NCBI GenBank assembly: GCA_028288625.1
Contig: JAQBNI010000141.1
Span: 1-51,152 of the forward strand
Length of the DNA stretch: 51,152 nt
Direction of reading: 5' to 3'
Source: Bacteroidota bacterium
Lineage (GTDB): Bacteria > Bacteroidota > Bacteroidia > Chitinophagales > JADIYW01
A program made the position numbers and the translations under genes. The notes beneath the pieces were generated by a model, which had not been told where the DNA came from, made no database searches, and worked only from the letters and a program-made list of their open reading frames with translations. Shown one piece after another: positions 1 through 51,152 of this stretch. Position 1 is the first letter of the stretch; each line of letters starts with the position of its first letter.

Positions 1-72
1 CGCAATGGCTGGTTGGAAAAAAAGGTGCATATTCCATGGAAGATGTGCTGGGATTTAGTAAATAATGAATGA
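1..72 (+). CDS. C-terminal fragment of an unidentified protein (5' end outside window)
   Basis: Frame 1 is open from the window edge to a TGA at 70-72 and encodes 23 residues rich in Trp and Lys, ending in WDLVNNE. It lies about 117 bp upstream of the signal peptidase gene on the same strand, so it could be the end of an upstream co-oriented gene. The fragment is too short to assign a family. That it is a real gene end rests only on the open frame and plausible composition. Confidence 0.4.
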   Translation, partial: RNGWLEKKVHIPWKMCWDLVNNE

Positions 73-122
73 TAAATATTTTCAATTAACAACCTTTAAG
101 AAATTCTTTGTAACAATAACCG

Positions 123-185
123 TTCATTCATTACTTATACCATAATTCAAAATTTATAATTCATAATTCATAATTCATAATTTCT
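123..185. repeat. Degenerate heptamer array (AATTCAT-type)
   Basis: From about 123 the sequence can be read as consecutive 7-bp words: ATACCAT (137), AATTCAA (144), AATTTAT (151), then three AATTCAT copies (158-178) and AATTTCT. It fills the space just upstream of the signal peptidase start at 190. It is one of several such arrays in the window. Confidence 0.7.
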
Positions 186-189
186 TTTC

Positions 190-1749
190 ATGCTCAGTTT
201 AGTATACGCTTATTTATTATTTTATTTTCTACATATCCCCTGTGCCGGTTTATATAAGAAAGCAGGAAAAAATCCGTGGCATGTATTTATACCGTTGGTG
301 CAGGATTTTACATTAATGGATATCATTGGTAGACCGCGGAAAATTGCATACTGGGGACTCGTGCCTTATCTCAATTTTTTATTCGGATTAACCTGGACAA
401 CAGATATCTGCAATTCTTTCGGCAAGCGTGCATTCTGGCAGCATTTACTGGGGATCTTCCTGGGTTATTTATATTTTCCTTACCTGGGTTTTATTGATAA
501 GAACACGGTTTACGAAGGACCGGTACATTCCATAAACAAGAATAATAAAACAAAGCGCTCTTTTGCGCGCGAATGGGCGGATGCCATTGTCTTTGCGGTT
601 GTTGCGGCGACGATCATACGCACATTTGTAATAGAAGCGTATAAGATCCCGACAACGTCGATGGAAGGATCATTACTTGCCGGGGATTTTTTATTCGTCA
701 GCAAATTAAATTTTGGTGCGCGCACACCGATGACGCCGGTTGCTTTTCCGTTTGCACATCATACGATGCCGTTTGGTTTAGGGAAAGCATATTCAAAAAT
801 CATTCAGCTCGGATATTATCGTTTACCGGGTTTTGAAAAAATAGAAAATGGCGACGTAGTCGTTTTTAATTATCCTGGTGATGCTTATCAGAATGCAGAG
901 CGACCAATAGATAAAAGGGAGAATTACGTGAAGCGATGTGTTGGTATTCCCGGCGATAAGCTTGAAGTAAAAAATAAGCAGCTTTACATTAACAATGTTG
1001 CTCAGCCGCATTATAAAAATATGCAGTTTGAATATATTGTAAAAACAAACGGCACTCCTTTTACTGCGGATATATTTAAAAAATTAGGGATCAACTGGTA
1101 CAATGATTTTCCTGAGGTGATTTATACTGCACCAAACGGCGCGCAACAGATGAGTTATTCAGATGAAATGGGAAGCCCTGTTGCACCTCCGGCAGAATTA
1201 TTACAGCAGTTTCATCAATATCTTGCAGACTACAAAGACTCTATTGCTATATTGCTGACCAACGACCAGGTTGAGGCGCTTAAAAAATTACCAAACGTAA
1301 AAGCAATTGATCCCGCGCCGACATCCATTTTACAAGGGAGCTGGACATACTCGCTCGTTGCGCAATATTACAAATGGAATTTAGATAATTACGGTCCGCT
1401 CGTCATTCCTAAAAAAGGATGGACAATAGACTTGACCAATAAAGATAATTTATACCGGTATGCACAAACCATAGTTTTGTATGAAAAAACCGGCGCAGAA
1501 ATTGTAGAAGACAAACTGATCATCAAGGGGCAGCCTGTCTCCTCTTACACTTTCAAACAAAATTATTACTGGATGATGGGCGACAACCGGCATAATTCAT
1601 TGGATTCACGTTACTGGGGATTTGTGCCCGAAGATCACGTTGTAGGTAAACCGTTATTCGTGTGGTTATCGATGGATAGTTTCAACCCTGGACTGGAAGC
1701 CATACACTGGAACAGGATGTTTAAAAGCGTGAAGACACTTTGTAAATAA
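190..1749 (+). CDS. lepB: Signal peptidase I with N-terminal DUF5684-like membrane domain
   Basis: Membrane-bound S26 serine protease that removes signal peptides from exported proteins on the outer face of the inner membrane. It is 519 aa, longer than the roughly 320 aa of E. coli LepB. Residues 1-110 are hydrophobic and carry a KxAGKNPWHVFIPL...D stretch typical of DUF5684-like membrane segments. A further membrane helix follows at about 130-147. The catalytic Ser157 sits in the PTTSMEG motif, the general-base Lys248 in the YVKRCVGIPGD motif, and MGDN at 463-466 followed by SLDSRYWG is the conserved C-terminal box. Between Lys248 and MGDN lies an insertion of about 190 residues, which is usual in Bacteroidota homologues. 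The ATG at 190 is the first in the frame and leaves an intact first membrane segment. Assignment as signal peptidase I is secure; the role of the N-terminal domain is unknown. Confidence 0.95.
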   Translation: MLSLVYAYLLFYFLHIPCAGLYKKAGKNPWHVFIPLVQDFTLMDIIGRPRKIAYWGLVPYLNFLFGLTWTTDICNSFGKRAFWQHLLGIFLGYLYFPYLGFIDKNTVYEGPVHSINKNNKTKRSFAREWADAIVFAVVAATIIRTFVIEAYKIPTTSMEGSLLAGDFLFVSKLNFGARTPMTPVAFPFAHHTMPFGLGKAYSKIIQLGYYRLPGFEKIENGDVVVFNYPGDAYQNAERPIDKRENYVKRCVGIPGDKLEVKNKQLYINNVAQPHYKNMQFEYIVKTNGTPFTADIFKKLGINWYNDFPEVIYTAPNGAQQMSYSDEMGSPVAPPAELLQQFHQYLADYKDSIAILLTNDQVEALKKLPNVKAIDPAPTSILQGSWTYSLVAQYYKWNLDNYGPLVIPKKGWTIDLTNKDNLYRYAQTIVLYEKTGAEIVEDKLIIKGQPVSSYTFKQNYYWMMGDNRHNSLDSRYWGFVPEDHVVGKPLFVWLSMDSFNPGLEAIHWNRMFKSVKTLCK

Positions 1750-1833
1750 CCACTCTAACTTACGGTATTCACAGGATCTGTTTTTTGTTTACATCTGTGG
1801 AGAACGTATCCGGTCTCAAAAATTGATTCTTTG

Positions 1834-1841
1834 TATTTTTG
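1834..1841 (+). promoter_or_regulatory. Bacteroidota -7 promoter element
   Basis: TATTTTTG matches the TAnnTTTG -7 consensus of Bacteroidota and ends 13 bp before the ATG of the HsdR-N-like gene at 1855. No clear TTTG -33 box was seen at the usual spacing. Confidence 0.45.
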
Positions 1842-1854
1842 GTGAACAACACTA

Positions 1855-2283
1855 ATGCGTATCACCACTCCAAATATCAGGATAGCCGGAAATCAAAAAT
1901 ATGTTTTCTGTGTTATTCGCAAGAAATGGATATTGCTCACCCCTGAAGAAAAAGTACGCCAGTTTATTTTACATCAGCTGATCAACGATCATCAATATCC
2001 TCTGAAATATATTTCCGTAGAAAAAACAATTACGGTAAACGAACTCAGTAAGAGATATGACATTGTGATCTATAACCTGCATCTTCAGCCGCGTCTTTTG
2101 ATTGAATGTAAGGCAGAATATATCGAGTTGAAAGAAAAGGTATTGCAGCAAATTGCCACGTATAATATCAGGCTGCAGGTGCCATTCCTTATGGTTACGA
2201 ACGGAAAGCAACGTTTCTGTTTTGAAATAAAAAATGAAGCATCAACACAGTTGGAAAATATTCCCCTCTTTGAACAATTATAA
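1855..2283 (+). CDS. Small HsdR N-terminal-domain (PD-(D/E)XK nuclease fold) protein
   Basis: A 142-aa protein resembling only the N-terminal nuclease domain of type I restriction subunit R. The motif is visible as Asp69 in KRYDIVIYN followed by Glu84-Cys-Lys86 in LLIECKAEY, the D...ExK signature of the fold; a QxATYN stretch and MVTNG follow. There is no helicase domain and no hsdM or hsdS nearby, so it is not part of a restriction-modification system. Stand-alone proteins of this kind are widespread in Bacteroidota, often annotated as restriction endonuclease subunit R, and their function is not established. It stands alone between lepB and a methyltransferase gene with its own likely promoter. 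Confidence 0.8.
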   Translation: MRITTPNIRIAGNQKYVFCVIRKKWILLTPEEKVRQFILHQLINDHQYPLKYISVEKTITVNELSKRYDIVIYNLHLQPRLLIECKAEYIELKEKVLQQIATYNIRLQVPFLMVTNGKQRFCFEIKNEASTQLENIPLFEQL

Positions 2284-2339
2284 TATTTTTATTATTATTG
2301 TAAACATCATCCTTTGAGCGAGTTTTAAAATAAATAAAA

Positions 2340-3188
2340 ATGGAACAACAACACGAACAAATACGTGATCAGCAAAAAGAAACATGGAATAAATTTTCTC
2401 CCGGATGGAAAAAATGGGACGATCTTACTATGGAGTTTTTAAAGCCTATGGGTAATGAGATCATTCGTTTACTAAATATTAAAGACCATGATCTTGTACT
2501 TGATGTAGCTGCAGGGACAGGAGAGCCGGGTCTTACGATTGCTGAAAAATTTAAAAACACGAAAGTGATCAGTACCGATCTCTCGGAAGGAATGATTGCA
2601 GTGGCAAATGAAAACGGGGTAAAACGCGGACTTAAAAATTTCGTTACCACAGTTTGCGATGTATGTGATCTTCCATTTCCCGACAACACATTTAACTCGA
2701 TTAGCTGCCGTTTTGGATTTATGTTTTTTCCGGATATGCTTCTGGCGGCAAAAGAAATGCATCGTGTTTTAAAACCCGGTGGAAGGATCGCCACATCTGT
2801 GTGGAATATTCCCGAAAAGAATTTCTGGATAACCTCTATTACAAGTGTTCTTAGCAACAATATAGAATTACCTCAGCCGCCACCGGGCTCTCCCGGCATG
2901 TTCCGCTGTGCCGGAAAGGGTTGCATGGAAGACCTGTTGAAGCAAGCAGGCTTTAAAAATATTTCAGAAAAAGAAATCAATGGAAAACTAAATGTCCGAA
3001 CACCTGAAGTCTACTGGAACTTTATGACGGAAGTTGCTGCTCCTGTAGTTGCCGCACTTGGAAAGGCAGACGATCAGCAAAAAGAAAAAATAAAGAAAGA
3101 AGTTTACGAATCTCTAATGAATAAATTCCCGGATGGAAAAACAGTGATCGACAGCAGTGCTATGGTGATCTATGGGGAGAAAGAATAA
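2340..3188 (+). CDS. Class I SAM-dependent methyltransferase (UbiE/Coq5-like)
   Basis: A 282-aa cytoplasmic enzyme with the Rossmann-fold SAM-binding motif I VLDVAAGTGEPG at residues 53-64, an acidic residue at the end of strand beta 2 (STDLSEGM), and motif II/III regions CDVCDLPFPDNTFNSISCRFGFMFFPD and LKPGGRIATSVW. This pattern is that of the UbiE/Coq5 and generic methyltransferase-11 families. The substrate cannot be read from the sequence. It lies alone on the plus strand and ends 12 bp before the end of the convergent PepSY-like gene. Confidence 0.85.
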   Translation: MEQQHEQIRDQQKETWNKFSPGWKKWDDLTMEFLKPMGNEIIRLLNIKDHDLVLDVAAGTGEPGLTIAEKFKNTKVISTDLSEGMIAVANENGVKRGLKNFVTTVCDVCDLPFPDNTFNSISCRFGFMFFPDMLLAAKEMHRVLKPGGRIATSVWNIPEKNFWITSITSVLSNNIELPQPPPGSPGMFRCAGKGCMEDLLKQAGFKNISEKEINGKLNVRTPEVYWNFMTEVAAPVVAALGKADDQQKEKIKKEVYESLMNKFPDGKTVIDSSAMVIYGEKE

Positions 3189-3200
3189 ATATCTGAATTG

Positions 3201-3683
3201 TTACCTGATCATTTTACCATTCTGATCAAAAGAAATACTAACAGTCTTTCCGCCTTCACTTACATTAATATTGTAGATCTCTGGTTTTCCGGGCTCTTCC
3301 AGTTTCAGTATCACTCTTTTTTGTTTAAAGATCGGATATCGTTTTACGATCTCGTCCATCACAGGCTGCGGCGCTTCCTGAACCAATAAATGTGTTCGCG
3401 TATCTATCCTTTCGCCATTTGTACGATAGGTCGCAATCGAACGGAACATTCCATTTCCAAATGTAACGGTCCAGTCAAGTTTTAATTTTGCCCAAACCGG
3501 ATTTGCAGAATTCGGATAATCCTTTTTAAAGGCTTCTTCTACCTTTTCAGGAATACTTCTGCCTATCTTGCCGAAAGTATAATCAGAATCACTACCGTCT
3601 CTTTCTTTTAGTTTACCATTCTCTTGCGCTACTACACATTTCAGAACAACGCAGATAAATAAAACTGTTAATGTCTTTTTCAT
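3201..3683 (-). CDS. Secreted PepSY-like domain protein
   Basis: A 160-aa protein with a signal peptide (residues 1-19, cleavage near VVAQ). The mature part contains two beta-rich blocks of about 60 residues: VEEAFKKDYPNSANPVWAKLKLDWTV with ATYRTNGE, then VMDEIVKRYPIF with IYNINVSEGGKTVSISFDQNGK. Both follow the pattern of the PepSY-like/BLIP-like fold seen in many small periplasmic Bacteroidota proteins. These are thought to bind peptides or inhibit proteases, but no partner is evident here. It is transcribed convergently with the methyltransferase gene. Confidence 0.75.
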   Translation of the reverse strand: MKKTLTVLFICVVLKCVVAQENGKLKERDGSDSDYTFGKIGRSIPEKVEEAFKKDYPNSANPVWAKLKLDWTVTFGNGMFRSIATYRTNGERIDTRTHLLVQEAPQPVMDEIVKRYPIFKQKRVILKLEEPGKPEIYNINVSEGGKTVSISFDQNGKMIR

Positions 3684-3899
3684 GAATTAAAATTTCGTTT
3701 CTTAAGATATAAATTTAAAATGTAAAATTTAGAATAAGCGATAATTAAAACATACACAGGGATATCCATTTATATTATAAAAAAGCGTACTACTTTAGTC
3801 ATCTCTTGACCGAATCGGTTGAAATGCATATATTTAAAGATAAAACCTAGAGAAACCTCATTCAGATTATTGTCTTTAATTAATTTTTTTTATATACGT

Positions 3900-6377
3900 A
3901 TGATTAAAAAGGCTACTGTCAAATCTTATTTTATTGCCCCTTTTTTTATGCTTTCCTTTCAGCTGTATGGCGAAGAACATATTATTAAAGGCAATGTAAT
4001 TGATTCTAAAAAGAATCAGCCGCTGGGTTATTGCAACGTATCCGTGATGAATACTTCCATCGGTACGCAAACAAATGAACAGGGAAATTTTAAGATCGTT
4101 CTTCCAGAAAATTTACAACAATCTAAATTGATCTTTAGCTTTATGGGATATAAAGCAGATACATTACAGGTAGATACCTCCATTACAGAATGCCATATCA
4201 TTTTAAAAGATATTCATACAAACCTGGATGAAATAATCATAACTGCTTTTTCCCATGCTTCAGAGGTTTCTGAAAACCCGAGCGATATTAAAATGGTTTC
4301 ACAAAAAAAGCTGGAGCAAAGCAACGAAACAAATATCATTGAATCATTGTCAAAAAATGTTGCAGGTTTAAATTCACTGAAGACCGGTCCAAATGTTTCC
4401 AAGCCATATATACGCGGTCTTGGATATAACCGGGTGATGGTGCTTTATGACGGCGTACCACAGGAGGGACAGCAATTTGAAGATGAGGAAGTGTTAGCAG
4501 TAGATATGTATGCTGTTGAAAGTGCGGAAGTGATCCTTGGACCAAGCTCGCTGCGTTATGGTCCGGAAGCATTGGCGGGAACGATCAATATAATTCCATC
4601 AGTACCGACGGATACGGATAAAAAAATACACGGCAAATTTGTTTCAGAATATCAAAGTAATAATGGTTTAACTGGAAATGGATTGCAACTGAACTATGGC
4701 AGCCAGCACTGGACGGCAGTTGCAAGAGGTTCCTTTCGTATCGCTAAAAATTTTTCTAACAAGATCGATGGCAAGGTATATAATACAGGCTTCAGGGAAA
4801 TCAATGCTTCGGCTTCGCTGATCTATAAACGAAGCAATGGATATTCCGATCTTAATTTTACGATTTACGATAATAAGCAAGGCATTCCTGACGGAAGCAG
4901 GGATTCTCTCACACGTAAATTTACAAAACCTGTTTTTGATGACCCGCAGGATGATCTGCTGACAAGACCAATCGTATCTGATGCAGAATTGAATTCGTAT
5001 GCCTTAAGCCCGATCTACCAGCATATCATGCATTTTAGAGCATACAGCAAAAGCGAATACAATTTTAATAATGGCAGCCGTATCAATGCAATTATTTCCT
5101 TTCAGCAAAACCAAAGGAAGGAACACGACTTTCCAATACAGAAAGATCTTCTTGGAGTTTCAATGTATTTAAATTCCTATTGCTATGATGTTTTATATCA
5201 GTATAAAAAAATACACAACATCACTTTTTCAACTGGAATTAACGGCGCATTTCAAACGAACAAAAATAAAGATGCGCATGATATTCCCATCCCCGATTAC
5301 AAATTATTCGATGGCGGAATATATAGTCTCGCTAAATGGAATCAAAAAAAATGGACGGTTACCGGCGGCGTAAGATTTGATGGACGTTTTATTAAAGGAA
5401 ATAATTTTTACACGAGAGAAGATTCAACTACAGAATTACTGAGCAGGGTGTACGTGCCTGATACTGCAAACGCCGAACTTTTATTTCCTGCTTTTAAAAA
5501 GACGTATCTTGGTATATCCTCAAATATTGGCGCAACTTATAAAGCTTCAGAAAATATAATCCTAAAATTAAATCTCGCGCAGGGATTTCGTCCGCCGCAC
5601 GTTTCTGAATTTGCATCCAATGGTTTGGATGGCAGCGCACATTCTTATTTTATCGGGAAAGGCGATTTAAAATCCGAGTTTAACTGGCAGGTTGATTTTG
5701 GAGCGATCTTTAATTATAAAGATGTAAATGCAAGTCTTACCGTGTTCAACAACTATATCAAAAATTATATTTACCTGGTTCAACTTGTAGATAATAATGG
5801 AAATCCTATAGAATTGATTCCTGATAACAAAACTTTTCAGTACCAGCAAAGCAATGCTGATTTAGTTGGTATGGAATGTATGGTGGATGTTCATCCTGAA
5901 GCCGTCAAAGGGTTCAGTGTGCTCAATAATTTTTCAATGGTATATGGTTTCAACAAAGATGCAAAATATAAAAATAAAGGAATTGACGGAGAATATTTGC
6001 CTTCCATTCCTCCTATCCGGTTGCTTACCACACTTCGCCAGGAAATAAAAATAAATACAAAAATACTTCCTAAAATTTCCTTAAAAGTAGAGTCGGACTT
6101 TAGCGCAGCGCAAAAACGATACCTGTCTTTAAACAATACGGAAACTGCAACCTCCGCGTACATACTGTTGAATGCAGGAATTAATTTTACTTTTCAATAT
6201 TCAAAAAGGTTGCCCCTGCAGCTGCAGTTTGAAGTCAGCAATCTGCTGAATAAAGCGTATCAGTCCAATCTCAACCGCTTAAAATATTTTGAATATTATT
6301 CTGAATCTCCTACCGGGTACACAGGGATTTACAGTATGGGAAGAAATTTTACTTTGAAGCTGCTGCTTCCTTTTTAA
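3900..6377 (+). CDS. TonB-dependent outer-membrane receptor
   Basis: Outer-membrane active-transport receptor, 825 aa from the ATG at 3900. An upstream in-frame ATG at 3819 would add 27 residues that spoil the signal peptide, so 3900 is preferred. A signal peptide covers about residues 1-24. A carboxypeptidase-D-regulatory-like beta domain follows (about 28-112: IIKGNVIDSKKNQPLGYCNVSV). The plug domain has IRGLGYNRVMVLYDGV and VILGPSSLRYGPEALAGTINI, and the rest is a beta-barrel with the GFRPPHVSEFAS motif and an aromatic C-terminus ending KLLLPF. The plug resembles siderophore or metal receptors, but the ligand is unknown; there is no SusD partner. Its last 29 bp overlap the convergent DUF72 gene. 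Confidence 0.9.
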   Translation: MIKKATVKSYFIAPFFMLSFQLYGEEHIIKGNVIDSKKNQPLGYCNVSVMNTSIGTQTNEQGNFKIVLPENLQQSKLIFSFMGYKADTLQVDTSITECHIILKDIHTNLDEIIITAFSHASEVSENPSDIKMVSQKKLEQSNETNIIESLSKNVAGLNSLKTGPNVSKPYIRGLGYNRVMVLYDGVPQEGQQFEDEEVLAVDMYAVESAEVILGPSSLRYGPEALAGTINIIPSVPTDTDKKIHGKFVSEYQSNNGLTGNGLQLNYGSQHWTAVARGSFRIAKNFSNKIDGKVYNTGFREINASASLIYKRSNGYSDLNFTIYDNKQGIPDGSRDSLTRKFTKPVFDDPQDDLLTRPIVSDAELNSYALSPIYQHIMHFRAYSKSEYNFNNGSRINAIISFQQNQRKEHDFPIQKDLLGVSMYLNSYCYDVLYQYKKIHNITFSTGINGAFQTNKNKDAHDIPIPDYKLFDGGIYSLAKWNQKKWTVTGGVRFDGRFIKGNNFYTREDSTTELLSRVYVPDTANAELLFPAFKKTYLGISSNIGATYKASENIILKLNLAQGFRPPHVSEFASNGLDGSAHSYFIGKGDLKSEFNWQVDFGAIFNYKDVNASLTVFNNYIKNYIYLVQLVDNNGNPIELIPDNKTFQYQQSNADLVGMECMVDVHPEAVKGFSVLNNFSMVYGFNKDAKYKNKGIDGEYLPSIPPIRLLTTLRQEIKINTKILPKISLKVESDFSAAQKRYLSLNNTETATSAYILLNAGINFTFQYSKRLPLQLQFEVSNLLNKAYQSNLNRLKYFEYYSESPTGYTGIYSMGRNFTLKLLLPF

Positions 6378-7101
6378 TCTTTTCAGAAATGCTTTTCATC
6401 TGCTGCGCATTTTCTACTGCATATCCGAAGATATCGTTGTTGAAGAAAATGTACGCCTGCTTTGCTTTTTTAGTAGATTGAATAGTTTCCACTGCTTCTT
6501 TCAACTGTGCTGCGCTGTAATTCGAAGCATATAATTGTTGCTCACCATGAAAACTGTAATACACAAACGGCGTATTGCAAATGATGTCTTTCGGTAATGC
6601 CGGATGACTCATGCCGCAAAAGCTGATATGATGTTTTGCCAGTGTTTTATACACTTCTTCCTTCCACCAGCTTTCATGCCTGAACTCTATCACATTAGAA
6701 AAAGACGGATCAATGCTGTCAATAATTCTTTGTAAAAATTCTTCGGAATATGAAATCCGCGGTGGAAGCTGAAATAATATACATCCTAATTTATCTTTTA
6801 ATCCATCACGCACTGTTGTATAAAAATCAGTAAGCATATCTGCAGTACCGGAGAACTTTTTATAATGTGTGATCGCTTTCGGCGCTTTAACTGCAAATCG
6901 AAATTTAACCGGAGCTTTATCATACCAGTTTTGTAAAAATGAAAGTTGAGGGAAACGGTAAAAGGTTACATTTAATTCCAGCGTATCAAAAAACTGGCAA
7001 TAATAATCGAACCATTTTCTTTGAGGAAGTCCTTCCGGATAAAACACACCCTTCCAGTGTTTATAGTGAAATCCGGAACAACCTATATGCCATCGGATCA
7101 T
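6349..7101 (-). CDS. DUF72 family protein (YecE-like)
   Basis: A 250-aa protein with the DUF72 hallmarks: IGCSGFHYKHWKGVFYPEGLPQRKW at the N-terminus, ELNVTFYRFP, FRFAVKAPKAITHYKK, LFQLPP, and the C-terminal YIFFNNDIFGYAVENAQQM. The family has a TIM-barrel-like fold and no settled biochemical role. It is transcribed leftward, and its stop lies inside the end of the TonB receptor gene, giving a 29-bp convergent overlap. Confidence 0.9.
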   Translation of the reverse strand: MIRWHIGCSGFHYKHWKGVFYPEGLPQRKWFDYYCQFFDTLELNVTFYRFPQLSFLQNWYDKAPVKFRFAVKAPKAITHYKKFSGTADMLTDFYTTVRDGLKDKLGCILFQLPPRISYSEEFLQRIIDSIDPSFSNVIEFRHESWWKEEVYKTLAKHHISFCGMSHPALPKDIICNTPFVYYSFHGEQQLYASNYSAAQLKEAVETIQSTKKAKQAYIFFNNDIFGYAVENAQQMKSISEKIKKEAAASK

Positions 7102-7164
7102 AAAGTTTTATTTAAAAACAATTTTATGAATCGATAGTTTATTCAAACTTTGTAACTTAGGTGT

Positions 7165-8022
7165 ATGAAAAATTGCAAAGCTGCATTTATTTTTTTGCTG
7201 TTGATTGCCTTGAGTAACCTGCTTGATGCACAGCAGCTTTCTCCATTGGACACTACGGTTATTGGCAGGAATGAAGACGTAGGTAAGTATGTGTCGATGC
7301 GCGGCTTTCGAATGTATTATGAAACGTATGGCGAAGGCGAACCTGTAATATTTATACACGGCAACGGCGGATCTATCAATAATTTTTATTTCCAGAATTC
7401 TTTTTTCTCCGCAAAATATAAAGTGATCATGGCAGACAGTAGAGCACAAGGGAAATCTTTGGATTACAGCGATTCTATCAGTTATGAAATGATGTCGGAT
7501 GATATCAACGCGCTGCTGGATAGTTTGCATATTACATCCACTTATGTTGTTGGCTGGAGCGACGGCGGAATAATTGGGTTGATGTTAGCCATACGTCATC
7601 CGGAAAAAGTAAAAAAGCTGGCAATCACCGGTGCAAATTTATGGCCCGATACAACTGCAGTTGAAACGTTTCCATATAAATGGGCGAAAAGTTCTTATGA
7701 TTCCTTGCGGCGATTACCGAAAAATAAAGAAAATAAAAACGCCACGAAATTATTTCGCCTGCTGATCAATGAGCCTCATATCACCTTAAAACAATTGCAT
7801 GGTATTAATTGCCCGTCTCTCATTATCAGTGGCGACCAGGAAATTATACGACCAGAACATACTGTACTTATAGCACGTTCCATTCCTAATTCAAATTTGT
7901 GGATCATTCCTGATTCCGGGCATTCAACACCGGTTTTCAGCAGCGAGCAATTCAATAAAACTGTAGATGATTTTTTTCAGAAGCCTTTTGAAAAAAGAAC
8001 AGGCTTCAGGACATTTGAATAG
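7165..8022 (+). CDS. Secreted alpha/beta hydrolase
   Basis: A 285-aa protein with a signal peptide (residues 1-22, cleaved near LDAQQ). The oxyanion-loop motif is FIHGNGGS (63-70), the nucleophile elbow GWSDGG gives Ser132, and the likely triad is completed by Asp224 (ISGDQE) and His253 (PDSGHS). The arrangement fits a periplasmic or secreted esterase/lipase-like hydrolase; the substrate cannot be inferred. It is divergent from the DUF72 gene with a 63-bp spacer and nearly abuts the end of the RluD-like gene. Confidence 0.85.
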   Translation: MKNCKAAFIFLLLIALSNLLDAQQLSPLDTTVIGRNEDVGKYVSMRGFRMYYETYGEGEPVIFIHGNGGSINNFYFQNSFFSAKYKVIMADSRAQGKSLDYSDSISYEMMSDDINALLDSLHITSTYVVGWSDGGIIGLMLAIRHPEKVKKLAITGANLWPDTTAVETFPYKWAKSSYDSLRRLPKNKENKNATKLFRLLINEPHITLKQLHGINCPSLIISGDQEIIRPEHTVLIARSIPNSNLWIIPDSGHSTPVFSSEQFNKTVDDFFQKPFEKRTGFRTFE

Positions 8023-8028
8023 AGCTGC

Positions 8029-9177
8029 TTACAGCTTAAATCCCTTTGTGTAATTTTCCCATTTCTCAAGAACCTGCAGGAAATTTTCAGGCAACGGCAC
8101 TTCAAAATACATAGGCTCATTCGTGAGAGGATGAATAAAACCAAGGCTTTGCGCGTGTAATGCATGATAAGGCATCAGCTTAAAACAATTTTCTATAAAC
8201 GTTTTGTATTTGCCGTAAACCGTTCCGGCTAAGATCTGGTTGCCGCCGTAACTGTAGTCGCCGAATAAAGTGTGACCTATATATTTCATGTGCACGCGGA
8301 TCTGGTGCGTACGTCCGGTCTCCAGTCTACATTGCACCTGCGTCACATATCCATAACGCTTTATCACTTCATAATTTGTTACCGCAAATTTCCCGGCGCT
8401 TCCATCTTCCACCGCCATAAATACTTTACGATTGTTTGGATTGCGTGCAACATTGCATTCTATCCTGCCACTTTCTTTTTCCAGATCGCCCCAAACCAAT
8501 GCGATATAATGACGCTTGATTGTTCTGTCGAAAAATTGTTTAGAGAGATGCGTTAGCGCGTGCTCTGTTTTACCGATAATAATTAATCCTGAAGTATTCT
8601 TGTCTAAACGATGCACTAAGCCGGGACGTGTTGCGCCGGAGATCTGCGGCAGTTCCTTGCAATGCCAGAGCAATGCGTGCACCAACGTACCGTGAAAATT
8701 TCCGTGACCGGGATGCACCACCATTCCCGCTTTTTTATTGACGACCATGACCACATTATCTTCATACACGATGTCAAGTGGGATATTCTCAGGCTCAACG
8801 GTATAATCCCACACAGGATTTGGCAGCACAACCTGGACAAGATCGCCGCCTTTAACTTTATAGTTTGATTTTACCGGTTTTTGATTGACAAGGATACTGC
8901 CGACTTCAGCAGCATTTTGAATTTTATTGCGGGAAACACTGACGATGCGTTCTGATAAAAATTTATCGATGCGCAGGGGCTCCTGTCCTTTATCAATTAC
9001 AAAGCGATGATGCTCGTATAATTCATCTTCTTCCTGCTCTACATCGGGAAGTTCAGATGGGTCTAAAAGATCATTTGTTGTTTCAATATTTTCCGGATGG
9101 TCATTATTTATCTCATCCCCCTTGATTCCCATTGATAAGGGGGAGGCAGCATTCTTTATTTTATCAGTTGATTTCAT
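8029..9177 (-). CDS. RluA/RluD-family pseudouridine synthase
   Basis: Isomerises uridine to pseudouridine in RNA, most likely 23S rRNA helix 69 by analogy to RluD. It has 382 aa: an acidic extension (1-60), an S4 RNA-binding domain (about 68-115, LRIDKFLSERI...KIQNAAEVGSILVN), and a catalytic domain with GLVHRLDKNTSGL, where Asp192 is the catalytic residue. ETGRTHQIRVHM and GHTLFGDYSYGG follow. The extension is about 50 residues longer than in E. coli RluD and contains a G/C-rich inverted repeat (9117-9143) encoding part of SPLSMGIKGDEI. Start and lipB stop overlap by 4 bp (ATGA), so it is translationally coupled to lipB. Family assignment is secure; the exact target site is inferred. Confidence 0.92.
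   Translation of the reverse strand: MKSTDKIKNAASPLSMGIKGDEINNDHPENIETTNDLLDPSELPDVEQEEDELYEHHRFVIDKGQEPLRIDKFLSERIVSVSRNKIQNAAEVGSILVNQKPVKSNYKVKGGDLVQVVLPNPVWDYTVEPENIPLDIVYEDNVVMVVNKKAGMVVHPGHGNFHGTLVHALLWHCKELPQISGATRPGLVHRLDKNTSGLIIIGKTEHALTHLSKQFFDRTIKRHYIALVWGDLEKESGRIECNVARNPNNRKVFMAVEDGSAGKFAVTNYEVIKRYGYVTQVQCRLETGRTHQIRVHMKYIGHTLFGDYSYGGNQILAGTVYGKYKTFIENCFKLMPYHALHAQSLGFIHPLTNEPMYFEVPLPENFLQVLEKWENYTKGFKL
9117..9143. repeat. G/C-rich inverted repeat inside the pseudouridine synthase gene
   Basis: CCCCCTT at 9117-9123 and AAGGGGG at 9137-9143 form a 7-bp stem around a 13-nt loop, an unusual G/C block in an AT-rich gene. It is in frame and encodes residues 12-21 of the nonconserved N-terminal extension. 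Confidence 0.6.
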
Positions 9178-9887
9178 TTGATATCTACACTTTGGGTAAC
9201 AGCTAATTCAGCGTTAAACACTTTAGCAAAGTTATGAATAATATGCTGCTTTACTTCTTCCGTACTCAAATCGTAATCGAATGGTAACTCTTCACGGAGA
9301 GAAGTGACGCCTTTATCAGGAATTCCGCAGGGAACAATAAAATGAAAATAATGAAGATCAACATTCACATTCAGAGCGAAACCGTGCATAGTAACCCATC
9401 GCGATGTTTTTACTCCGAAGGCACATATCTTTTTAGGCTTTTTATCTTTGTTAGAATTCACCCACACCCCTGTTTCTCCTTCTATTCTGTAGCCTTCGAG
9501 GTGATATACTGCAATTGTCAGGATGATCACTTCTTCCAGCATCCTCATATATTTTTTGAGATCCGATGTAAAAAAATCGAGGTCTAAAATCGGATATCCC
9601 ACTATTTGTCCCGGACCATGAAAGGTGATATCTCCGCCCCTGTTGATGGGAACAATACCAATATTTTTTTGGGAAAGAAATTCTTGTGAGAATAATAAAT
9701 TTTGTGGCTTGGAGGATTTACCCAGCGTGATGACCGGTTCGTGTTCACATAAAATCAAAGCGTGATGACCGGAATTAGAAATGCCTTCAATTTTATTTTG
9801 AATAAGTAAATTGAATTTTTGAGTTTGAATTTCTAAAGCATCTGCATACTTTATAAGACCGGCATCTATAACATCTATGTGTTGCAT
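9174..9887 (-). CDS. lipB: Octanoyl-[acyl carrier protein]:protein N-octanoyltransferase LipB
   Basis: Transfers octanoate from acyl carrier protein to lipoyl domains, the first step of lipoate biosynthesis in the cytoplasm. It has 237 aa and all signature segments: RGGDITFHGPGQIVGYPI (83-100), VWVN, KKICAFGVK with likely Lys153, and HFIVPCGIPDKGVTSL with catalytic Cys187. It lies 15 bp downstream of the isomerase gene and overlaps the pseudouridine synthase start by ATGA, so the three genes probably form one operon. No lipA is in the window. Confidence 0.95.
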   Translation of the reverse strand: MQHIDVIDAGLIKYADALEIQTQKFNLLIQNKIEGISNSGHHALILCEHEPVITLGKSSKPQNLLFSQEFLSQKNIGIVPINRGGDITFHGPGQIVGYPILDLDFFTSDLKKYMRMLEEVIILTIAVYHLEGYRIEGETGVWVNSNKDKKPKKICAFGVKTSRWVTMHGFALNVNVDLHYFHFIVPCGIPDKGVTSLREELPFDYDLSTEEVKQHIIHNFAKVFNAELAVTQSVDIK

Positions 9888-9902
9888 GTTATCATAAATA
9901 AA

Positions 9903-10898
9903 TCAAAATGGATTTTGTGCCAGCTGAGATTTCAACTTGCCGATCACATCCACTTCTATGGCATCTACACCTTGCAGTTCTGCTAAATAAAAAGATATCC
10001 AATCTGTATAGTGAATAAGATACATACTTCTGATCAGATCATAATCTCCTTTGGAATAGATCTCTACAATTTCACTCGCATATTGCCTTACAACTTCCTT
10101 TGTAAATTCCATGCGCTCCTGGTTGCGCTCAAAATCGTGATTGTTCCTGATAAACACTACCGCGATCTTTTCATTTCTTTCTCTCCATCCTACCAATTCA
10201 TTATGGTTCATTTCCGGAACTACATGATGCCAGCAAAGCATTTTAGAATTTTCGTTAATCTGCTGGCGGAAGCGAATTGAAACACCCTCAAACTTTGCAT
10301 CAGAATAAATGACAGGTATTTTATTTTGTAATTTCTGCGCGATTTCTTTTGCTTCTTTTTTTATCTGATCCTCTTCGGCATCTAACAACGCTATTGCATC
10401 TTTCAGATATTGCCGGAATCCCCCTTCCAGTAAACCTAAATGAAACATGATATACAACAACTGCACAAATGATTGACCGAAAGCAGCACGCGGAGGAGAA
10501 CCGCCGTCAATATTTATATAATCAATATCGTTTGTCTCGGCGTATTCCTGGACGAGTCCACCCGAAGTGATACAAACGATCTGCGCATCTTTTTTAAATG
10601 CCTGCATCAGTGCCGATAAAGTTTCTTCCGTGTTGCCGGAATAAGAAGAAATAATAACGAGTGTATTTTCATTGACAAATGCCGGGATCTGGTATTCTTT
10701 ATTCACGATGATGGGAACAGCAATATCATCGCGCAGCACATTGGATAAGATCGTTCCGCCAATACCCGAGCCGCCTAAACCTGAGATCACGATGTTCCTG
10801 ATCGGAAATTTATTCTTCCCGATCTTTGCATTTTCACCGATCTCTATAGCACGTTTCAGCTGCGCAGTAAAGCCTGATATCAATTCATCCATTTTCAT
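9903..10898 (-). CDS. Bifunctional phosphoglucose/phosphomannose isomerase (SIS domains)
   Basis: A 331-aa protein with two SIS subdomains. The first carries GLGGSGIGGTILSNVL (about 40-55) and the sugar-phosphate loop SSYSGNTEETL; the second has MNHNELVGW, a motif of the bifunctional PGI/PMI family in which the His/Glu pair acts in aldose-ketose isomerisation. It would link glucose-6-phosphate and mannose-6-phosphate to fructose-6-phosphate. The gene heads the leftward operon with lipB and the pseudouridine synthase. Its upstream region carries a large tandem repeat (10901-11056). Confidence 0.88.
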   Translation of the reverse strand: MKMDELISGFTAQLKRAIEIGENAKIGKNKFPIRNIVISGLGGSGIGGTILSNVLRDDIAVPIIVNKEYQIPAFVNENTLVIISSYSGNTEETLSALMQAFKKDAQIVCITSGGLVQEYAETNDIDYINIDGGSPPRAAFGQSFVQLLYIMFHLGLLEGGFRQYLKDAIALLDAEEDQIKKEAKEIAQKLQNKIPVIYSDAKFEGVSIRFRQQINENSKMLCWHHVVPEMNHNELVGWRERNEKIAVVFIRNNHDFERNQERMEFTKEVVRQYASEIVEIYSKGDYDLIRSMYLIHYTDWISFYLAELQGVDAIEVDVIGKLKSQLAQNPF

Positions 10899-10900
10899 GC

Positions 10901-11056
10901 GATACGTTTATTTTTATATGTGCGCATGGAATACCCATTAACACCAGAGAAAATATTACTGTGTCCGGGGTATTTCATACGTATTATTTATATTTAATGG
11001 TGCGTATGAATTCCTTAAAACACAAGAGAGAATATACTGTGTGCAAAGCATTTCAT
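10901..11056. repeat. Two-copy degenerate tandem repeat of about 77-80 bp
   Basis: Copy 1 (about 10901-10976) and copy 2 (about 10977-11056) share, in the same order, ATACGT, a TTATTT-like run, TGCG-ATG, CACA/CACC-AGAGA, AATAT, ACTGTGT and ATTTCATA. The matching ATGs at 10926 and 11006 lie 80 bp apart. It fills most of the 244-bp space between the divergent isomerase and yraN genes, so it may hold duplicated regulatory sequence. Short open frames in it are not similar to each other as peptides. Confidence 0.75.
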
Positions 11057-11142
11057 AAACATAGTATTTTGATTGTTAATCATGCAAAAAAACGAAAAAA
11101 ACATCATAAGTCAAAAATCAATTATCTTTATGAAGTATTTTT

Positions 11143-11487
11143 ATGCAAAAGACAACAGAAACAGGCGAAAACGCTGAACTTTTAGCACAAGCTTTCTTAA
11201 AAAAGAAAAATTACAGCATTTTGTTCACGAACTGGAGACACCGGCACTCTGAAGTTGACATCATTGCACAGGATGGCGACATTGTTGTGTTTGTGGAAGT
11301 GAAAGCGAGAAATACCGATGCTTTCGGGCTGCCGGAAGATTTTGTGGATGAAATGAAAATAAATAAAATGGAAGAAGCTGCGGATGCTTACATTGAACAA
11401 TTTTCATGGGAAGGCGAACTGCGGTTTGATATTATTTCCGTGGAGAAACACAATGTGATCACGCATTTTGAAGATGCATTCTATTAG
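11143..11487 (+). CDS. YraN/UPF0102 family nuclease-fold protein
   Basis: A 114-aa cytoplasmic protein with the full UPF0102 pattern: TGENAELLAQAFLKKKNYSIL, then NWRHRHSEVDIIAQDGDIVVFVEVKAR, whose D...E-x-K residues form a PD-(D/E)XK nuclease-like site, and a C-terminal LRFDIISV strand. The family is near-universal in bacteria and of uncertain role. It lies 115 bp upstream of prfB. Confidence 0.9.
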   Translation: MQKTTETGENAELLAQAFLKKKNYSILFTNWRHRHSEVDIIAQDGDIVVFVEVKARNTDAFGLPEDFVDEMKINKMEEAADAYIEQFSWEGELRFDIISVEKHNVITHFEDAFY

Positions 11488-11488
11488 T

Positions 11489-11523
11489 AGTTTGCAGTTG
11501 GCACAAGTCCGTTGGCAAATGAA
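11489..11523. repeat. Degenerate heptamer array (AGTTGGC-type)
   Basis: Directly after the yraN stop the sequence reads as 7-bp words AGTTTGC (11489), AGTTGGC (11496), ACAAGTC (11503), CGTTGGC (11510), AAATGAA (11517). It precedes the prfB promoter. Confidence 0.5.
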
Positions 11524-11535
11524 ATAGTAGTCAAA

Positions 11536-11567
11536 TTTGTAACCGCTCAATTTAATTCCTATCTTTG
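11536..11567 (+). promoter_or_regulatory. prfB promoter (Bacteroidota type)
   Basis: TTTG at 11536-11539 and TATCTTTG at 11560-11567 are separated by 20 bp, an excellent match to the TTTG-N19/20-TAnnTTTG Bacteroidota consensus. The prfB ATG follows 35 bp downstream. Confidence 0.75.
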
Positions 11568-11602
11568 CAAACTAATTATTTGCTAATTGCAAACTATCAA
11601 CA

Positions 11603-12686
11603 ATGACTAACGAACAATACAAATCACTTCAAGAAAGAGTTGACTCTTTTAGGAGGTATCTTTGACGTCGATAATAAAATCGAGCAGATCAAGGATGATG
11701 AAGCCAAGACCTTAGCTCCTAATTTCTGGGACGACCAGCTGAAAGCGCAAGCCTTAATGAAGGAGATCAAACAGAATAAACACTGGGTGAATCTCTATAA
11801 AAACATCGAAAGTAAATTCGGTGATATTACTGTTTTGCGCGAGTTCAATGAGATAGGAGAAGCCACAGACGATGAGGTAGATAAGCAATACCGTGAAGTG
11901 GTGGCGGAACTGGATGAAAATGAATTTAAATCTACGCTTAAAAATGAGGAAGATAGCCTGAGCGCTATTCTTGAAATTAATGCAGGCGCGGGCGGAACGG
12001 AAAGCTGCGACTGGGGTTCCATGCTCATGCGAATGTACACGATGTGGGGACAAAAGAATGGCTATAAGGTAAACGAACTCGATTACCAGGCTGGCGATGT
12101 TGCAGGAATAAAATCGGTGGTATTAGAATTTGAGGGTGATTTTGCTTTCGGCATGTTGAAGGGAGAAAACGGTGTTCATCGATTGGTACGCATTTCACCA
12201 TTTAATTCCCAGGGAAAACGAATGACTTCTTTCTGTTCTGTTTTTGTACATCCTGTTGTAGATGACAGCATCCAGATCGATATTAATCCTGCAGATCTCG
12301 ATTGGGATACTTTCCGTGCGCAGGGTGCAGGTGGGCAGCACGTCAACAAAACGGAATCTGCCGTACGTGTAACGCACAGACCAACGAATACTATCGTAGA
12401 GTGTCAGCAGCAGCGCTCTCAAATTCAAAACAGGGAAACCGCTTTGAAGATGCTGAAATCAAAACTATATGAACTCGAAATGCAGAAAAAACTGGAAGCG
12501 CGCGATGCAGTGGAAGCCCAGAAGATGAAGAACGAATGGGGCTCGCAGATTCGCAGTTATGTTTTGGATGACCGCTGGGTGAAAGATTTGCGCACAGGCT
12601 ATAAAGTAACTAACCCTGATAATGTTTTGGATGGAGATCTGAACGGATTTTTTAAGGCTTATTTGCTGCATAAAGAAGAGAAATAA
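11603..12686 (+). CDS. prfB: Peptide chain release factor 2, with programmed +1 frameshift
   Basis: Terminates translation at UGA and UAA codons. Reading starts at ATG 11603 and meets an in-frame TGA at 11663-11665 after 20 codons. The slippery context AGG AGG TAT CTT TGA C, with an internal Shine-Dalgarno-like AGGAGG (11651-11656), matches the classical RF2 autoregulatory site. Shifting +1 at CTT-T resumes reading at GAC 11664 and gives a 360-aa product. The codon-recognition tripeptide SPF is at 198-200 (RISPFNSQGKR) and the catalytic GGQ at 243-245 (GAGGQHVNKTESAV). When RF2 is scarce, ribosomes pause at TGA and shift; when abundant, they terminate, so the gene controls its own output. A strong promoter lies upstream and hairpins follow the stop. 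Confidence 0.96.
11651..11666 (+). promoter_or_regulatory. RF2 programmed +1 frameshift site
   Basis: AGGAGG at 11651-11656, TAT, CTT at 11660-11662, then in-frame stop TGA at 11663-11665 followed by C. This is the canonical RF2 recoding signal: an SD-like stimulator three bases upstream of the CTT slippery codon and a TGA-C stop. Confidence 0.95.
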
Positions 12687-12699
12687 TTCGACGTTATAG

Positions 12700-12720
12700 A
12701 TCCCAAATCAAGTTTGGGAT
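12700..12720 (+). terminator. Hairpin after prfB, possible terminator
   Basis: ATCCCAAA and TTTGGGAT form an 8-bp stem around TCAAG, followed by GTTTTACTTTTT. It lies 13 bp after the prfB stop. It is also the first of three hairpins in a row, and its sequence echoes the third, so it may be a repeat element doubling as a terminator. Confidence 0.6.
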
Positions 12721-12732
12721 GTTTTACTTTTT

Positions 12733-12759
12733 GTGAGGGGCGGCTTCGCCGCCCCTCAC
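12733..12759. repeat. Very strong G/C-rich hairpin
   Basis: GTGAGGGGCGGC pairs with GCCGCCCCTCAC across a TTC loop, giving a 12-bp perfect stem. A short T run follows on the plus strand and an A/T tract flanks the other side, so it could act as a terminator in both directions. Its G/C content is far above the surroundings. Confidence 0.7.
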
Positions 12760-12771
12760 TTTCACATCGTC

Positions 12772-12792
12772 ATCCTGAACTTGATTCAGGAT
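12772..12792. repeat. Palindromic repeat of the ATCCTGAA-CTTGA-TTCAGGAT type
   Basis: An 8-bp perfect stem ATCCTGAA/TTCAGGAT around CTTGA, preceded by CGTC and followed by CTAAAA. It resembles dispersed palindromic elements found between genes in several bacterial groups and resembles the hairpin at 12700-12720 in reverse orientation. Confidence 0.6.
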
Positions 12793-12811
12793 CTAAAAAG
12801 CAACTCTTAAC

Positions 12812-12970
12812 ATGAGCGAGCCTCTCATAGAAAATATTGATTACTATTTTGATGAATTTGGCAGAATGGTCTTCACCAAAGAATATCATTTAAAGCGGGG
12901 ATACTGCTGTGGAAATAATTGTTTGAATTGCCCGTGGAGAAATAATGACAATGAACGCGATAATAAATAA
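12812..12970 (+). CDS. Small Cys-rich protein, DUF5522-like
   Basis: A 52-aa reading frame beginning MSEPLIENIDYYF and containing YHLKRGYCCGNNCLNCPW, the CCxxxCxxCP signature of the DUF5522 family of short Bacteroidota proteins that probably bind a metal. It ends with a charged Asn/Asp/Arg tail. It starts 20 bp after the third hairpin downstream of prfB. Function is unknown. The clear motif supports it as a real gene despite its size. Confidence 0.8.
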   Translation: MSEPLIENIDYYFDEFGRMVFTKEYHLKRGYCCGNNCLNCPWRNNDNERDNK

Positions 12971-13083
12971 CAGGTTTCCGTAATATCATCGCCATTTCGA
13001 CTCACGAAATGTTGACGTTTGTCAATATTATTAATTTATTTTCCAATTATATAAACTAAGTTTTATAATCTTTCAAGATTTAA

Positions 13084-13091
13084 TATCTTTG
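13084..13091 (+). promoter_or_regulatory. Bacteroidota -7 element for the T9SS protease gene
   Basis: TATCTTTG matches TAnnTTTG, with a TTTT at 13061-13064 near the -33 position. It lies 29 bp upstream of the ATG at 13121 and overlaps a longer in-frame start at 13091, which argues for 13121 as the true start. Confidence 0.6.
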
Positions 13092-13120
13092 TGCTATTCT
13101 GCACAAATAATATCATAAGT

Positions 13121-15613
13121 ATGTCAAAATTTTACACGCTGTTGCTGGCAGCACTGCTTTATCATGTTTCTTTTTCTCAATGTATGCTGAAAGAGATCAG
13201 CTTAAATGAAAGGATAAAAGAATCACATTTTATCTTGGAAGGAAAAGTTACTGCAACGCAATCTCTATGGGATGCGGAACATCAGAATATATATACGCTC
13301 TCTACTATTAAATTATATAAATCATTTAAAGGTAGCCTGCAAACAGGAGAAATTATTTTAGCAACAACCGGTGGAACTGTTGGAGAAAAGACCCAATTCC
13401 TGGAACCTTCATTTACTTTACATCAGGGAGATGAAGGTGTATTCTTAGTAAAACAATTACCGGATGGTATTATCAGTTTTCCCGGTGTGATCTATGAAAC
13501 TTATGCATATAGCCAGGGTTTCATAAAAAAGCAGGCATATTCAGAAGAATATAATGATATATTTCACAGCTACAATTCACCGGGAGATCTCTATTCAAAA
13601 ATTACTTCAATTACCAATGAGCCCTTTAAGGAAATAACAAAAGAACCGGTAACTATAAAGCAAAGTGCAAACAAAGCTCTGGCGCCTTCTATTACTTCTT
13701 TTTCGCCTTCTACAATTACAGGCGGAACAGTAAGTGTTTTAACCATCAACGGAACAAATTTCGGCAGGTATACAGGTAGTGCTACAGTACAGTTCAGGAA
13801 TCCCGATGCAGGTGGCAGTACCGCTTATTATTCTTCCCTGCCGGGTTCAGTTTATGTAAACTCATGGACCAATACACAAATTCAGGTGACGGTTCCCGGT
13901 CACTATTATATTTCCGGTGCCGGCACGGGTTTATTTAAAGTAATTGATTCTGCCGGAAATGTTTCCACTTCACCGTCTGCAATAACAGTTCCTTATAACC
14001 AGTCAGAAAAAGATCTTAACCGTCATCATTTTGTAAATGTGTCATCAGGAGGATATAAACTCCAACTGAATACACTTTTTAATTTAAACACACTTGCCAA
14101 AACGTCGTTTATTCGTGCGCTCAACAAATGGAAATGCAAAACAGGAATAAATGTTACGATCGATACTGCAACAACATCATTAAATTGCAGTGTGGGATTT
14201 GATAATATAAATGTTATAGGTTTTAATGATCCTACTTGTTCCAATCCGTTAGGTGTGGGAGTGCTGGGAAGGGCAAGCATTATTATAGGAAACTGCAGCA
14301 GTACTCCCGGAAAAATTTATATGGAATCTTTTGACTTGTTTTTTTCAGAGACAACAACAACAAACTGGAGTTTCGATACCCTGCCTTCAGTGGGTTTATA
14401 TGATTTTGAAAGTGTGGCATTGCATGAGCTGGGTCACGCTTTCGGACAAGGGCATGTTTTAAATGCGGATGAAATAATGTTTCCTTCGTTGGGAAGCAAT
14501 AAGCGTATTGCAACACTTAATGATGCTACAGATGTCACTAATGTAAATGATGTAATGAGCAGGAGTATTTCAGGTCCGATTATTTGTTCTTATACGCATC
14601 ATGTTCCTTCTACATTCAGCTGCAACCAGTCGTTATCTGCAAATTTTACAGGAAGCGCCGTAACAGGCTGTGCGCCTTTAACAGTTCAATTTACAAACAC
14701 ATCAACAGGAATACCTACTGCTTATAGCTGGGATATTGGCAACAACGGAACAATTGATTTTACGAGTCAAAATGCCTCATATACTTTTACAACTCCCGGA
14801 ACATACGCAGTAAAGCTTGTGGTTCAGGACGTATCTAAAAAGGATTCTGTTGTAAAACTGAACTATATCAGGGTTACTTCAAAACCTACAGTAACTGTAA
14901 GCAACCTGCAAAATGTATCGTGCTTTAGCGGCACAAACGGGAGCTTAAAAGCCATTCCAAGCAGTGGAACCGCACCTTATACTTATACATGGACGGGTAC
15001 TATACAAACAACACAAACCATTACTAATCTCGCGGCTGGAACTTATACGGTTACTGTAAAAGATTCTAATTTGTGTACTGTCACATCCACGGTGAATACC
15101 TTGATACAGCCAACTACATTATTACTTTCATTCAATACTACTCCTTCATCAGGCAACAATGGTACTGCAACAGTAAATGTTCTCGGCGGAACACCGGGTT
15201 ATACCTATACATGGAACACTATACCTGTGCAAACTACTAAGACTGCAACAAACCTCGCTCCGGGAAATTATTCTGTTACGATAAAAGATTTCAATCTCTG
15301 TACTAAAACCTCAACCACATTGGTGGGAACTGCTACGGGAATCACTGAAATTGAAAAGCAGTTTGAATCATTGTACGTTTATCCGAATCCTGCAAATGAT
15401 ATTCTAAATATAAATGTGGAATTGAAACAGCAAAAAGATATCATATTGCAGCTTATTTCTATTGAAGGAAAAATTCTGAAAGAAAAATTCCTTAATAATA
15501 TCCGCCAGACCCAAAGCTATTTTGAATTAAGTGATCTTGCCACGGGAACATACATTTTAAAAATTGTAACACCGGAAGGTAATACATTCAGAAAGGTGGA
15601 TATACAACATTAG
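13121..15613 (+). CDS. Secreted matrixin-like zinc metalloprotease with IPT/TIG, PKD, SprB repeats and T9SS sorting domain
   Basis: An 830-aa exported protein. Order: signal peptide (1-19, MSKFYTLLLAALLYHVSFSQ); N-terminal beta domain with a metalloprotease-prodomain-like pattern; IPT/TIG fold (about 187-275, PSITSFSPSTITGGTVSVLTI); metalloprotease domain with HELGHAFGQGH starting at His435, whose three His ligands fit the matrixin/metzincin HExxHxxGxxH pattern; PKD domain (about 510-585, VQFTNTSTGIPTAYSWDIGNNG); two SprB-like repeats (about 590-740, GTAPYTYTWTG and GTPGYTYTWNT); and a C-terminal type A T9SS sorting domain (about 755-830, VYPNPANDILNI ... GTYILKIV). It is predicted to cross the outer membrane by type IX secretion and act at the cell surface or outside on proteins. 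Start 13121 is chosen because 13091 lies inside the promoter. Confidence 0.9.
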   Translation: MSKFYTLLLAALLYHVSFSQCMLKEISLNERIKESHFILEGKVTATQSLWDAEHQNIYTLSTIKLYKSFKGSLQTGEIILATTGGTVGEKTQFLEPSFTLHQGDEGVFLVKQLPDGIISFPGVIYETYAYSQGFIKKQAYSEEYNDIFHSYNSPGDLYSKITSITNEPFKEITKEPVTIKQSANKALAPSITSFSPSTITGGTVSVLTINGTNFGRYTGSATVQFRNPDAGGSTAYYSSLPGSVYVNSWTNTQIQVTVPGHYYISGAGTGLFKVIDSAGNVSTSPSAITVPYNQSEKDLNRHHFVNVSSGGYKLQLNTLFNLNTLAKTSFIRALNKWKCKTGINVTIDTATTSLNCSVGFDNINVIGFNDPTCSNPLGVGVLGRASIIIGNCSSTPGKIYMESFDLFFSETTTTNWSFDTLPSVGLYDFESVALHELGHAFGQGHVLNADEIMFPSLGSNKRIATLNDATDVTNVNDVMSRSISGPIICSYTHHVPSTFSCNQSLSANFTGSAVTGCAPLTVQFTNTSTGIPTAYSWDIGNNGTIDFTSQNASYTFTTPGTYAVKLVVQDVSKKDSVVKLNYIRVTSKPTVTVSNLQNVSCFSGTNGSLKAIPSSGTAPYTYTWTGTIQTTQTITNLAAGTYTVTVKDSNLCTVTSTVNTLIQPTTLLLSFNTTPSSGNNGTATVNVLGGTPGYTYTWNTIPVQTTKTATNLAPGNYSVTIKDFNLCTKTSTTLVGTATGITEIEKQFESLYVYPNPANDILNINVELKQQKDIILQLISIEGKILKEKFLNNIRQTQSYFELSDLATGTYILKIVTPEGNTFRKVDIQH

Positions 15614-15656
15614 TCATTGCATTCAACTTTGTGAATTAATGATGCATAAGTAAAAG

Positions 15657-15698
15657 TGAGAATTGAATATGATGTGAGAATTCTAATTCAAAATTCAT
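15657..15698. repeat. Short degenerate heptamer array
   Basis: Between the convergent T9SS protease and YheT-like genes the sequence holds GTGAGAATT twice, 18 bp apart, and then the 7-bp words GAATTCT (15678), AATTCAA (15685), AATTCAT (15692). The words match those upstream of lepB and of the Lrp gene. Confidence 0.5.
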
Positions 15699-16664
15699 CT
15701 ACGCTCCTTTCCCGAAATAATTTACAACCCTTTTTTCAAGCCAGTTGTGCTCTTCCGAAAGATTTTCGCAAAAACCAACATGTCCGCCGTTGATCGGAAT
15801 TTCAAGATTGAAATATTTGGAACGCTTGGCTTCCTCGATCGGGTAGCATTCCTTCGTCAATAAAGGATCATTATCCGTATTGATCAGCAAGGTGTTTGTT
15901 TTAATATTTTTCAGGTAAGAAGATGCCTGAACTTTTTTATTATAATCATACACACTTTTAAATCCATACAATGGCACTGTATAGCGCGCTGTAAATTCCC
16001 ATAAATTTTTTGATTCGAGAATATATTTATAATCTAACTCTCCAGGAAATCTTTCCATCTTATGTTTTACTTTTTCTTTTACCTGGCTGGTAAATCTCCT
16101 CTCATAAAGCTGGTTCCAGCCCGTTAATATATGCTGGAAAGAGGTTTCATAACAAGTTGGAACAGAAACAGCCACTGCTGCATTTATCTTCTTTACGGAA
16201 GTCCATGATTCTTCACCCAAATATTTTAATACCAGATTTCCACCTAGTGAAACACCAATCAAATTTATTTCTTTATAATTTTGAGTCCGAACAACATGCT
16301 GGATCACCCAATCGAGGTCATCTGTTTTACCGGAATGATAAGAATATAACTGACGGTTATCTTCACCGCTGCAACCGCGCAGGTTCCATATCAACACATC
16401 GTAACCGTTTTTATTGAGAATTTTTGCAAGTCCTTTTGCGTACACGCGATCAGAGCTTCCCTCGAAGCCATGTGAAATAATGATCAGTTTTGTACTTTCT
16501 ACTTTCCGCCAATCCAAATCTATAAAGTCATCGTCCCAGGTTTCAATTCGCTCTCGTTCGTAAACGATGCCTTCAACCTTCCTGTACAAATTGGGGACAA
16601 TGGTCTGAAGATGGTTTGTATAAAGCCATTTCGGATTGTGGATTACTGTAGAATTCAGTAGCAT
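15699..16664 (-). CDS. YheT-family alpha/beta hydrolase
   Basis: A 321-aa cytoplasmic protein of the YheT/ABHD1-3 group. Diagnostic segments are YTNHLQTIVPNLYRK near the N-terminus, IISHGFEGSSDRVYAKGLA, WNLRGCSGEDN, the nucleophile elbow GVSLGGN with Ser139, INTDNDPLL for the acid, and NGGHVGFCEN for the catalytic His. The natural substrate of bacterial YheT proteins is unknown, with esterase activity presumed. It is followed to the left by the end of the convergent T9SS protease gene. Confidence 0.88.
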   Translation of the reverse strand: MLLNSTVIHNPKWLYTNHLQTIVPNLYRKVEGIVYERERIETWDDDFIDLDWRKVESTKLIIISHGFEGSSDRVYAKGLAKILNKNGYDVLIWNLRGCSGEDNRQLYSYHSGKTDDLDWVIQHVVRTQNYKEINLIGVSLGGNLVLKYLGEESWTSVKKINAAVAVSVPTCYETSFQHILTGWNQLYERRFTSQVKEKVKHKMERFPGELDYKYILESKNLWEFTARYTVPLYGFKSVYDYNKKVQASSYLKNIKTNTLLINTDNDPLLTKECYPIEEAKRSKYFNLEIPINGGHVGFCENLSEEHNWLEKRVVNYFGKGA

Positions 16665-16700
16665 GAGTTTCTATGTTTAAGTTTTTAAAAATTGGATCAT

Positions 16701-17594
16701 TCATTCTTTTTCGTTAGTCAAAAATTCCATAAGGTATTCGTTCACTTCTTGCGGACAATCGTTTTGAGTCCAGTGAGAACACCTTGGAATGTACTTTACT
16801 TGGTAACTAGAATTGATGTAATGTTGTGTATTATATGTAAGCTCTTTCCCAAGAGCTTTATCGCCTTCGCCCCAGATTAATAACATGGGACATTGGGTTT
16901 TATTTTTAAATATACCACTTTTTGGCTTAACCCGCAACATGGCTCGGTAATAATTTATTGAGCCTGTGAGCGCGCCGGGATGCTGGAACGCTTTTACAAA
17001 CTGATTGATATCTTCATCCGTAAAATTTTCTTTGTTATACATCCATCCTCTTACAAATTGTTTAAAGAACAGCGGAAGGGTATATTTATAGAGCAGTTCG
17101 GGAAGGAAAGGTATCTGATGCATGATCATATACCAGCTTCGCAACAACTGACTCGGGTTATTTCTGAATGCCTTCATCATCTCTTTTGGGTGCGGACAAT
17201 TCAACACTACTAATTTTTCTGTTAGCTCGGGGTATAATGCGGAAAACGCCCAGGCTACAGCGCCGCCCCAGTCGTGACCAACGATGTACGCTTTTTTAAA
17301 ACCGAGTTTTGTTACGAGTTCTGCAATATCACTTGCAACAATATGCGAGGCATAATTTTCAGCACCGTTTGGCTTATCACTTAAATTAAAGCCGCGCAGA
17401 TCCGGTGCAACAACAGTAAAGTGTTCTGCCAATACGGGAATCTGGTATCGCCAGGTGTACCAGAATTCGGGCCAGCCGTGCAAGAGCACCACTAACTTTT
17501 TGCCTGTTCCGCTCCTTGCAATGTGCAGCTTAATGCCATTGACTTCTATGAATTCATGGGTTATTGTTCCGGCGTCTTGTGCAGTAGTATTCAT
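16701..17594 (-). CDS. Alpha/beta hydrolase of the epoxide hydrolase / haloalkane dehalogenase type
   Basis: A 297-aa protein with HGWPEFWYTWRYQIPVLA (39-56, the HGxP oxyanion motif of epoxide hydrolases), PDLRGFNLSDKP, and GHDWGGAVAW, in which Asp108 rather than Ser is the nucleophile. A likely acid is in LIWGEGDKAL, and RCSHWTQNDCP gives the catalytic His. The Asp nucleophile and HGWPE favour epoxide hydrolase, acting on small epoxides by way of a covalent ester. No signal peptide. It lies upstream of, and co-oriented with, the YheT-like gene. Confidence 0.85.
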   Translation of the reverse strand: MNTTAQDAGTITHEFIEVNGIKLHIARSGTGKKLVVLLHGWPEFWYTWRYQIPVLAEHFTVVAPDLRGFNLSDKPNGAENYASHIVASDIAELVTKLGFKKAYIVGHDWGGAVAWAFSALYPELTEKLVVLNCPHPKEMMKAFRNNPSQLLRSWYMIMHQIPFLPELLYKYTLPLFFKQFVRGWMYNKENFTDEDINQFVKAFQHPGALTGSINYYRAMLRVKPKSGIFKNKTQCPMLLIWGEGDKALGKELTYNTQHYINSSYQVKYIPRCSHWTQNDCPQEVNEYLMEFLTNEKE

Positions 17595-17634
17595 ATTGTT
17601 GATTGTACAGCTAATATAAAAATATTTCTAAATA

Positions 17635-19212
17635 TTACTGAACGCCGCTATTAGAATTCCTGTGATGCAGAGCGATCTTCAGCAGGTTCTTTAAAGCTCT
17701 TATCTTGTTTCCAAAAGTGATCTTTAAATTTTTCCTGAGTTTATATTTTTTCGGAATGAAGCCATCTTTCAGAAAATACGAACAGATCTCTGTGCCATAT
17801 TTATCTATTGCGGAGAGCTTAACCGAATCTCTTCCAAAAACCTGCACCTGTCCGAACGCATCATTAAAGTTGTTGTTGTGAATCCCCTGTCCGCCCCGGT
17901 TCCATAAATTCAAACGCAAATCATTTTTTATGATGGAAGCCAGTTTAGAATTTTTCTGAGCCAGTCCACCTGCCATCAATTCCGGGAAACCTGAGTTCTT
18001 ACCGTCATCGATTGCAGCTGTGTGAGCATCACCACTTAATACTATGACATTCTTTATCTTGTTTCTGTTGCATACGTCTAATAACTTTTTTTGTGTTTCG
18101 GGATATGCAAACCACATGGATGCGAGCGAGGCAGCAATATATGCGCCTGTCATTTTGTTCGGCAGTTCCTGTTGTTCCTTTATACAAATGTCGAGCACTT
18201 TTTTATACGACTTGTTGAATGTCGTTCCGCTCACAATAAATTTCCAGTCTGCTTTAGAGCTTTGCAATTTGGTTAACAGCCATTGCAGCTGCGCTGAATC
18301 CAGCAATTGGTGACCTTTCGGAACTTTGTAATTCCATCTGCCATTTTTCTTTTTGTAAAAAACTTCTCCGTTTGGAGAACGCGTGGAGCGTGTATCAACG
18401 AAAAAAAATTCACAGTTGCCATAAACAAAAGAATGATAAACTTCGTCTTTAACTTCATTATAGCCAGGAAAGAATTGCTGATAACCTTTGATTATATTTC
18501 TACGCAAAGAATCGGGATAAGGAATTTCTTTGATGTCTGTTTTGTTGCCGGTCACCCTAATGACACAATGCGAGGACTTTGAAAAATCATCACATACGCC
18601 ATCTTCATCATCGAAAATATAATCAACCGGAGTGGTTTGCAGCATTTTTGAAAGGTTCGGCATTGCATACCTTTTTTCATATACCGTTTTTAATCTTTCC
18701 AGATTTTGAGTGAAATAAAAAGGATCTGTAGTGAAGTTATCCGGATACAGCCAATCGCCTAAATGCAGAAAAAATGCAGGATTGTGTTTCTGCATTTCGA
18801 TAAAGATACTGTCGTCGTGATGCTGTTCCGTGCAGGACCCAAACACAAAAGAGAAGTTTGAAATTTCATTTGGCTTCGGAAAAGTTTTAAAACTGTTAAT
18901 AGTTTTTGTTTCCCTGTTATTGATCACAATGCGATAATGATAAACCGTTGAAGGTGCAAGATCTTTCAATTCAATTTTAACGACATTAAAAGGATCAGAA
19001 TAAAAGGGAAAAGAAATATTTTTGGAATAACCGTCGTTAGCTGATAAATAAATATCTCCTTTGCAACTTTGATCCGTAAAAAATACAATCCTGGCGGAAT
19101 GATCCGTTACCGCACCAACAACAGGTCCATACGTAATTGATTGGGAAAAATCATTTATAAATACAAGTTGAAGCCATAAAAAAAACAATATATTCAGTTT
19201 CTGCGTTTTCAT
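17635..19212 (-). CDS. PhoD-like metallophosphatase (alkaline phosphatase D family), secreted
   Basis: A 525-aa protein with a signal peptide (1-23), an N-terminal fibronectin-like domain (about 25-110, GPVVGAVTDHSARIVFFTD ... VYHYRIVINN), and a calcineurin-like phosphoesterase domain with FVFGSCTEQHHDD, FFLHLGDWLYPDN, FDDEDGVCDDF, VDTRSTR, and LSGDAHTAAID. These match the PhoD family metal-binding motifs. It would hydrolyse phosphodiesters or monoesters in the periplasm or outside. The C-terminus carries about 50 basic residues not typical of the family. It is divergent from the sulfotransferase gene. Confidence 0.85.
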   Translation of the reverse strand: MKTQKLNILFFLWLQLVFINDFSQSITYGPVVGAVTDHSARIVFFTDQSCKGDIYLSANDGYSKNISFPFYSDPFNVVKIELKDLAPSTVYHYRIVINNRETKTINSFKTFPKPNEISNFSFVFGSCTEQHHDDSIFIEMQKHNPAFFLHLGDWLYPDNFTTDPFYFTQNLERLKTVYEKRYAMPNLSKMLQTTPVDYIFDDEDGVCDDFSKSSHCVIRVTGNKTDIKEIPYPDSLRRNIIKGYQQFFPGYNEVKDEVYHSFVYGNCEFFFVDTRSTRSPNGEVFYKKKNGRWNYKVPKGHQLLDSAQLQWLLTKLQSSKADWKFIVSGTTFNKSYKKVLDICIKEQQELPNKMTGAYIAASLASMWFAYPETQKKLLDVCNRNKIKNVIVLSGDAHTAAIDDGKNSGFPELMAGGLAQKNSKLASIIKNDLRLNLWNRGGQGIHNNNFNDAFGQVQVFGRDSVKLSAIDKYGTEICSYFLKDGFIPKKYKLRKNLKITFGNKIRALKNLLKIALHHRNSNSGVQ

Positions 19213-19249
19213 TTCTTAACTTATTATTTTCGACTTACGACTAATTTCC

Positions 19250-19257
19250 TACCTTCG
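19250..19257 (+). promoter_or_regulatory. Bacteroidota -7 element for the sulfotransferase gene
   Basis: TACCTTCG resembles TAnnTTTG with one mismatch and lies 16 bp before the TTG start at 19274, which leaves room for only a short leader. Confidence 0.4.
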
Positions 19258-19273
19258 CATAAATCTACTAAAA

Positions 19274-20293
19274 TTGGCGTTTCCTGATCAAATAATTTTT
19301 ATAGTTGGTAATTCCCGCAGTGGCACTACCATGATGCTTCGTATTTTAAATAACCATCCGCAGGTAATGGTATTAAATGAATTACACTTTTTTGAACAGC
19401 TATGGTCGCCGGATGATGAAGGCAAGGCTATCTCCAAAGAAACCGCTATTCAACTGGCTTCTAAACTATTGCTGACGCAACGAGTGGGTTACATGACCCA
19501 CGACCAGGATCACACGAAATTTTATGAAGAAGCAACCTTACTGGTCAATGAAATTAATAAAGATCCGCTATTTGCAGAAGACGTATTTACATTTTTCTGC
19601 AATCGTGAAGCAGCATTGCATGGAAAACCTATTGTGTGTGAAAAAACACCGCAAAATATATTCTATTTAAAAGAGATATTCGGATTATATCCGAATTCCA
19701 AAGTGATCAATATGGTGCGGGATCCGCGGGGAATTTTATTATCGCAGAAAAATAAATGGCAGCGAAGAAAGCTTGGCGGACATTACATGACACAAAAGGA
19801 AGCCTTCCGGTTACGCATTAATTATCATCCGCTCACTTTAAGTAAATTATGGAATGCAGCAGTTAACGCTGCTTTAAAATTCAATAATGATCCGCGTGTA
19901 TTATCCATACGATTTGAAGATCTGTTGAATGACCCTCAATTAACGTTGCAAAAAATATGCAAACACATAGAAGTAGATTTTGATGTGAACATGTTGAACA
20001 TCACACAGGAAAGTTCTTCCATAGAAAAAGACAGCAAACAGATCGGATTTAAAAAAGAACGCGCAGACAATTGGCGGTTGGGCGGACTGAACATAACTGA
20101 ACGCTGGATATGCCAAAATACGTGCAGAGAAAATATGCTGAAGTATAATTATCAACCCGAAAGTATCTCTCCGAATATTTTATTGCTGTTATATTATTAC
20201 ATCTCCTTCCCTGTAAAAATTACATTAGCTTTATTGATGAATCTGAATCGCATGAAGAATATCTTTGAAACATTAAAACGACGAATGAATTGA
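19274..20293 (+). CDS. Sulfotransferase-family protein (PAPS-binding fold)
   Basis: A 339-aa protein of the Sulfotransfer_1/3 superfamily. The 5'-phosphosulfate loop is FIVGNSRSGTTMML (residues 9-22), the 3'-phosphate-binding segment is VINMVRDPRGILLSQ, and VLSIRFEDLLNDPQLTLQKIC matches the C-terminal family pattern. It would transfer sulfate from PAPS to a sugar, lipid or protein. The start is TTG at 19274: the next ATG falls inside the P-loop, and a promoter-like element sits just upstream. Its stop overlaps the ATG of the WecG-like gene by one base (TGATG), so both are co-translated and may modify the same glycan. Confidence 0.82.
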   Translation: MAFPDQIIFIVGNSRSGTTMMLRILNNHPQVMVLNELHFFEQLWSPDDEGKAISKETAIQLASKLLLTQRVGYMTHDQDHTKFYEEATLLVNEINKDPLFAEDVFTFFCNREAALHGKPIVCEKTPQNIFYLKEIFGLYPNSKVINMVRDPRGILLSQKNKWQRRKLGGHYMTQKEAFRLRINYHPLTLSKLWNAAVNAALKFNNDPRVLSIRFEDLLNDPQLTLQKICKHIEVDFDVNMLNITQESSSIEKDSKQIGFKKERADNWRLGGLNITERWICQNTCRENMLKYNYQPESISPNILLLLYYYISFPVKITLALLMNLNRMKNIFETLKRRMN

Positions 20294-21063
20294 TGCCGCA
20301 CGAATTTACCAGACAGCATATTTTTAACCTGGATTTTATTGCGGAAGATAATTTTGACAATATTATCCGGGATATTATTGAACGACCTGCGGATAACAAT
20401 GAATTCCCCGCCATCATTACGCCAAACGTAGACCTTACGGTTCATTTGAATAATAATCCAACGCTTTTATCTCGCTTTCAACAGTCGCGTTTCATATTAC
20501 CGGACGGCTTCCCGATCATCCTGCTGAGTAAATTATTGGGGAAGCCACTTAAGAACCGTTTAGCAGGAAGCGATCTTTTTCCTGTTACCTGGAAGGCGAT
20601 CATTCAACATCAAAAAAAAGTATTTTTAATTTTACCAAATGAAGCTGTTGCAGCAAAACTAAAACAGGAATATGGCGACATGCAATATTACATTCCGCCA
20701 TTCTTCGACGCGACGAATGAAGATGTAGAATTTGAAAGTGAAAAGATCTTTCCATTGCTGTTGCTATATCAGCCTGATTTTGTATTTCTCGGATTGCGGT
20801 ATCCTAAACAGGAAATGCTGATTGTAAATCTTCACGATAAATTAAAAAATACAAACAATAAAATGCCGTTGTTCTTTAATCTCGGCGCATCGTATGAATT
20901 TTATACCGGCATGAAAAAACGCGCACCATTATGGATGCAGAAAATTGGGATGGAATGGCTGCACCGCTTTTTATCAGAGCCGCGACGTACGTTTAAGCGT
21001 TATTTCTGGGATGATTTATTTATCTTTAAAATGTTCCTGAAAGAACTCTTTAAAAAATGCTAA
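20293..21063 (+). CDS. WecG/TagA/CpsF-family glycosyltransferase (GT26)
   Basis: A 256-aa glycosyltransferase. TPNVDLTVHLNNNPTLLSRFQQSRFILPDGFPIILLSKLLGKPLKNRLAGSDLF is the family hallmark, followed by the FVFLGLRYPKQE and FNLGASYEFYTGMKKRAPLWMQKIGMEWLHRFLSEPRR segments that end the family core. Known members add ManNAc or ManNAcA to lipid-linked sugars during enterobacterial antigen or teichoic acid linkage synthesis. Here it is translationally coupled to a sulfotransferase, which suggests making of a sulfated surface glycan. The start is ATG 20293, sharing its first base with the upstream stop. Confidence 0.9.
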   Translation: MPHEFTRQHIFNLDFIAEDNFDNIIRDIIERPADNNEFPAIITPNVDLTVHLNNNPTLLSRFQQSRFILPDGFPIILLSKLLGKPLKNRLAGSDLFPVTWKAIIQHQKKVFLILPNEAVAAKLKQEYGDMQYYIPPFFDATNEDVEFESEKIFPLLLLYQPDFVFLGLRYPKQEMLIVNLHDKLKNTNNKMPLFFNLGASYEFYTGMKKRAPLWMQKIGMEWLHRFLSEPRRTFKRYFWDDLFIFKMFLKELFKKC

Positions 21064-21155
21064 ATTTTAAATGTTGAATTCTAAATTAAAATGACAAAGA
21101 TTATATTACACCTGATCTTTCATTCAACATTCAACATTTAGAATTCAATATTACT
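21062..21155. repeat. Degenerate heptamer array with inverted repeat, upstream of the Lrp-type regulator
   Basis: Words on the left are AAATTTT, AAATGTT, GAATTCT, AAATTAA (21062-21089); on the right CATTCAA, CATTCAA, CATTTAG, AATTCAA, TATTACT (21121-21155). TTGAATTCTAAAT (21074-21086) and its exact complement (21136-21148) form a 13-bp inverted repeat, so the two halves are the same array in opposite orientation. It fills the whole space before the regulator. Confidence 0.7.
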
Positions 21156-21157
21156 CT

Positions 21158-21619
21158 ATGCATTCAACACTCGACGATATAGACCACAAAATTCTTTCCA
21201 TCTTAATGAATGATGCGAAGACGCCGTACACAGATATTGCGAAAACTTTATTTGTATCGAGCGGAACTGTGCATGTACGCATGAAGAAGATGGAAGACAT
21301 GGGCATTATCAAAAGTTTTAATTTACAGCTCAATCACCAGAAATTAGGTTACGACATTACAGCTTTCCTTGGAATTTATCTCAATAAAAGCTCGCAATAC
21401 GATATCGTTGCAAAAGCGCTGGAAGCCATTCCTGAAATTGTGGATGTGCATTATACCACCGGCAACTACTCGATGTTTGTGAAGCTGATCTGCAAAGACA
21501 CCGATCATCTTCGCACAGTGCTGATGGAAAAAATTCAAAAGATCGAAGAGATCACGAGAACCGAAACTTTTATTTCCCTTCGCGAAAGCATCAGCCGCCC
21601 AATCAAGATCGACGAATAA
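21158..21619 (+). CDS. Lrp/AsnC-family transcriptional regulator
   Basis: A 153-aa regulator. The winged helix-turn-helix is at about 3-60 (LDDIDHKILSILMNDAKTPYTDIAKTLFVSSGTVHVRMKKMEDMGII) and the ligand-binding RAM domain at about 65-145 (DITAFLGIYLN, VHYTTGNYSMFVKLICKD). Such proteins sense amino acids and bind DNA as octamers. It is 64 bp upstream of a PLP-dependent CBS/cysteine synthase gene on the same strand, so control of sulfur amino acid metabolism is plausible, but this is inference. Confidence 0.92.
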   Translation: MHSTLDDIDHKILSILMNDAKTPYTDIAKTLFVSSGTVHVRMKKMEDMGIIKSFNLQLNHQKLGYDITAFLGIYLNKSSQYDIVAKALEAIPEIVDVHYTTGNYSMFVKLICKDTDHLRTVLMEKIQKIEEITRTETFISLRESISRPIKIDE

Positions 21620-21670
21620 ATTTGGGCATAGCGGCGCAGTGAACTGCATCCCCACTTCCATAATTTTTAA

Positions 21671-21678
21671 TATCTTTG
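21671..21678 (+). promoter_or_regulatory. Bacteroidota -7 element for the CBS-like gene
   Basis: TATCTTTG is a full TAnnTTTG match and lies 5 bp before the ATG at 21684, implying an almost leaderless transcript. This also supports 21684 over the upstream in-frame ATG at 21639. Confidence 0.55.
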
Positions 21679-21683
21679 CAGCG

Positions 21684-22667
21684 ATGAGGATCTTCAACAA
21701 CATACTGGAAACAATCGGCAACACACCTATCGTGAAACTGAATAAGATCACCAAACATATTCCTGCAACAGTTTGCGTAAAAATAGAATCTTTTAATCCC
21801 GGACATTCCATTAAGGATCGCATGGCGGTAAAGATGGTGGAAGATGCGGAAAAAGACGGAAGGCTACAACCCGGCGGCACGATCATCGAATGTACAAGCG
21901 GCAATACCGGCATGGGTCTTGCAATGGTGGCATGTATAAAAGGTTACAAATGTATTTTTACTTCAACTGACAAACAATCAAAAGAAAAATTTGATATGCT
22001 GCGGGCGATGGGCGCGGAAGTGATCGTTTGTCCAACGAATGTTGAGCCAACCGATGAACGCTCTTATTATTCTGTAGCTAAAAGATTATCGGAAGAAATT
22101 CCGAATTCCGTGTGGATGAATCAATATGATAACCTTTCCAACCGCCAGGCGCATTATGAAAGTACAGGACCGGAAATATGGAATCAAACTGACGGCAAGA
22201 TCACGCATTTTGTTGTGGGTATTGGAACCGGCGGAACGGTATCAGGTACTTCCAAATATTTGAAGGAACAAAATCCCTCCATTAAAACATGGGGCATTGA
22301 CACGTACGGTTCTATTTTAAAACAATATTTTGATACGGGAACTTTCGATCCGAAAGAAATTCATTCCTATATCACGGAAGGAATTGGGGAGGATATTATT
22401 CCGAAGAATTATGATTTTTCTTTGATTGATTATGTTGAAAAAGTTACAGATAAAGAAGCAGCTTTAATGCAGCGAAGGCTTGCAAAAGAAGAAGCCATCT
22501 TTGCAGGAAATTCAGCAGGTTCCGCTATACAAGGTTTATTGCAATTGCATGAAAAATTCCCTTTACAAAAAGATGATCTGGTCGTTATTATTCTGCACGA
22601 TCACGGTTCACGGTATGTTGCAAAATTCTTTAACGATGACTGGATGCGTGAGAAAGGATTTTTGTAA
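21684..22667 (+). CDS. PLP-dependent cystathionine beta-synthase-type enzyme (catalytic core only)
   Basis: A 327-aa fold-type II PLP enzyme. Segments are IGNTPIVKLNK, NPGHSIKDRMA with the PLP-binding Lys, CTSGNTGMGLAMVA, GIGTGGTVSG for phosphate binding, and AGNSAGSAI. The stretches EIPNSVWMNQYDNLSNRQAHYESTGPEIW and GSRYVAKFFNDDWMREKGFL match cystathionine beta-synthase more closely than O-acetylserine sulfhydrylase. Animal CBS has a C-terminal Bateman module; it is absent here, and so is an N-terminal haem domain. It would make cystathionine from serine and homocysteine, or cysteine. Start 21684 is chosen over the in-frame 21639, which lies upstream of the promoter. Confidence 0.82.
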   Translation: MRIFNNILETIGNTPIVKLNKITKHIPATVCVKIESFNPGHSIKDRMAVKMVEDAEKDGRLQPGGTIIECTSGNTGMGLAMVACIKGYKCIFTSTDKQSKEKFDMLRAMGAEVIVCPTNVEPTDERSYYSVAKRLSEEIPNSVWMNQYDNLSNRQAHYESTGPEIWNQTDGKITHFVVGIGTGGTVSGTSKYLKEQNPSIKTWGIDTYGSILKQYFDTGTFDPKEIHSYITEGIGEDIIPKNYDFSLIDYVEKVTDKEAALMQRRLAKEEAIFAGNSAGSAIQGLLQLHEKFPLQKDDLVVIILHDHGSRYVAKFFNDDWMREKGFL

Positions 22668-22669
22668 GG

Positions 22670-22728
22670 AGTCGAGGTCCACAGTTTTTTCACTCTAACT
22701 TTCATTTTCACTCTCACTTCTAATTTAA
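22670..22728. repeat. Heptamer-type intergenic repeat with a GTCGA/GTCCACA element
   Basis: AGTCGAGGTCCACAGT at 22670-22685 is a near copy of the 14-bp unit found inside valS (36434-36461). It is followed by CACTCTA, ACTTTCA, TTTTCAC, TCTCACT, TCTAATT words, with TTTTCACTCT occurring twice 18 bp apart. The stretch separates the convergent CBS-like and YcxB-like genes. Confidence 0.5.
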
Positions 22729-23256
22729 GTGATCAATAGCACCACTCCTTTGCTTTATCTTTTGTAACAATTGATGCAGTGCGTACAATGGTTCCGAAGG
22801 AATTTTACTTTTCACCAATAAATAAGTGGAATTGTTCTGCACCACGATCCTTACAAAATGATCGTCTTCTTCAATTGCTTTTACATTTTGCCATTTGCAT
22901 GTTCCCGTATTTCCATCATGTGATTCAAACGAAATCATCTCTTCATCAAAAATATACTTTACAGGGTTACCTATATTGGGATCTGCATTAAAATATTTTT
23001 TCGCATTCCTGATCACGCCAATATAAAATAAAACCGGTGTAATTATGAAACTGCCACCCAGCAGGTACAAGGTTTCCTTCGGGTAATGCTCATCCATATG
23101 GAATGCATTGGTTGCCTTAAAAATAATCAGTAACACACCCGCAACCATCATGGCAATATAACCGAACATCCGTTTTTTATTTTTGAGATAATAAACATCT
23201 ATCAGCCATTTTTTATAATCTTCGAATGCGAGCTGATGCGAAAAAGAGATTTCCAT
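22720..23256 (-). CDS. YcxB-like membrane protein
   Basis: A 178-aa protein with two membrane helices at about 34-52 and 64-82 and a C-terminal soluble domain with SFESHDGNTGTCKWQNVKAIEEDDHFVRIVVQNNSTYLLVKSKIP. This last part matches the YcxB-like C-terminal domain (similar to PH-like folds). Function is unknown. Its 3' end lies in the heptamer-rich spacer shared with the CBS-like gene, and it is divergent from the BtuF-like gene. Confidence 0.75.
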   Translation of the reverse strand: MEISFSHQLAFEDYKKWLIDVYYLKNKKRMFGYIAMMVAGVLLIIFKATNAFHMDEHYPKETLYLLGGSFIITPVLFYIGVIRNAKKYFNADPNIGNPVKYIFDEEMISFESHDGNTGTCKWQNVKAIEEDDHFVRIVVQNNSTYLLVKSKIPSEPLYALHQLLQKIKQRSGAIDHLN

Positions 23257-23298
23257 AGTTTGAGTTTAGATACTGTAAGATAATAAGTACTTTTATAA

Positions 23299-23373
23299 TG
23301 ATCAATGTTTAATGATGAATGATAAATGATAAATGCTGAATTGATTAACATATAACGTATAACAGATAACTTG
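23299..23373. repeat. Long degenerate heptamer array (TGATAAA-type then TAACNNA-type)
   Basis: Seven words TGATCAA, TGTTTAA, TGATGAA, TGATAAA, TGATAAA, TGCTGAA, TTGATTA run from 23299 to 23347 with no gap. With a 2-bp phase shift they continue as TAACATA, TAACGTA, TAACAGA, TAACTTG (23346-23373). It fills the leader of the BtuF-like gene (ATG at 23379). It is the longest array in the window. Confidence 0.75.
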
Positions 23374-23378
23374 TATCA

Positions 23379-24170
23379 ATGACACCGTCCCGTATTATAT
23401 CTCTCGTTCCTTCTATTACTTTGTTGTTGTTCGATCTGGGCTTGGAAGATAATATTGCAGGAAGAACAAAATTCTGTATTCATCCGGAAGAAAAAGCAAA
23501 GAACATCCCGACGATAGGCGGAACAAAAAACGTCAATCTTCAAAAAATAAAAGCATTAAAACCCGATCTCATTATTGCAAATAAGGAAGAAAATGAGCGG
23601 GAGCAAATCGAAGCGCTGCAAAGAGAATTTAATGTGTTGGTTACAGATATTGAAACCATGGAGGACAATTATAAAATGATCGAAGAGATTGGTAGAATTA
23701 CTGAAAGAGAAGACAAAGCAGAAAATATTATCAAACAAACAAAAGCGAATTTCTTAAACCTTGAAGAATTCATTTCCAAATCTTCAAATTTTCAAATCAA
23801 CACATTGTATCTCATTTGGAGAAAGCCATACATGACCATCGGCAATGATACTTTCATTCATGGAATGCTTCAAACCATCGGCTTAAAAAATATTTTTGGA
23901 GATGAGAAGAGATATCCTGTCATTGAAGATCTCGGTGAACTATCAACCGTGAACTGTGAACTTGTTTTACTTTCTTCTGAACCTTATCCTTTCAAAGAAA
24001 ACCATATTGCGGAAATTCAACAGCAGCTTCCAAATGCAAAAGTGCTGTTGGTCGACGGTGAATTTTTCTCCTGGTATGGCAGCAAAATGATCCACGCCCC
24101 TGCTTACTTCCTTCAATTACTGAATACTATTCATGATACAGATAAATTCCCCGGCATTAAGAAACATTAA
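23379..24170 (+). CDS. BtuF-like periplasmic-binding-fold protein (helical backbone metal receptor)
   Basis: A 263-aa protein of the cobalamin/ferrisiderophore-binding class III solute-binding fold. The N-terminus reads RIISLVPSITLLLFDLGLEDNIAGRTKFCIHP, followed by IPTIGGTKNVNLQKIKALKPDLIIANKEENERE and, after the connecting helix, LYLIWRKPYMTIGNDTFIHGML and YPVIEDLGEL. There is no signal peptide and no ABC transporter genes adjoin it, so a cytoplasmic location is possible. Such stand-alone proteins are usually annotated as cobalamin-binding, but the ligand is not shown by the sequence. Confidence 0.8.
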   Translation: MTPSRIISLVPSITLLLFDLGLEDNIAGRTKFCIHPEEKAKNIPTIGGTKNVNLQKIKALKPDLIIANKEENEREQIEALQREFNVLVTDIETMEDNYKMIEEIGRITEREDKAENIIKQTKANFLNLEEFISKSSNFQINTLYLIWRKPYMTIGNDTFIHGMLQTIGLKNIFGDEKRYPVIEDLGELSTVNCELVLLSSEPYPFKENHIAEIQQQLPNAKVLLVDGEFFSWYGSKMIHAPAYFLQLLNTIHDTDKFPGIKKH

Positions 24171-24192
24171 TATTTTTTAAATAAAAAGTCTC

Positions 24193-24220
24193 CATTCGCA
24201 TTACGCACTACTCAGTACTA
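24193..24220. repeat. Short heptamer array upstream of class I aldolase
   Basis: Words CATTCGC, ATTACGC, ACTACTC, AGTACTA run from 24193 to 24220, just upstream of the aldolase -7 element. They show the same 7-bp period as the other arrays but with a different word. Confidence 0.45.
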
Positions 24221-24225
24221 TTTCT

Positions 24226-24233
24226 TATCTTTG
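24226..24233 (+). promoter_or_regulatory. Bacteroidota -7 element for class I aldolase
   Basis: TATCTTTG is a full TAnnTTTG match, 22 bp before the ATG at 24256. The -33 position holds a heptamer word rather than a clear TTTG. Confidence 0.55.
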
Positions 24234-24255
24234 CGCTCAGAAAATAAACCAACAA

Positions 24256-25239
24256 ATGAGCAAGATCACGGACCTTTTAGGCGAAGAAAGAGCAAAATTT
24301 TTATTAGATCACAAATGTAAAACAGTAGATAAATCATTACTGCATCTCCCTGGTCCTGATTTTATTGACCGCACCTGGGTACATAGCAACCGTGGCATAC
24401 CTGTTTTGCGAAGCCTGCAGCAACTCTACGGACATGGCAGGTTGGCGAATACCGGTTACGTTTCTATTCTACCTGTCGATCAGGGCATAGAGCATTCTGC
24501 AGGTGCCAGCTTCGCGCCTAACCCAATTTATTTTGATTCTGAAAATATTGTAAAATTAGCTATTGAAGGTGGCTGCAATGCAGTGGCTTCTACTTTTGGC
24601 GTGTTGGGTTCTGTAGCGAGAAAATATGCTCACAAAATTCCTTTCATAGTGAAAGTGAATCACAACGAATTTTTATCATATCCTAATACATACGACCAGA
24701 TCATGTTCGGCACGATCAAGGATGCATGGAATATGGGCGCCGTAGCAATTGGTGCAACGATCTATTTCGGCTCTGCAGAATCACGCAGGCAAATCGTCCA
24801 GGTTTCAGAAGCTTTCGCATATGCACATGAACTCGGTATGTCAACCATTTTATGGTGCTATCTGCGCAACAACGATTTCAAAAAAGACGGCGTCGATTAT
24901 TCCACTGCTGCAGATCTGTCTTCACAAGCCAATCATTTAGGCGTAACGATCCAGGCAGATATCATTAAACAAAAATTACCCACAAACAATGGCGGTTATA
25001 CGGCATTGAAATTTGGCAAGACCAACGATAAAGTATATTCCCAATTGACAACAGATCACCCGATCGATCTGACGCGTTACCAGGTAGTAAATTGTTACAT
25101 GGGTCGCGCAGGATTAATTAATTCAGGCGGAGAAAGCAAAGGACAAACGGATCTTGCAGAAGCTGTTGATACGGCGATCATCAACAAGCGCGCCGGCGGC
25201 ATGGGTCTGATCTCCGGACGAAAGTCATTCCAAAAGTAA
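24256..25239 (+). CDS. fbaB: Class I fructose-bisphosphate aldolase (DhnA/FbaB type), with premature in-frame stop
   Basis: Cleaves fructose-1,6-bisphosphate in glycolysis through a Schiff-base lysine. Family segments include [89 protein letters not shown] and [22 protein letters not shown]. Reading ends at TAA 25237-25239 after 327 residues, right after GRKSFQK, while the family normally runs to about 350 aa. In the same frame the next 23 codons (25240-25308) encode MKTGVELLNAVQDVYLDKDVTIA-like tail residues that match the usual end of the protein. So the stop is internal: a nonsense mutation, recoding site or sequence error. The active-site part is complete, so the shortened enzyme could still fold. 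Confidence 0.9.
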
Positions 25240-25311
25240 ATGAAAACCGGTGTTGAGTTACTGAATGCTGTCCAGGATGTTTACCTGGATAAGGATGTAA
25301 CCATTGCATAA
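25240..25311 (+). other. Conserved C-terminal tail of fbaB behind an in-frame TAA
   Basis: In frame with the aldolase, beginning directly after the TAA at 25237-25239 and ending at TAA 25309-25311, these codons encode 23 residues including ELLNAVQDVYLDKDVTIA, the normal C-terminus of FbaB-type aldolases. An ATG at 25240 opens it, but a separate 23-aa protein is unlikely; it reads as the severed or read-through tail. Restoring the stop as one sense codon gives 351 residues, the expected family length. Confidence 0.85.
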
Positions 25312-25338
25312 AATTTTATCTCTATTTTATTTTTATTT

Positions 25339-26532
25339 ATGAAACGAATAATTTTCATCATCAGTTTTATGTTCTTTGCAGACGCTGCAATCGCAGGACA
25401 GAAAAGTGTAGTGAACGAATATTGGGCGATTGACGCACTGACGCTGCAAATACCGGATTCATCAACAACAACTACAACAGGTATTTCTGATTATATAAAC
25501 AAAAATTTTACAACTGAAAAAGCCAAAGTGCGTGCCATTTTTTTCTGGATAGCCGCTAATATTGATTATGATGCTGAAAATATGTTCGCCATTAATTTTT
25601 ACGAAAAACTGGAAGATAAAATTTCAAAACCTTTAAAATCACGTAAGGGTATTTGTGAAAACTATGCTGCATTATTCACGGACATTTGCGGTAAGTGCGG
25701 AATAAAATGTTACACAGTTGAAGGCTATACACGTCAAAATGGTTTTTCAGATTATATACCACATGCGTGGAGCTGCGCGAATATCGATAGCACATGGTTT
25801 GTCTTTGATCCTACATGGGGTTCCGGCTACCTTGATAAAGGTAAGTATGTAAAAAAGATCAACAATGATTATTTCAAGGCACTGCCTTCAGACATGATCG
25901 CTTCGCACATGCCATTCGATTATTTATGGCAATTTTTAAATTACCCGGTTTCCAACCAGGAATTTTATGAAGAAAGGACACAGTTAGACAGGTCAAAGCC
26001 ATTTTATAATTTCCGGGATTCATTACTTGTTTATGAAAAGCAAAGTGACATTGAACGGTTAACAGCATCCGCTGATCGCGTAGAAAAAAACGGTGTTAAG
26101 AATTCGCTGATCTTTGACAGGCTGCAGCATTTAAAAATGGAAATTGAAAATTATAAACAAAACCGTGTGGTTACGCTTTATAATGGCGCAGGAGTCGATT
26201 ATAATAATGCTATTCAGAGTTTCAATAAATTTATTGATTACAGGAATAAGCAGTTTACACCTACGAAAACCGATACACAAATACAAGACCTTTTAGACAT
26301 TCCATGGAAAAGCCTTCATGATGCTTCAGACAAGCTCGGGCAGATAAATGAAGCAGATGCCGGAAATAATGCTATGCTGGTCAAGCAACTTTACGGATTG
26401 TTAGATGACCTTTCAAAACGCGTTAAAGAACAGCGCGACTGGCTGATTACCTATTTCAGTAAGGGAAAGTCGGGCAGAAAATCCATGTTCTATGACAGCA
26501 GGTTTACCTTGTTCGGAATACCGGTTAAATAA
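25339..26532 (+). CDS. Secreted transglutaminase-like (cysteine) domain protein
   Basis: A 397-aa protein with a signal peptide (1-20, cleaved near AIAG). The transglutaminase-like core has FFWIAANIDYDAEN, SRKGICENYAALF with Cys106, HAWSCANI with His142 and WFVFDPTWGSGY with Asp157, a complete Cys-His-Asp triad in the kyphoscoliosis-peptidase-like pattern. Residues 200-397 are helical and unassigned. It probably acts as a periplasmic peptidase or cross-linking-fold protein; substrate unknown. It follows the aldolase tail by 27 bp. Confidence 0.82.
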   Translation: MKRIIFIISFMFFADAAIAGQKSVVNEYWAIDALTLQIPDSSTTTTTGISDYINKNFTTEKAKVRAIFFWIAANIDYDAENMFAINFYEKLEDKISKPLKSRKGICENYAALFTDICGKCGIKCYTVEGYTRQNGFSDYIPHAWSCANIDSTWFVFDPTWGSGYLDKGKYVKKINNDYFKALPSDMIASHMPFDYLWQFLNYPVSNQEFYEERTQLDRSKPFYNFRDSLLVYEKQSDIERLTASADRVEKNGVKNSLIFDRLQHLKMEIENYKQNRVVTLYNGAGVDYNNAIQSFNKFIDYRNKQFTPTKTDTQIQDLLDIPWKSLHDASDKLGQINEADAGNNAMLVKQLYGLLDDLSKRVKEQRDWLITYFSKGKSGRKSMFYDSRFTLFGIPVK

Positions 26533-26609
26533 TTGTCTGAATTTGGATTTAAGGATTAATGGATTTAAAGATAAATTTGATATATTGTATAAATATTTTT
26601 CAAGGGAAT

Positions 26610-26798
26610 ATGAGTGAAGACAACGACAAATATTACAAATGGTATATCTTCTATTATAACCCTGAAGACCCTCGCTTGTTTGTTCCTAAACGCATAGCGT
26701 GGACGGGATGGTCACTTAATTTTGCTAACCCTTATGCTTATCTGGTTTTAGCAATATCACTTTTTATTCTTGGGCTCACTTCTTATTTTCTTAGATAA
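26610..26798 (+). CDS. Small single-helix membrane protein with DUF5808-like motif
   Basis: A 62-aa protein. Its soluble part reads WYIFYYNPEDPRLFVPKRIAWTGWSLNFANP, matching the DUF5808 motif YxNPDDPR-FVPKR-G-GWTLNFANP, and a single membrane helix ends it (AYLVLAISLFILGLTSYFL). An in-frame ATG at 26559 would add 17 residues, but MSEDNDK at 26610 gives the usual compact form. Function is unknown. Confidence 0.7.
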   Translation: MSEDNDKYYKWYIFYYNPEDPRLFVPKRIAWTGWSLNFANPYAYLVLAISLFILGLTSYFLR

Positions 26799-26898
26799 AA
26801 ATTAGCAGAACTCTTCAGAACTCTACGTCCTTTAAACTTTTTATATTACAAGATGTTAATATGTATTTAGTGTAAATCAATAACATTAAATCCATCTT

Positions 26899-27477
26899 AT
26901 GAAAAAGCTAATCAGTATTCCCGCATTTATGCTTGCCGTTTATTTTATAACAGCATGCAGCCATAAACCAAGCGCAGAAGAATTACAGGTGAGAGTAGAT
27001 TCCATGCAAACTGCCCTCGATTCATTTACAAAAGAACAGGCTACGACCAAGACACTACTTAAAAGATTTGATTCACTCGATTTTGTTTATTACAACGGGC
27101 AGCAGTGGGATCAACTCGCTCAAAGCCATGATCCGGGCGTACAGGTTTATTACCCGGATGGTACGATGTCGCTCGGATTGTTTCCAAACCATATCGATCA
27201 GCTAAAACCTCTTTTCGCGATGGCACCGGATACAAAGATCATTAACCATCGTGTGAGTTTCGGCAGCCAAGACTGGACAGCAGTCATCGGCGAAATACAA
27301 GGCACATTTACAGATACACTGAAAACACCATTTGGTAAAATTATCCAGCCAACCGGAAAGCCATTTAAATTTATGATGTGTACCGTGGCACACTGGAAAG
27401 ATGGTAAGATCATAGATGAGTACTTGTTCTGGGACAACCATCTTTTTTATAAACAAATTGGATTGGTGAACGATTAA
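26899..27477 (+). CDS. Lipoprotein with SnoaL/NTF2-like domain
   Basis: A 192-aa protein with a lipoprotein signal ending FITACS, so Cys20 is the likely lipidated residue. A short coiled-coil (26-60) precedes an NTF2-like fold: LAQSHDPGVQVYYPDGTMSLG, HIDQLKPLFAMAPDTKIINHRVSFGSQDWTAVIGEIQGTF, FMMCTVAHWKDGKIIDEYLFWDN. This is the SnoaL/ester-cyclase pattern, although the catalytic role in a periplasmic lipoprotein is unclear. A strong hairpin terminator follows the stop. Confidence 0.8.
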   Translation: MKKLISIPAFMLAVYFITACSHKPSAEELQVRVDSMQTALDSFTKEQATTKTLLKRFDSLDFVYYNGQQWDQLAQSHDPGVQVYYPDGTMSLGLFPNHIDQLKPLFAMAPDTKIINHRVSFGSQDWTAVIGEIQGTFTDTLKTPFGKIIQPTGKPFKFMMCTVAHWKDGKIIDEYLFWDNHLFYKQIGLVND

Positions 27478-27508
27478 TTCCATGCGGTTTCCGGAAAGTG
27501 AAATAAAA

Positions 27509-27529
27509 ATGCCCCTATTTCGGGGCATT
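27509..27529. terminator. Bidirectional intrinsic terminator
   Basis: AATGCCCC and GGGGCATT form an 8-bp stem around a 5-nt loop. A T-rich stretch follows on the plus side and, read leftward, ATTTTTATTT follows. It lies between the lipoprotein gene and the convergent SRP RNA gene, and can end both. Confidence 0.8.
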
Positions 27530-27559
27530 ATATTTTGAGTAAGGATAGAAATAAAAAAA

Positions 27560-27656
27560 GGCAAGTTACTTACAGCGCACCGCTCAACCAACTACCTTTG
27601 CTGCCTTCCGACCCTGGAGGATTTGTCAGGAGCTGGTCGTATAAGACTTGCCCGGC
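27560..27656 (-). ncRNA. ffs: Signal recognition particle RNA, small bacterial type (4.5S-like)
   Basis: About 97 nt on the minus strand. The conserved domain IV apical region is seen as GACCAGCTCCTGACA, CTCCAGGGTCGGAAGGCAGCAAAGG, with the GGAA tetraloop and asymmetric internal loop that bind Ffh. The ends GCCGGGCAAGT and ACTTGCC pair to close the long hairpin. Ends are given from this pairing and may be off by a few bases. The RNA forms the SRP with Ffh for targeting membrane proteins. Confidence 0.93.
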
Positions 27657-27814
27657 TACAAAGATAGTCATTAATACCAGTATTCTATTTTTAAGAAATT
27701 AAATTTTTATATCCTGGGCTTCTTTTGCATAATTTATTCATTATAAAATAACAATACTATATTTATATTTACTATATTAGAAATTATTTATTTTTTCAAT
27801 CAAAATATAAAACT

Positions 27815-28483
27815 ATGTCACGAACTTTTAAATTGGAACTTACGCAAGCAACCTGTAACATTTTAACGGGAGATCAGGGAGGTGGAGTTGATTTAGGCCC
27901 ATTTGGCGATTTCAGAAACAAAGATGAAATGTATCTTTTTGGATTCGGAATATCCCGGAAAGGACATTTACTAATTTTTTATCCGAGATCATTGGGATCA
28001 TTTTCTACCTCCAAAACTTTTGATTATTCACCTTCGATTGAGATTGGCGCTCATGAACTGGATGACGATGACAATCATGTTGAATTTTGTCTTTGGCCGA
28101 TGGAACTGGACAGCGGTTACGCCAGCAATAGTGATAATTTTTCACGGTTCGGCCAGCATTTTGTAGACCGTTATAACCTAAAAGTATCGGAACTGAGGCA
28201 ACATCATTATCCTGAACCTGTTGCACACCAGGCTTTTAATGAAATACTAATGTATATGCATCATTTTGCAATATTACTCGGTCAAGGTGTTGGTCAGGAT
28301 GATGATATTTATACGCCAACTATCATAAGGGTAAGCCACATTCCCGGAATAGCTCCAAGAGATGGATCCAGTGGTGTAATAAGCAGTGAATTTATATTAA
28401 ATGGAGAGGATGGGAATGGGGATTATACATTAAAATTTAAATATACTTTCGGCGATGGCAGTAAACCTCCCATCTTAGGATAA
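27815..28483 (+). CDS. Unrecognised protein, 222 aa
   Basis: A 222-aa acidic protein with no signal peptide or membrane helix and no family that I recognise. It begins MSRTFKLELTQATC and is beta-rich with several Gly/Asp turns: GDQGGGVDLGPFGDF, SRKGHLLIFYPRS, ELDDDDNHVEFCLWPM and a C-terminal GDYTLKFKYTFGDGSK. The middle has QHFVDRYNLKVSELRQHHYPEPVAHQAFNEILMYMHHF, probably helical. The upstream 150 bp is very A/T-rich, and a hairpin terminator follows, so it looks like a single-gene unit. The start ATG at 27815 is the first in frame. Confidence 0.7.
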   Translation: MSRTFKLELTQATCNILTGDQGGGVDLGPFGDFRNKDEMYLFGFGISRKGHLLIFYPRSLGSFSTSKTFDYSPSIEIGAHELDDDDNHVEFCLWPMELDSGYASNSDNFSRFGQHFVDRYNLKVSELRQHHYPEPVAHQAFNEILMYMHHFAILLGQGVGQDDDIYTPTIIRVSHIPGIAPRDGSSGVISSEFILNGEDGNGDYTLKFKYTFGDGSKPPILG

Positions 28484-28508
28484 TTTAATAATGAATATAA
28501 ATAGCATA

Positions 28509-28543
28509 TCAGGGCTTGAAGATCTCAAAATCTCAAGCCCTGA
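28509..28543 (+). terminator. Intrinsic terminator
   Basis: TCAGGGCTTGA (28509-28519) and TCAAGCCCTGA (28533-28543) form an 11-bp perfect stem, followed by CTTTTAATTTTTT. It closes the unrecognised gene just before the carboxylase promoter. Confidence 0.85.
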
Positions 28544-28561
28544 CTTTTAATTTTTTCTTAT

Positions 28562-28569
28562 TACTTTTG
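28562..28569 (+). promoter_or_regulatory. Bacteroidota -7 element for acyl-CoA carboxylase beta
   Basis: TACTTTTG matches TAnnTTTG and lies 5 bp before the ATG at 28575, implying a nearly leaderless mRNA, as for the CBS-like gene. Confidence 0.45.
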
Positions 28570-28574
28570 CCAAC

Positions 28575-30203
28575 ATGACAGATATTGATTTTAACCTGAA
28601 CGAAGATAAAATGCGTTTGGCTGTAGATGAACTGAAATCTAAACTACAAAAAGTATACCTCGGCGGTGGGCAAAAAAAAATTGATAGCGAGCATAAAAAA
28701 GGTAAACTGATTGCCCGTGAGCGGATCGAATATCTCATCGATAAAAATTCAAACTTTATAGAATTAGGCGCGTTAACCGGCGATGAAATGTATGCCGAAC
28801 AGGGCGGTTGCCCATCCGGCGGCGTTGTTGCGGTGATTGGTTTTGTTTCAGGAAGACAATGTATGATCGTGGCAAATGACGCTACTGTGAAAGCTGGTGC
28901 ATGGTTTCCTATTACAGGCAAAAAAAATCTACGCGCACAAGAAATCGCGATGGAAAACCGGCTGCCCGTTATTTATCTTGTCGACAGTGCAGGCGTTTTT
29001 TTACCGATGCAGGACGAGATCTTTCCCGATAAAGAAAACTTCGGTCGCGTATTCAGGAATAATGCAAAACTCTCCTCAATTGGTGTACCCCAGATCGCAG
29101 CAATTATGGGGAGCTGTGTAGCGGGTGGCGCATACCTTCCGATCATGAGTGATGAAAGCCTGATCGTTGAAGGAACGGGAAGTATCTTTTTGGCGGGACC
29201 ATATTTGGTGAAAGCGGCAATTGGTGAAACGGTGGATAAAGAAACCTTGGGTGGTGCGGAAACACAAACTGCATTAAGCGGCGTATGCGATTATAAAGTG
29301 AAGGATGATAAAGAATGCCTCGATACCATTAAGAAATTAATTGATAAATACGGAAGATTTGAAACCGCAGGTTTCGACCGTATAAAAGCGAAGAAGCCAA
29401 AATTAAATGAGAAGGATATTTATGGCATCTATTCGTTTGCAACAGCAAAACCTTATGATGTGCGCGATATTATTAAACGCATTGCTGATGATTCTGAATT
29501 TACGGAATACAAAGAAGATTATGGACAAACCATCGTGTGCGCATATGCACGAATAGAAGGCTGGAGTGTAGGCATTGTTGCCAACCAGCGCTCCGTTGTA
29601 AAAAATAAAAAAGGTGAAGTGCAGATCGGCGGTGTCATTTATTCTGATTCTGCGGATAAGGCTGCACGTTTCATCATGCTGTGCAATCAGAAAAAAATAC
29701 CATTGTTGTTTTTGCAGGATGTTACAGGTTTTATGGTAGGCAGTCGCTCGGAAAATAATGGCATCATAAAGGATGGCGCAAAAATGGTAAATGCTGTTGC
29801 AAATTCAACCGTTCCTAAATTCACAGTGATCATAGGAAATTCTTACGGCGCAGGAAATTATGCGATGTGCGGAAAAGCTTACGATCCGCGTTTAATTATT
29901 GCGTGGCCTGGTGCAAAGATCGCGGTAATGGGCGGCGACCAGGCAGCAAATACTATATTGCAGATCGAAGTAGCCGCACTGGAAGCAAAGGGCAAGCAAT
30001 TTTCTGACGAAGAAAAACAAAAAATTCTAAACGATATAAAAGATCATTACAACAAAACTATCACGCCTTATTATGCTGCGGCACGGTTATGGGTAGATGC
30101 AGTGATCGATCCGCTGGAAACAAGAAAATGGATCTCTATGGGAATAGAAGCAGCAAATAATGCGCCTGTAGAAAAATTCAATGTTGGTGTACTTCAAACT
30201 TAA
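28575..30203 (+). CDS. Acyl-CoA carboxylase, carboxyltransferase (beta) subunit
   Basis: A 542-aa carboxyltransferase that moves carboxyl from carboxybiotin to an acyl-CoA. The N-terminal half has GGQKKIDSEHKKGKLIARERIEYLID and GGAYLPIMSDESLIVEGTGSIFLAGPYLVKAAIGETVDKETLGGAE, the C-terminal half IPLLFLQDVTGFMVGSRSENNGIIKDGAKMVNAVANSTVPKFTVIIGNSYGAGNYAMCGKAYDPR and WPGAKIAVMGGDQAA. The YLPIMSDE and LGGAE pattern is closest to methylcrotonyl-CoA carboxylase beta (leucine degradation), although propionyl-CoA or related use is possible. The biotin-carrying alpha subunit is not in the window. Confidence 0.92.
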   Translation: MTDIDFNLNEDKMRLAVDELKSKLQKVYLGGGQKKIDSEHKKGKLIARERIEYLIDKNSNFIELGALTGDEMYAEQGGCPSGGVVAVIGFVSGRQCMIVANDATVKAGAWFPITGKKNLRAQEIAMENRLPVIYLVDSAGVFLPMQDEIFPDKENFGRVFRNNAKLSSIGVPQIAAIMGSCVAGGAYLPIMSDESLIVEGTGSIFLAGPYLVKAAIGETVDKETLGGAETQTALSGVCDYKVKDDKECLDTIKKLIDKYGRFETAGFDRIKAKKPKLNEKDIYGIYSFATAKPYDVRDIIKRIADDSEFTEYKEDYGQTIVCAYARIEGWSVGIVANQRSVVKNKKGEVQIGGVIYSDSADKAARFIMLCNQKKIPLLFLQDVTGFMVGSRSENNGIIKDGAKMVNAVANSTVPKFTVIIGNSYGAGNYAMCGKAYDPRLIIAWPGAKIAVMGGDQAANTILQIEVAALEAKGKQFSDEEKQKILNDIKDHYNKTITPYYAAARLWVDAVIDPLETRKWISMGIEAANNAPVEKFNVGVLQT

Positions 30204-30221
30204 AATGATAAATTAAAAAAA

Positions 30222-30680
30222 ATGAAAAAATTACTATTCTTACTTTTTATTCCTACTTTAATTTTCTCTTGTAAAAAATCTACGACGGATGTTGATCATC
30301 CAAAGCTGGACCATGAAACCATTCTTAAATATATTGCCGACAGCAACCTTACCGGTGTAGATTCAACCGCTTCCGGTTTATATTACATTGTCAGGGATTC
30401 TGGAGTTGGTCCGCAGCCAAATACTAATTCTTATGTAACTTTTTTTTATAAAGGTTATCTGACCAACGGAACTGTGTTTGATCAAACAACCGGAACGCCT
30501 GTAAAATATTTTTTACATAGCCTTATCCCCGGCTGGATAGAGGGCATGCAATTAATTAAAAAAGGTGGAAAGATTACCTTGCTTATTCCTTCAGCATTGG
30601 GTTATGGCGGTAACGCTTCAGAAAAAATTCCCGCGTATTCCGTGCTGATCTTCGATATAGAATTAGTGGATGTTCAATAG
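30222..30680 (+). CDS. FKBP-type peptidyl-prolyl isomerase lipoprotein (copy 1)
   Basis: A 152-aa protein with a lipoprotein signal MKKLLFLLFIPTLIFSCKK, lipidated at Cys17. An FKBP domain covers the C-terminal half: NSYVTFFYKGYLTNGTVFDQTTGTPVKYFLHSLIPGWIEGMQLIKKGGKITLLIPSALGYGGNA and LIFDIELVDV. It would assist folding of exported proteins on the periplasmic side. It starts 18 bp after the carboxylase gene and is followed by a paralogue. Confidence 0.9.
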   Translation: MKKLLFLLFIPTLIFSCKKSTTDVDHPKLDHETILKYIADSNLTGVDSTASGLYYIVRDSGVGPQPNTNSYVTFFYKGYLTNGTVFDQTTGTPVKYFLHSLIPGWIEGMQLIKKGGKITLLIPSALGYGGNASEKIPAYSVLIFDIELVDVQ

Positions 30681-30756
30681 GTGAAAAAAAGTTATAGCCT
30701 TGCTTAAACTTCCTTAAAAAAGCTGCGTCTAAAAAAGATAAAATTAGATTCGCAGC

Positions 30757-31200
30757 ATGAAAAAATTATTTCTTTTATTAATTCCGCTTGCATTATTTTC
30801 CTGTAAAAAATCCGATCAGCCGAAAATTGACGATGCAATTATCAAGCAATACATTGCCGATAGCGGCTTGAATGCCATTGCAGCAGATTCGGGCTTGTAC
30901 TATGTAGTGCTGAATCCAGGTACCGGCAACAGTCCATCGTTTACATCTTACGTCACTGTAGATTATAAAGGCTATTTAACCGACGGAACTATTTTTGATC
31001 AAACTGCCGGAACACCCTTGCTGGCATTATTGAACAGCAGGATAAAAGGATGGCAAATAGGTCTGCAATTAATTAAGAAAGGAGGCAAAATAAAACTTTT
31101 AGTTCCATCTCAATTAGGATATGGCGATGCTCCTCCATTTTCAACCGTACCTTCAAATGCTGTGCTGATATTCGATATTGAACTGGTAGATTTCCAATAG
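30757..31200 (+). CDS. FKBP-type peptidyl-prolyl isomerase lipoprotein (copy 2)
   Basis: A 147-aa paralogue of the preceding gene. The lipoprotein signal is MKKLFLLLIPLALFSCKK with Cys at residue 16, and the FKBP domain is SYVTVDYKGYLTDGTIFDQTAGTPLLALLNSRIKGWQIGLQLIKKGGKIKLLVPSQLGYGDA. The shared N-terminal IKQYIADSGL/ILKYIADSNL segment and equal layout show tandem duplication. Divergence is substantial, so the event is not recent. Confidence 0.9.
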   Translation: MKKLFLLLIPLALFSCKKSDQPKIDDAIIKQYIADSGLNAIAADSGLYYVVLNPGTGNSPSFTSYVTVDYKGYLTDGTIFDQTAGTPLLALLNSRIKGWQIGLQLIKKGGKIKLLVPSQLGYGDAPPFSTVPSNAVLIFDIELVDFQ

Positions 31201-31270
31201 TGTTCAGTTAATTTATCAAACTTCTATAGCTCTTTACATATTTGAGTATATTAGTTTCCTGAATCATTAA

Positions 31271-32818
31271 ATGAGAAAAAGGAATATAGTATACGACGGC
31301 ATTTTTATTTTGCTCCTTACAGCTATTTGTCATTTATTATTCTCCCGTTTGGGCTTCAACCCTACCGACGAAGGCTTTGTGTTATCTGCCTCTAACAGGA
31401 TGTTGCATGGGATGATTCCGCACGTAGATTTTTCTTCGGTCCGCCCGCTTGGCTATGCCTACCTGCACATTCCTGAACTGCTGATCTCACCAAAATATTT
31501 TTTTTTAGTTTCCCGTTTCGTATTCTGGCTCGAGAATGTCCTGATCGCTTTTTTTTGGATGCGTTTCGTGATGAAACAAACACAGGTACAAATTTCTCAG
31601 AGGAATTTTTATTTATTGGTGATAGCGACATTTATCTTTAATGTACATTATTTTCCTTGTTCAGTATTGCATACCATTGATGGCTTGTTGTTTTGTCTTA
31701 TCGGGCTAAATATAATTTCATCAGAAAGGAAATATGCATTCGCGGGTTTTTTATTTATAGGTTTTGCTGCTCTATGTAAGCAAAATTATTTTATTGTACT
31801 GCCAGTTACACTCTTGTTGTTTAACAGGAAAAGTTTTATCGGGAATAGTATATTCGGAATTTTGCCTGTTGTAGTGTATGTTCTATTTGTTAGTTTGAAT
31901 GGCGGATGGAATGACCTGACGACTCAATTAAGGGGACATAATGAGTTGTGGGATGTAGGTTTTAAAAAATATCTTTTCAATTATTTTTTTATTGCCGGAT
32001 TGATCCTTGGCATTGCAGTCAGAAAGCTAAAAATAAACAATGTTATTTATCTCATTGCTATAACAATTATTTTAAGCGGCTTGCTGGTTTCTGATCACTA
32101 TCACGGAAATATAGGTTTTATCATTCCCGGAATTTTACTTGTAGAATTATTCTTTACTGCAAAGGAAATCAATTTAAAAAAAGTGATTGGTATTGCATTG
32201 TTGCTTGCCTGGTGCGTATCTGTTTCTGTGGGTTATAACACACCTGCATTATTTTTAGGAGGATGTTTTTCGATGCTCATCCTGATATTATTTTCCGACA
32301 ATTTACAGAAAAGCAATGCTGTCAGCTTTATGAGTACAATGTTTTTATTAGTGATATTTTATTTCGTGCGAACCATACATATATACAGGGATCTCCCGTG
32401 CCTCAGGCTTTCACATAAACTCGATGGCATTGTGGAAGGCGCTTCAGGTATACGCACCAACACAAATACTTTCCTTGTGCTGAAAGAACTGGATTCTTTG
32501 AAGCATGCAGTTCCGAATCTGGTTGTTGTTCCTGATTTTACCGCATGTAATATTTTACATTCACATCAATCCAAGATCTTAACGGAATGGGCAAACAAAA
32601 CGGAAATACCAAATGATAAAATTCTGGATAAAGTAGTTTCAAAAATAAGATCCGATTCCACTTTAATATTTGCAATACCAAAATATCAGACTGCTTTATT
32701 AAAGGATGGTTTCACCGAATTTTCAAAGCATGGAATGAATTATCCTATCATACGATTTGTAAAAGAAAACTATCCTCTAACAACATCGACAAAATATTTT
32801 GAGCTGCGTTTTAAATAG
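31271..32818 (+). CDS. Polytopic membrane protein, GT-C-type glycosyltransferase-like
   Basis: A 515-aa protein with about ten predicted membrane helices. The first loop carries NPTDEGFVLSASNRMLHGMIPHVDF, with the acidic DE pair typical of GT-C (Dol-P-mannose-type, GT39/GT83-like) enzymes after the first helix. The C-terminal third (about 380-515) is soluble and probably periplasmic. It would transfer a sugar from a lipid-linked donor; substrate unknown. It is 2 bp from the end of the convergent ubiX-like gene. Confidence 0.65.
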   Translation: MRKRNIVYDGIFILLLTAICHLLFSRLGFNPTDEGFVLSASNRMLHGMIPHVDFSSVRPLGYAYLHIPELLISPKYFFLVSRFVFWLENVLIAFFWMRFVMKQTQVQISQRNFYLLVIATFIFNVHYFPCSVLHTIDGLLFCLIGLNIISSERKYAFAGFLFIGFAALCKQNYFIVLPVTLLLFNRKSFIGNSIFGILPVVVYVLFVSLNGGWNDLTTQLRGHNELWDVGFKKYLFNYFFIAGLILGIAVRKLKINNVIYLIAITIILSGLLVSDHYHGNIGFIIPGILLVELFFTAKEINLKKVIGIALLLAWCVSVSVGYNTPALFLGGCFSMLILILFSDNLQKSNAVSFMSTMFLLVIFYFVRTIHIYRDLPCLRLSHKLDGIVEGASGIRTNTNTFLVLKELDSLKHAVPNLVVVPDFTACNILHSHQSKILTEWANKTEIPNDKILDKVVSKIRSDSTLIFAIPKYQTALLKDGFTEFSKHGMNYPIIRFVKENYPLTTSTKYFELRFK

Positions 32819-32819
32819 C

Positions 32820-33392
32820 TCAATCCGCATCAGCTTCACTCCATCGGAAAGAATTATTTTCAAATCCGCACAGATCAATTATCCGGTCAATAACAGTAGC
32901 CGCCAGCTGTTCGAAATTCTGTGGCTTGCTATAAAAAGAAGGTGACGCAGGACAAATGATACCGCCGGCTTCAGTAACCGTTTTCATATTATTGATATGG
33001 ATAAGACTATACGGCGTATCGCGTACCATAAGGATCAGCTTCCTTCTCTCTTTTAAAATAACATCGGCAGCACGCGTAGTAAGATCGTTGGAGATACCAC
33101 TTGCAATTCTTCCCAACGTTCCCATCGAACAAGGGCAAATGATCATCGTATCATATTTTGCACTTCCGGAAGCAAAGGGCGCAAAGAAATCACTCTTATC
33201 ATAAAAATCAAATGGATAATTTTTGTAATTATCATTTCCCAACTCATAACTCCACACTTCTTTCGCATTATCAGACATCACGACACCAATCTTTTCCACC
33301 TGGTCCTTTAGTCCCAATAATTTATCGAACAAAACTTTAGCATACACAGCGCCGCTGGCACCCGTTACTGAAATCACAATTTTTCTCTTCAT
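32820..33392 (-). CDS. Flavin prenyltransferase, UbiX family
   Basis: A 190-aa flavoprotein that prenylates FMN to make the cofactor of UbiD-type decarboxylases. Signatures are SVTGASGAVYAKVLFDKL (8-25), IICPCSMGTLGRIASGISNDLTTRAADVILKERRKLILMVRDTPYS, HINNMKTVTEAGGIICPASPSFYSKP. No ubiD gene is in the window, so its partner must be elsewhere. It converges on the membrane glycosyltransferase gene with a 1-bp gap. Confidence 0.92.
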   Translation of the reverse strand: MKRKIVISVTGASGAVYAKVLFDKLLGLKDQVEKIGVVMSDNAKEVWSYELGNDNYKNYPFDFYDKSDFFAPFASGSAKYDTMIICPCSMGTLGRIASGISNDLTTRAADVILKERRKLILMVRDTPYSLIHINNMKTVTEAGGIICPASPSFYSKPQNFEQLAATVIDRIIDLCGFENNSFRWSEADAD

Positions 33393-33497
33393 TATAGCAT
33401 CGATTTACCTAATCTAACAGGATAACACTGTGAAATTTTAACTGTTTGGCTTTTCTCAGTTTATTGATTAAATTTACCAAAAGCAGTAAGTTGGTAT

Positions 33498-33505
33498 TAT
33501 ATTTG
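33498..33505 (+). promoter_or_regulatory. Bacteroidota -7 element for the thioredoxin-like gene pair
   Basis: TATATTTG matches TAnnTTTG and has a TTTA at 33473-33476 at the -33 position. The leader to the ATG at 33611 is about 100 nt, unusually long for this window, so it may hold regulation. The 218-bp spacer holds nothing else that I can support. Confidence 0.55.
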
Positions 33506-33610
33506 CACTACCACGTAAAATAACAAAAGAATTTGAAATAGTGGCAAAACTAAAGATCAAAAAATTATTATAACTATTTCATCCTCAACACAAAACTAAC
33601 AAAAATATAC

Positions 33611-34165
33611 ATGAAGAAGTCAAGTATTGTTTATTTAATCCTGGTCATTTTTGCGTGCGGTTCCATTAACCCCCTTCAAGCAAAAACAAATCCTGCAAGT
33701 GTTCCTGAAGGTGATATAAAATGGACCACTATAGATAAGGCATTATCTGAGACAAAAATCAACAATAAAAAATTTATTCTCGTTAACCTATATACCGATT
33801 GGTGTGGCTGGTGCAAAAAAATGGATGAAGGTGCATTTTCAGAAGCAAGTATTGTTGCTTTGATGAATGCAAATTTCACGCCTGTAAAATTTAATGCAGA
33901 AATTGCACAGCCGATTATGTTCAACGGTAAAACTTATAATTTTAATAAGTCTGGACAACGCGGTGCAAACCAGTTAGCACTTGATCTGGGAAGCACTTCC
34001 GGAAAACTCGGCTATCCAACTCTAGTTGTATTAGATGCTAATGGAAATAAAATCCAGGCATTCCCGGGTTATAAAGATGTGGAAACGCTGGGTGCTATTT
34101 TAAAATATTTTCAAAGTGGAAATTATAAAACGATGGATTTCCAGCAATTTCAATCAGGACAATAA
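33611..34165 (+). CDS. Exported thioredoxin-fold protein (copy 1)
   Basis: A 184-aa protein with a signal peptide (1-24, PLQAK) and a thioredoxin-like domain carrying YTDWCGWCKKMDEGAF, active-site Cys65-Gly-Trp-Cys68, and a cis-Pro region GKLGYPTLVVLD. The CGWC box with KxM after it is typical of DUF255/thioredoxin-7-like periplasmic oxidoreductases. It would reduce or exchange disulfides outside the cytoplasm. A paralogue follows after 13 bp. Confidence 0.88.
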   Translation: MKKSSIVYLILVIFACGSINPLQAKTNPASVPEGDIKWTTIDKALSETKINNKKFILVNLYTDWCGWCKKMDEGAFSEASIVALMNANFTPVKFNAEIAQPIMFNGKTYNFNKSGQRGANQLALDLGSTSGKLGYPTLVVLDANGNKIQAFPGYKDVETLGAILKYFQSGNYKTMDFQQFQSGQ

Positions 34166-34178
34166 AAACTAACGTTAA

Positions 34179-34790
34179 ATGATAAAAAGCCTTAAAAATG
34201 TATTGCCGGTGATTTTAATTGCACTGGCATTTTCTTCCTACGCTGATGGTCCGAAAATAAATCCGGTCTCAGAAACCGCAAAATCAGGAAACCCTGAAAA
34301 AAAAATCAACTGGCTGAGCTGGGAAGAAATGGTAAAATTGAATGAAAAAAATCCGAAGAAAATATTTATTGATTTTTATACTTCGTGGTGCGGATGGTGT
34401 AAGGTGATGGATAGAAATACTTTTGAAGACACCCTTATCGCGCAAATGATGTCGAAAGATTTTTATTGCGTGAAATTCGATGCTGAAAGAAAAGATACCA
34501 TTCATTTTCAAAACAGGAACTGGGTATTTATACCGGGTGGAAGAACCGGTTACCATGAACTCGCGGCATATTTTATGCAGAACGAGCTTTCCTACCCTAC
34601 CATGTGTGTGCTAACGCCAAAATATGAATTGATTACGCCATTGAAGGGTTATATTGCGGTCCCCCAGTTTGAGCCGGTGATCAGTTTTATCGGACAGGAT
34701 TTCTGGATGTCGGAAAAGAAAAAGAATTTTGAAGAATATAAGGTCACTTATAAAAGTCCGCGCACCACACCGTGGCTTCCGCCGCAATAA
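34179..34790 (+). CDS. Exported thioredoxin-fold protein (copy 2)
   Basis: A 203-aa paralogue with a signal peptide (1-22) and the active-site YTSWCGWCKVMDRNTF, Cys71-Gly-Trp-Cys74. Cis-Pro region ELSYPTMCVL. It is 13 bp after copy 1 and probably co-transcribed. The C-terminal 50 residues (IGQDFWMSEKKKNFEEYKVTY) are extra. A hairpin terminator follows. Confidence 0.88.
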   Translation: MIKSLKNVLPVILIALAFSSYADGPKINPVSETAKSGNPEKKINWLSWEEMVKLNEKNPKKIFIDFYTSWCGWCKVMDRNTFEDTLIAQMMSKDFYCVKFDAERKDTIHFQNRNWVFIPGGRTGYHELAAYFMQNELSYPTMCVLTPKYELITPLKGYIAVPQFEPVISFIGQDFWMSEKKKNFEEYKVTYKSPRTTPWLPPQ

Positions 34791-34820
34791 CACATAATAA
34801 TAACGATAGTTAAATAATAA

Positions 34821-34843
34821 AAAGTTGTTCCTGAAGCAACTTT
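34821..34843 (+). terminator. Intrinsic terminator
   Basis: AAAGTTG and CAACTTT form a 7-bp stem extended by TTC/GAA pairs with a bulge, followed by TTTTATTTTTA. It separates the thioredoxin pair from the TraB/GumN gene. Confidence 0.7.
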
Positions 34844-34858
34844 TTTTATTTTTATGCA

Positions 34859-35770
34859 ATGAAGATCTTTTCTTTATTCCTTGGTGTACTGTTTATTTCC
34901 GGCTGTAAGACACCGCAAAAAACCGCAACCGATCAGGCAATAATTTTAGACAAACCGCTGCAATCAATCCATTCCCTTTTGTGGCAAATTTCCGGTAACG
35001 GACTTACAAAGCCATCTTATTTATATGGCACCATCCATATCATTGGAGAAGGAGATTATTTTTTGGGAAAGAATGTTTTGAAAAAACTTCACAAAAGCGA
35101 AGCGCTGGTTATGGAACTGGATCTTTCTAAAATTGATGTGAATGCATTAACACAGATCAGCGTTCTTGAAAAAGGTAAAACGGTAAAGGATTATATGAGC
35201 GATTCGGATTATGCATTATTGCGTGCATTTATGGAGGATTCGATCGGTATAAAAAAATTCACATTCGAAAATTTATACAGCAAGCTCAAGCCATTTTACC
35301 TGGAGCAGCTGATCTTCTTCCGGTATCTGGGACAGGAAAAAGAATCGTATGAAGATAATTTTAAAAAGATCGCGGAAGAAAAAAACATTCCGGAGGAAGG
35401 CTTGGAAACATTTGAAGAGCAGCTAAAATTTTTAGAAGATATTCCTTTAGAAAACCAGTTGAAAAGCTTAGTGAAGACGATCAAAAACTATACTATTGAA
35501 ATACAGAAGCTGGATCAGTTAATCAGGGAATACAAGGCACAGGATCTTCCCGCTTTAACGAAATCATTTGAAGAAGATGAAGACCAGGTCTTAAAGCAGA
35601 AGCTCGTCGATAAGCGAAATAATTCCTGGGTACCGAAACTGAAAAAATTTATGCAGGAAAGATCTTGTTTTATTGCTGTGGGCGCCGGTCATCTCGGAGG
35701 TGAAAATGGCTTGATAGAGTTATTGAAAAAGCAAGGTTATGTTGTTGAACCCATTTCAATTGATAATTGA
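34859..35770 (+). CDS. TraB/GumN-family lipoprotein
   Basis: A 303-aa protein with a lipoprotein signal MKIFSLFLGVLFISGCK (Cys16). The TraB/GumN (Tiki-like) pattern is seen in LLWQISGNGLTKPSYLYGTIHIIGEGDYFLGKNV with the GTIH box, EALVMELDLS, a helical middle and FIAVGAGHLGGENGLIELLKKQGYVVEPI with the GAGHL box. These residues belong to a metalloprotease-like fold (EreA/ChaN-like). The exact activity of bacterial members is not settled. It has its own terminator upstream and precedes valS. Confidence 0.88.
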   Translation: MKIFSLFLGVLFISGCKTPQKTATDQAIILDKPLQSIHSLLWQISGNGLTKPSYLYGTIHIIGEGDYFLGKNVLKKLHKSEALVMELDLSKIDVNALTQISVLEKGKTVKDYMSDSDYALLRAFMEDSIGIKKFTFENLYSKLKPFYLEQLIFFRYLGQEKESYEDNFKKIAEEKNIPEEGLETFEEQLKFLEDIPLENQLKSLVKTIKNYTIEIQKLDQLIREYKAQDLPALTKSFEEDEDQVLKQKLVDKRNNSWVPKLKKFMQERSCFIAVGAGHLGGENGLIELLKKQGYVVEPISIDN

Positions 35771-35799
35771 CAATTAACAATAACCTTTTAACAATTTTG

Positions 35800-35807
35800 T
35801 ATTTTTG
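35800..35807 (+). promoter_or_regulatory. Bacteroidota -7 element for valS
   Basis: TATTTTTG matches TAnnTTTG. It lies 6 bp before the ATG at 35814 and 15 bp before the ATG at 35823, which favours the latter as valS start. Confidence 0.45.
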
Positions 35808-35822
35808 AGTTTTATGCAAGAT

Positions 35823-38489
35823 ATGGAACTTCCTAAGATCCTTGATCATACTCAAATTGAAGAGAAATGGTACAGCCATTGGCTCGACAAAAAATATTTC
35901 CGCTCAGTGCCTGATGAACGCGAACCGTACACCATTGTTATTCCTCCGCCAAATGTAACCGGTGTATTACACATGGGTCACATGCTCAACAATACCATCC
36001 AGGATGTGCTGATCCGCAAAGCGAGAATGCAGGGCAAGAATGCATGCTGGGTTCCGGGAACCGATCATGCATCTATTGCAACGGAAGCGAAGGTGGTGAA
36101 CATGCTTAAAGAAATGGGCATCTCCAAAAAAGATATTTCCCGCGAAGAATATATGAAGCATGCGTGGGAATGGAAAGAAAAATACGGCGGCATCATCCTG
36201 AAACAGTTGGAAAAGCTTGGCGCTTCATGCGACTGGGACAGAACGCGGTTCACGATGGAAGATGATCTGAGCGAAGCCGTTATTGATGTATTTATTGACT
36301 TGTTCAACAAGGGAAATATTTATCGCGGTGTACGAATGGTGAACTGGGATCCTAAGGGATTAACTGCTGTTTCCGATGAAGAGGTGATTCACAAGGAAGT
36401 AAATTCGAAGCTGTATTATGTGAAGTATTGTATAGTCGACAGTCCACAGTCGACAGTCCACAGTGAAGCCGTCGACAGTGGACTGTCGTCCGTGGACTAT
36501 ATAACAGTTGCTACTACCCGCCCCGAAACCATTCTTGGCGATACTGCTGTTTGTGTTCACCCGAATGATGAACGCTACAAACATTTAAAAGGAAAGTTTG
36601 CCGTAGTGCCGTTGATCAACCGTGTTGTTCCGATCATCTTTGATGATTACATTGATATAGAATTCGGAACAGGTGCACTAAAAGTGACGCCTGCTCATGA
36701 CATCAACGATTACAATCTCGGCATAAAACACCACCTTGAAATTATTGATATTTTAAATGATGACGGCACGCTGAGTGAAAAAGCAGAATTATATGTTGGT
36801 GAAGACAGGTTTGCTGTTCGTAAAAAAATTGTAGTTGACCTCGAAGAAAAAGGTTACCTCGAAAAAACGGAAGAGATCAAAAATAAAGTAGGATATTCCG
36901 AGCGCACCGACGCAGTGATCGAACCGAAATTATCCATGCAATGGTTTGTGAAAATGGAACAGCTTGCAAAGCCTGCGTTGGAAAATGTGATGAACGATAA
37001 TATCAAGCTCATCCCCGATAAATTTAAAAATACGTATAAGTACTGGATGGAAAATGTACGGGATTGGTGCATCTCCCGACAGTTGTGGTGGGGACATCGG
37101 ATTCCTGCCTGGTATGATGGAAAAGGAAATTATGTTGTTGCAAAAACAGAAGGAGAAGCAATAAAAATTTATACTGAAAATTTCCGTGGACTGTGGACTG
37201 TGGACAGTAGACTTACCCAGGATGAAGATGTCCTCGACACCTGGTTTTCCTCCTGGTTGTGGCCTATTGCAGTGTTTGACGGGTTCAAATATCCAGACGG
37301 AAAAGACATCAATTATTATTATCCAACTAATGATTTGGTTACTGCTCCTGAAATTTTATTTTTCTGGGTGGCAAGAATGATCATTGCAGGATATGAATAC
37401 CGGAAGGAAAAACCATTTTCAAATGTTTACTTAACGGGTATCGTTCGTGATAAGAAAGGAAAGAAGATGTCTAAACAGTTGGGCAATTCACCTGATCCAT
37501 TGGATCTCATTAAAAAATATTCTGCAGATGGCATCAGGACGGGAATGTTGTTTTCTTCTCCTGCGGGAAATGATCTGTTGTTCGATGAAAAACTTTGTGA
37601 GCAGGGAAGAAATTTTACCAATAAAATATGGAATGCTTTGCGCCTTTTAAAAGGCTGGGAAATTGATGTAGAAAAAAAATCGAACAATGAACCTGCTTTT
37701 TTATGGTTTGAAAATAAGCTTGAACAACTCAAAGAAAATTTAGAAAAATCATATTCCGGTTATCGCATGTCTGAAACACTGATCGACCTGTATAAATTTA
37801 TATGGGATGATTTTTGCTCGTGGTACCTGGAATATGTGAAGCCGCCATTCGGTGAAAAAATTGATTTGGTCTCTTATAATAAAACATTAGTGTATTTCGA
37901 AGAGCTGATGAAATTGCTTCATCCCTTTATGCCGTTTATTTCTGAAGAGATCTATCATCACCTAAAAGAAAGAAAAGAAGGAGATGACATTTGCATAGCT
38001 CCTTATCCGAAGATCAATTCATTTGATGTCAGGATCATTGCAGAAGGGGAAAAAATAAAGGAAGTGATCTCTGCGATTCGGGATGTAAGAAATAAAAATG
38101 GTCTTTCTCCAAAACAAACACTGAAAGTTTTTATACATACAAATGAGATCTCTGTTTATCAGAAATTCGCAAACCTGATTGAGAAGATGGCAAATATCTC
38201 TGCCATTAATTTCACTTCAACGGAAGTAGAGAATACATCTTCCGTACTGGTTCAGACGGATAAATTATTTATTGAAACAGGTATTGCATTGGATGCAGAA
38301 AGCGAAAAGAAAAAGATAGTGGAAGAAATGGATTATTATAAAGGCTTTATCAGCAGTGTTGAAAAGAAACTGAATAACGAGCGCTTCACACAAAATGCAA
38401 AACCCGAAATAATAGAAAATGAGCAGAAGAAACTGGCAGACGGGAAATCCAAGCTGAAATCGCTGGAAAATTCACTTGCAAAGCTATAA
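35823..38489 (+). CDS. valS: Valyl-tRNA synthetase with two heptamer-encoded in-frame insertions
   Basis: Charges tRNA-Val in the cytoplasm. It is 888 aa from ATG 35823 (an ATG at 35814 is the alternative, but is close to the -7 box). The class I signature HMGH is at 50-53 ([15 protein letters not shown]), KMSKQ at 548-552, the editing-domain TTRPET at 231-236, and a C-terminal coiled-coil arm at about 825-888. Two stretches look foreign. Residues 204-226 ([21 protein letters not shown]) sit just before TTRPET and come from 36434-36498. Residues 455-464 (GLWTVDSRL) sit just before [14 protein letters not shown] and come from 37186-37213. Both stretches are built of 7-bp words and lie at surface-loop-like positions. 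Catalytic motifs are intact, so the enzyme is probably functional. Confidence 0.95.
36434..36498. repeat. Heptamer array inserted in frame in valS (editing domain)
   Basis: AGTCGAC, AGTCCAC, AGTCGAC, AGTCCAC run from 36434 to 36461 (a 14-bp unit twice). AGTGAAG and a 2-bp shift follow, then GTCGACA, GTGGACT, GTCGTCC, GTGGACT (36471-36498). The second half is the first half in reverse: CGACAGTCCAC (36451-36461) and its exact complement (36478-36488) make an 11-bp inverted repeat. Confidence 0.88.
37186..37213. repeat. Second heptamer array inserted in valS
   Basis: GTGGACT, GTGGACT, GTGGACA, GTAGACT run from 37186 to 37213, four words of the same family as the array at 36434-36498, in the opposite orientation to its first half. 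Confidence 0.85.
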
Positions 38490-38516
38490 ACTCAGGCTTT
38501 TCAACCCTTTCTCTTC

Positions 38517-38547
38517 TTTGTCAAGTCTCTTGATTTTCTTAACTTTG
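38517..38547 (+). promoter_or_regulatory. Promoter of the epimerase gene (Bacteroidota type)
   Basis: TTTG at 38517-38520 and TAACTTTG at 38540-38547 are 19 bp apart, a full match to TTTG-N19-TAnnTTTG. The ATG is at 38566. Confidence 0.75.
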
Positions 38548-38565
38548 TACCGAAATAAAGATGAA

Positions 38566-39627
38566 ATGAATATTTGTATTGTAACAGGCTCAGGTGGTTT
38601 AATAGGCAGTGAATCCGTAGAATTTTTTGCAGATAAATTCGATCTCATTGTAGGGATTGACAACGATCTCCGCTCCTATTTTTTTGGTGAAGAAGCTTCC
38701 ACATCCTGGAACAAGCATCGCCTCGAAGAAAAATATCAAAATTACAAGCATTACAGTATCGACATTCGCGATAATGTTGCGTTGGAAAAAGTATTTAAGG
38801 AATACAATACGGATATAAAACTCATCATTCACACTGCCGCACAACCTTCGCATGATTGGGCAGCAAAAGAACCATTCACGGATTTTACAGTCAACGCAAA
38901 CGGAACATTAAATATGCTGGAATATACGCGCCAGCACTGTCCTGCTGCAGTATTCATTTTTACATCTACCAACAAAGTTTACGGCGATAATCCAAATTAT
39001 TTGCCACTGGTAGAATTGGAAACGCGATGGGAGATCGATTCTTCTCACTCTTATTACAAAGAAGGCATTGACGAATTTATGAGCCTCGATCATACAAAGC
39101 ATTCTGTTTTCGGCGCTTCTAAAGTTGCTGCAGATATTATGTGCCAGGAATACGGTCGTTATTTCGGAATGAATATCGGTGTGTTCCGCGGCGGCTGCTT
39201 AACCGGACCGAATCACAGCGGCGCCATGCTGCACGGGTTTTTATCTTACCTGATGAAATGCGCTATCACCGGAACGCAATACAATATTTTCGGCTATAAA
39301 GGCAAGCAGGTGCGCGATAATATTCATAGCTACGATCTTGTGAATATGTTCTGGCATTTTTATAAAGATCCGAAACAAGGTGAAGCATACAATGCAGGAG
39401 GCTCACGCTTTTCCAATTGCTCAATGATGGAAGGCATTGTTTTATGTGAAGAAATATCCGGTAATAAAATGAATTATCAATATGTAGAATCCAACCGGAT
39501 CGGCGATCATATCTGGTATATTTCGGACGTTTCTAAATTTAAAGAACATTATCCGGGCTGGAATTTCAAATACGATTTGCGTACAACGCTTGTTCAGATA
39601 CACGACAGCATGCTTCAGCGCGTTTAA
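38566..39627 (+). CDS. NAD-dependent epimerase, CDP-paratose 2-epimerase-like (extended SDR)
   Basis: A 353-aa extended short-chain dehydrogenase. NAD-binding [14 protein letters not shown] lies at the N-terminus. The strings [94 protein letters not shown] and [15 protein letters not shown] match the CDP-paratose/tyvelose 2-epimerase subfamily. In the normal YxxxK catalytic motif, Phe182 replaces Tyr (F182-GAS-K186), so either the mechanism differs or another residue acts. It would work on a nucleotide sugar for surface glycan synthesis. ATG 38566 follows a full promoter; the longer in-frame start at 38476 overlaps the end of valS. Confidence 0.85.
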
Positions 39628-39699
39628 TCACGAAGAATAAAACATTTTTTTTTGTATTACTCATTCTGAGTTTCTATTTTTACTCCACAACTAAAAATT

Positions 39700-40293
39700 A
39701 TGAAATCAACTTTTCAAATTACAATTGCTGCGCTCGCCTTTTTTTGCACCGCGATATCTGTTTCCTGCAAAAAATCAAATGAAGCGCTCGCAGACAATAA
39801 TCCGAATATCAACGACAGGCTAATCGACAGTGTGTCTGTTGCTCCTGCTTCCCCACACTCATCACGCACCATGGCTATTGATCTTGATGGAGATGCTTTA
39901 ACAGATTTTTATATGGTCGCTGCGCAGGATTCTCCAAATGTATACCGCACTTCATTTATTGGCGTACAACGATACGTAAATTTTTTGACAGACGGACAAG
40001 GCTATGTTTCTCCTACAGGCGCAGGCGCATTGATCGATTCTGTTTCCGCACCTAATCCGCCAAAGCCACATATCTGGGCAGATGTGGCGCTATCTTCAAT
40101 AGTTGGTCCCGGACTTAACCTTGGTGAAGCAAACGGAACGGATTTTTTCCTTGGTGCTTTTACTACGAAGAATGATGGAAAACATTACGGATGGTTGAAG
40201 TTGAATATTTCCGCAGATGGAAAATCTATTCGGTTAAAAGAGCTGGCTTGTTATAGCAAGGCAATGACAGCGATTAAGGCGGGAGAAAAATAA
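39700..40293 (+). CDS. Lipoprotein of unknown function with a Ca-binding-like DxDGD segment
   Basis: A 197-aa protein with a lipoprotein signal ending SVSCKK (Cys23). The mature part has AIDLDGDALTDFYMVAAQD, resembling the Asp-rich loops of dockerin/FG-GAP-type repeats, then a beta-rich region ending in a GKHYGWLKLNIS strand. I do not recognise a family. It abuts the end of the convergent ABC ATPase gene with no spacer. Confidence 0.7.
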   Translation: MKSTFQITIAALAFFCTAISVSCKKSNEALADNNPNINDRLIDSVSVAPASPHSSRTMAIDLDGDALTDFYMVAAQDSPNVYRTSFIGVQRYVNFLTDGQGYVSPTGAGALIDSVSAPNPPKPHIWADVALSSIVGPGLNLGEANGTDFFLGAFTTKNDGKHYGWLKLNISADGKSIRLKELACYSKAMTAIKAGEK

Positions 40294-40911
40294 TTATTTA
40301 TAATCCGACATTCCAATTTTTTCCTCACAAAAATTATATTCGTATTCCTGGTTCGAACCAATGATCAGCAATCTCCCCGCTGAATAATTTTGAACGAGAT
40401 CAAAATACCAGTCTATAGTTTTTGAATCAAAATTTGATGTAGGCTCATCCAGTAGCAAGGTTTGCGAATCCGTTAAAAACGAAAGCGATAATTTTAAGCG
40501 CTGCTTCATTCCTGAAGAAAAGTTTTTGATGTATTTTTTTCGATGCGCAGCAAGTCCGGAAACACTTAAAAATTCATCCTGCGATTGTACCAGCATTTTT
40601 TTAAATGAGGAATGAAATTGATATAATTCTTCAAGACTGAAATCTTCGATCAGTGAAATATATGGCGCTGCGAAGGAGATCTCTTTTGCAACCTGTTCTT
40701 CTTCTACCGTTCTTTTATGTAAAAGTGAATAATTTACTTTACCGGACGTGGGTACTAATCCCCCGGAAATAATTTTTAACAAAGTGGATTTACCGCTGCC
40801 GTTCGCTCCGGTGACCGCATATTTTTTACCGGTTTCAAATTGAAAATTTACTTGTTTGAAGATCCATTCAAAACCAAAACGCTTGCTGATATTTTCGAGT
40901 TGAATGGTCAA
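40294..40911 (-). CDS. ABC transporter ATP-binding protein
   Basis: A 205-aa ATPase. Walker A GANGSGKST (about 35-43), signature SSGMKQRLKLSLSFL, Walker B TLLLDEPTSNFD, H-loop region replaced by LIIGSNQEYEY, so the switch His is Asn or Gln here. It is short and lacks a membrane domain; no permease gene adjoins it. It is the third gene of the leftward lipid A operon but separated by a heptamer array. It could serve a heme-export-like or lipid transporter with a partner elsewhere. Confidence 0.88.
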   Translation of the reverse strand: MTIQLENISKRFGFEWIFKQVNFQFETGKKYAVTGANGSGKSTLLKIISGGLVPTSGKVNYSLLHKRTVEEEQVAKEISFAAPYISLIEDFSLEELYQFHSSFKKMLVQSQDEFLSVSGLAAHRKKYIKNFSSGMKQRLKLSLSFLTDSQTLLLDEPTSNFDSKTIDWYFDLVQNYSAGRLLIIGSNQEYEYNFCEEKIGMSDYK

Positions 40912-40914
40912 TGT

Positions 40915-40989
40915 AGTAATTAGTAATTAGTATTGTTAGATTTTACAGCCCCTTCATTCAACATTCAACATTTATCATTCAACATTATC
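40915..40989. repeat. Heptamer arrays between ABC ATPase and lpxA
   Basis: AGTAATT, AGTAATT, AGTATTG run from 40915 to 40935, and CATTCAA, CATTCAA, CATTTAT, CATTCAA, CATTATC from 40955 to 40989, reaching the lpxA stop. The first 20 bases of the latter are identical to 21121-21140. Confidence 0.7.
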
Positions 40990-41758
40990 AATCTATTCCT
41001 TTAATAATGCCGCGTTCGGAAGTTTTTACAAACTGAAGTATATAATCTCTTAAAGCTGAGCCGGGAATTTCTTCTTCGATCTTTTGCAATGCCTGCGAAG
41101 TATTCAACCCGTTATTTCCAAAGATAGAACGGTAGACATCCTGTATCATATGTATTTCTTCCGTTGTGAAATTATTTCGTTTCAAACCAACAGAATTAAT
41201 ACCGGCATATTGCGCAGGATTTCTCATCACCAGGCAAAAAGGAGGCACATCTTTCCCTATCATACTTCCTCCAGAAATAAATGCGTGCTTGCCAATCTTT
41301 GTAAACTGGTGTGCGCCGCTCATTCCGCCGAAATATGCATAGTCCTCAATAGAAACATGTCCTGCTAAATTTGTGGCATTGGCTAAAATGCAATGCTCAC
41401 CGATTACACAGTCGTGTGCCACATGCACATACGCCATGAGCATGGTATCACTTCCTACGCTTGTGTTGCCGGTAATTTTTGTTCCGCGGTTTACTGTAAC
41501 ACATTCCCTGATCACTACCCTATCGCCGATCTGCACCGTAGAATATTCTCCTTCAAATTTAAGGTCTTGCGGAATGGTGCCAATGACGGCTCCGGGAAAT
41601 ATTTTGCAATCCTTACCGATTCGTGTGCCCGGAAATATGGTTACATTCGGACCTATCCACGTATTATCGCCGATAGTCACATCTTCGTTTACCGTAGAAA
41701 AATGCTCTACCGTCACATTTTTTCCAAGCTGAGATTTCGGGTGTATAAAATTTGTCAA
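40988..41758 (-). CDS. lpxA: UDP-N-acetylglucosamine O-acyltransferase LpxA
   Basis: First step of lipid A synthesis: acylates UDP-GlcNAc from hydroxyacyl-ACP. A 256-aa left-handed beta-helix of hexapeptide repeats (VTVEHFSTVNEDVTIGDNTWIGPNVTIFPGTRIG), with HVAHDCVIGEHCILANATNLAGHV containing the catalytic His and HQFTKIGKHAFISGGSMIGKDVPPF. A C-terminal helical domain follows from about residue 190. The start codon is TTG at 41758-41756, forming a TTGA overlap with the stop of the lpxC-fabZ gene, so it is translationally coupled. Confidence 0.95.
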   Translation of the reverse strand: MTNFIHPKSQLGKNVTVEHFSTVNEDVTIGDNTWIGPNVTIFPGTRIGKDCKIFPGAVIGTIPQDLKFEGEYSTVQIGDRVVIRECVTVNRGTKITGNTSVGSDTMLMAYVHVAHDCVIGEHCILANATNLAGHVSIEDYAYFGGMSGAHQFTKIGKHAFISGGSMIGKDVPPFCLVMRNPAQYAGINSVGLKRNNFTTEEIHMIQDVYRSIFGNNGLNTSQALQKIEEEIPGSALRDYILQFVKTSERGIIKGID

Positions 41759-43143
41759 GGTTTGAAAATTTTAGCGGTTAAGTCCGCTTCGCAAACAATC
41801 TGATCACGAACATAAATAATTCCGTGCATAGAAGCAACACCTAATTTTATAGGATGATTGAGGCACATTTTAATGATCATAGTGTCTCCCGGTATGATCG
41901 GGTGGTGAAATTTTGCGTTTTCTATCCTTGAAAAATAAGTGAGGTATTCTTCCGGATGATCCATTTTATGTAAGGCTAATATCCCTCCTGTTTGTGCCAT
42001 GGCTTCGATCTGCAGAACGCCCGGCATGATGGGTTTGGAAGGAAAATGTCCTTTGAAATAATCCTCATTAGCCGTCACATTTTTTAAACCGGTTACAGAT
42101 GTTTCCGTGAGCTCCAGTATCTTATCCAAAAATAAGAACGGCTCCCGGTGCGGTAATATTTTTTTGATGTCGTTCAATTCATAAACAGGATGATTGAAAT
42201 CTTCCGGTTTGGGAACTGATTTTAGTTTTCTAATTTCCGTCACTCTCTTCTTCAGTATTTTTGCAAATGCAATATTCGATGCATGTCCCGGCTTGGAAGC
42301 GAATATCTTTGCCTTCATTGGAATGCCCACTAATGCAAGGTCTCCCACAAGATCGAGCAATTTATGCCGCGCCATTTCATTCGGATAGCGCAGCTTGATA
42401 TTATTCACTATACCTTTTTGAGGAATGGTATGAATATCCTGCTGAAAAATTTCTGCAATGGCTTCCGCACTTTTATGCGTGATCTGTTTTTCTGCAATAA
42501 CAATAGCATTATTTAAATCTCCGCCCTTTATTAAACCGTGTTTATACAGCTGTTCCACTTCATGCAAGAAACAAAATGTACGCGAAGAAGACAACTCAGG
42601 TATAAAATCTTTTATCTCTTTTAATTCAGCATATTGCTTTCCGATCACATCCGAATTAAAATCTATTAAAGTAGTGAGAGAATATTTTTCATACGGTACC
42701 GCGAGGTATTCCGTATCCTTTTCTTCATCATAAAAACGTACAGTTTCGTCGAGATGAAAATACACACGTTTTTCTTTTTGCTCTACAATGCCTGCCTGCA
42801 GGATCAGTTGTACAAACGGATATGCGCTTCCGTCGAGGATCGGAATTTCCTGCGTATTCAATTCAATAAGCAGGTTGTCGATCTCGCAGCCTACAATGGC
42901 AGCCATCAAATGCTCAACAGTGGAAACTTTTACTTTATTTTTTTCTATGGTTGTGCCGCGGCGCACATCCACCACCAGTTCGCAATCTGCCGGAATTTCC
43001 GGGGAATCATGGATGTCTGTTCTCTTGTAAATAATTCCGGTATTCTCATTTGCGGGAATTAGGGTTACGGTACAAGCTTTGCCCGTGTGCAATCCTTTTC
43101 CTGAAATACTGATCGGCTTGGCTATGGTCTGTTGGAACGGCAA
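41755..43143 (-). CDS. lpxC/fabZ: Bifunctional LpxC deacetylase / FabZ dehydratase fusion
   Basis: A 462-aa fusion typical of Bacteroidota. Residues 1-305 are LpxC, the zinc deacetylase that commits UDP-acyl-GlcNAc to lipid A. STVEHLMAAIVG gives the first zinc His, and MARHKLLDLVGDLAL the second His and the Asp. Residues 315-462 are FabZ, the 3-hydroxyacyl-ACP dehydratase, with LPHREPFLFLDKI, GHFPSKPIMPGVLQIEAMAQ (about 362-381) carrying the catalytic His and Glu. The fusion joins lipid A and fatty acid synthesis, which draw on the same hydroxyacyl-ACP pool. It heads the leftward operon with lpxA. Confidence 0.96.
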   Translation of the reverse strand: MPFQQTIAKPISISGKGLHTGKACTVTLIPANENTGIIYKRTDIHDSPEIPADCELVVDVRRGTTIEKNKVKVSTVEHLMAAIVGCEIDNLLIELNTQEIPILDGSAYPFVQLILQAGIVEQKEKRVYFHLDETVRFYDEEKDTEYLAVPYEKYSLTTLIDFNSDVIGKQYAELKEIKDFIPELSSSRTFCFLHEVEQLYKHGLIKGGDLNNAIVIAEKQITHKSAEAIAEIFQQDIHTIPQKGIVNNIKLRYPNEMARHKLLDLVGDLALVGIPMKAKIFASKPGHASNIAFAKILKKRVTEIRKLKSVPKPEDFNHPVYELNDIKKILPHREPFLFLDKILELTETSVTGLKNVTANEDYFKGHFPSKPIMPGVLQIEAMAQTGGILALHKMDHPEEYLTYFSRIENAKFHHPIIPGDTMIIKMCLNHPIKLGVASMHGIIYVRDQIVCEADLTAKIFKP

Positions 43144-43227
43144 GAGGTATTGTTAGCTTAAATAATTAATACAACAAACAAAGATGAGAAAAATCAATGA
43201 ATTTATGAAAGAAACGAAAAAAATCTA

Positions 43228-43245
43228 ATAAATAATATTATTTAT
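43228..43245. repeat. 18-bp perfect A/T palindrome
   Basis: ATAAATAATATTATTTAT is its own complement. It lies in the 158-bp spacer between the TIR gene end and the lpxC-fabZ start, on the border between core and accessory DNA. It may be an operator or part of a T-rich terminator region; the rest of the spacer is A/T-rich without other features. Confidence 0.6.
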
Positions 43246-43301
43246 ATTTTATATATTGAATAAAATAATTGAATAAGGAATTTTACATGATGACCAACAG
43301 G

Positions 43302-44363
43302 TTATTTATATTTCCATGAGAGTAACGAAAGAATTGAATCTTTTAAAGCTCCCTCCGGTATCTGATTGTCACACTCCTTACACAGATTGCGGTTCTTTAA
43401 TCCTTTTATGATATCCTTTCGGTTTTCACAAAAATCCATTACACAGCCACGGGTCTGATCATGATAACCGATTTCGGTAAAGTAGGCGATTAATTGCCCA
43501 ATTAAAATATATACTAATCCTTCTTCAAATAAATCGCCTGCCACTTTAACATATTCATAAAGATGATCAGCGGACAAAAACAAGAATCTCTCATCATTAC
43601 CGCTTGGACCTGAAAAATAATTAGAGACAATTCCATCCTTTTCTTCAAAAGCCAATGCGTATTTTGTAATACATGCAATTAAATCAACGGCTAAATGCTG
43701 ATGTTGTGATATATAAGATTCAGGGACCTTGTAAACTGCAAAATTTTCTTTCCTGCTTATAACTTCGGTCATATTTTTTAATGAAGGCATGTTAGGATGA
43801 GTAAAAAGAAAATAATTCTGAGCACTATTTAATTGATCAATTATCTTATTTAAATTGGAAAGTCCCATATCCAAATCAACTATTCCAATTCTGTAATGAT
43901 ATCCGGCAGATATTTTATTGGTGTCTTCACCAACTGATTTGTTTGCCTTGGGTTGGTTTGCTAAAACAGTTAACAGCTTATCCACCCCAACTTCCCATTT
44001 CGGAAAAAGATCAATCCAGTTAAGCGCATTTATTTCTTCATATGGAGATTCGCATTCATTCAATCGGAGGGGAATTAAATAAATTTCTGTAGGTGGAAAC
44101 TCATCTAAAATATCAATTGCTTGTTTTATTTCTCTATTTCTAACACCACGTCCTATCCCTGATTCACTGGAGAATAAGGAAATAAAAAAATTTGCTTCCC
44201 TGATTGCTTTTCTGATTGCAGGTCTCCATTCCAGTCCTCCCGGCATACTATTTTTATCCATCCACACATCATAACCTCCGTTGCAATTAGACAAAGCAGA
44301 ATATAATTTTTCAGCTTGATTGGTGTGATATTCCCACGAATAATTAATAAAAATCTTCTTCAT
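43302..44363 (-). CDS. TIR-domain protein with C-terminal Cys-containing domain
   Basis: A 353-aa protein. Residues 1-135 are a TIR domain: MKKIFINYSWEYHTNQAEKLYSAL, YDVWMDKNSMPGGLEW, ANFFISLFSSES, and RGVRNREIKQAIDIL in which Glu78 is at the position of the NADase catalytic Glu; YLIPLRLNEC and LNWIDLFP complete it. Residues 155-353 are unassigned: a Rossmann-like start (YRIGIVDLDMGLSNL), helical middle, and a C-terminal segment with Cys307, Cys312, Cys328 and Cys331 (FCENRKDI ... NLCKECD) that may bind zinc. TIR proteins of this type commonly degrade NAD+ in antiviral defence or act as adaptors. It is divergent from the patatin gene (102-bp spacer). Confidence 0.85.
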   Translation of the reverse strand: MKKIFINYSWEYHTNQAEKLYSALSNCNGGYDVWMDKNSMPGGLEWRPAIRKAIREANFFISLFSSESGIGRGVRNREIKQAIDILDEFPPTEIYLIPLRLNECESPYEEINALNWIDLFPKWEVGVDKLLTVLANQPKANKSVGEDTNKISAGYHYRIGIVDLDMGLSNLNKIIDQLNSAQNYFLFTHPNMPSLKNMTEVISRKENFAVYKVPESYISQHQHLAVDLIACITKYALAFEEKDGIVSNYFSGPSGNDERFLFLSADHLYEYVKVAGDLFEEGLVYILIGQLIAYFTEIGYHDQTRGCVMDFCENRKDIIKGLKNRNLCKECDNQIPEGALKDSILSLLSWKYK

Positions 44364-44465
44364 TGTTTAAAATATATTAATACGAATATAATGATTAGCA
44401 GATAATATAGAGTTTAGCGTATTGCATCAAAATATTATTATTATATTTAATATAAAATCAGCACC

Positions 44466-47066
44466 ATGGATGACAACGATGTAATTGCAGCAATGAAAGT
44501 TCTTATAGAGAACGTAAAGCAGAAAAAATATCAACTGACTGAAAATAATATCACCTTGGTTATTGATCATTTTGAAGTTTTCAAGCCTTTAATTAAATCA
44601 CACCTGGAAAAAGATTCTAAAATACACGATGGGAAAGCTGTACTCGAAAAATTTAAGACAAAATTCGAAGAATTAGAATTATACAAAGAACCTTCATACA
44701 TTTTTACAGCTCAACAATTAGCTGTCTTTACGTACAAAGATCCTGATGTTCCGGATTTTGACAAATTTGAAAATGCGCTGGAGATCATAATGCCTGTTTA
44801 TAAAGATCAAAAAACAGTGAACAGTGAAACGGGAAAAGAAGAGCTTGCAGAAACACTCGGGATCATAGGTTCCTTATACAAAAGAAAATGGTACCGTCAG
44901 GCTCAATTATCCGATCTTGTATTTGCATATGAATATTATAAGGAAGGCGCAGATCTCTGTGAACAAAAAGATCTTTATTGCCTGAACAATGTTGCTTTTT
45001 TATTGGATGTCTTACATTCTTTAGACCATATTTCTTCCATTATTACAGATAACAATGCAGATGAAATACGCAATGATATTTGCAATAGATTAGAGAATAA
45101 AACAAATTCGGACTATTGGAGTTATGTCACGCTGGCTGAAAATCAATTGGCATTGGGCAGAACACCTGACGCTATCTTATCTTTTAAAAAGGCTCTTGAA
45201 TTCGAACACAAGGAATGGGAAATAAAATCTTCTTTAGAGCAAATAACCGAATTGGTCCGTATCAGGAAGAATGTAATAGCCAAAGATTTCTTTGACAAGC
45301 TAAAAGAAATTAATATTTATTACAGTCCAGTAAATAAAATCGGACTGGCATTATCAGGCGGCGGCTTCAGGGCATCTTTTTATCACATCGGTGTCTTAGC
45401 AAAACTAGCTGAAATGGATGTGCTTAAGAAAGTGGAAATTATTTCAACTGTTTCCGGTGGGAGTATTATCGGCGGTTATTATTATCTCGCTTTAAAAGAA
45501 AAATATGACAAGAACGAAATAAGAGATTATAATAAAATAATAAGCCAAATATCGAAAGACTTTTATAAAAAGGTTCAAAAGAACCTAAGAATGCGCTTGT
45601 TTTCAAACCTATGGTTCAACATAAAACAATTTCTTCTTCCTTCCGTATTTAACCGGAGCTCGAGAATTGCAGATCTGTATGACAAGCATTTATACCAGCA
45701 GTTTACAAAGAAGAAGAATGCTGCTTTTCATGATATAAAGATCTTTCCCAAAGGAGAAACAGATTTTAATCCAAAGTATGACAACTGGAAGAAAGATGAA
45801 AAGGTGCCGGAATTAATTGTAAATGCAACCACACTCAATACAGGACATAACTGGACCTTCACTTCTACATACATGGGCGAACCGCCGTACAGGATCAACA
45901 GGCTCATTGATTCACTTTTCAGGTTAAAGCGTACTTATTACACTGACCTCAAGGATGGGAACGCAAATTTTCCATTCTCAAAAGCAATTGCGGCATCTGC
46001 CTGCGTACCCGGTGTATTTGAACCGATAGAAATCCCGGGAATGTATCCGGGCATAACTGTTTCTCTTGTTGATGGCGGCGTAAGTGATAACCAGGGTGTA
46101 AATACTTTGCTGGAAAGAGATTGCAGGATCATATTGATAAGTGATGCAAGCGGACAAATGGCAGAAACAGATTACGTGAACAACAGCCTTGTGAATACGT
46201 TAGACAGATCACAATCAGTGTTAGACGGAAATTTGAGGAACAACCGGCTTCTTGAAATAAAAGAATTTGAAAGACATAAAGTACTGGATGCAGCGATGCT
46301 GGTTCATCTTACGCAGGATATTGAAAACAAGGAGATCGGCATTAAGGACAATGACGCAAAAGAAGAATCTGATATCCTAACCGCATCTGTTGACGATCCA
46401 CAAAAAACGTATTACGGCGTAAATAAAAAAATCCAGAAAGCGTTGGCGGAGATCAGAACAGATCTCGATAATTTTTCGCAATGGGAAGCAAATGCATTAA
46501 TGCTGTCAGGTTACCTGGCTACGCAGCACCAGTTTTCATCCCACCCTAATTTAGAAACTTCATTTCCCAATTGTAATAATACAGAATGCGGCGATTGGAA
46601 ATTCCTAAAATTAAAAGATCAGATTTGTGTGGATGTACCGGGTGAAGAAATATTAAACCATTTGCAGGTGGGAAAAGAAAAATTCTTTCGCATACTCAAA
46701 TACAATCGTATTATTAAGTACACTAGTACGATTGGTATAGTCATATTATTATTAGTCCTCTTTTTTTTATTTTTTATAAATTATTATATTGAAATAACAA
46801 AATGCACTGTTATTGACGGGCTATTGATATTCCTGCCTTTTTTCTCAATTCCTATAATATCTAAAGTTATATGGAATATTATGCGAAGAAAACAACTTCC
46901 TGAGGGAACTACGGTATGGAAAGAATTATGGGGCGATATTAAAAAGCAGTCTGTATTAAATTATGTAATGTATACGATGGGAATTGTTTTATGGATCCCG
47001 GCGTGGCTGCATTTGTTGATAGTTACGCCGCTGTTGAATAGGATTGGGAAGATGAAAGAGAAGTAA
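44466..47066 (+). CDS. TPR-S sensor / patatin-like phospholipase with C-terminal membrane helices
   Basis: An 866-aa protein. Residues about 90-270 match the TPR-S (MAP3K TRAFs-binding-like) domain of bacterial conflict proteins: ELAETLGIIGSLYKRKW, YYKEGADLCEQKDLYCLNNVAFLLDV, DYWSYVTLAENQLALGRTPDAILSFKKALEF. Residues 293-690 are a patatin domain: GGGFRA at 298-303 for the oxyanion hole, catalytic Ser330 in STVSGGSIIGG, and Asp536 in SLVDGGVSDNQG completing the Ser-Asp dyad. Three hydrophobic helices lie at about 755-775, 786-803 and 839-857. It would sense a signal through the N-terminal repeats and cleave membrane lipids, which is a common abortive-infection effector action; this role is inferred. 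The start ATG is at 44466. Confidence 0.88.
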   Translation: MDDNDVIAAMKVLIENVKQKKYQLTENNITLVIDHFEVFKPLIKSHLEKDSKIHDGKAVLEKFKTKFEELELYKEPSYIFTAQQLAVFTYKDPDVPDFDKFENALEIIMPVYKDQKTVNSETGKEELAETLGIIGSLYKRKWYRQAQLSDLVFAYEYYKEGADLCEQKDLYCLNNVAFLLDVLHSLDHISSIITDNNADEIRNDICNRLENKTNSDYWSYVTLAENQLALGRTPDAILSFKKALEFEHKEWEIKSSLEQITELVRIRKNVIAKDFFDKLKEINIYYSPVNKIGLALSGGGFRASFYHIGVLAKLAEMDVLKKVEIISTVSGGSIIGGYYYLALKEKYDKNEIRDYNKIISQISKDFYKKVQKNLRMRLFSNLWFNIKQFLLPSVFNRSSRIADLYDKHLYQQFTKKKNAAFHDIKIFPKGETDFNPKYDNWKKDEKVPELIVNATTLNTGHNWTFTSTYMGEPPYRINRLIDSLFRLKRTYYTDLKDGNANFPFSKAIAASACVPGVFEPIEIPGMYPGITVSLVDGGVSDNQGVNTLLERDCRIILISDASGQMAETDYVNNSLVNTLDRSQSVLDGNLRNNRLLEIKEFERHKVLDAAMLVHLTQDIENKEIGIKDNDAKEESDILTASVDDPQKTYYGVNKKIQKALAEIRTDLDNFSQWEANALMLSGYLATQHQFSSHPNLETSFPNCNNTECGDWKFLKLKDQICVDVPGEEILNHLQVGKEKFFRILKYNRIIKYTSTIGIVILLLVLFFLFFINYYIEITKCTVIDGLLIFLPFFSIPIISKVIWNIMRRKQLPEGTTVWKELWGDIKKQSVLNYVMYTMGIVLWIPAWLHLLIVTPLLNRIGKMKEK

Positions 47067-47086
47067 AACAGTAATTATTCAAAATA

Positions 47087-50000
47087 TTATCGTTTGGATT
47101 GCGGTTTTATTATTGTAAGTATGGCAGAATTTTGCTTTGCCTTCTGCTCTTTTGTACAACCACCCTTTTCCGGAGGTAAATCGCAATTGCATTTAACAAT
47201 AGGATCGCTTTCTCCCCAACCTCTAGATATAAGTCTTGAAGCTGACACACCGTGTTGCATAAACCACATCAATACACTTGCAGCTTTGTCTTGGCTTAGT
47301 ATGAGACTGTATTTACTAGAACTTGAACAATCACTTCTACCCGATATATCCAATTTATCATTCTCATTATATTTTAAATATAGAAGCACCTTTTCTAACT
47401 TATTTTCGTCTTCAGGTCTTATGACGGTCTTATCATACATAAAATAGACTGTATCTATATTAAATGTAGTCGTAATATTTGAAGGGTCCTGGTTATTTAA
47501 ATTATTATCCGCCATTTGTAAATTAAAATGAAATGCCCAGTCTCCTTGATTAGGATTTCTTTTTACAACTTTTGCCTTTATTCTTAGAATCCCCAAAACT
47601 ATATCCTTATTTATTTGTTGAGCCATTGTCTCCTGGTCATCATAGAAATATTGTAATTCATTTCCTGAAACAGGCGTACTAAATTTATCTTGTGTGTTAG
47701 TGACTTTTAAGCCCATTGCTTCGATCTGGTTTGTTAGTTTTTGAGAATTATCTATTCCAAAGACCACTAGCGGAACTGCAGACATATTAAAAACCGGCTT
47801 CTCTGTAACTCTGCCATTAGTATTAATAATGAGCTTGTAATATCTTTTTGCATAAACCATTGCCTCGCAATAATCAGTAAATTTTGTAACCACATCGTAT
47901 TGCGGTTTAATTATTACATTCTCATTTACATCTTTATACCCTAATAATCCGTTTGACGATTTGAAGGATATTATGTCTTTACAATTTATTTCTCCTTCTT
48001 TTAAATATAATAAAATGCTGTCGCTGTGCAGTCGAGAAAAAACTTTTGCATTTTGTCCTGTAACACCAACGCTAGTAGCTAACTCCGTGATACTGGAAGA
48101 AAAAATCTGTTGGTTGAAAAAACTAGATGCTTGTAATGCTAAATTTTTAGCTGGTGTAATTTGACGATTCGTAAAATAAGTAACTGATGAGGCTTTTACA
48201 TCAGAATTGTAAGTGACGGAAACATTATAATCAGAATTTAAGCTTCTTATGAATTCCTTTACTTTGCTTTGGAGGTTTTGTGGATTATAATAAATATGTA
48301 CTATCTGTTGTTGGGTATTAGTTTTGCATTGTCCTAAAAATAAACATTTCAAACTATCTTCCGTAATAACCGGAGCATTGTCCAATGATCTATCCCCGTT
48401 GATCTCTATTTCATATTCATACCCGGATATATTTTTTTCTGTCTGATCATCGATAGACCTTAAAGGAAATCCTGCTTTGAGTAATTTACTGGTAATTTCA
48501 TATTTGTCTTGCTGTGAAAGGTGAGACCCGAAAACAATATAATTAGCAAAGGCTGTTCTTAAATTATCATTATACAGGTAGGAATGATATCCCCATTTTA
48601 ATAGCTGGCGCTTCATCTTAATTGTATCGTCTCTATATCCCGGGTGATAATTTACATACAGGTCTCTGCAGCTTCTGCCCAATAGTTCCAGATGATAATT
48701 ATATCCAAATTTAAATAGCAATGTCGTTTTAATTGTGCCGCTATTAAACATTAAGGATATCCGTAAGCTGTCGGATTGTGATTTTAAAAATGATTTTGGA
48801 ATTGGAATTCTGAGCGTATCTATAACCTTTATACTATCTGTTGAACCTCGCTTATTATCGAAAAAATGAATGGTATCAGGACCTAATTTTCTTATAATAA
48901 TACTATCGCCGGCTTCTATACCCAAAGAAGCACTTGAATTTCCCATTGCTTCTTTCAGACATAAATTAGAAATAAAATAAATAGCAGATGAATCGGGTAA
49001 AACGGTATTTTGAGTAACCAGGTGGAAAATTTTATTTGCAGGGGAATTTACAATCAGATTCTTTTTAAAATACAGAAACGCTGTGAAGGAAACCAAAGTC
49101 ACTAATAAAAAGCTCGTTATCCAAAATGAACGGGAAAATTTATTTAATTTTTCTTCCTTATCATTTTTTAAGTATTCCCGGATACTTACATTCTTATTAT
49201 TGATCTGCACAGGGGTATTCCACCTGTCATCCTCTTTCTCATTTTTCTCAATATATATGCGGAATGGAATGTCTGGAAATTTACCTTGTTCATACAATAC
49301 AAGAAAATTTTTTGCATAGTTTTTTATTTTTTCATCATTTTCATATTTATCAGGGTTGTTACCATATAAGATAAAACTGTTGATGTATTTATTCACTAAT
49401 TTTTCCTCAAAACTTGAAGCCGATTCATCCAGCTTGATTTCATCCAGCATTCCTAACAGAACCGTTCTTGCTTTTATTTCATTATCTACACTTAAATTCT
49501 TCAACAGCATTAACCGGGCTTCAGAAGAAAATTTTCCTTCTGCCATCCACTTTATCCTGCTGAATTTTAATAGCGTTTCATAATTGATCTTATTTGTGTC
49601 TTTTAAAACAGTCTTGCCTATTTCAAGCGTTACATTCCAGTTAATCTTCGGATACACAGCCAACGCACAGAGCCATTGAAACAGATCTTCATCGTCATCG
49701 AGATATTTAATGAGTTCGTCACGCGAATTAAATTCCACATATTTAGAATCATAAGTGGCATATTTATTTTGCGAAAAAATATCAGGAATAACAGTCTCTT
49801 CATTTAACAGCTTAACAATATCCAATAAGCCGGTAATATCTGCAGGTATAAGCTTAAACAACGAAGAAAGTATACGTTCATTACTTCCCCAATCGTTAAA
49901 AGGTATAGTGGAAATTAATATCCTGTTCTGCCAGAATGAAAAGTTATCAAAAAGATTTTTTTTCACTTCCGGCTTGTTATACTCTAACAGGCTTCTCCCA

Positions 50001-51152
50001 TCCGTAATAAAAATTAAATTCGCATTATAGTGTATATCTTTTAGTTGATGAACAGAAAGACCTGTATCGTTTTCCCGCTGGTAAAACTTATCAGGGACCT
50101 GGTAATAATAATAGAAATCAAGCCGGATCGAATTTTTTAAAAAGAAACGAAGCAGGTAACTAAATAAATAAAACTGCTGGCTATTGGCATAAGAGTGATC
50201 AACCAGGAACAGGTATTCTTTATGAACTTTTTTCTTTTTAAAGAAGGGACTTATAAACTCATTATTTTTTATAGTCCGTAGAATTGTCCTCTTTATATCC
50301 AAAGTTTTTAATTCACTGTCAGTCGTCTTTTTTAATTCTTCTGAAAGAATCTGCAATGATTTTAACGGGGTAATGTTTTCTTCTTTATTCCTGAAAGGTA
50401 TTTGAAATGGAGGTTGATCTCCATTTGTTTTATTTTCTATCGCTTTTTCGTTTTGATTTTTTTGAATCGCTTTTCTTTTTTTATACCATATATAGATCAA
50501 TGCTATCAAACAGGAGATTATCAAAAACAAAAATGCCCAGAGCCATTTTTGATTGGCAACATAATTATATGCAGGCGGAATAGGTTCGGGAGTTGAAATA
50601 AGCTCCATTTCATCATCTAAAACAACCTGATCATATGTAGAACTAAAATAATCATACGGAAATCGTGATAGAAATGAATCGGTTTCATTTTTATAGCGGA
50701 AGTTAACCGCATACGCTCCGGAGTTCTTATAAGCATGCTGAAAAACAGGCTTATTCGATACGTTTGAATTTGTTGAACTATCATCAACTGTCCATTCATA
50801 AGGCAGGTTTAAACTGCTGTCAATATTTATAGTGTAAGTATTTGTATCACCCGCATATAAATCTTCATTTTTTGCGTGGATATTAAGATCTACAGCCGGA
50901 GCCACAAATATTGAAGAATAGATAAGGGTAGAATCGAAATGACATTTTTGCGAATGTACATTTATAATCAGCGTATCTCTGCCGTACCTGATTAAGCGAT
51001 GGGAATAATTGATATCTTTTACTTTAGATTGATCGCTGCTAAGAGAATAAGTCACTTCATATTGTAAGGTATCTTTAACCTTGCTGAAAATATCTGAAGC
51101 TGATAAAACCATTTCATCGCCCATATGAACATACAAAGGCTCAGGTCTAAAA
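47087..51152 (-). CDS. Giant membrane protein: conflict-adaptor-like cytoplasmic region plus periplasmic WG-repeat and OmpA domains (N-terminus outside window)
   Basis: At least 1354 residues are visible; the frame is open to the window edge, and a TTG at 51136 is not convincing as start, so the N-terminus is missing. Residues (numbered from 51136): beta domains ending in a PKD-like EWTVDDSSTNSN (1-170); membrane helix (about 196-216); cytoplasmic region (220-665) with EYLFLVDHSYANSQQ, NLIFITDGRSLLEYN, FWQNRILISTIPFNDWGSNERILSSLFKLIPAD and LFQWLCALAVYPKINWNVTLEIG, a pattern I know from STAND/FGE-associated conflict proteins; second helix (about 668-692); periplasmic LytR_C-like units, a WG repeat (GLLGYKDVNENVIIKPQYD, near 1080), and a C-terminal OmpA domain (about 1232-1349, FMYDKTVIRPEDENKLEKV ... 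ISGRSD). The architecture links the cell wall to a cytoplasmic signalling domain. Naming of the cytoplasmic domain is from memory. Confidence 0.8.
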   Translation of the reverse strand, partial: FRPEPLYVHMGDEMVLSASDIFSKVKDTLQYEVTYSLSSDQSKVKDINYSHRLIRYGRDTLIINVHSQKCHFDSTLIYSSIFVAPAVDLNIHAKNEDLYAGDTNTYTINIDSSLNLPYEWTVDDSSTNSNVSNKPVFQHAYKNSGAYAVNFRYKNETDSFLSRFPYDYFSSTYDQVVLDDEMELISTPEPIPPAYNYVANQKWLWAFLFLIISCLIALIYIWYKKRKAIQKNQNEKAIENKTNGDQPPFQIPFRNKEENITPLKSLQILSEELKKTTDSELKTLDIKRTILRTIKNNEFISPFFKKKKVHKEYLFLVDHSYANSQQFYLFSYLLRFFLKNSIRLDFYYYYQVPDKFYQRENDTGLSVHQLKDIHYNANLIFITDGRSLLEYNKPEVKKNLFDNFSFWQNRILISTIPFNDWGSNERILSSLFKLIPADITGLLDIVKLLNEETVIPDIFSQNKYATYDSKYVEFNSRDELIKYLDDDEDLFQWLCALAVYPKINWNVTLEIGKTVLKDTNKINYETLLKFSRIKWMAEGKFSSEARLMLLKNLSVDNEIKARTVLLGMLDEIKLDESASSFEEKLVNKYINSFILYGNNPDKYENDEKIKNYAKNFLVLYEQGKFPDIPFRIYIEKNEKEDDRWNTPVQINNKNVSIREYLKNDKEEKLNKFSRSFWITSFLLVTLVSFTAFLYFKKNLIVNSPANKIFHLVTQNTVLPDSSAIYFISNLCLKEAMGNSSASLGIEAGDSIIIRKLGPDTIHFFDNKRGSTDSIKVIDTLRIPIPKSFLKSQSDSLRISLMFNSGTIKTTLLFKFGYNYHLELLGRSCRDLYVNYHPGYRDDTIKMKRQLLKWGYHSYLYNDNLRTAFANYIVFGSHLSQQDKYEITSKLLKAGFPLRSIDDQTEKNISGYEYEIEINGDRSLDNAPVITEDSLKCLFLGQCKTNTQQQIVHIYYNPQNLQSKVKEFIRSLNSDYNVSVTYNSDVKASSVTYFTNRQITPAKNLALQASSFFNQQIFSSSITELATSVGVTGQNAKVFSRLHSDSILLYLKEGEINCKDIISFKSSNGLLGYKDVNENVIIKPQYDVVTKFTDYCEAMVYAKRYYKLIINTNGRVTEKPVFNMSAVPLVVFGIDNSQKLTNQIEAMGLKVTNTQDKFSTPVSGNELQYFYDDQETMAQQINKDIVLGILRIKAKVVKRNPNQGDWAFHFNLQMADNNLNNQDPSNITTTFNIDTVYFMYDKTVIRPEDENKLEKVLLYLKYNENDKLDISGRSDCSSSSKYSLILSQDKAASVLMWFMQHGVSASRLISRGWGESDPIVKCNCDLPPEKGGCTKEQKAKQNSAILTIIKPQSKR

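What the first reader, a model, noticed from the sequence alone, without database searches (positions are those of the whole stretch)
47087..51152. Unusual fusion of a conflict-adaptor-like cytoplasmic domain to a periplasmic WG-repeat/LytR_C/OmpA region
The cytoplasmic stretch with the pattern VDHS..., ITDGRS..., LISTIPFNDWG..., LCALAVYPKINW resembles the vWA-like/adaptor domain found in FGE- or STAND-associated conflict proteins, normally soluble. Here it sits between two membrane helices with a PKD-like region outside one and a LytR_C-like/WG/OmpA region outside the other. I know of no named architecture of this sort.
Basis: partly seen in the sequence, partly recalled or inferred. Interest (0 to 1): 0.7.

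Follow-up and report, generated by a model that had tools for sequence, protein, structure and literature searches.

The report
Membrane receptor of a suspected immune system
The gene encodes the membrane-spanning, cell-wall-anchored part of a three-protein machine already predicted in 2020 to defend bacteria against invaders; it belongs to a known kind, but its clear inside/outside layout makes a testable case for a receptor that senses outside and signals inside.

Summary
The observation mostly holds. The minus-strand frame 47087-51151 is open to the contig end, so its N-terminus is missing. It has two membrane helices, a PKD-like domain outside, a ~450-residue cytoplasmic core and a C-terminal OmpA domain. 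WG is sub-threshold; LytR_C was not detected.

The core is a divergent vWA domain plus a conserved helical domain, probably the published "vWA-L" linker. It defines a family encoded beside a MoxR AAA+ gene, usually with an iSTAND gene (46 of 80 named loci hold all three).

In this genome, the left end of contig C62 carries the matching upstream genes: DUF4062-iSTAND, MoxR, and the N-terminus of a vWA gene running off the end. A same-genus genome has lpxD next to lpxC-fabZ; here lpxD lies on C62 and lpxC-fabZ on the window. An island interrupts that pair and links the contigs.

So this is the vWA component of an "iSTAND ternary conflict system" (Kaur et al. 2020), where transmembrane and OmpA-bearing forms are already described.

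Favoured mechanism (inferred): an envelope-spanning sensor whose vWA-MoxR relay switches the cytoplasmic DUF4062-iSTAND protein. Published authors instead favour iSTAND as sensor. No activity is shown.

The parts
47087..51152 (-). 3' part of the vWA-component gene (1354 codons seen; the 5' end lies beyond the contig)
50681..50860 (-). PKD-like domain, extracytoplasmic (residues 98-157)
   Evidence: PKD 2.1e-5, 24.8 bits vs cut-off 23.5 on the isolated piece; PKD_4 in 21 of 85 N-parts, window included, at E<=0.01
50489..50545 (-). membrane helix (residues 203-221; second helix of the full protein)
   Evidence: hydropathy 2.6; K+R 0 before, 5 after
49793..50326 (-). vWA domain (residues 276-453); MIDAS-like D318 and D384
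49229..49741 (-). conserved helical domain after the vWA (residues 471-641); no Pfam name; probably the 'vWA-L' linker domain of PMC8195603
49067..49129 (-). membrane helix (residues ~675-695; third helix of the full protein)
47465..49063 (-). periplasmic region (residues 697-1229) without a family match above its cut-off; weak WG-like stretch at 47876-47941
47183..47446 (-). OmpA peptidoglycan-binding-type domain (residues 1236-1323)
44466..47066 (+). neighbouring TPR-S / patatin-like phospholipase gene with C-terminal hydrophobic stretches; convergent with the vWA gene; link to the system unproven
43302..44363 (-). neighbouring TIR-domain gene; link to the system unproven
41755..43143 (-). 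lpxC-fabZ: border of the inserted island in the window (lpxD, the other border, is on contig C62)

Best explanation
The gene encodes the vWA component of an iSTAND-type MoxR-vWA ternary conflict system. Full layout (the two contig ends joined in thought, not in letters): CoxE-like four-helix domain inside, helix 1, PKD-like loop outside, helix 2, vWA plus helical linker domain inside, helix 3, periplasmic tail ending in an OmpA domain that grips peptidoglycan. Proposed working: the tail and loop are held between inner membrane and wall and sense envelope disturbance, such as phage entry. The vWA domain passes this to the MoxR ring, which uses ATP to remodel the cytoplasmic complex and switches the DUF4062-iSTAND protein, whose N-terminal domain makes the response (signal or cell arrest). 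Supported by computation: the parts, their order, the topology and the family. Inferred: partner binding, direction of signalling, defence.
For: Family and operon: 9 of 395 class genomes, own included, hold the core. In 80 named loci fetched with the MoxR alignment, 67 hold the vWA core, 53 an iSTAND-like third component and 46 all three as separate frames; of 64 same-strand MoxR-vWA pairs within 3 kb, 42 overlap or lie within 50 bases. Third components: 46 of 60 scanned match Pfam iSTAND, with CHAT in 11, DUF4062 in 11 and TIR_2 in 10. Own genome: C62 has a DUF4062 protein (4e-20) whose C-terminus matches an iSTAND profile built without it (2.7e-10 after two rounds; 0.0026 with the starting profile; small database of fetched frames), a MoxR AAA+, and an open-ended fragment matching the vWA component's N-terminal domain (6e-18). 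Linkage: in G395 lpxD and lpxC-fabZ are adjacent; here they lie on C62 and C28. vWA: the core profile finds the genome's CoxE-type vWA at 2.6e-7 in the fetched frames; the model (pLDDT 90, pTM 0.87) has the Midasin MIDAS domain as best solved match (Z 7.6, rmsd 4.3, 167 aligned), with the VWA domain of NorD, from the NorQ-NorD complex, at 6.7. Topology: of 54 sequences with 2+1 helices (window included, its helix 1 unseen), helix 2 has more K/R after it in 50, helix 3 more before it in 41, helix 1 more before it in 38 of 53. Tails after helix 3 (48 scanned) carry CarboxypepD_reg (7), OmpA (4), TSP_3 (3), PEGA (1) and SLT (1); no TIR is among the 25 families shown of 47, while TIR_2 appears in 2 of 19 tails without helix 3. 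Sensor role of the vWA protein: proposed for related systems in PMC10907252 (passages).
Against: The two halves of the gene are on different contigs; the join rests on synteny and homology. Foldseek gives no PDB match at E<=0.001 for the core and VIA Z values are middling; unrelated dehydroquinases reach 6.2. MIDAS is degenerate: DxSxS reads DHSYA; of 84 unique cores the first residue is D in 56 and the third S in only 12. Pfam's own iSTAND model did not hit the C62 protein, the A2 search of the genome found nothing at E<=0.001, and hhalign gave 5% probability. FGE and WD40 tails occur both with and without helix 3, so tail type does not sort cleanly by compartment. The charge rule fails for helix 3 in 5 of 54 and helix 1 in 9 of 53. 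No same-genus genome of seven shows a core match in the listing, which is cut. Published analyses take the tails as effectors and iSTAND as the invader or nucleic-acid sensor. I found no experimental test of an iSTAND ternary system in the searches.
Confidence: 0.72

Rival explanations
1. Tail as effector, iSTAND as sensor (the published reading): the third component senses the invader, perhaps its nucleic acid, in the cytoplasm, and MoxR-vWA deploys the tail, which then acts on wall or membrane.
For: Kaur et al. call OmpA, PEGA, PASTA and Sel1 effector domains preceded by a TM segment and the third component the likely sensor; PMC8195603 and PMC12839542 also take iSTAND as sensor (passages). 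Some tails after helix 3 are wall enzymes: Amidase_3 in L030, SLT in 1 of 48.
Against: The window's tail has no enzyme domain that Pfam finds. Enzymes and adaptors (CHAT, TIR, kinase, caspase, EADs) sit on third components. The authors of PMC10907252 put the sensor on the vWA protein for related systems (passages).
Confidence: 0.35
2. A housekeeping MoxR-vWA chaperone pair for envelope proteins (like CoxD-CoxE), not a conflict system.
For: Described MoxR-vWA pairs mostly assemble enzymes or complexes (section 8 of PMC7159879).
Against: A separate CoxE-like pair on C3 fits that place. The window's pair is in an island absent from the lpxD-lpxC site of G395, with GC 0.32-0.36 against 0.37-0.38 around it, beside TIR and TPR-S/patatin genes, and with a third component of conflict type.
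Confidence: 0.1
3. The window fragment is an orphan or decayed gene that does not join C62.
For: Separate contigs; the gene is cut at the contig end.
Against: Complementary open ends on the same strand, matching order of relatives, and lpxD / lpxC-fabZ synteny. No stop in 1354 codons.
Confidence: 0.05

Closest known systems
iSTAND ternary systems (MoxR-vWA subsystem 2; Kaur, Burroughs, Iyer, Aravind, eLife 2020, PMC7159879)
   Same: MoxR, vWA with CoxE-like N-terminal four-helix domain, iSTAND third component, membrane segments at the vWA N-terminus in a subset, OmpA after a membrane segment, variable tails with FGE the commonest
   Different: PKD, DUF4062 and CHAT are not words of the main text (term searches; figures and source data not seen), so the PKD-like loop and the DUF4062 third component may be undescribed there
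vWA-L linker, iSTAND2 and TERNS3 systems (eLife 2021, PMC8195603; passages seen)
   Same: an alpha-helical linker domain (vWA-L) joins vWA to the tail in VMAP and iSTAND systems; position and helicity fit residues 471-641
   Different: no vWA-L, iSTAND2 or TERNS3 model was at hand, so identity is by position only
VMAP ternary systems (PMC7159879)
   Same: MoxR-vWA couple
   Different: third component here is iSTAND-like; MoxR lacks a long N-terminal extension
DGR-diversified MoxR ternary sensors of Thiohalocapsa (PNAS 2024, PMC10907252; passages and section 14 seen)
   Same: MoxR with a vWA protein proposed as the sensor; one locus (DGR 9) has a target with a periplasmic variable domain
   Different: no diversity-generating retroelement was looked for here; tail is OmpA-type, not CLec
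CoxD-CoxE, NorQ-NorD, Midasin MIDAS
   Same: AAA+ of MoxR clade with vWA co-chaperone; Midasin and NorD are among the best structural matches of the core
   Different: no iSTAND partner or periplasmic tail (recalled)
ZorA-ZorB of Zorya (recalled, not tested)
   Same: membrane protein with a peptidoglycan-binding OmpA-like domain in a defence system
   Different: ZorB is MotB-like with no vWA, MoxR or iSTAND (recalled)

Membership tests
iSTAND ternary system | MoxR AAA+ gene beside the vWA gene | tested here: met
   C62:353-1303, matches A1; Pfam AAA/AAA_5; on the neighbouring contig, linked by synteny
iSTAND ternary system | vWA domain in the large component | tested here: met
   divergent MIDAS; Foldseek alone not significant
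iSTAND ternary system | third component with inactive STAND domain | tested here: met
   C62:1284-2585 C-terminus vs iSTAND profile, E 2.7e-10 after two rounds, own sequence excluded. Against: Pfam iSTAND silent, hhalign with A2 5% probability, A2 search of the genome empty
iSTAND ternary system | CoxE-like four-helix N-terminal domain of the vWA component | tested here: met
   C62 fragment vs family N-domain profile 6e-18; likeness of that profile to the genome's CoxE-type protein weak, 0.006
iSTAND ternary system | membrane segments and peptidoglycan-binding tail in a subset | tested here: met
iSTAND ternary system | all three genes contiguous on one piece of DNA in this genome | tested here: inconclusive
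   gene is split by a contig end; synteny with G395 supports it
iSTAND ternary system | acts against invaders | not testable with these tools
   no experiment
vWA-L linker domain | alpha-helical domain between vWA and tail | tested here: inconclusive
   all-helical model at the right place; named in PMC8195603 (passages); no profile of vWA-L to compare with
VMAP ternary system | VMAP third component | not tested
   no VMAP model was run against the C62 protein by itself; Pfam gave only DUF4062
VMAP ternary system | long N-terminal extension of MoxR | tested here: not met
   35 residues precede the Walker A motif in the C62 frame from its first start codon
iSTAND2 and TERNS3 systems | their own third components | not tested
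   no models at hand
FtsH ternary system | FtsH-type AAA+ third component | tested here: not met
   no AAA+ match in the third protein
beta-propeller ternary system | beta-propeller fused to vWA | tested here: not met
   no propeller match in the window protein at E<=1 apart from the sub-threshold WG stretch
OmpA peptidoglycan-binding domain | Pfam OmpA above cut-off | tested here: met
   51.7 vs 27.2 bits
WG repeat | Pfam WG above cut-off | tested here: not met
   13.6 vs 25.6 bits
LytR_C | Pfam LytR_C match | tested here: inconclusive
   none at E<=1; residues 929-1006 align weakly with a relative's tail (E 0.055)

The most novel reading that the evidence does not exclude
These vWA components are transmembrane immune receptors of bacteria: a swappable outer domain reads the envelope, and a vWA core with a MoxR ring relays the signal to a cytoplasmic caspase-like, TIR or DUF4062 domain on the iSTAND partner. 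The helical linker domain (model pLDDT 95), whose best though weak solved match is the apoptosome protein CED-4 (Z 5.3, rmsd 4.9, 110 aligned), would be a STAND-like arm that docks onto the iSTAND partner.
Probability: 0.25. Interest if true: 0.7.

Novelty: new member of a known kind. Interest (0 to 1): 0.38.

Why it matters
Ternary MoxR-vWA conflict systems are predicted; in the listings of my searches and the passages I saw I met no experimental test of one. A version whose variable part is outside the membrane and whose partner's enzyme domains are inside separates the two candidate sensors by compartment. That makes the open dispute, tail as effector with iSTAND as sensor (Kaur 2020 and later) or tail as sensor (PNAS 2024), directly testable with topology fusions and domain swaps.

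Tried and rejected
Relatives of the periplasmic tail: of 395 phylum genomes 3 matched, the own genome in full and two others by weak short matches at about 5e-4, so the tail is nearly unique there. PADLOC: no hit for the window protein at E<=1; the C62 MoxR gave weak AAA+ hits and the C62 DUF4062 protein none. PDB sequence search with the core and the helical domain: nothing below E 0.01 (Med26, S100-A9 and others). Pfam for the helical domain: of 50 members at most 2 match any family at E<=1. Neighbouring patatin and TIR genes as parts of the system: patatin has no match at E<=1e-3 among the frames of the fetched loci; TIR finds only third components of L157 and L097. They stay as neighbours. 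A three-row alignment of tails (A6) was too poor to fold. The first five-round iSTAND profile took in the C62 protein, but N-terminal domains could have drifted in, so I repeated it with the iSTAND part alone. The pair on C3 was considered as partner and rejected because it is complete with its own vWA gene.

Rows dropped before counts: 4 of 90 cores outside 300-520 residues (its 86 rows still hold two duplicate pairs; unique counts); (references), exact duplicates, frames under 560 residues, N-parts under 60, third-component frames open at the 5' end or over 700 residues. Of 86 N-part references one (L144) was left out of A5; of 64 third-component references four (one of L137, two of L138, one of L162) out of A8; of 64 core references one (L134) out of A4; of 60 helical-domain references ten shorter ones out of A7. 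In one search, of 60 tails after helix 3 the 12 WD40-like ones were not sent to Pfam, and 11 frames, duplicates included, fell in neither tail set.
Full report
What is there. The minus-strand frame at 47087-51151 is open for 1354 codons up to the contig end; the window is the entire contig C28 of a 161-contig assembly. The protein seen has, in order: a PKD-like region, a helix (203-221), a cytoplasmic stretch, a helix (~675-695), and a ~660-residue tail ending in OmpA. PKD is just over its cut-off only when the first 220 residues are scanned alone; WG is below cut-off; LytR_C did not appear.

Relatives. The cytoplasmic core alone found matches in 9 of 395 class genomes, own included; 7 of the 8 others are from one family. 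Their full frames show what the window lacks: an N-terminal ~100-residue domain and a first helix, then a loop, the second helix, the core and in most a third helix. Upstream in most lie one or two further genes: an AAA+ MoxR-like ATPase and a protein with CHAT and iSTAND domains (representatives scanned). The tails vary: WD40, WG, TPR, FGE-sulfatase, trypsin, amidase, laminin-G, response regulator with EAD11 (10 tails).

Breadth. Their titles name Bacteroidetes, Proteobacteria, Cyanobacteria, Nitrospira and others. Of these 80, 67 have the vWA core, 53 an iSTAND-like protein, 46 both plus MoxR as separate frames. The set is biased: it was seeded with MoxR proteins of mostly membrane-type systems. 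Third components: Pfam iSTAND in 46 of 60 scanned, CHAT in 11, DUF4062 in 11, TIR_2 in 10, EAD11 in 8.

The rest of the operon in this genome. Searching the own genome with the MoxR alignment found two strong loci and one weak match. On C3 a MoxR sits next to a CoxE-type vWA protein: a housekeeping-type pair. On C62 a MoxR lies at 353-1303; upstream of it a 433-residue protein; downstream, at 2-340, a 113-residue fragment that runs off the contig in the middle of a hydrophobic stretch. The 433-residue protein has DUF4062 and its remainder matches an iSTAND profile that was built without it (2.7e-10 after two rounds, 0.0026 with the starting profile), although Pfam's iSTAND model, the A2 search and a single hhalign comparison did not reach significance. 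The 113-residue fragment matches the N-terminal domain of the vWA family at 6e-18.

Do C62 and C28 join? In G395, of the same genus, the HD-domain gene, lpxD, lpxC-fabZ, lpxA and an ABC gene follow each other, with lpxD and lpxC-fabZ about 0.1 kb apart. In this genome the HD gene and lpxD are on C62 and lpxC-fabZ, lpxA and the ABC gene on C28, all on the minus strand. The open ends face each other. So an island of roughly 11 kb (DUF4062-iSTAND, MoxR, vWA, patatin/TPR-S, TIR) sits between two lipid A genes. GC of the island pieces is 0.32-0.36, against 0.38 for the first 43 kb of the window and 0.37 for the rest of the C62 stretch; the patatin gene (0.36) hardly differs. Relatives' loop lengths suggest a few dozen residues are missing in the gap.

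The core. Of 84 unique aligned cores the MIDAS-like position 318 is D in 56 and E in 20; position 320 is S in only 12; position 384 is D in 45; position 421 is W in 75. AlphaFold2 with 64 rows gave pLDDT 90.1 and pTM 0.87. Foldseek found nothing at E<=0.001. VIA-align ranks the Midasin MIDAS domain first (Z 7.6, rmsd 4.3, 167 aligned), followed by anthrax-receptor, NorD (6.7) and integrin vWA domains; type II dehydroquinases reach 6.2, so structure alone would be weak. Sequence adds: the core profile finds the genome's CoxE-type vWA on C3 at 2.6e-7, in the small set of fetched frames. The second half is a helical domain (pLDDT 95.4) without a Pfam family or a convincing PDB sequence match. By place and make-up it is probably the alpha-helical linker 'vWA-L' that PMC8195603 names (passages). 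Its best solved matches are CED-4 chains (Z 5.1-5.3, rmsd 4.7-4.9, 110 aligned), above ferritin-like rows but weak; FKBP51 also reaches 5.1.

Topology. Of 87 unique sequences 53 have two helices before and one after the core. Charges follow the positive-inside rule: helix 2 in 50 of 54, helix 3 in 41 of 54 (5 opposite), helix 1 in 38 of 53 (9 opposite); the window has 0/5 at helix 2 and 5/3 at helix 3. Tails after helix 3 (48 of 60 scanned; the 12 WD40-like ones were set aside): FGE 15, CarboxypepD_reg 7, OmpA 4, TSP_3 3, PEGA 1, SLT 1 (the 25 commonest of 47 families are shown). Tails without helix 3 (19): FGE 10, TIR_2 2, WD40 2 (25 of 68 families shown). The TIR domains seen thus lie in tails that stay inside, though FGE and WD40 tails occur in both. 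OmpA occurs after helix 3 in the window and in L089, L131 and L152.

Known or new. Kaur et al. 2020 (PMC7159879; sections 8, 20 and part 1 of 35 read, passages of others) describe iSTAND ternary systems with these parts, N-terminal TM segments in about 28% and OmpA among domains after a TM. PKD, DUF4062 and CHAT do not occur as words in its main text, though caspase-like and DRHyd domains do; figures and source data were not seen. PMC8195603 and PMC12839542 (passages only) keep iSTAND as the sensor; in the latter the BREX protein BrxB is also an iSTAND. PMC13326643 (passages) shows lambda challenge results for BREX in which mutations at a BrxB-BrxC interface remove protection, so an iSTAND protein of another system does matter for phage defence. 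The 2024 PNAS paper (PMC10907252; passages and section 14) proposes the vWA protein as sensor and the third component as effector. I met no experimental test of an iSTAND ternary system. So this is a new member of a known kind.

Mechanism. I favour outside-in sensing because in these membrane forms the variable part is outside while many third components carry enzyme or adaptor domains inside. That is inference; the published reading remains open.

Noticed in passing
window 41755-43143 and genus genomes G395-G401: Within one genus, two of eight genomes (own and G395) have an LpxC-FabZ fusion (80% identical); the best match in the other six is a 42-45% identical frame of LpxC length without FabZ.
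   Followed up: no
L052 2599-2820 (-): A 73-residue ORF lies between lpxD and the DUF4062-iSTAND gene, at the border of the island on C62; identity unknown.
   Followed up: no
window 44466-47066: TPR-S/patatin protein with a GGGFR motif, a DGG motif and hydrophobic stretches at its C-terminus: a possible membrane-acting effector in the same island.
   Followed up: partly
window 43302-44363: TIR protein whose only matches among the frames of the fetched loci are third components of L157 and L097.
   Followed up: partly
L084 6912-13130: Two vWA components in tandem in G441 C23, both with further hydrophobic segments after the core, many in the longer one.
   Followed up: no
L037/L101 2357-8083: A vWA component broken into two frames in a Bacteroidetes MAG.
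   Followed up: no
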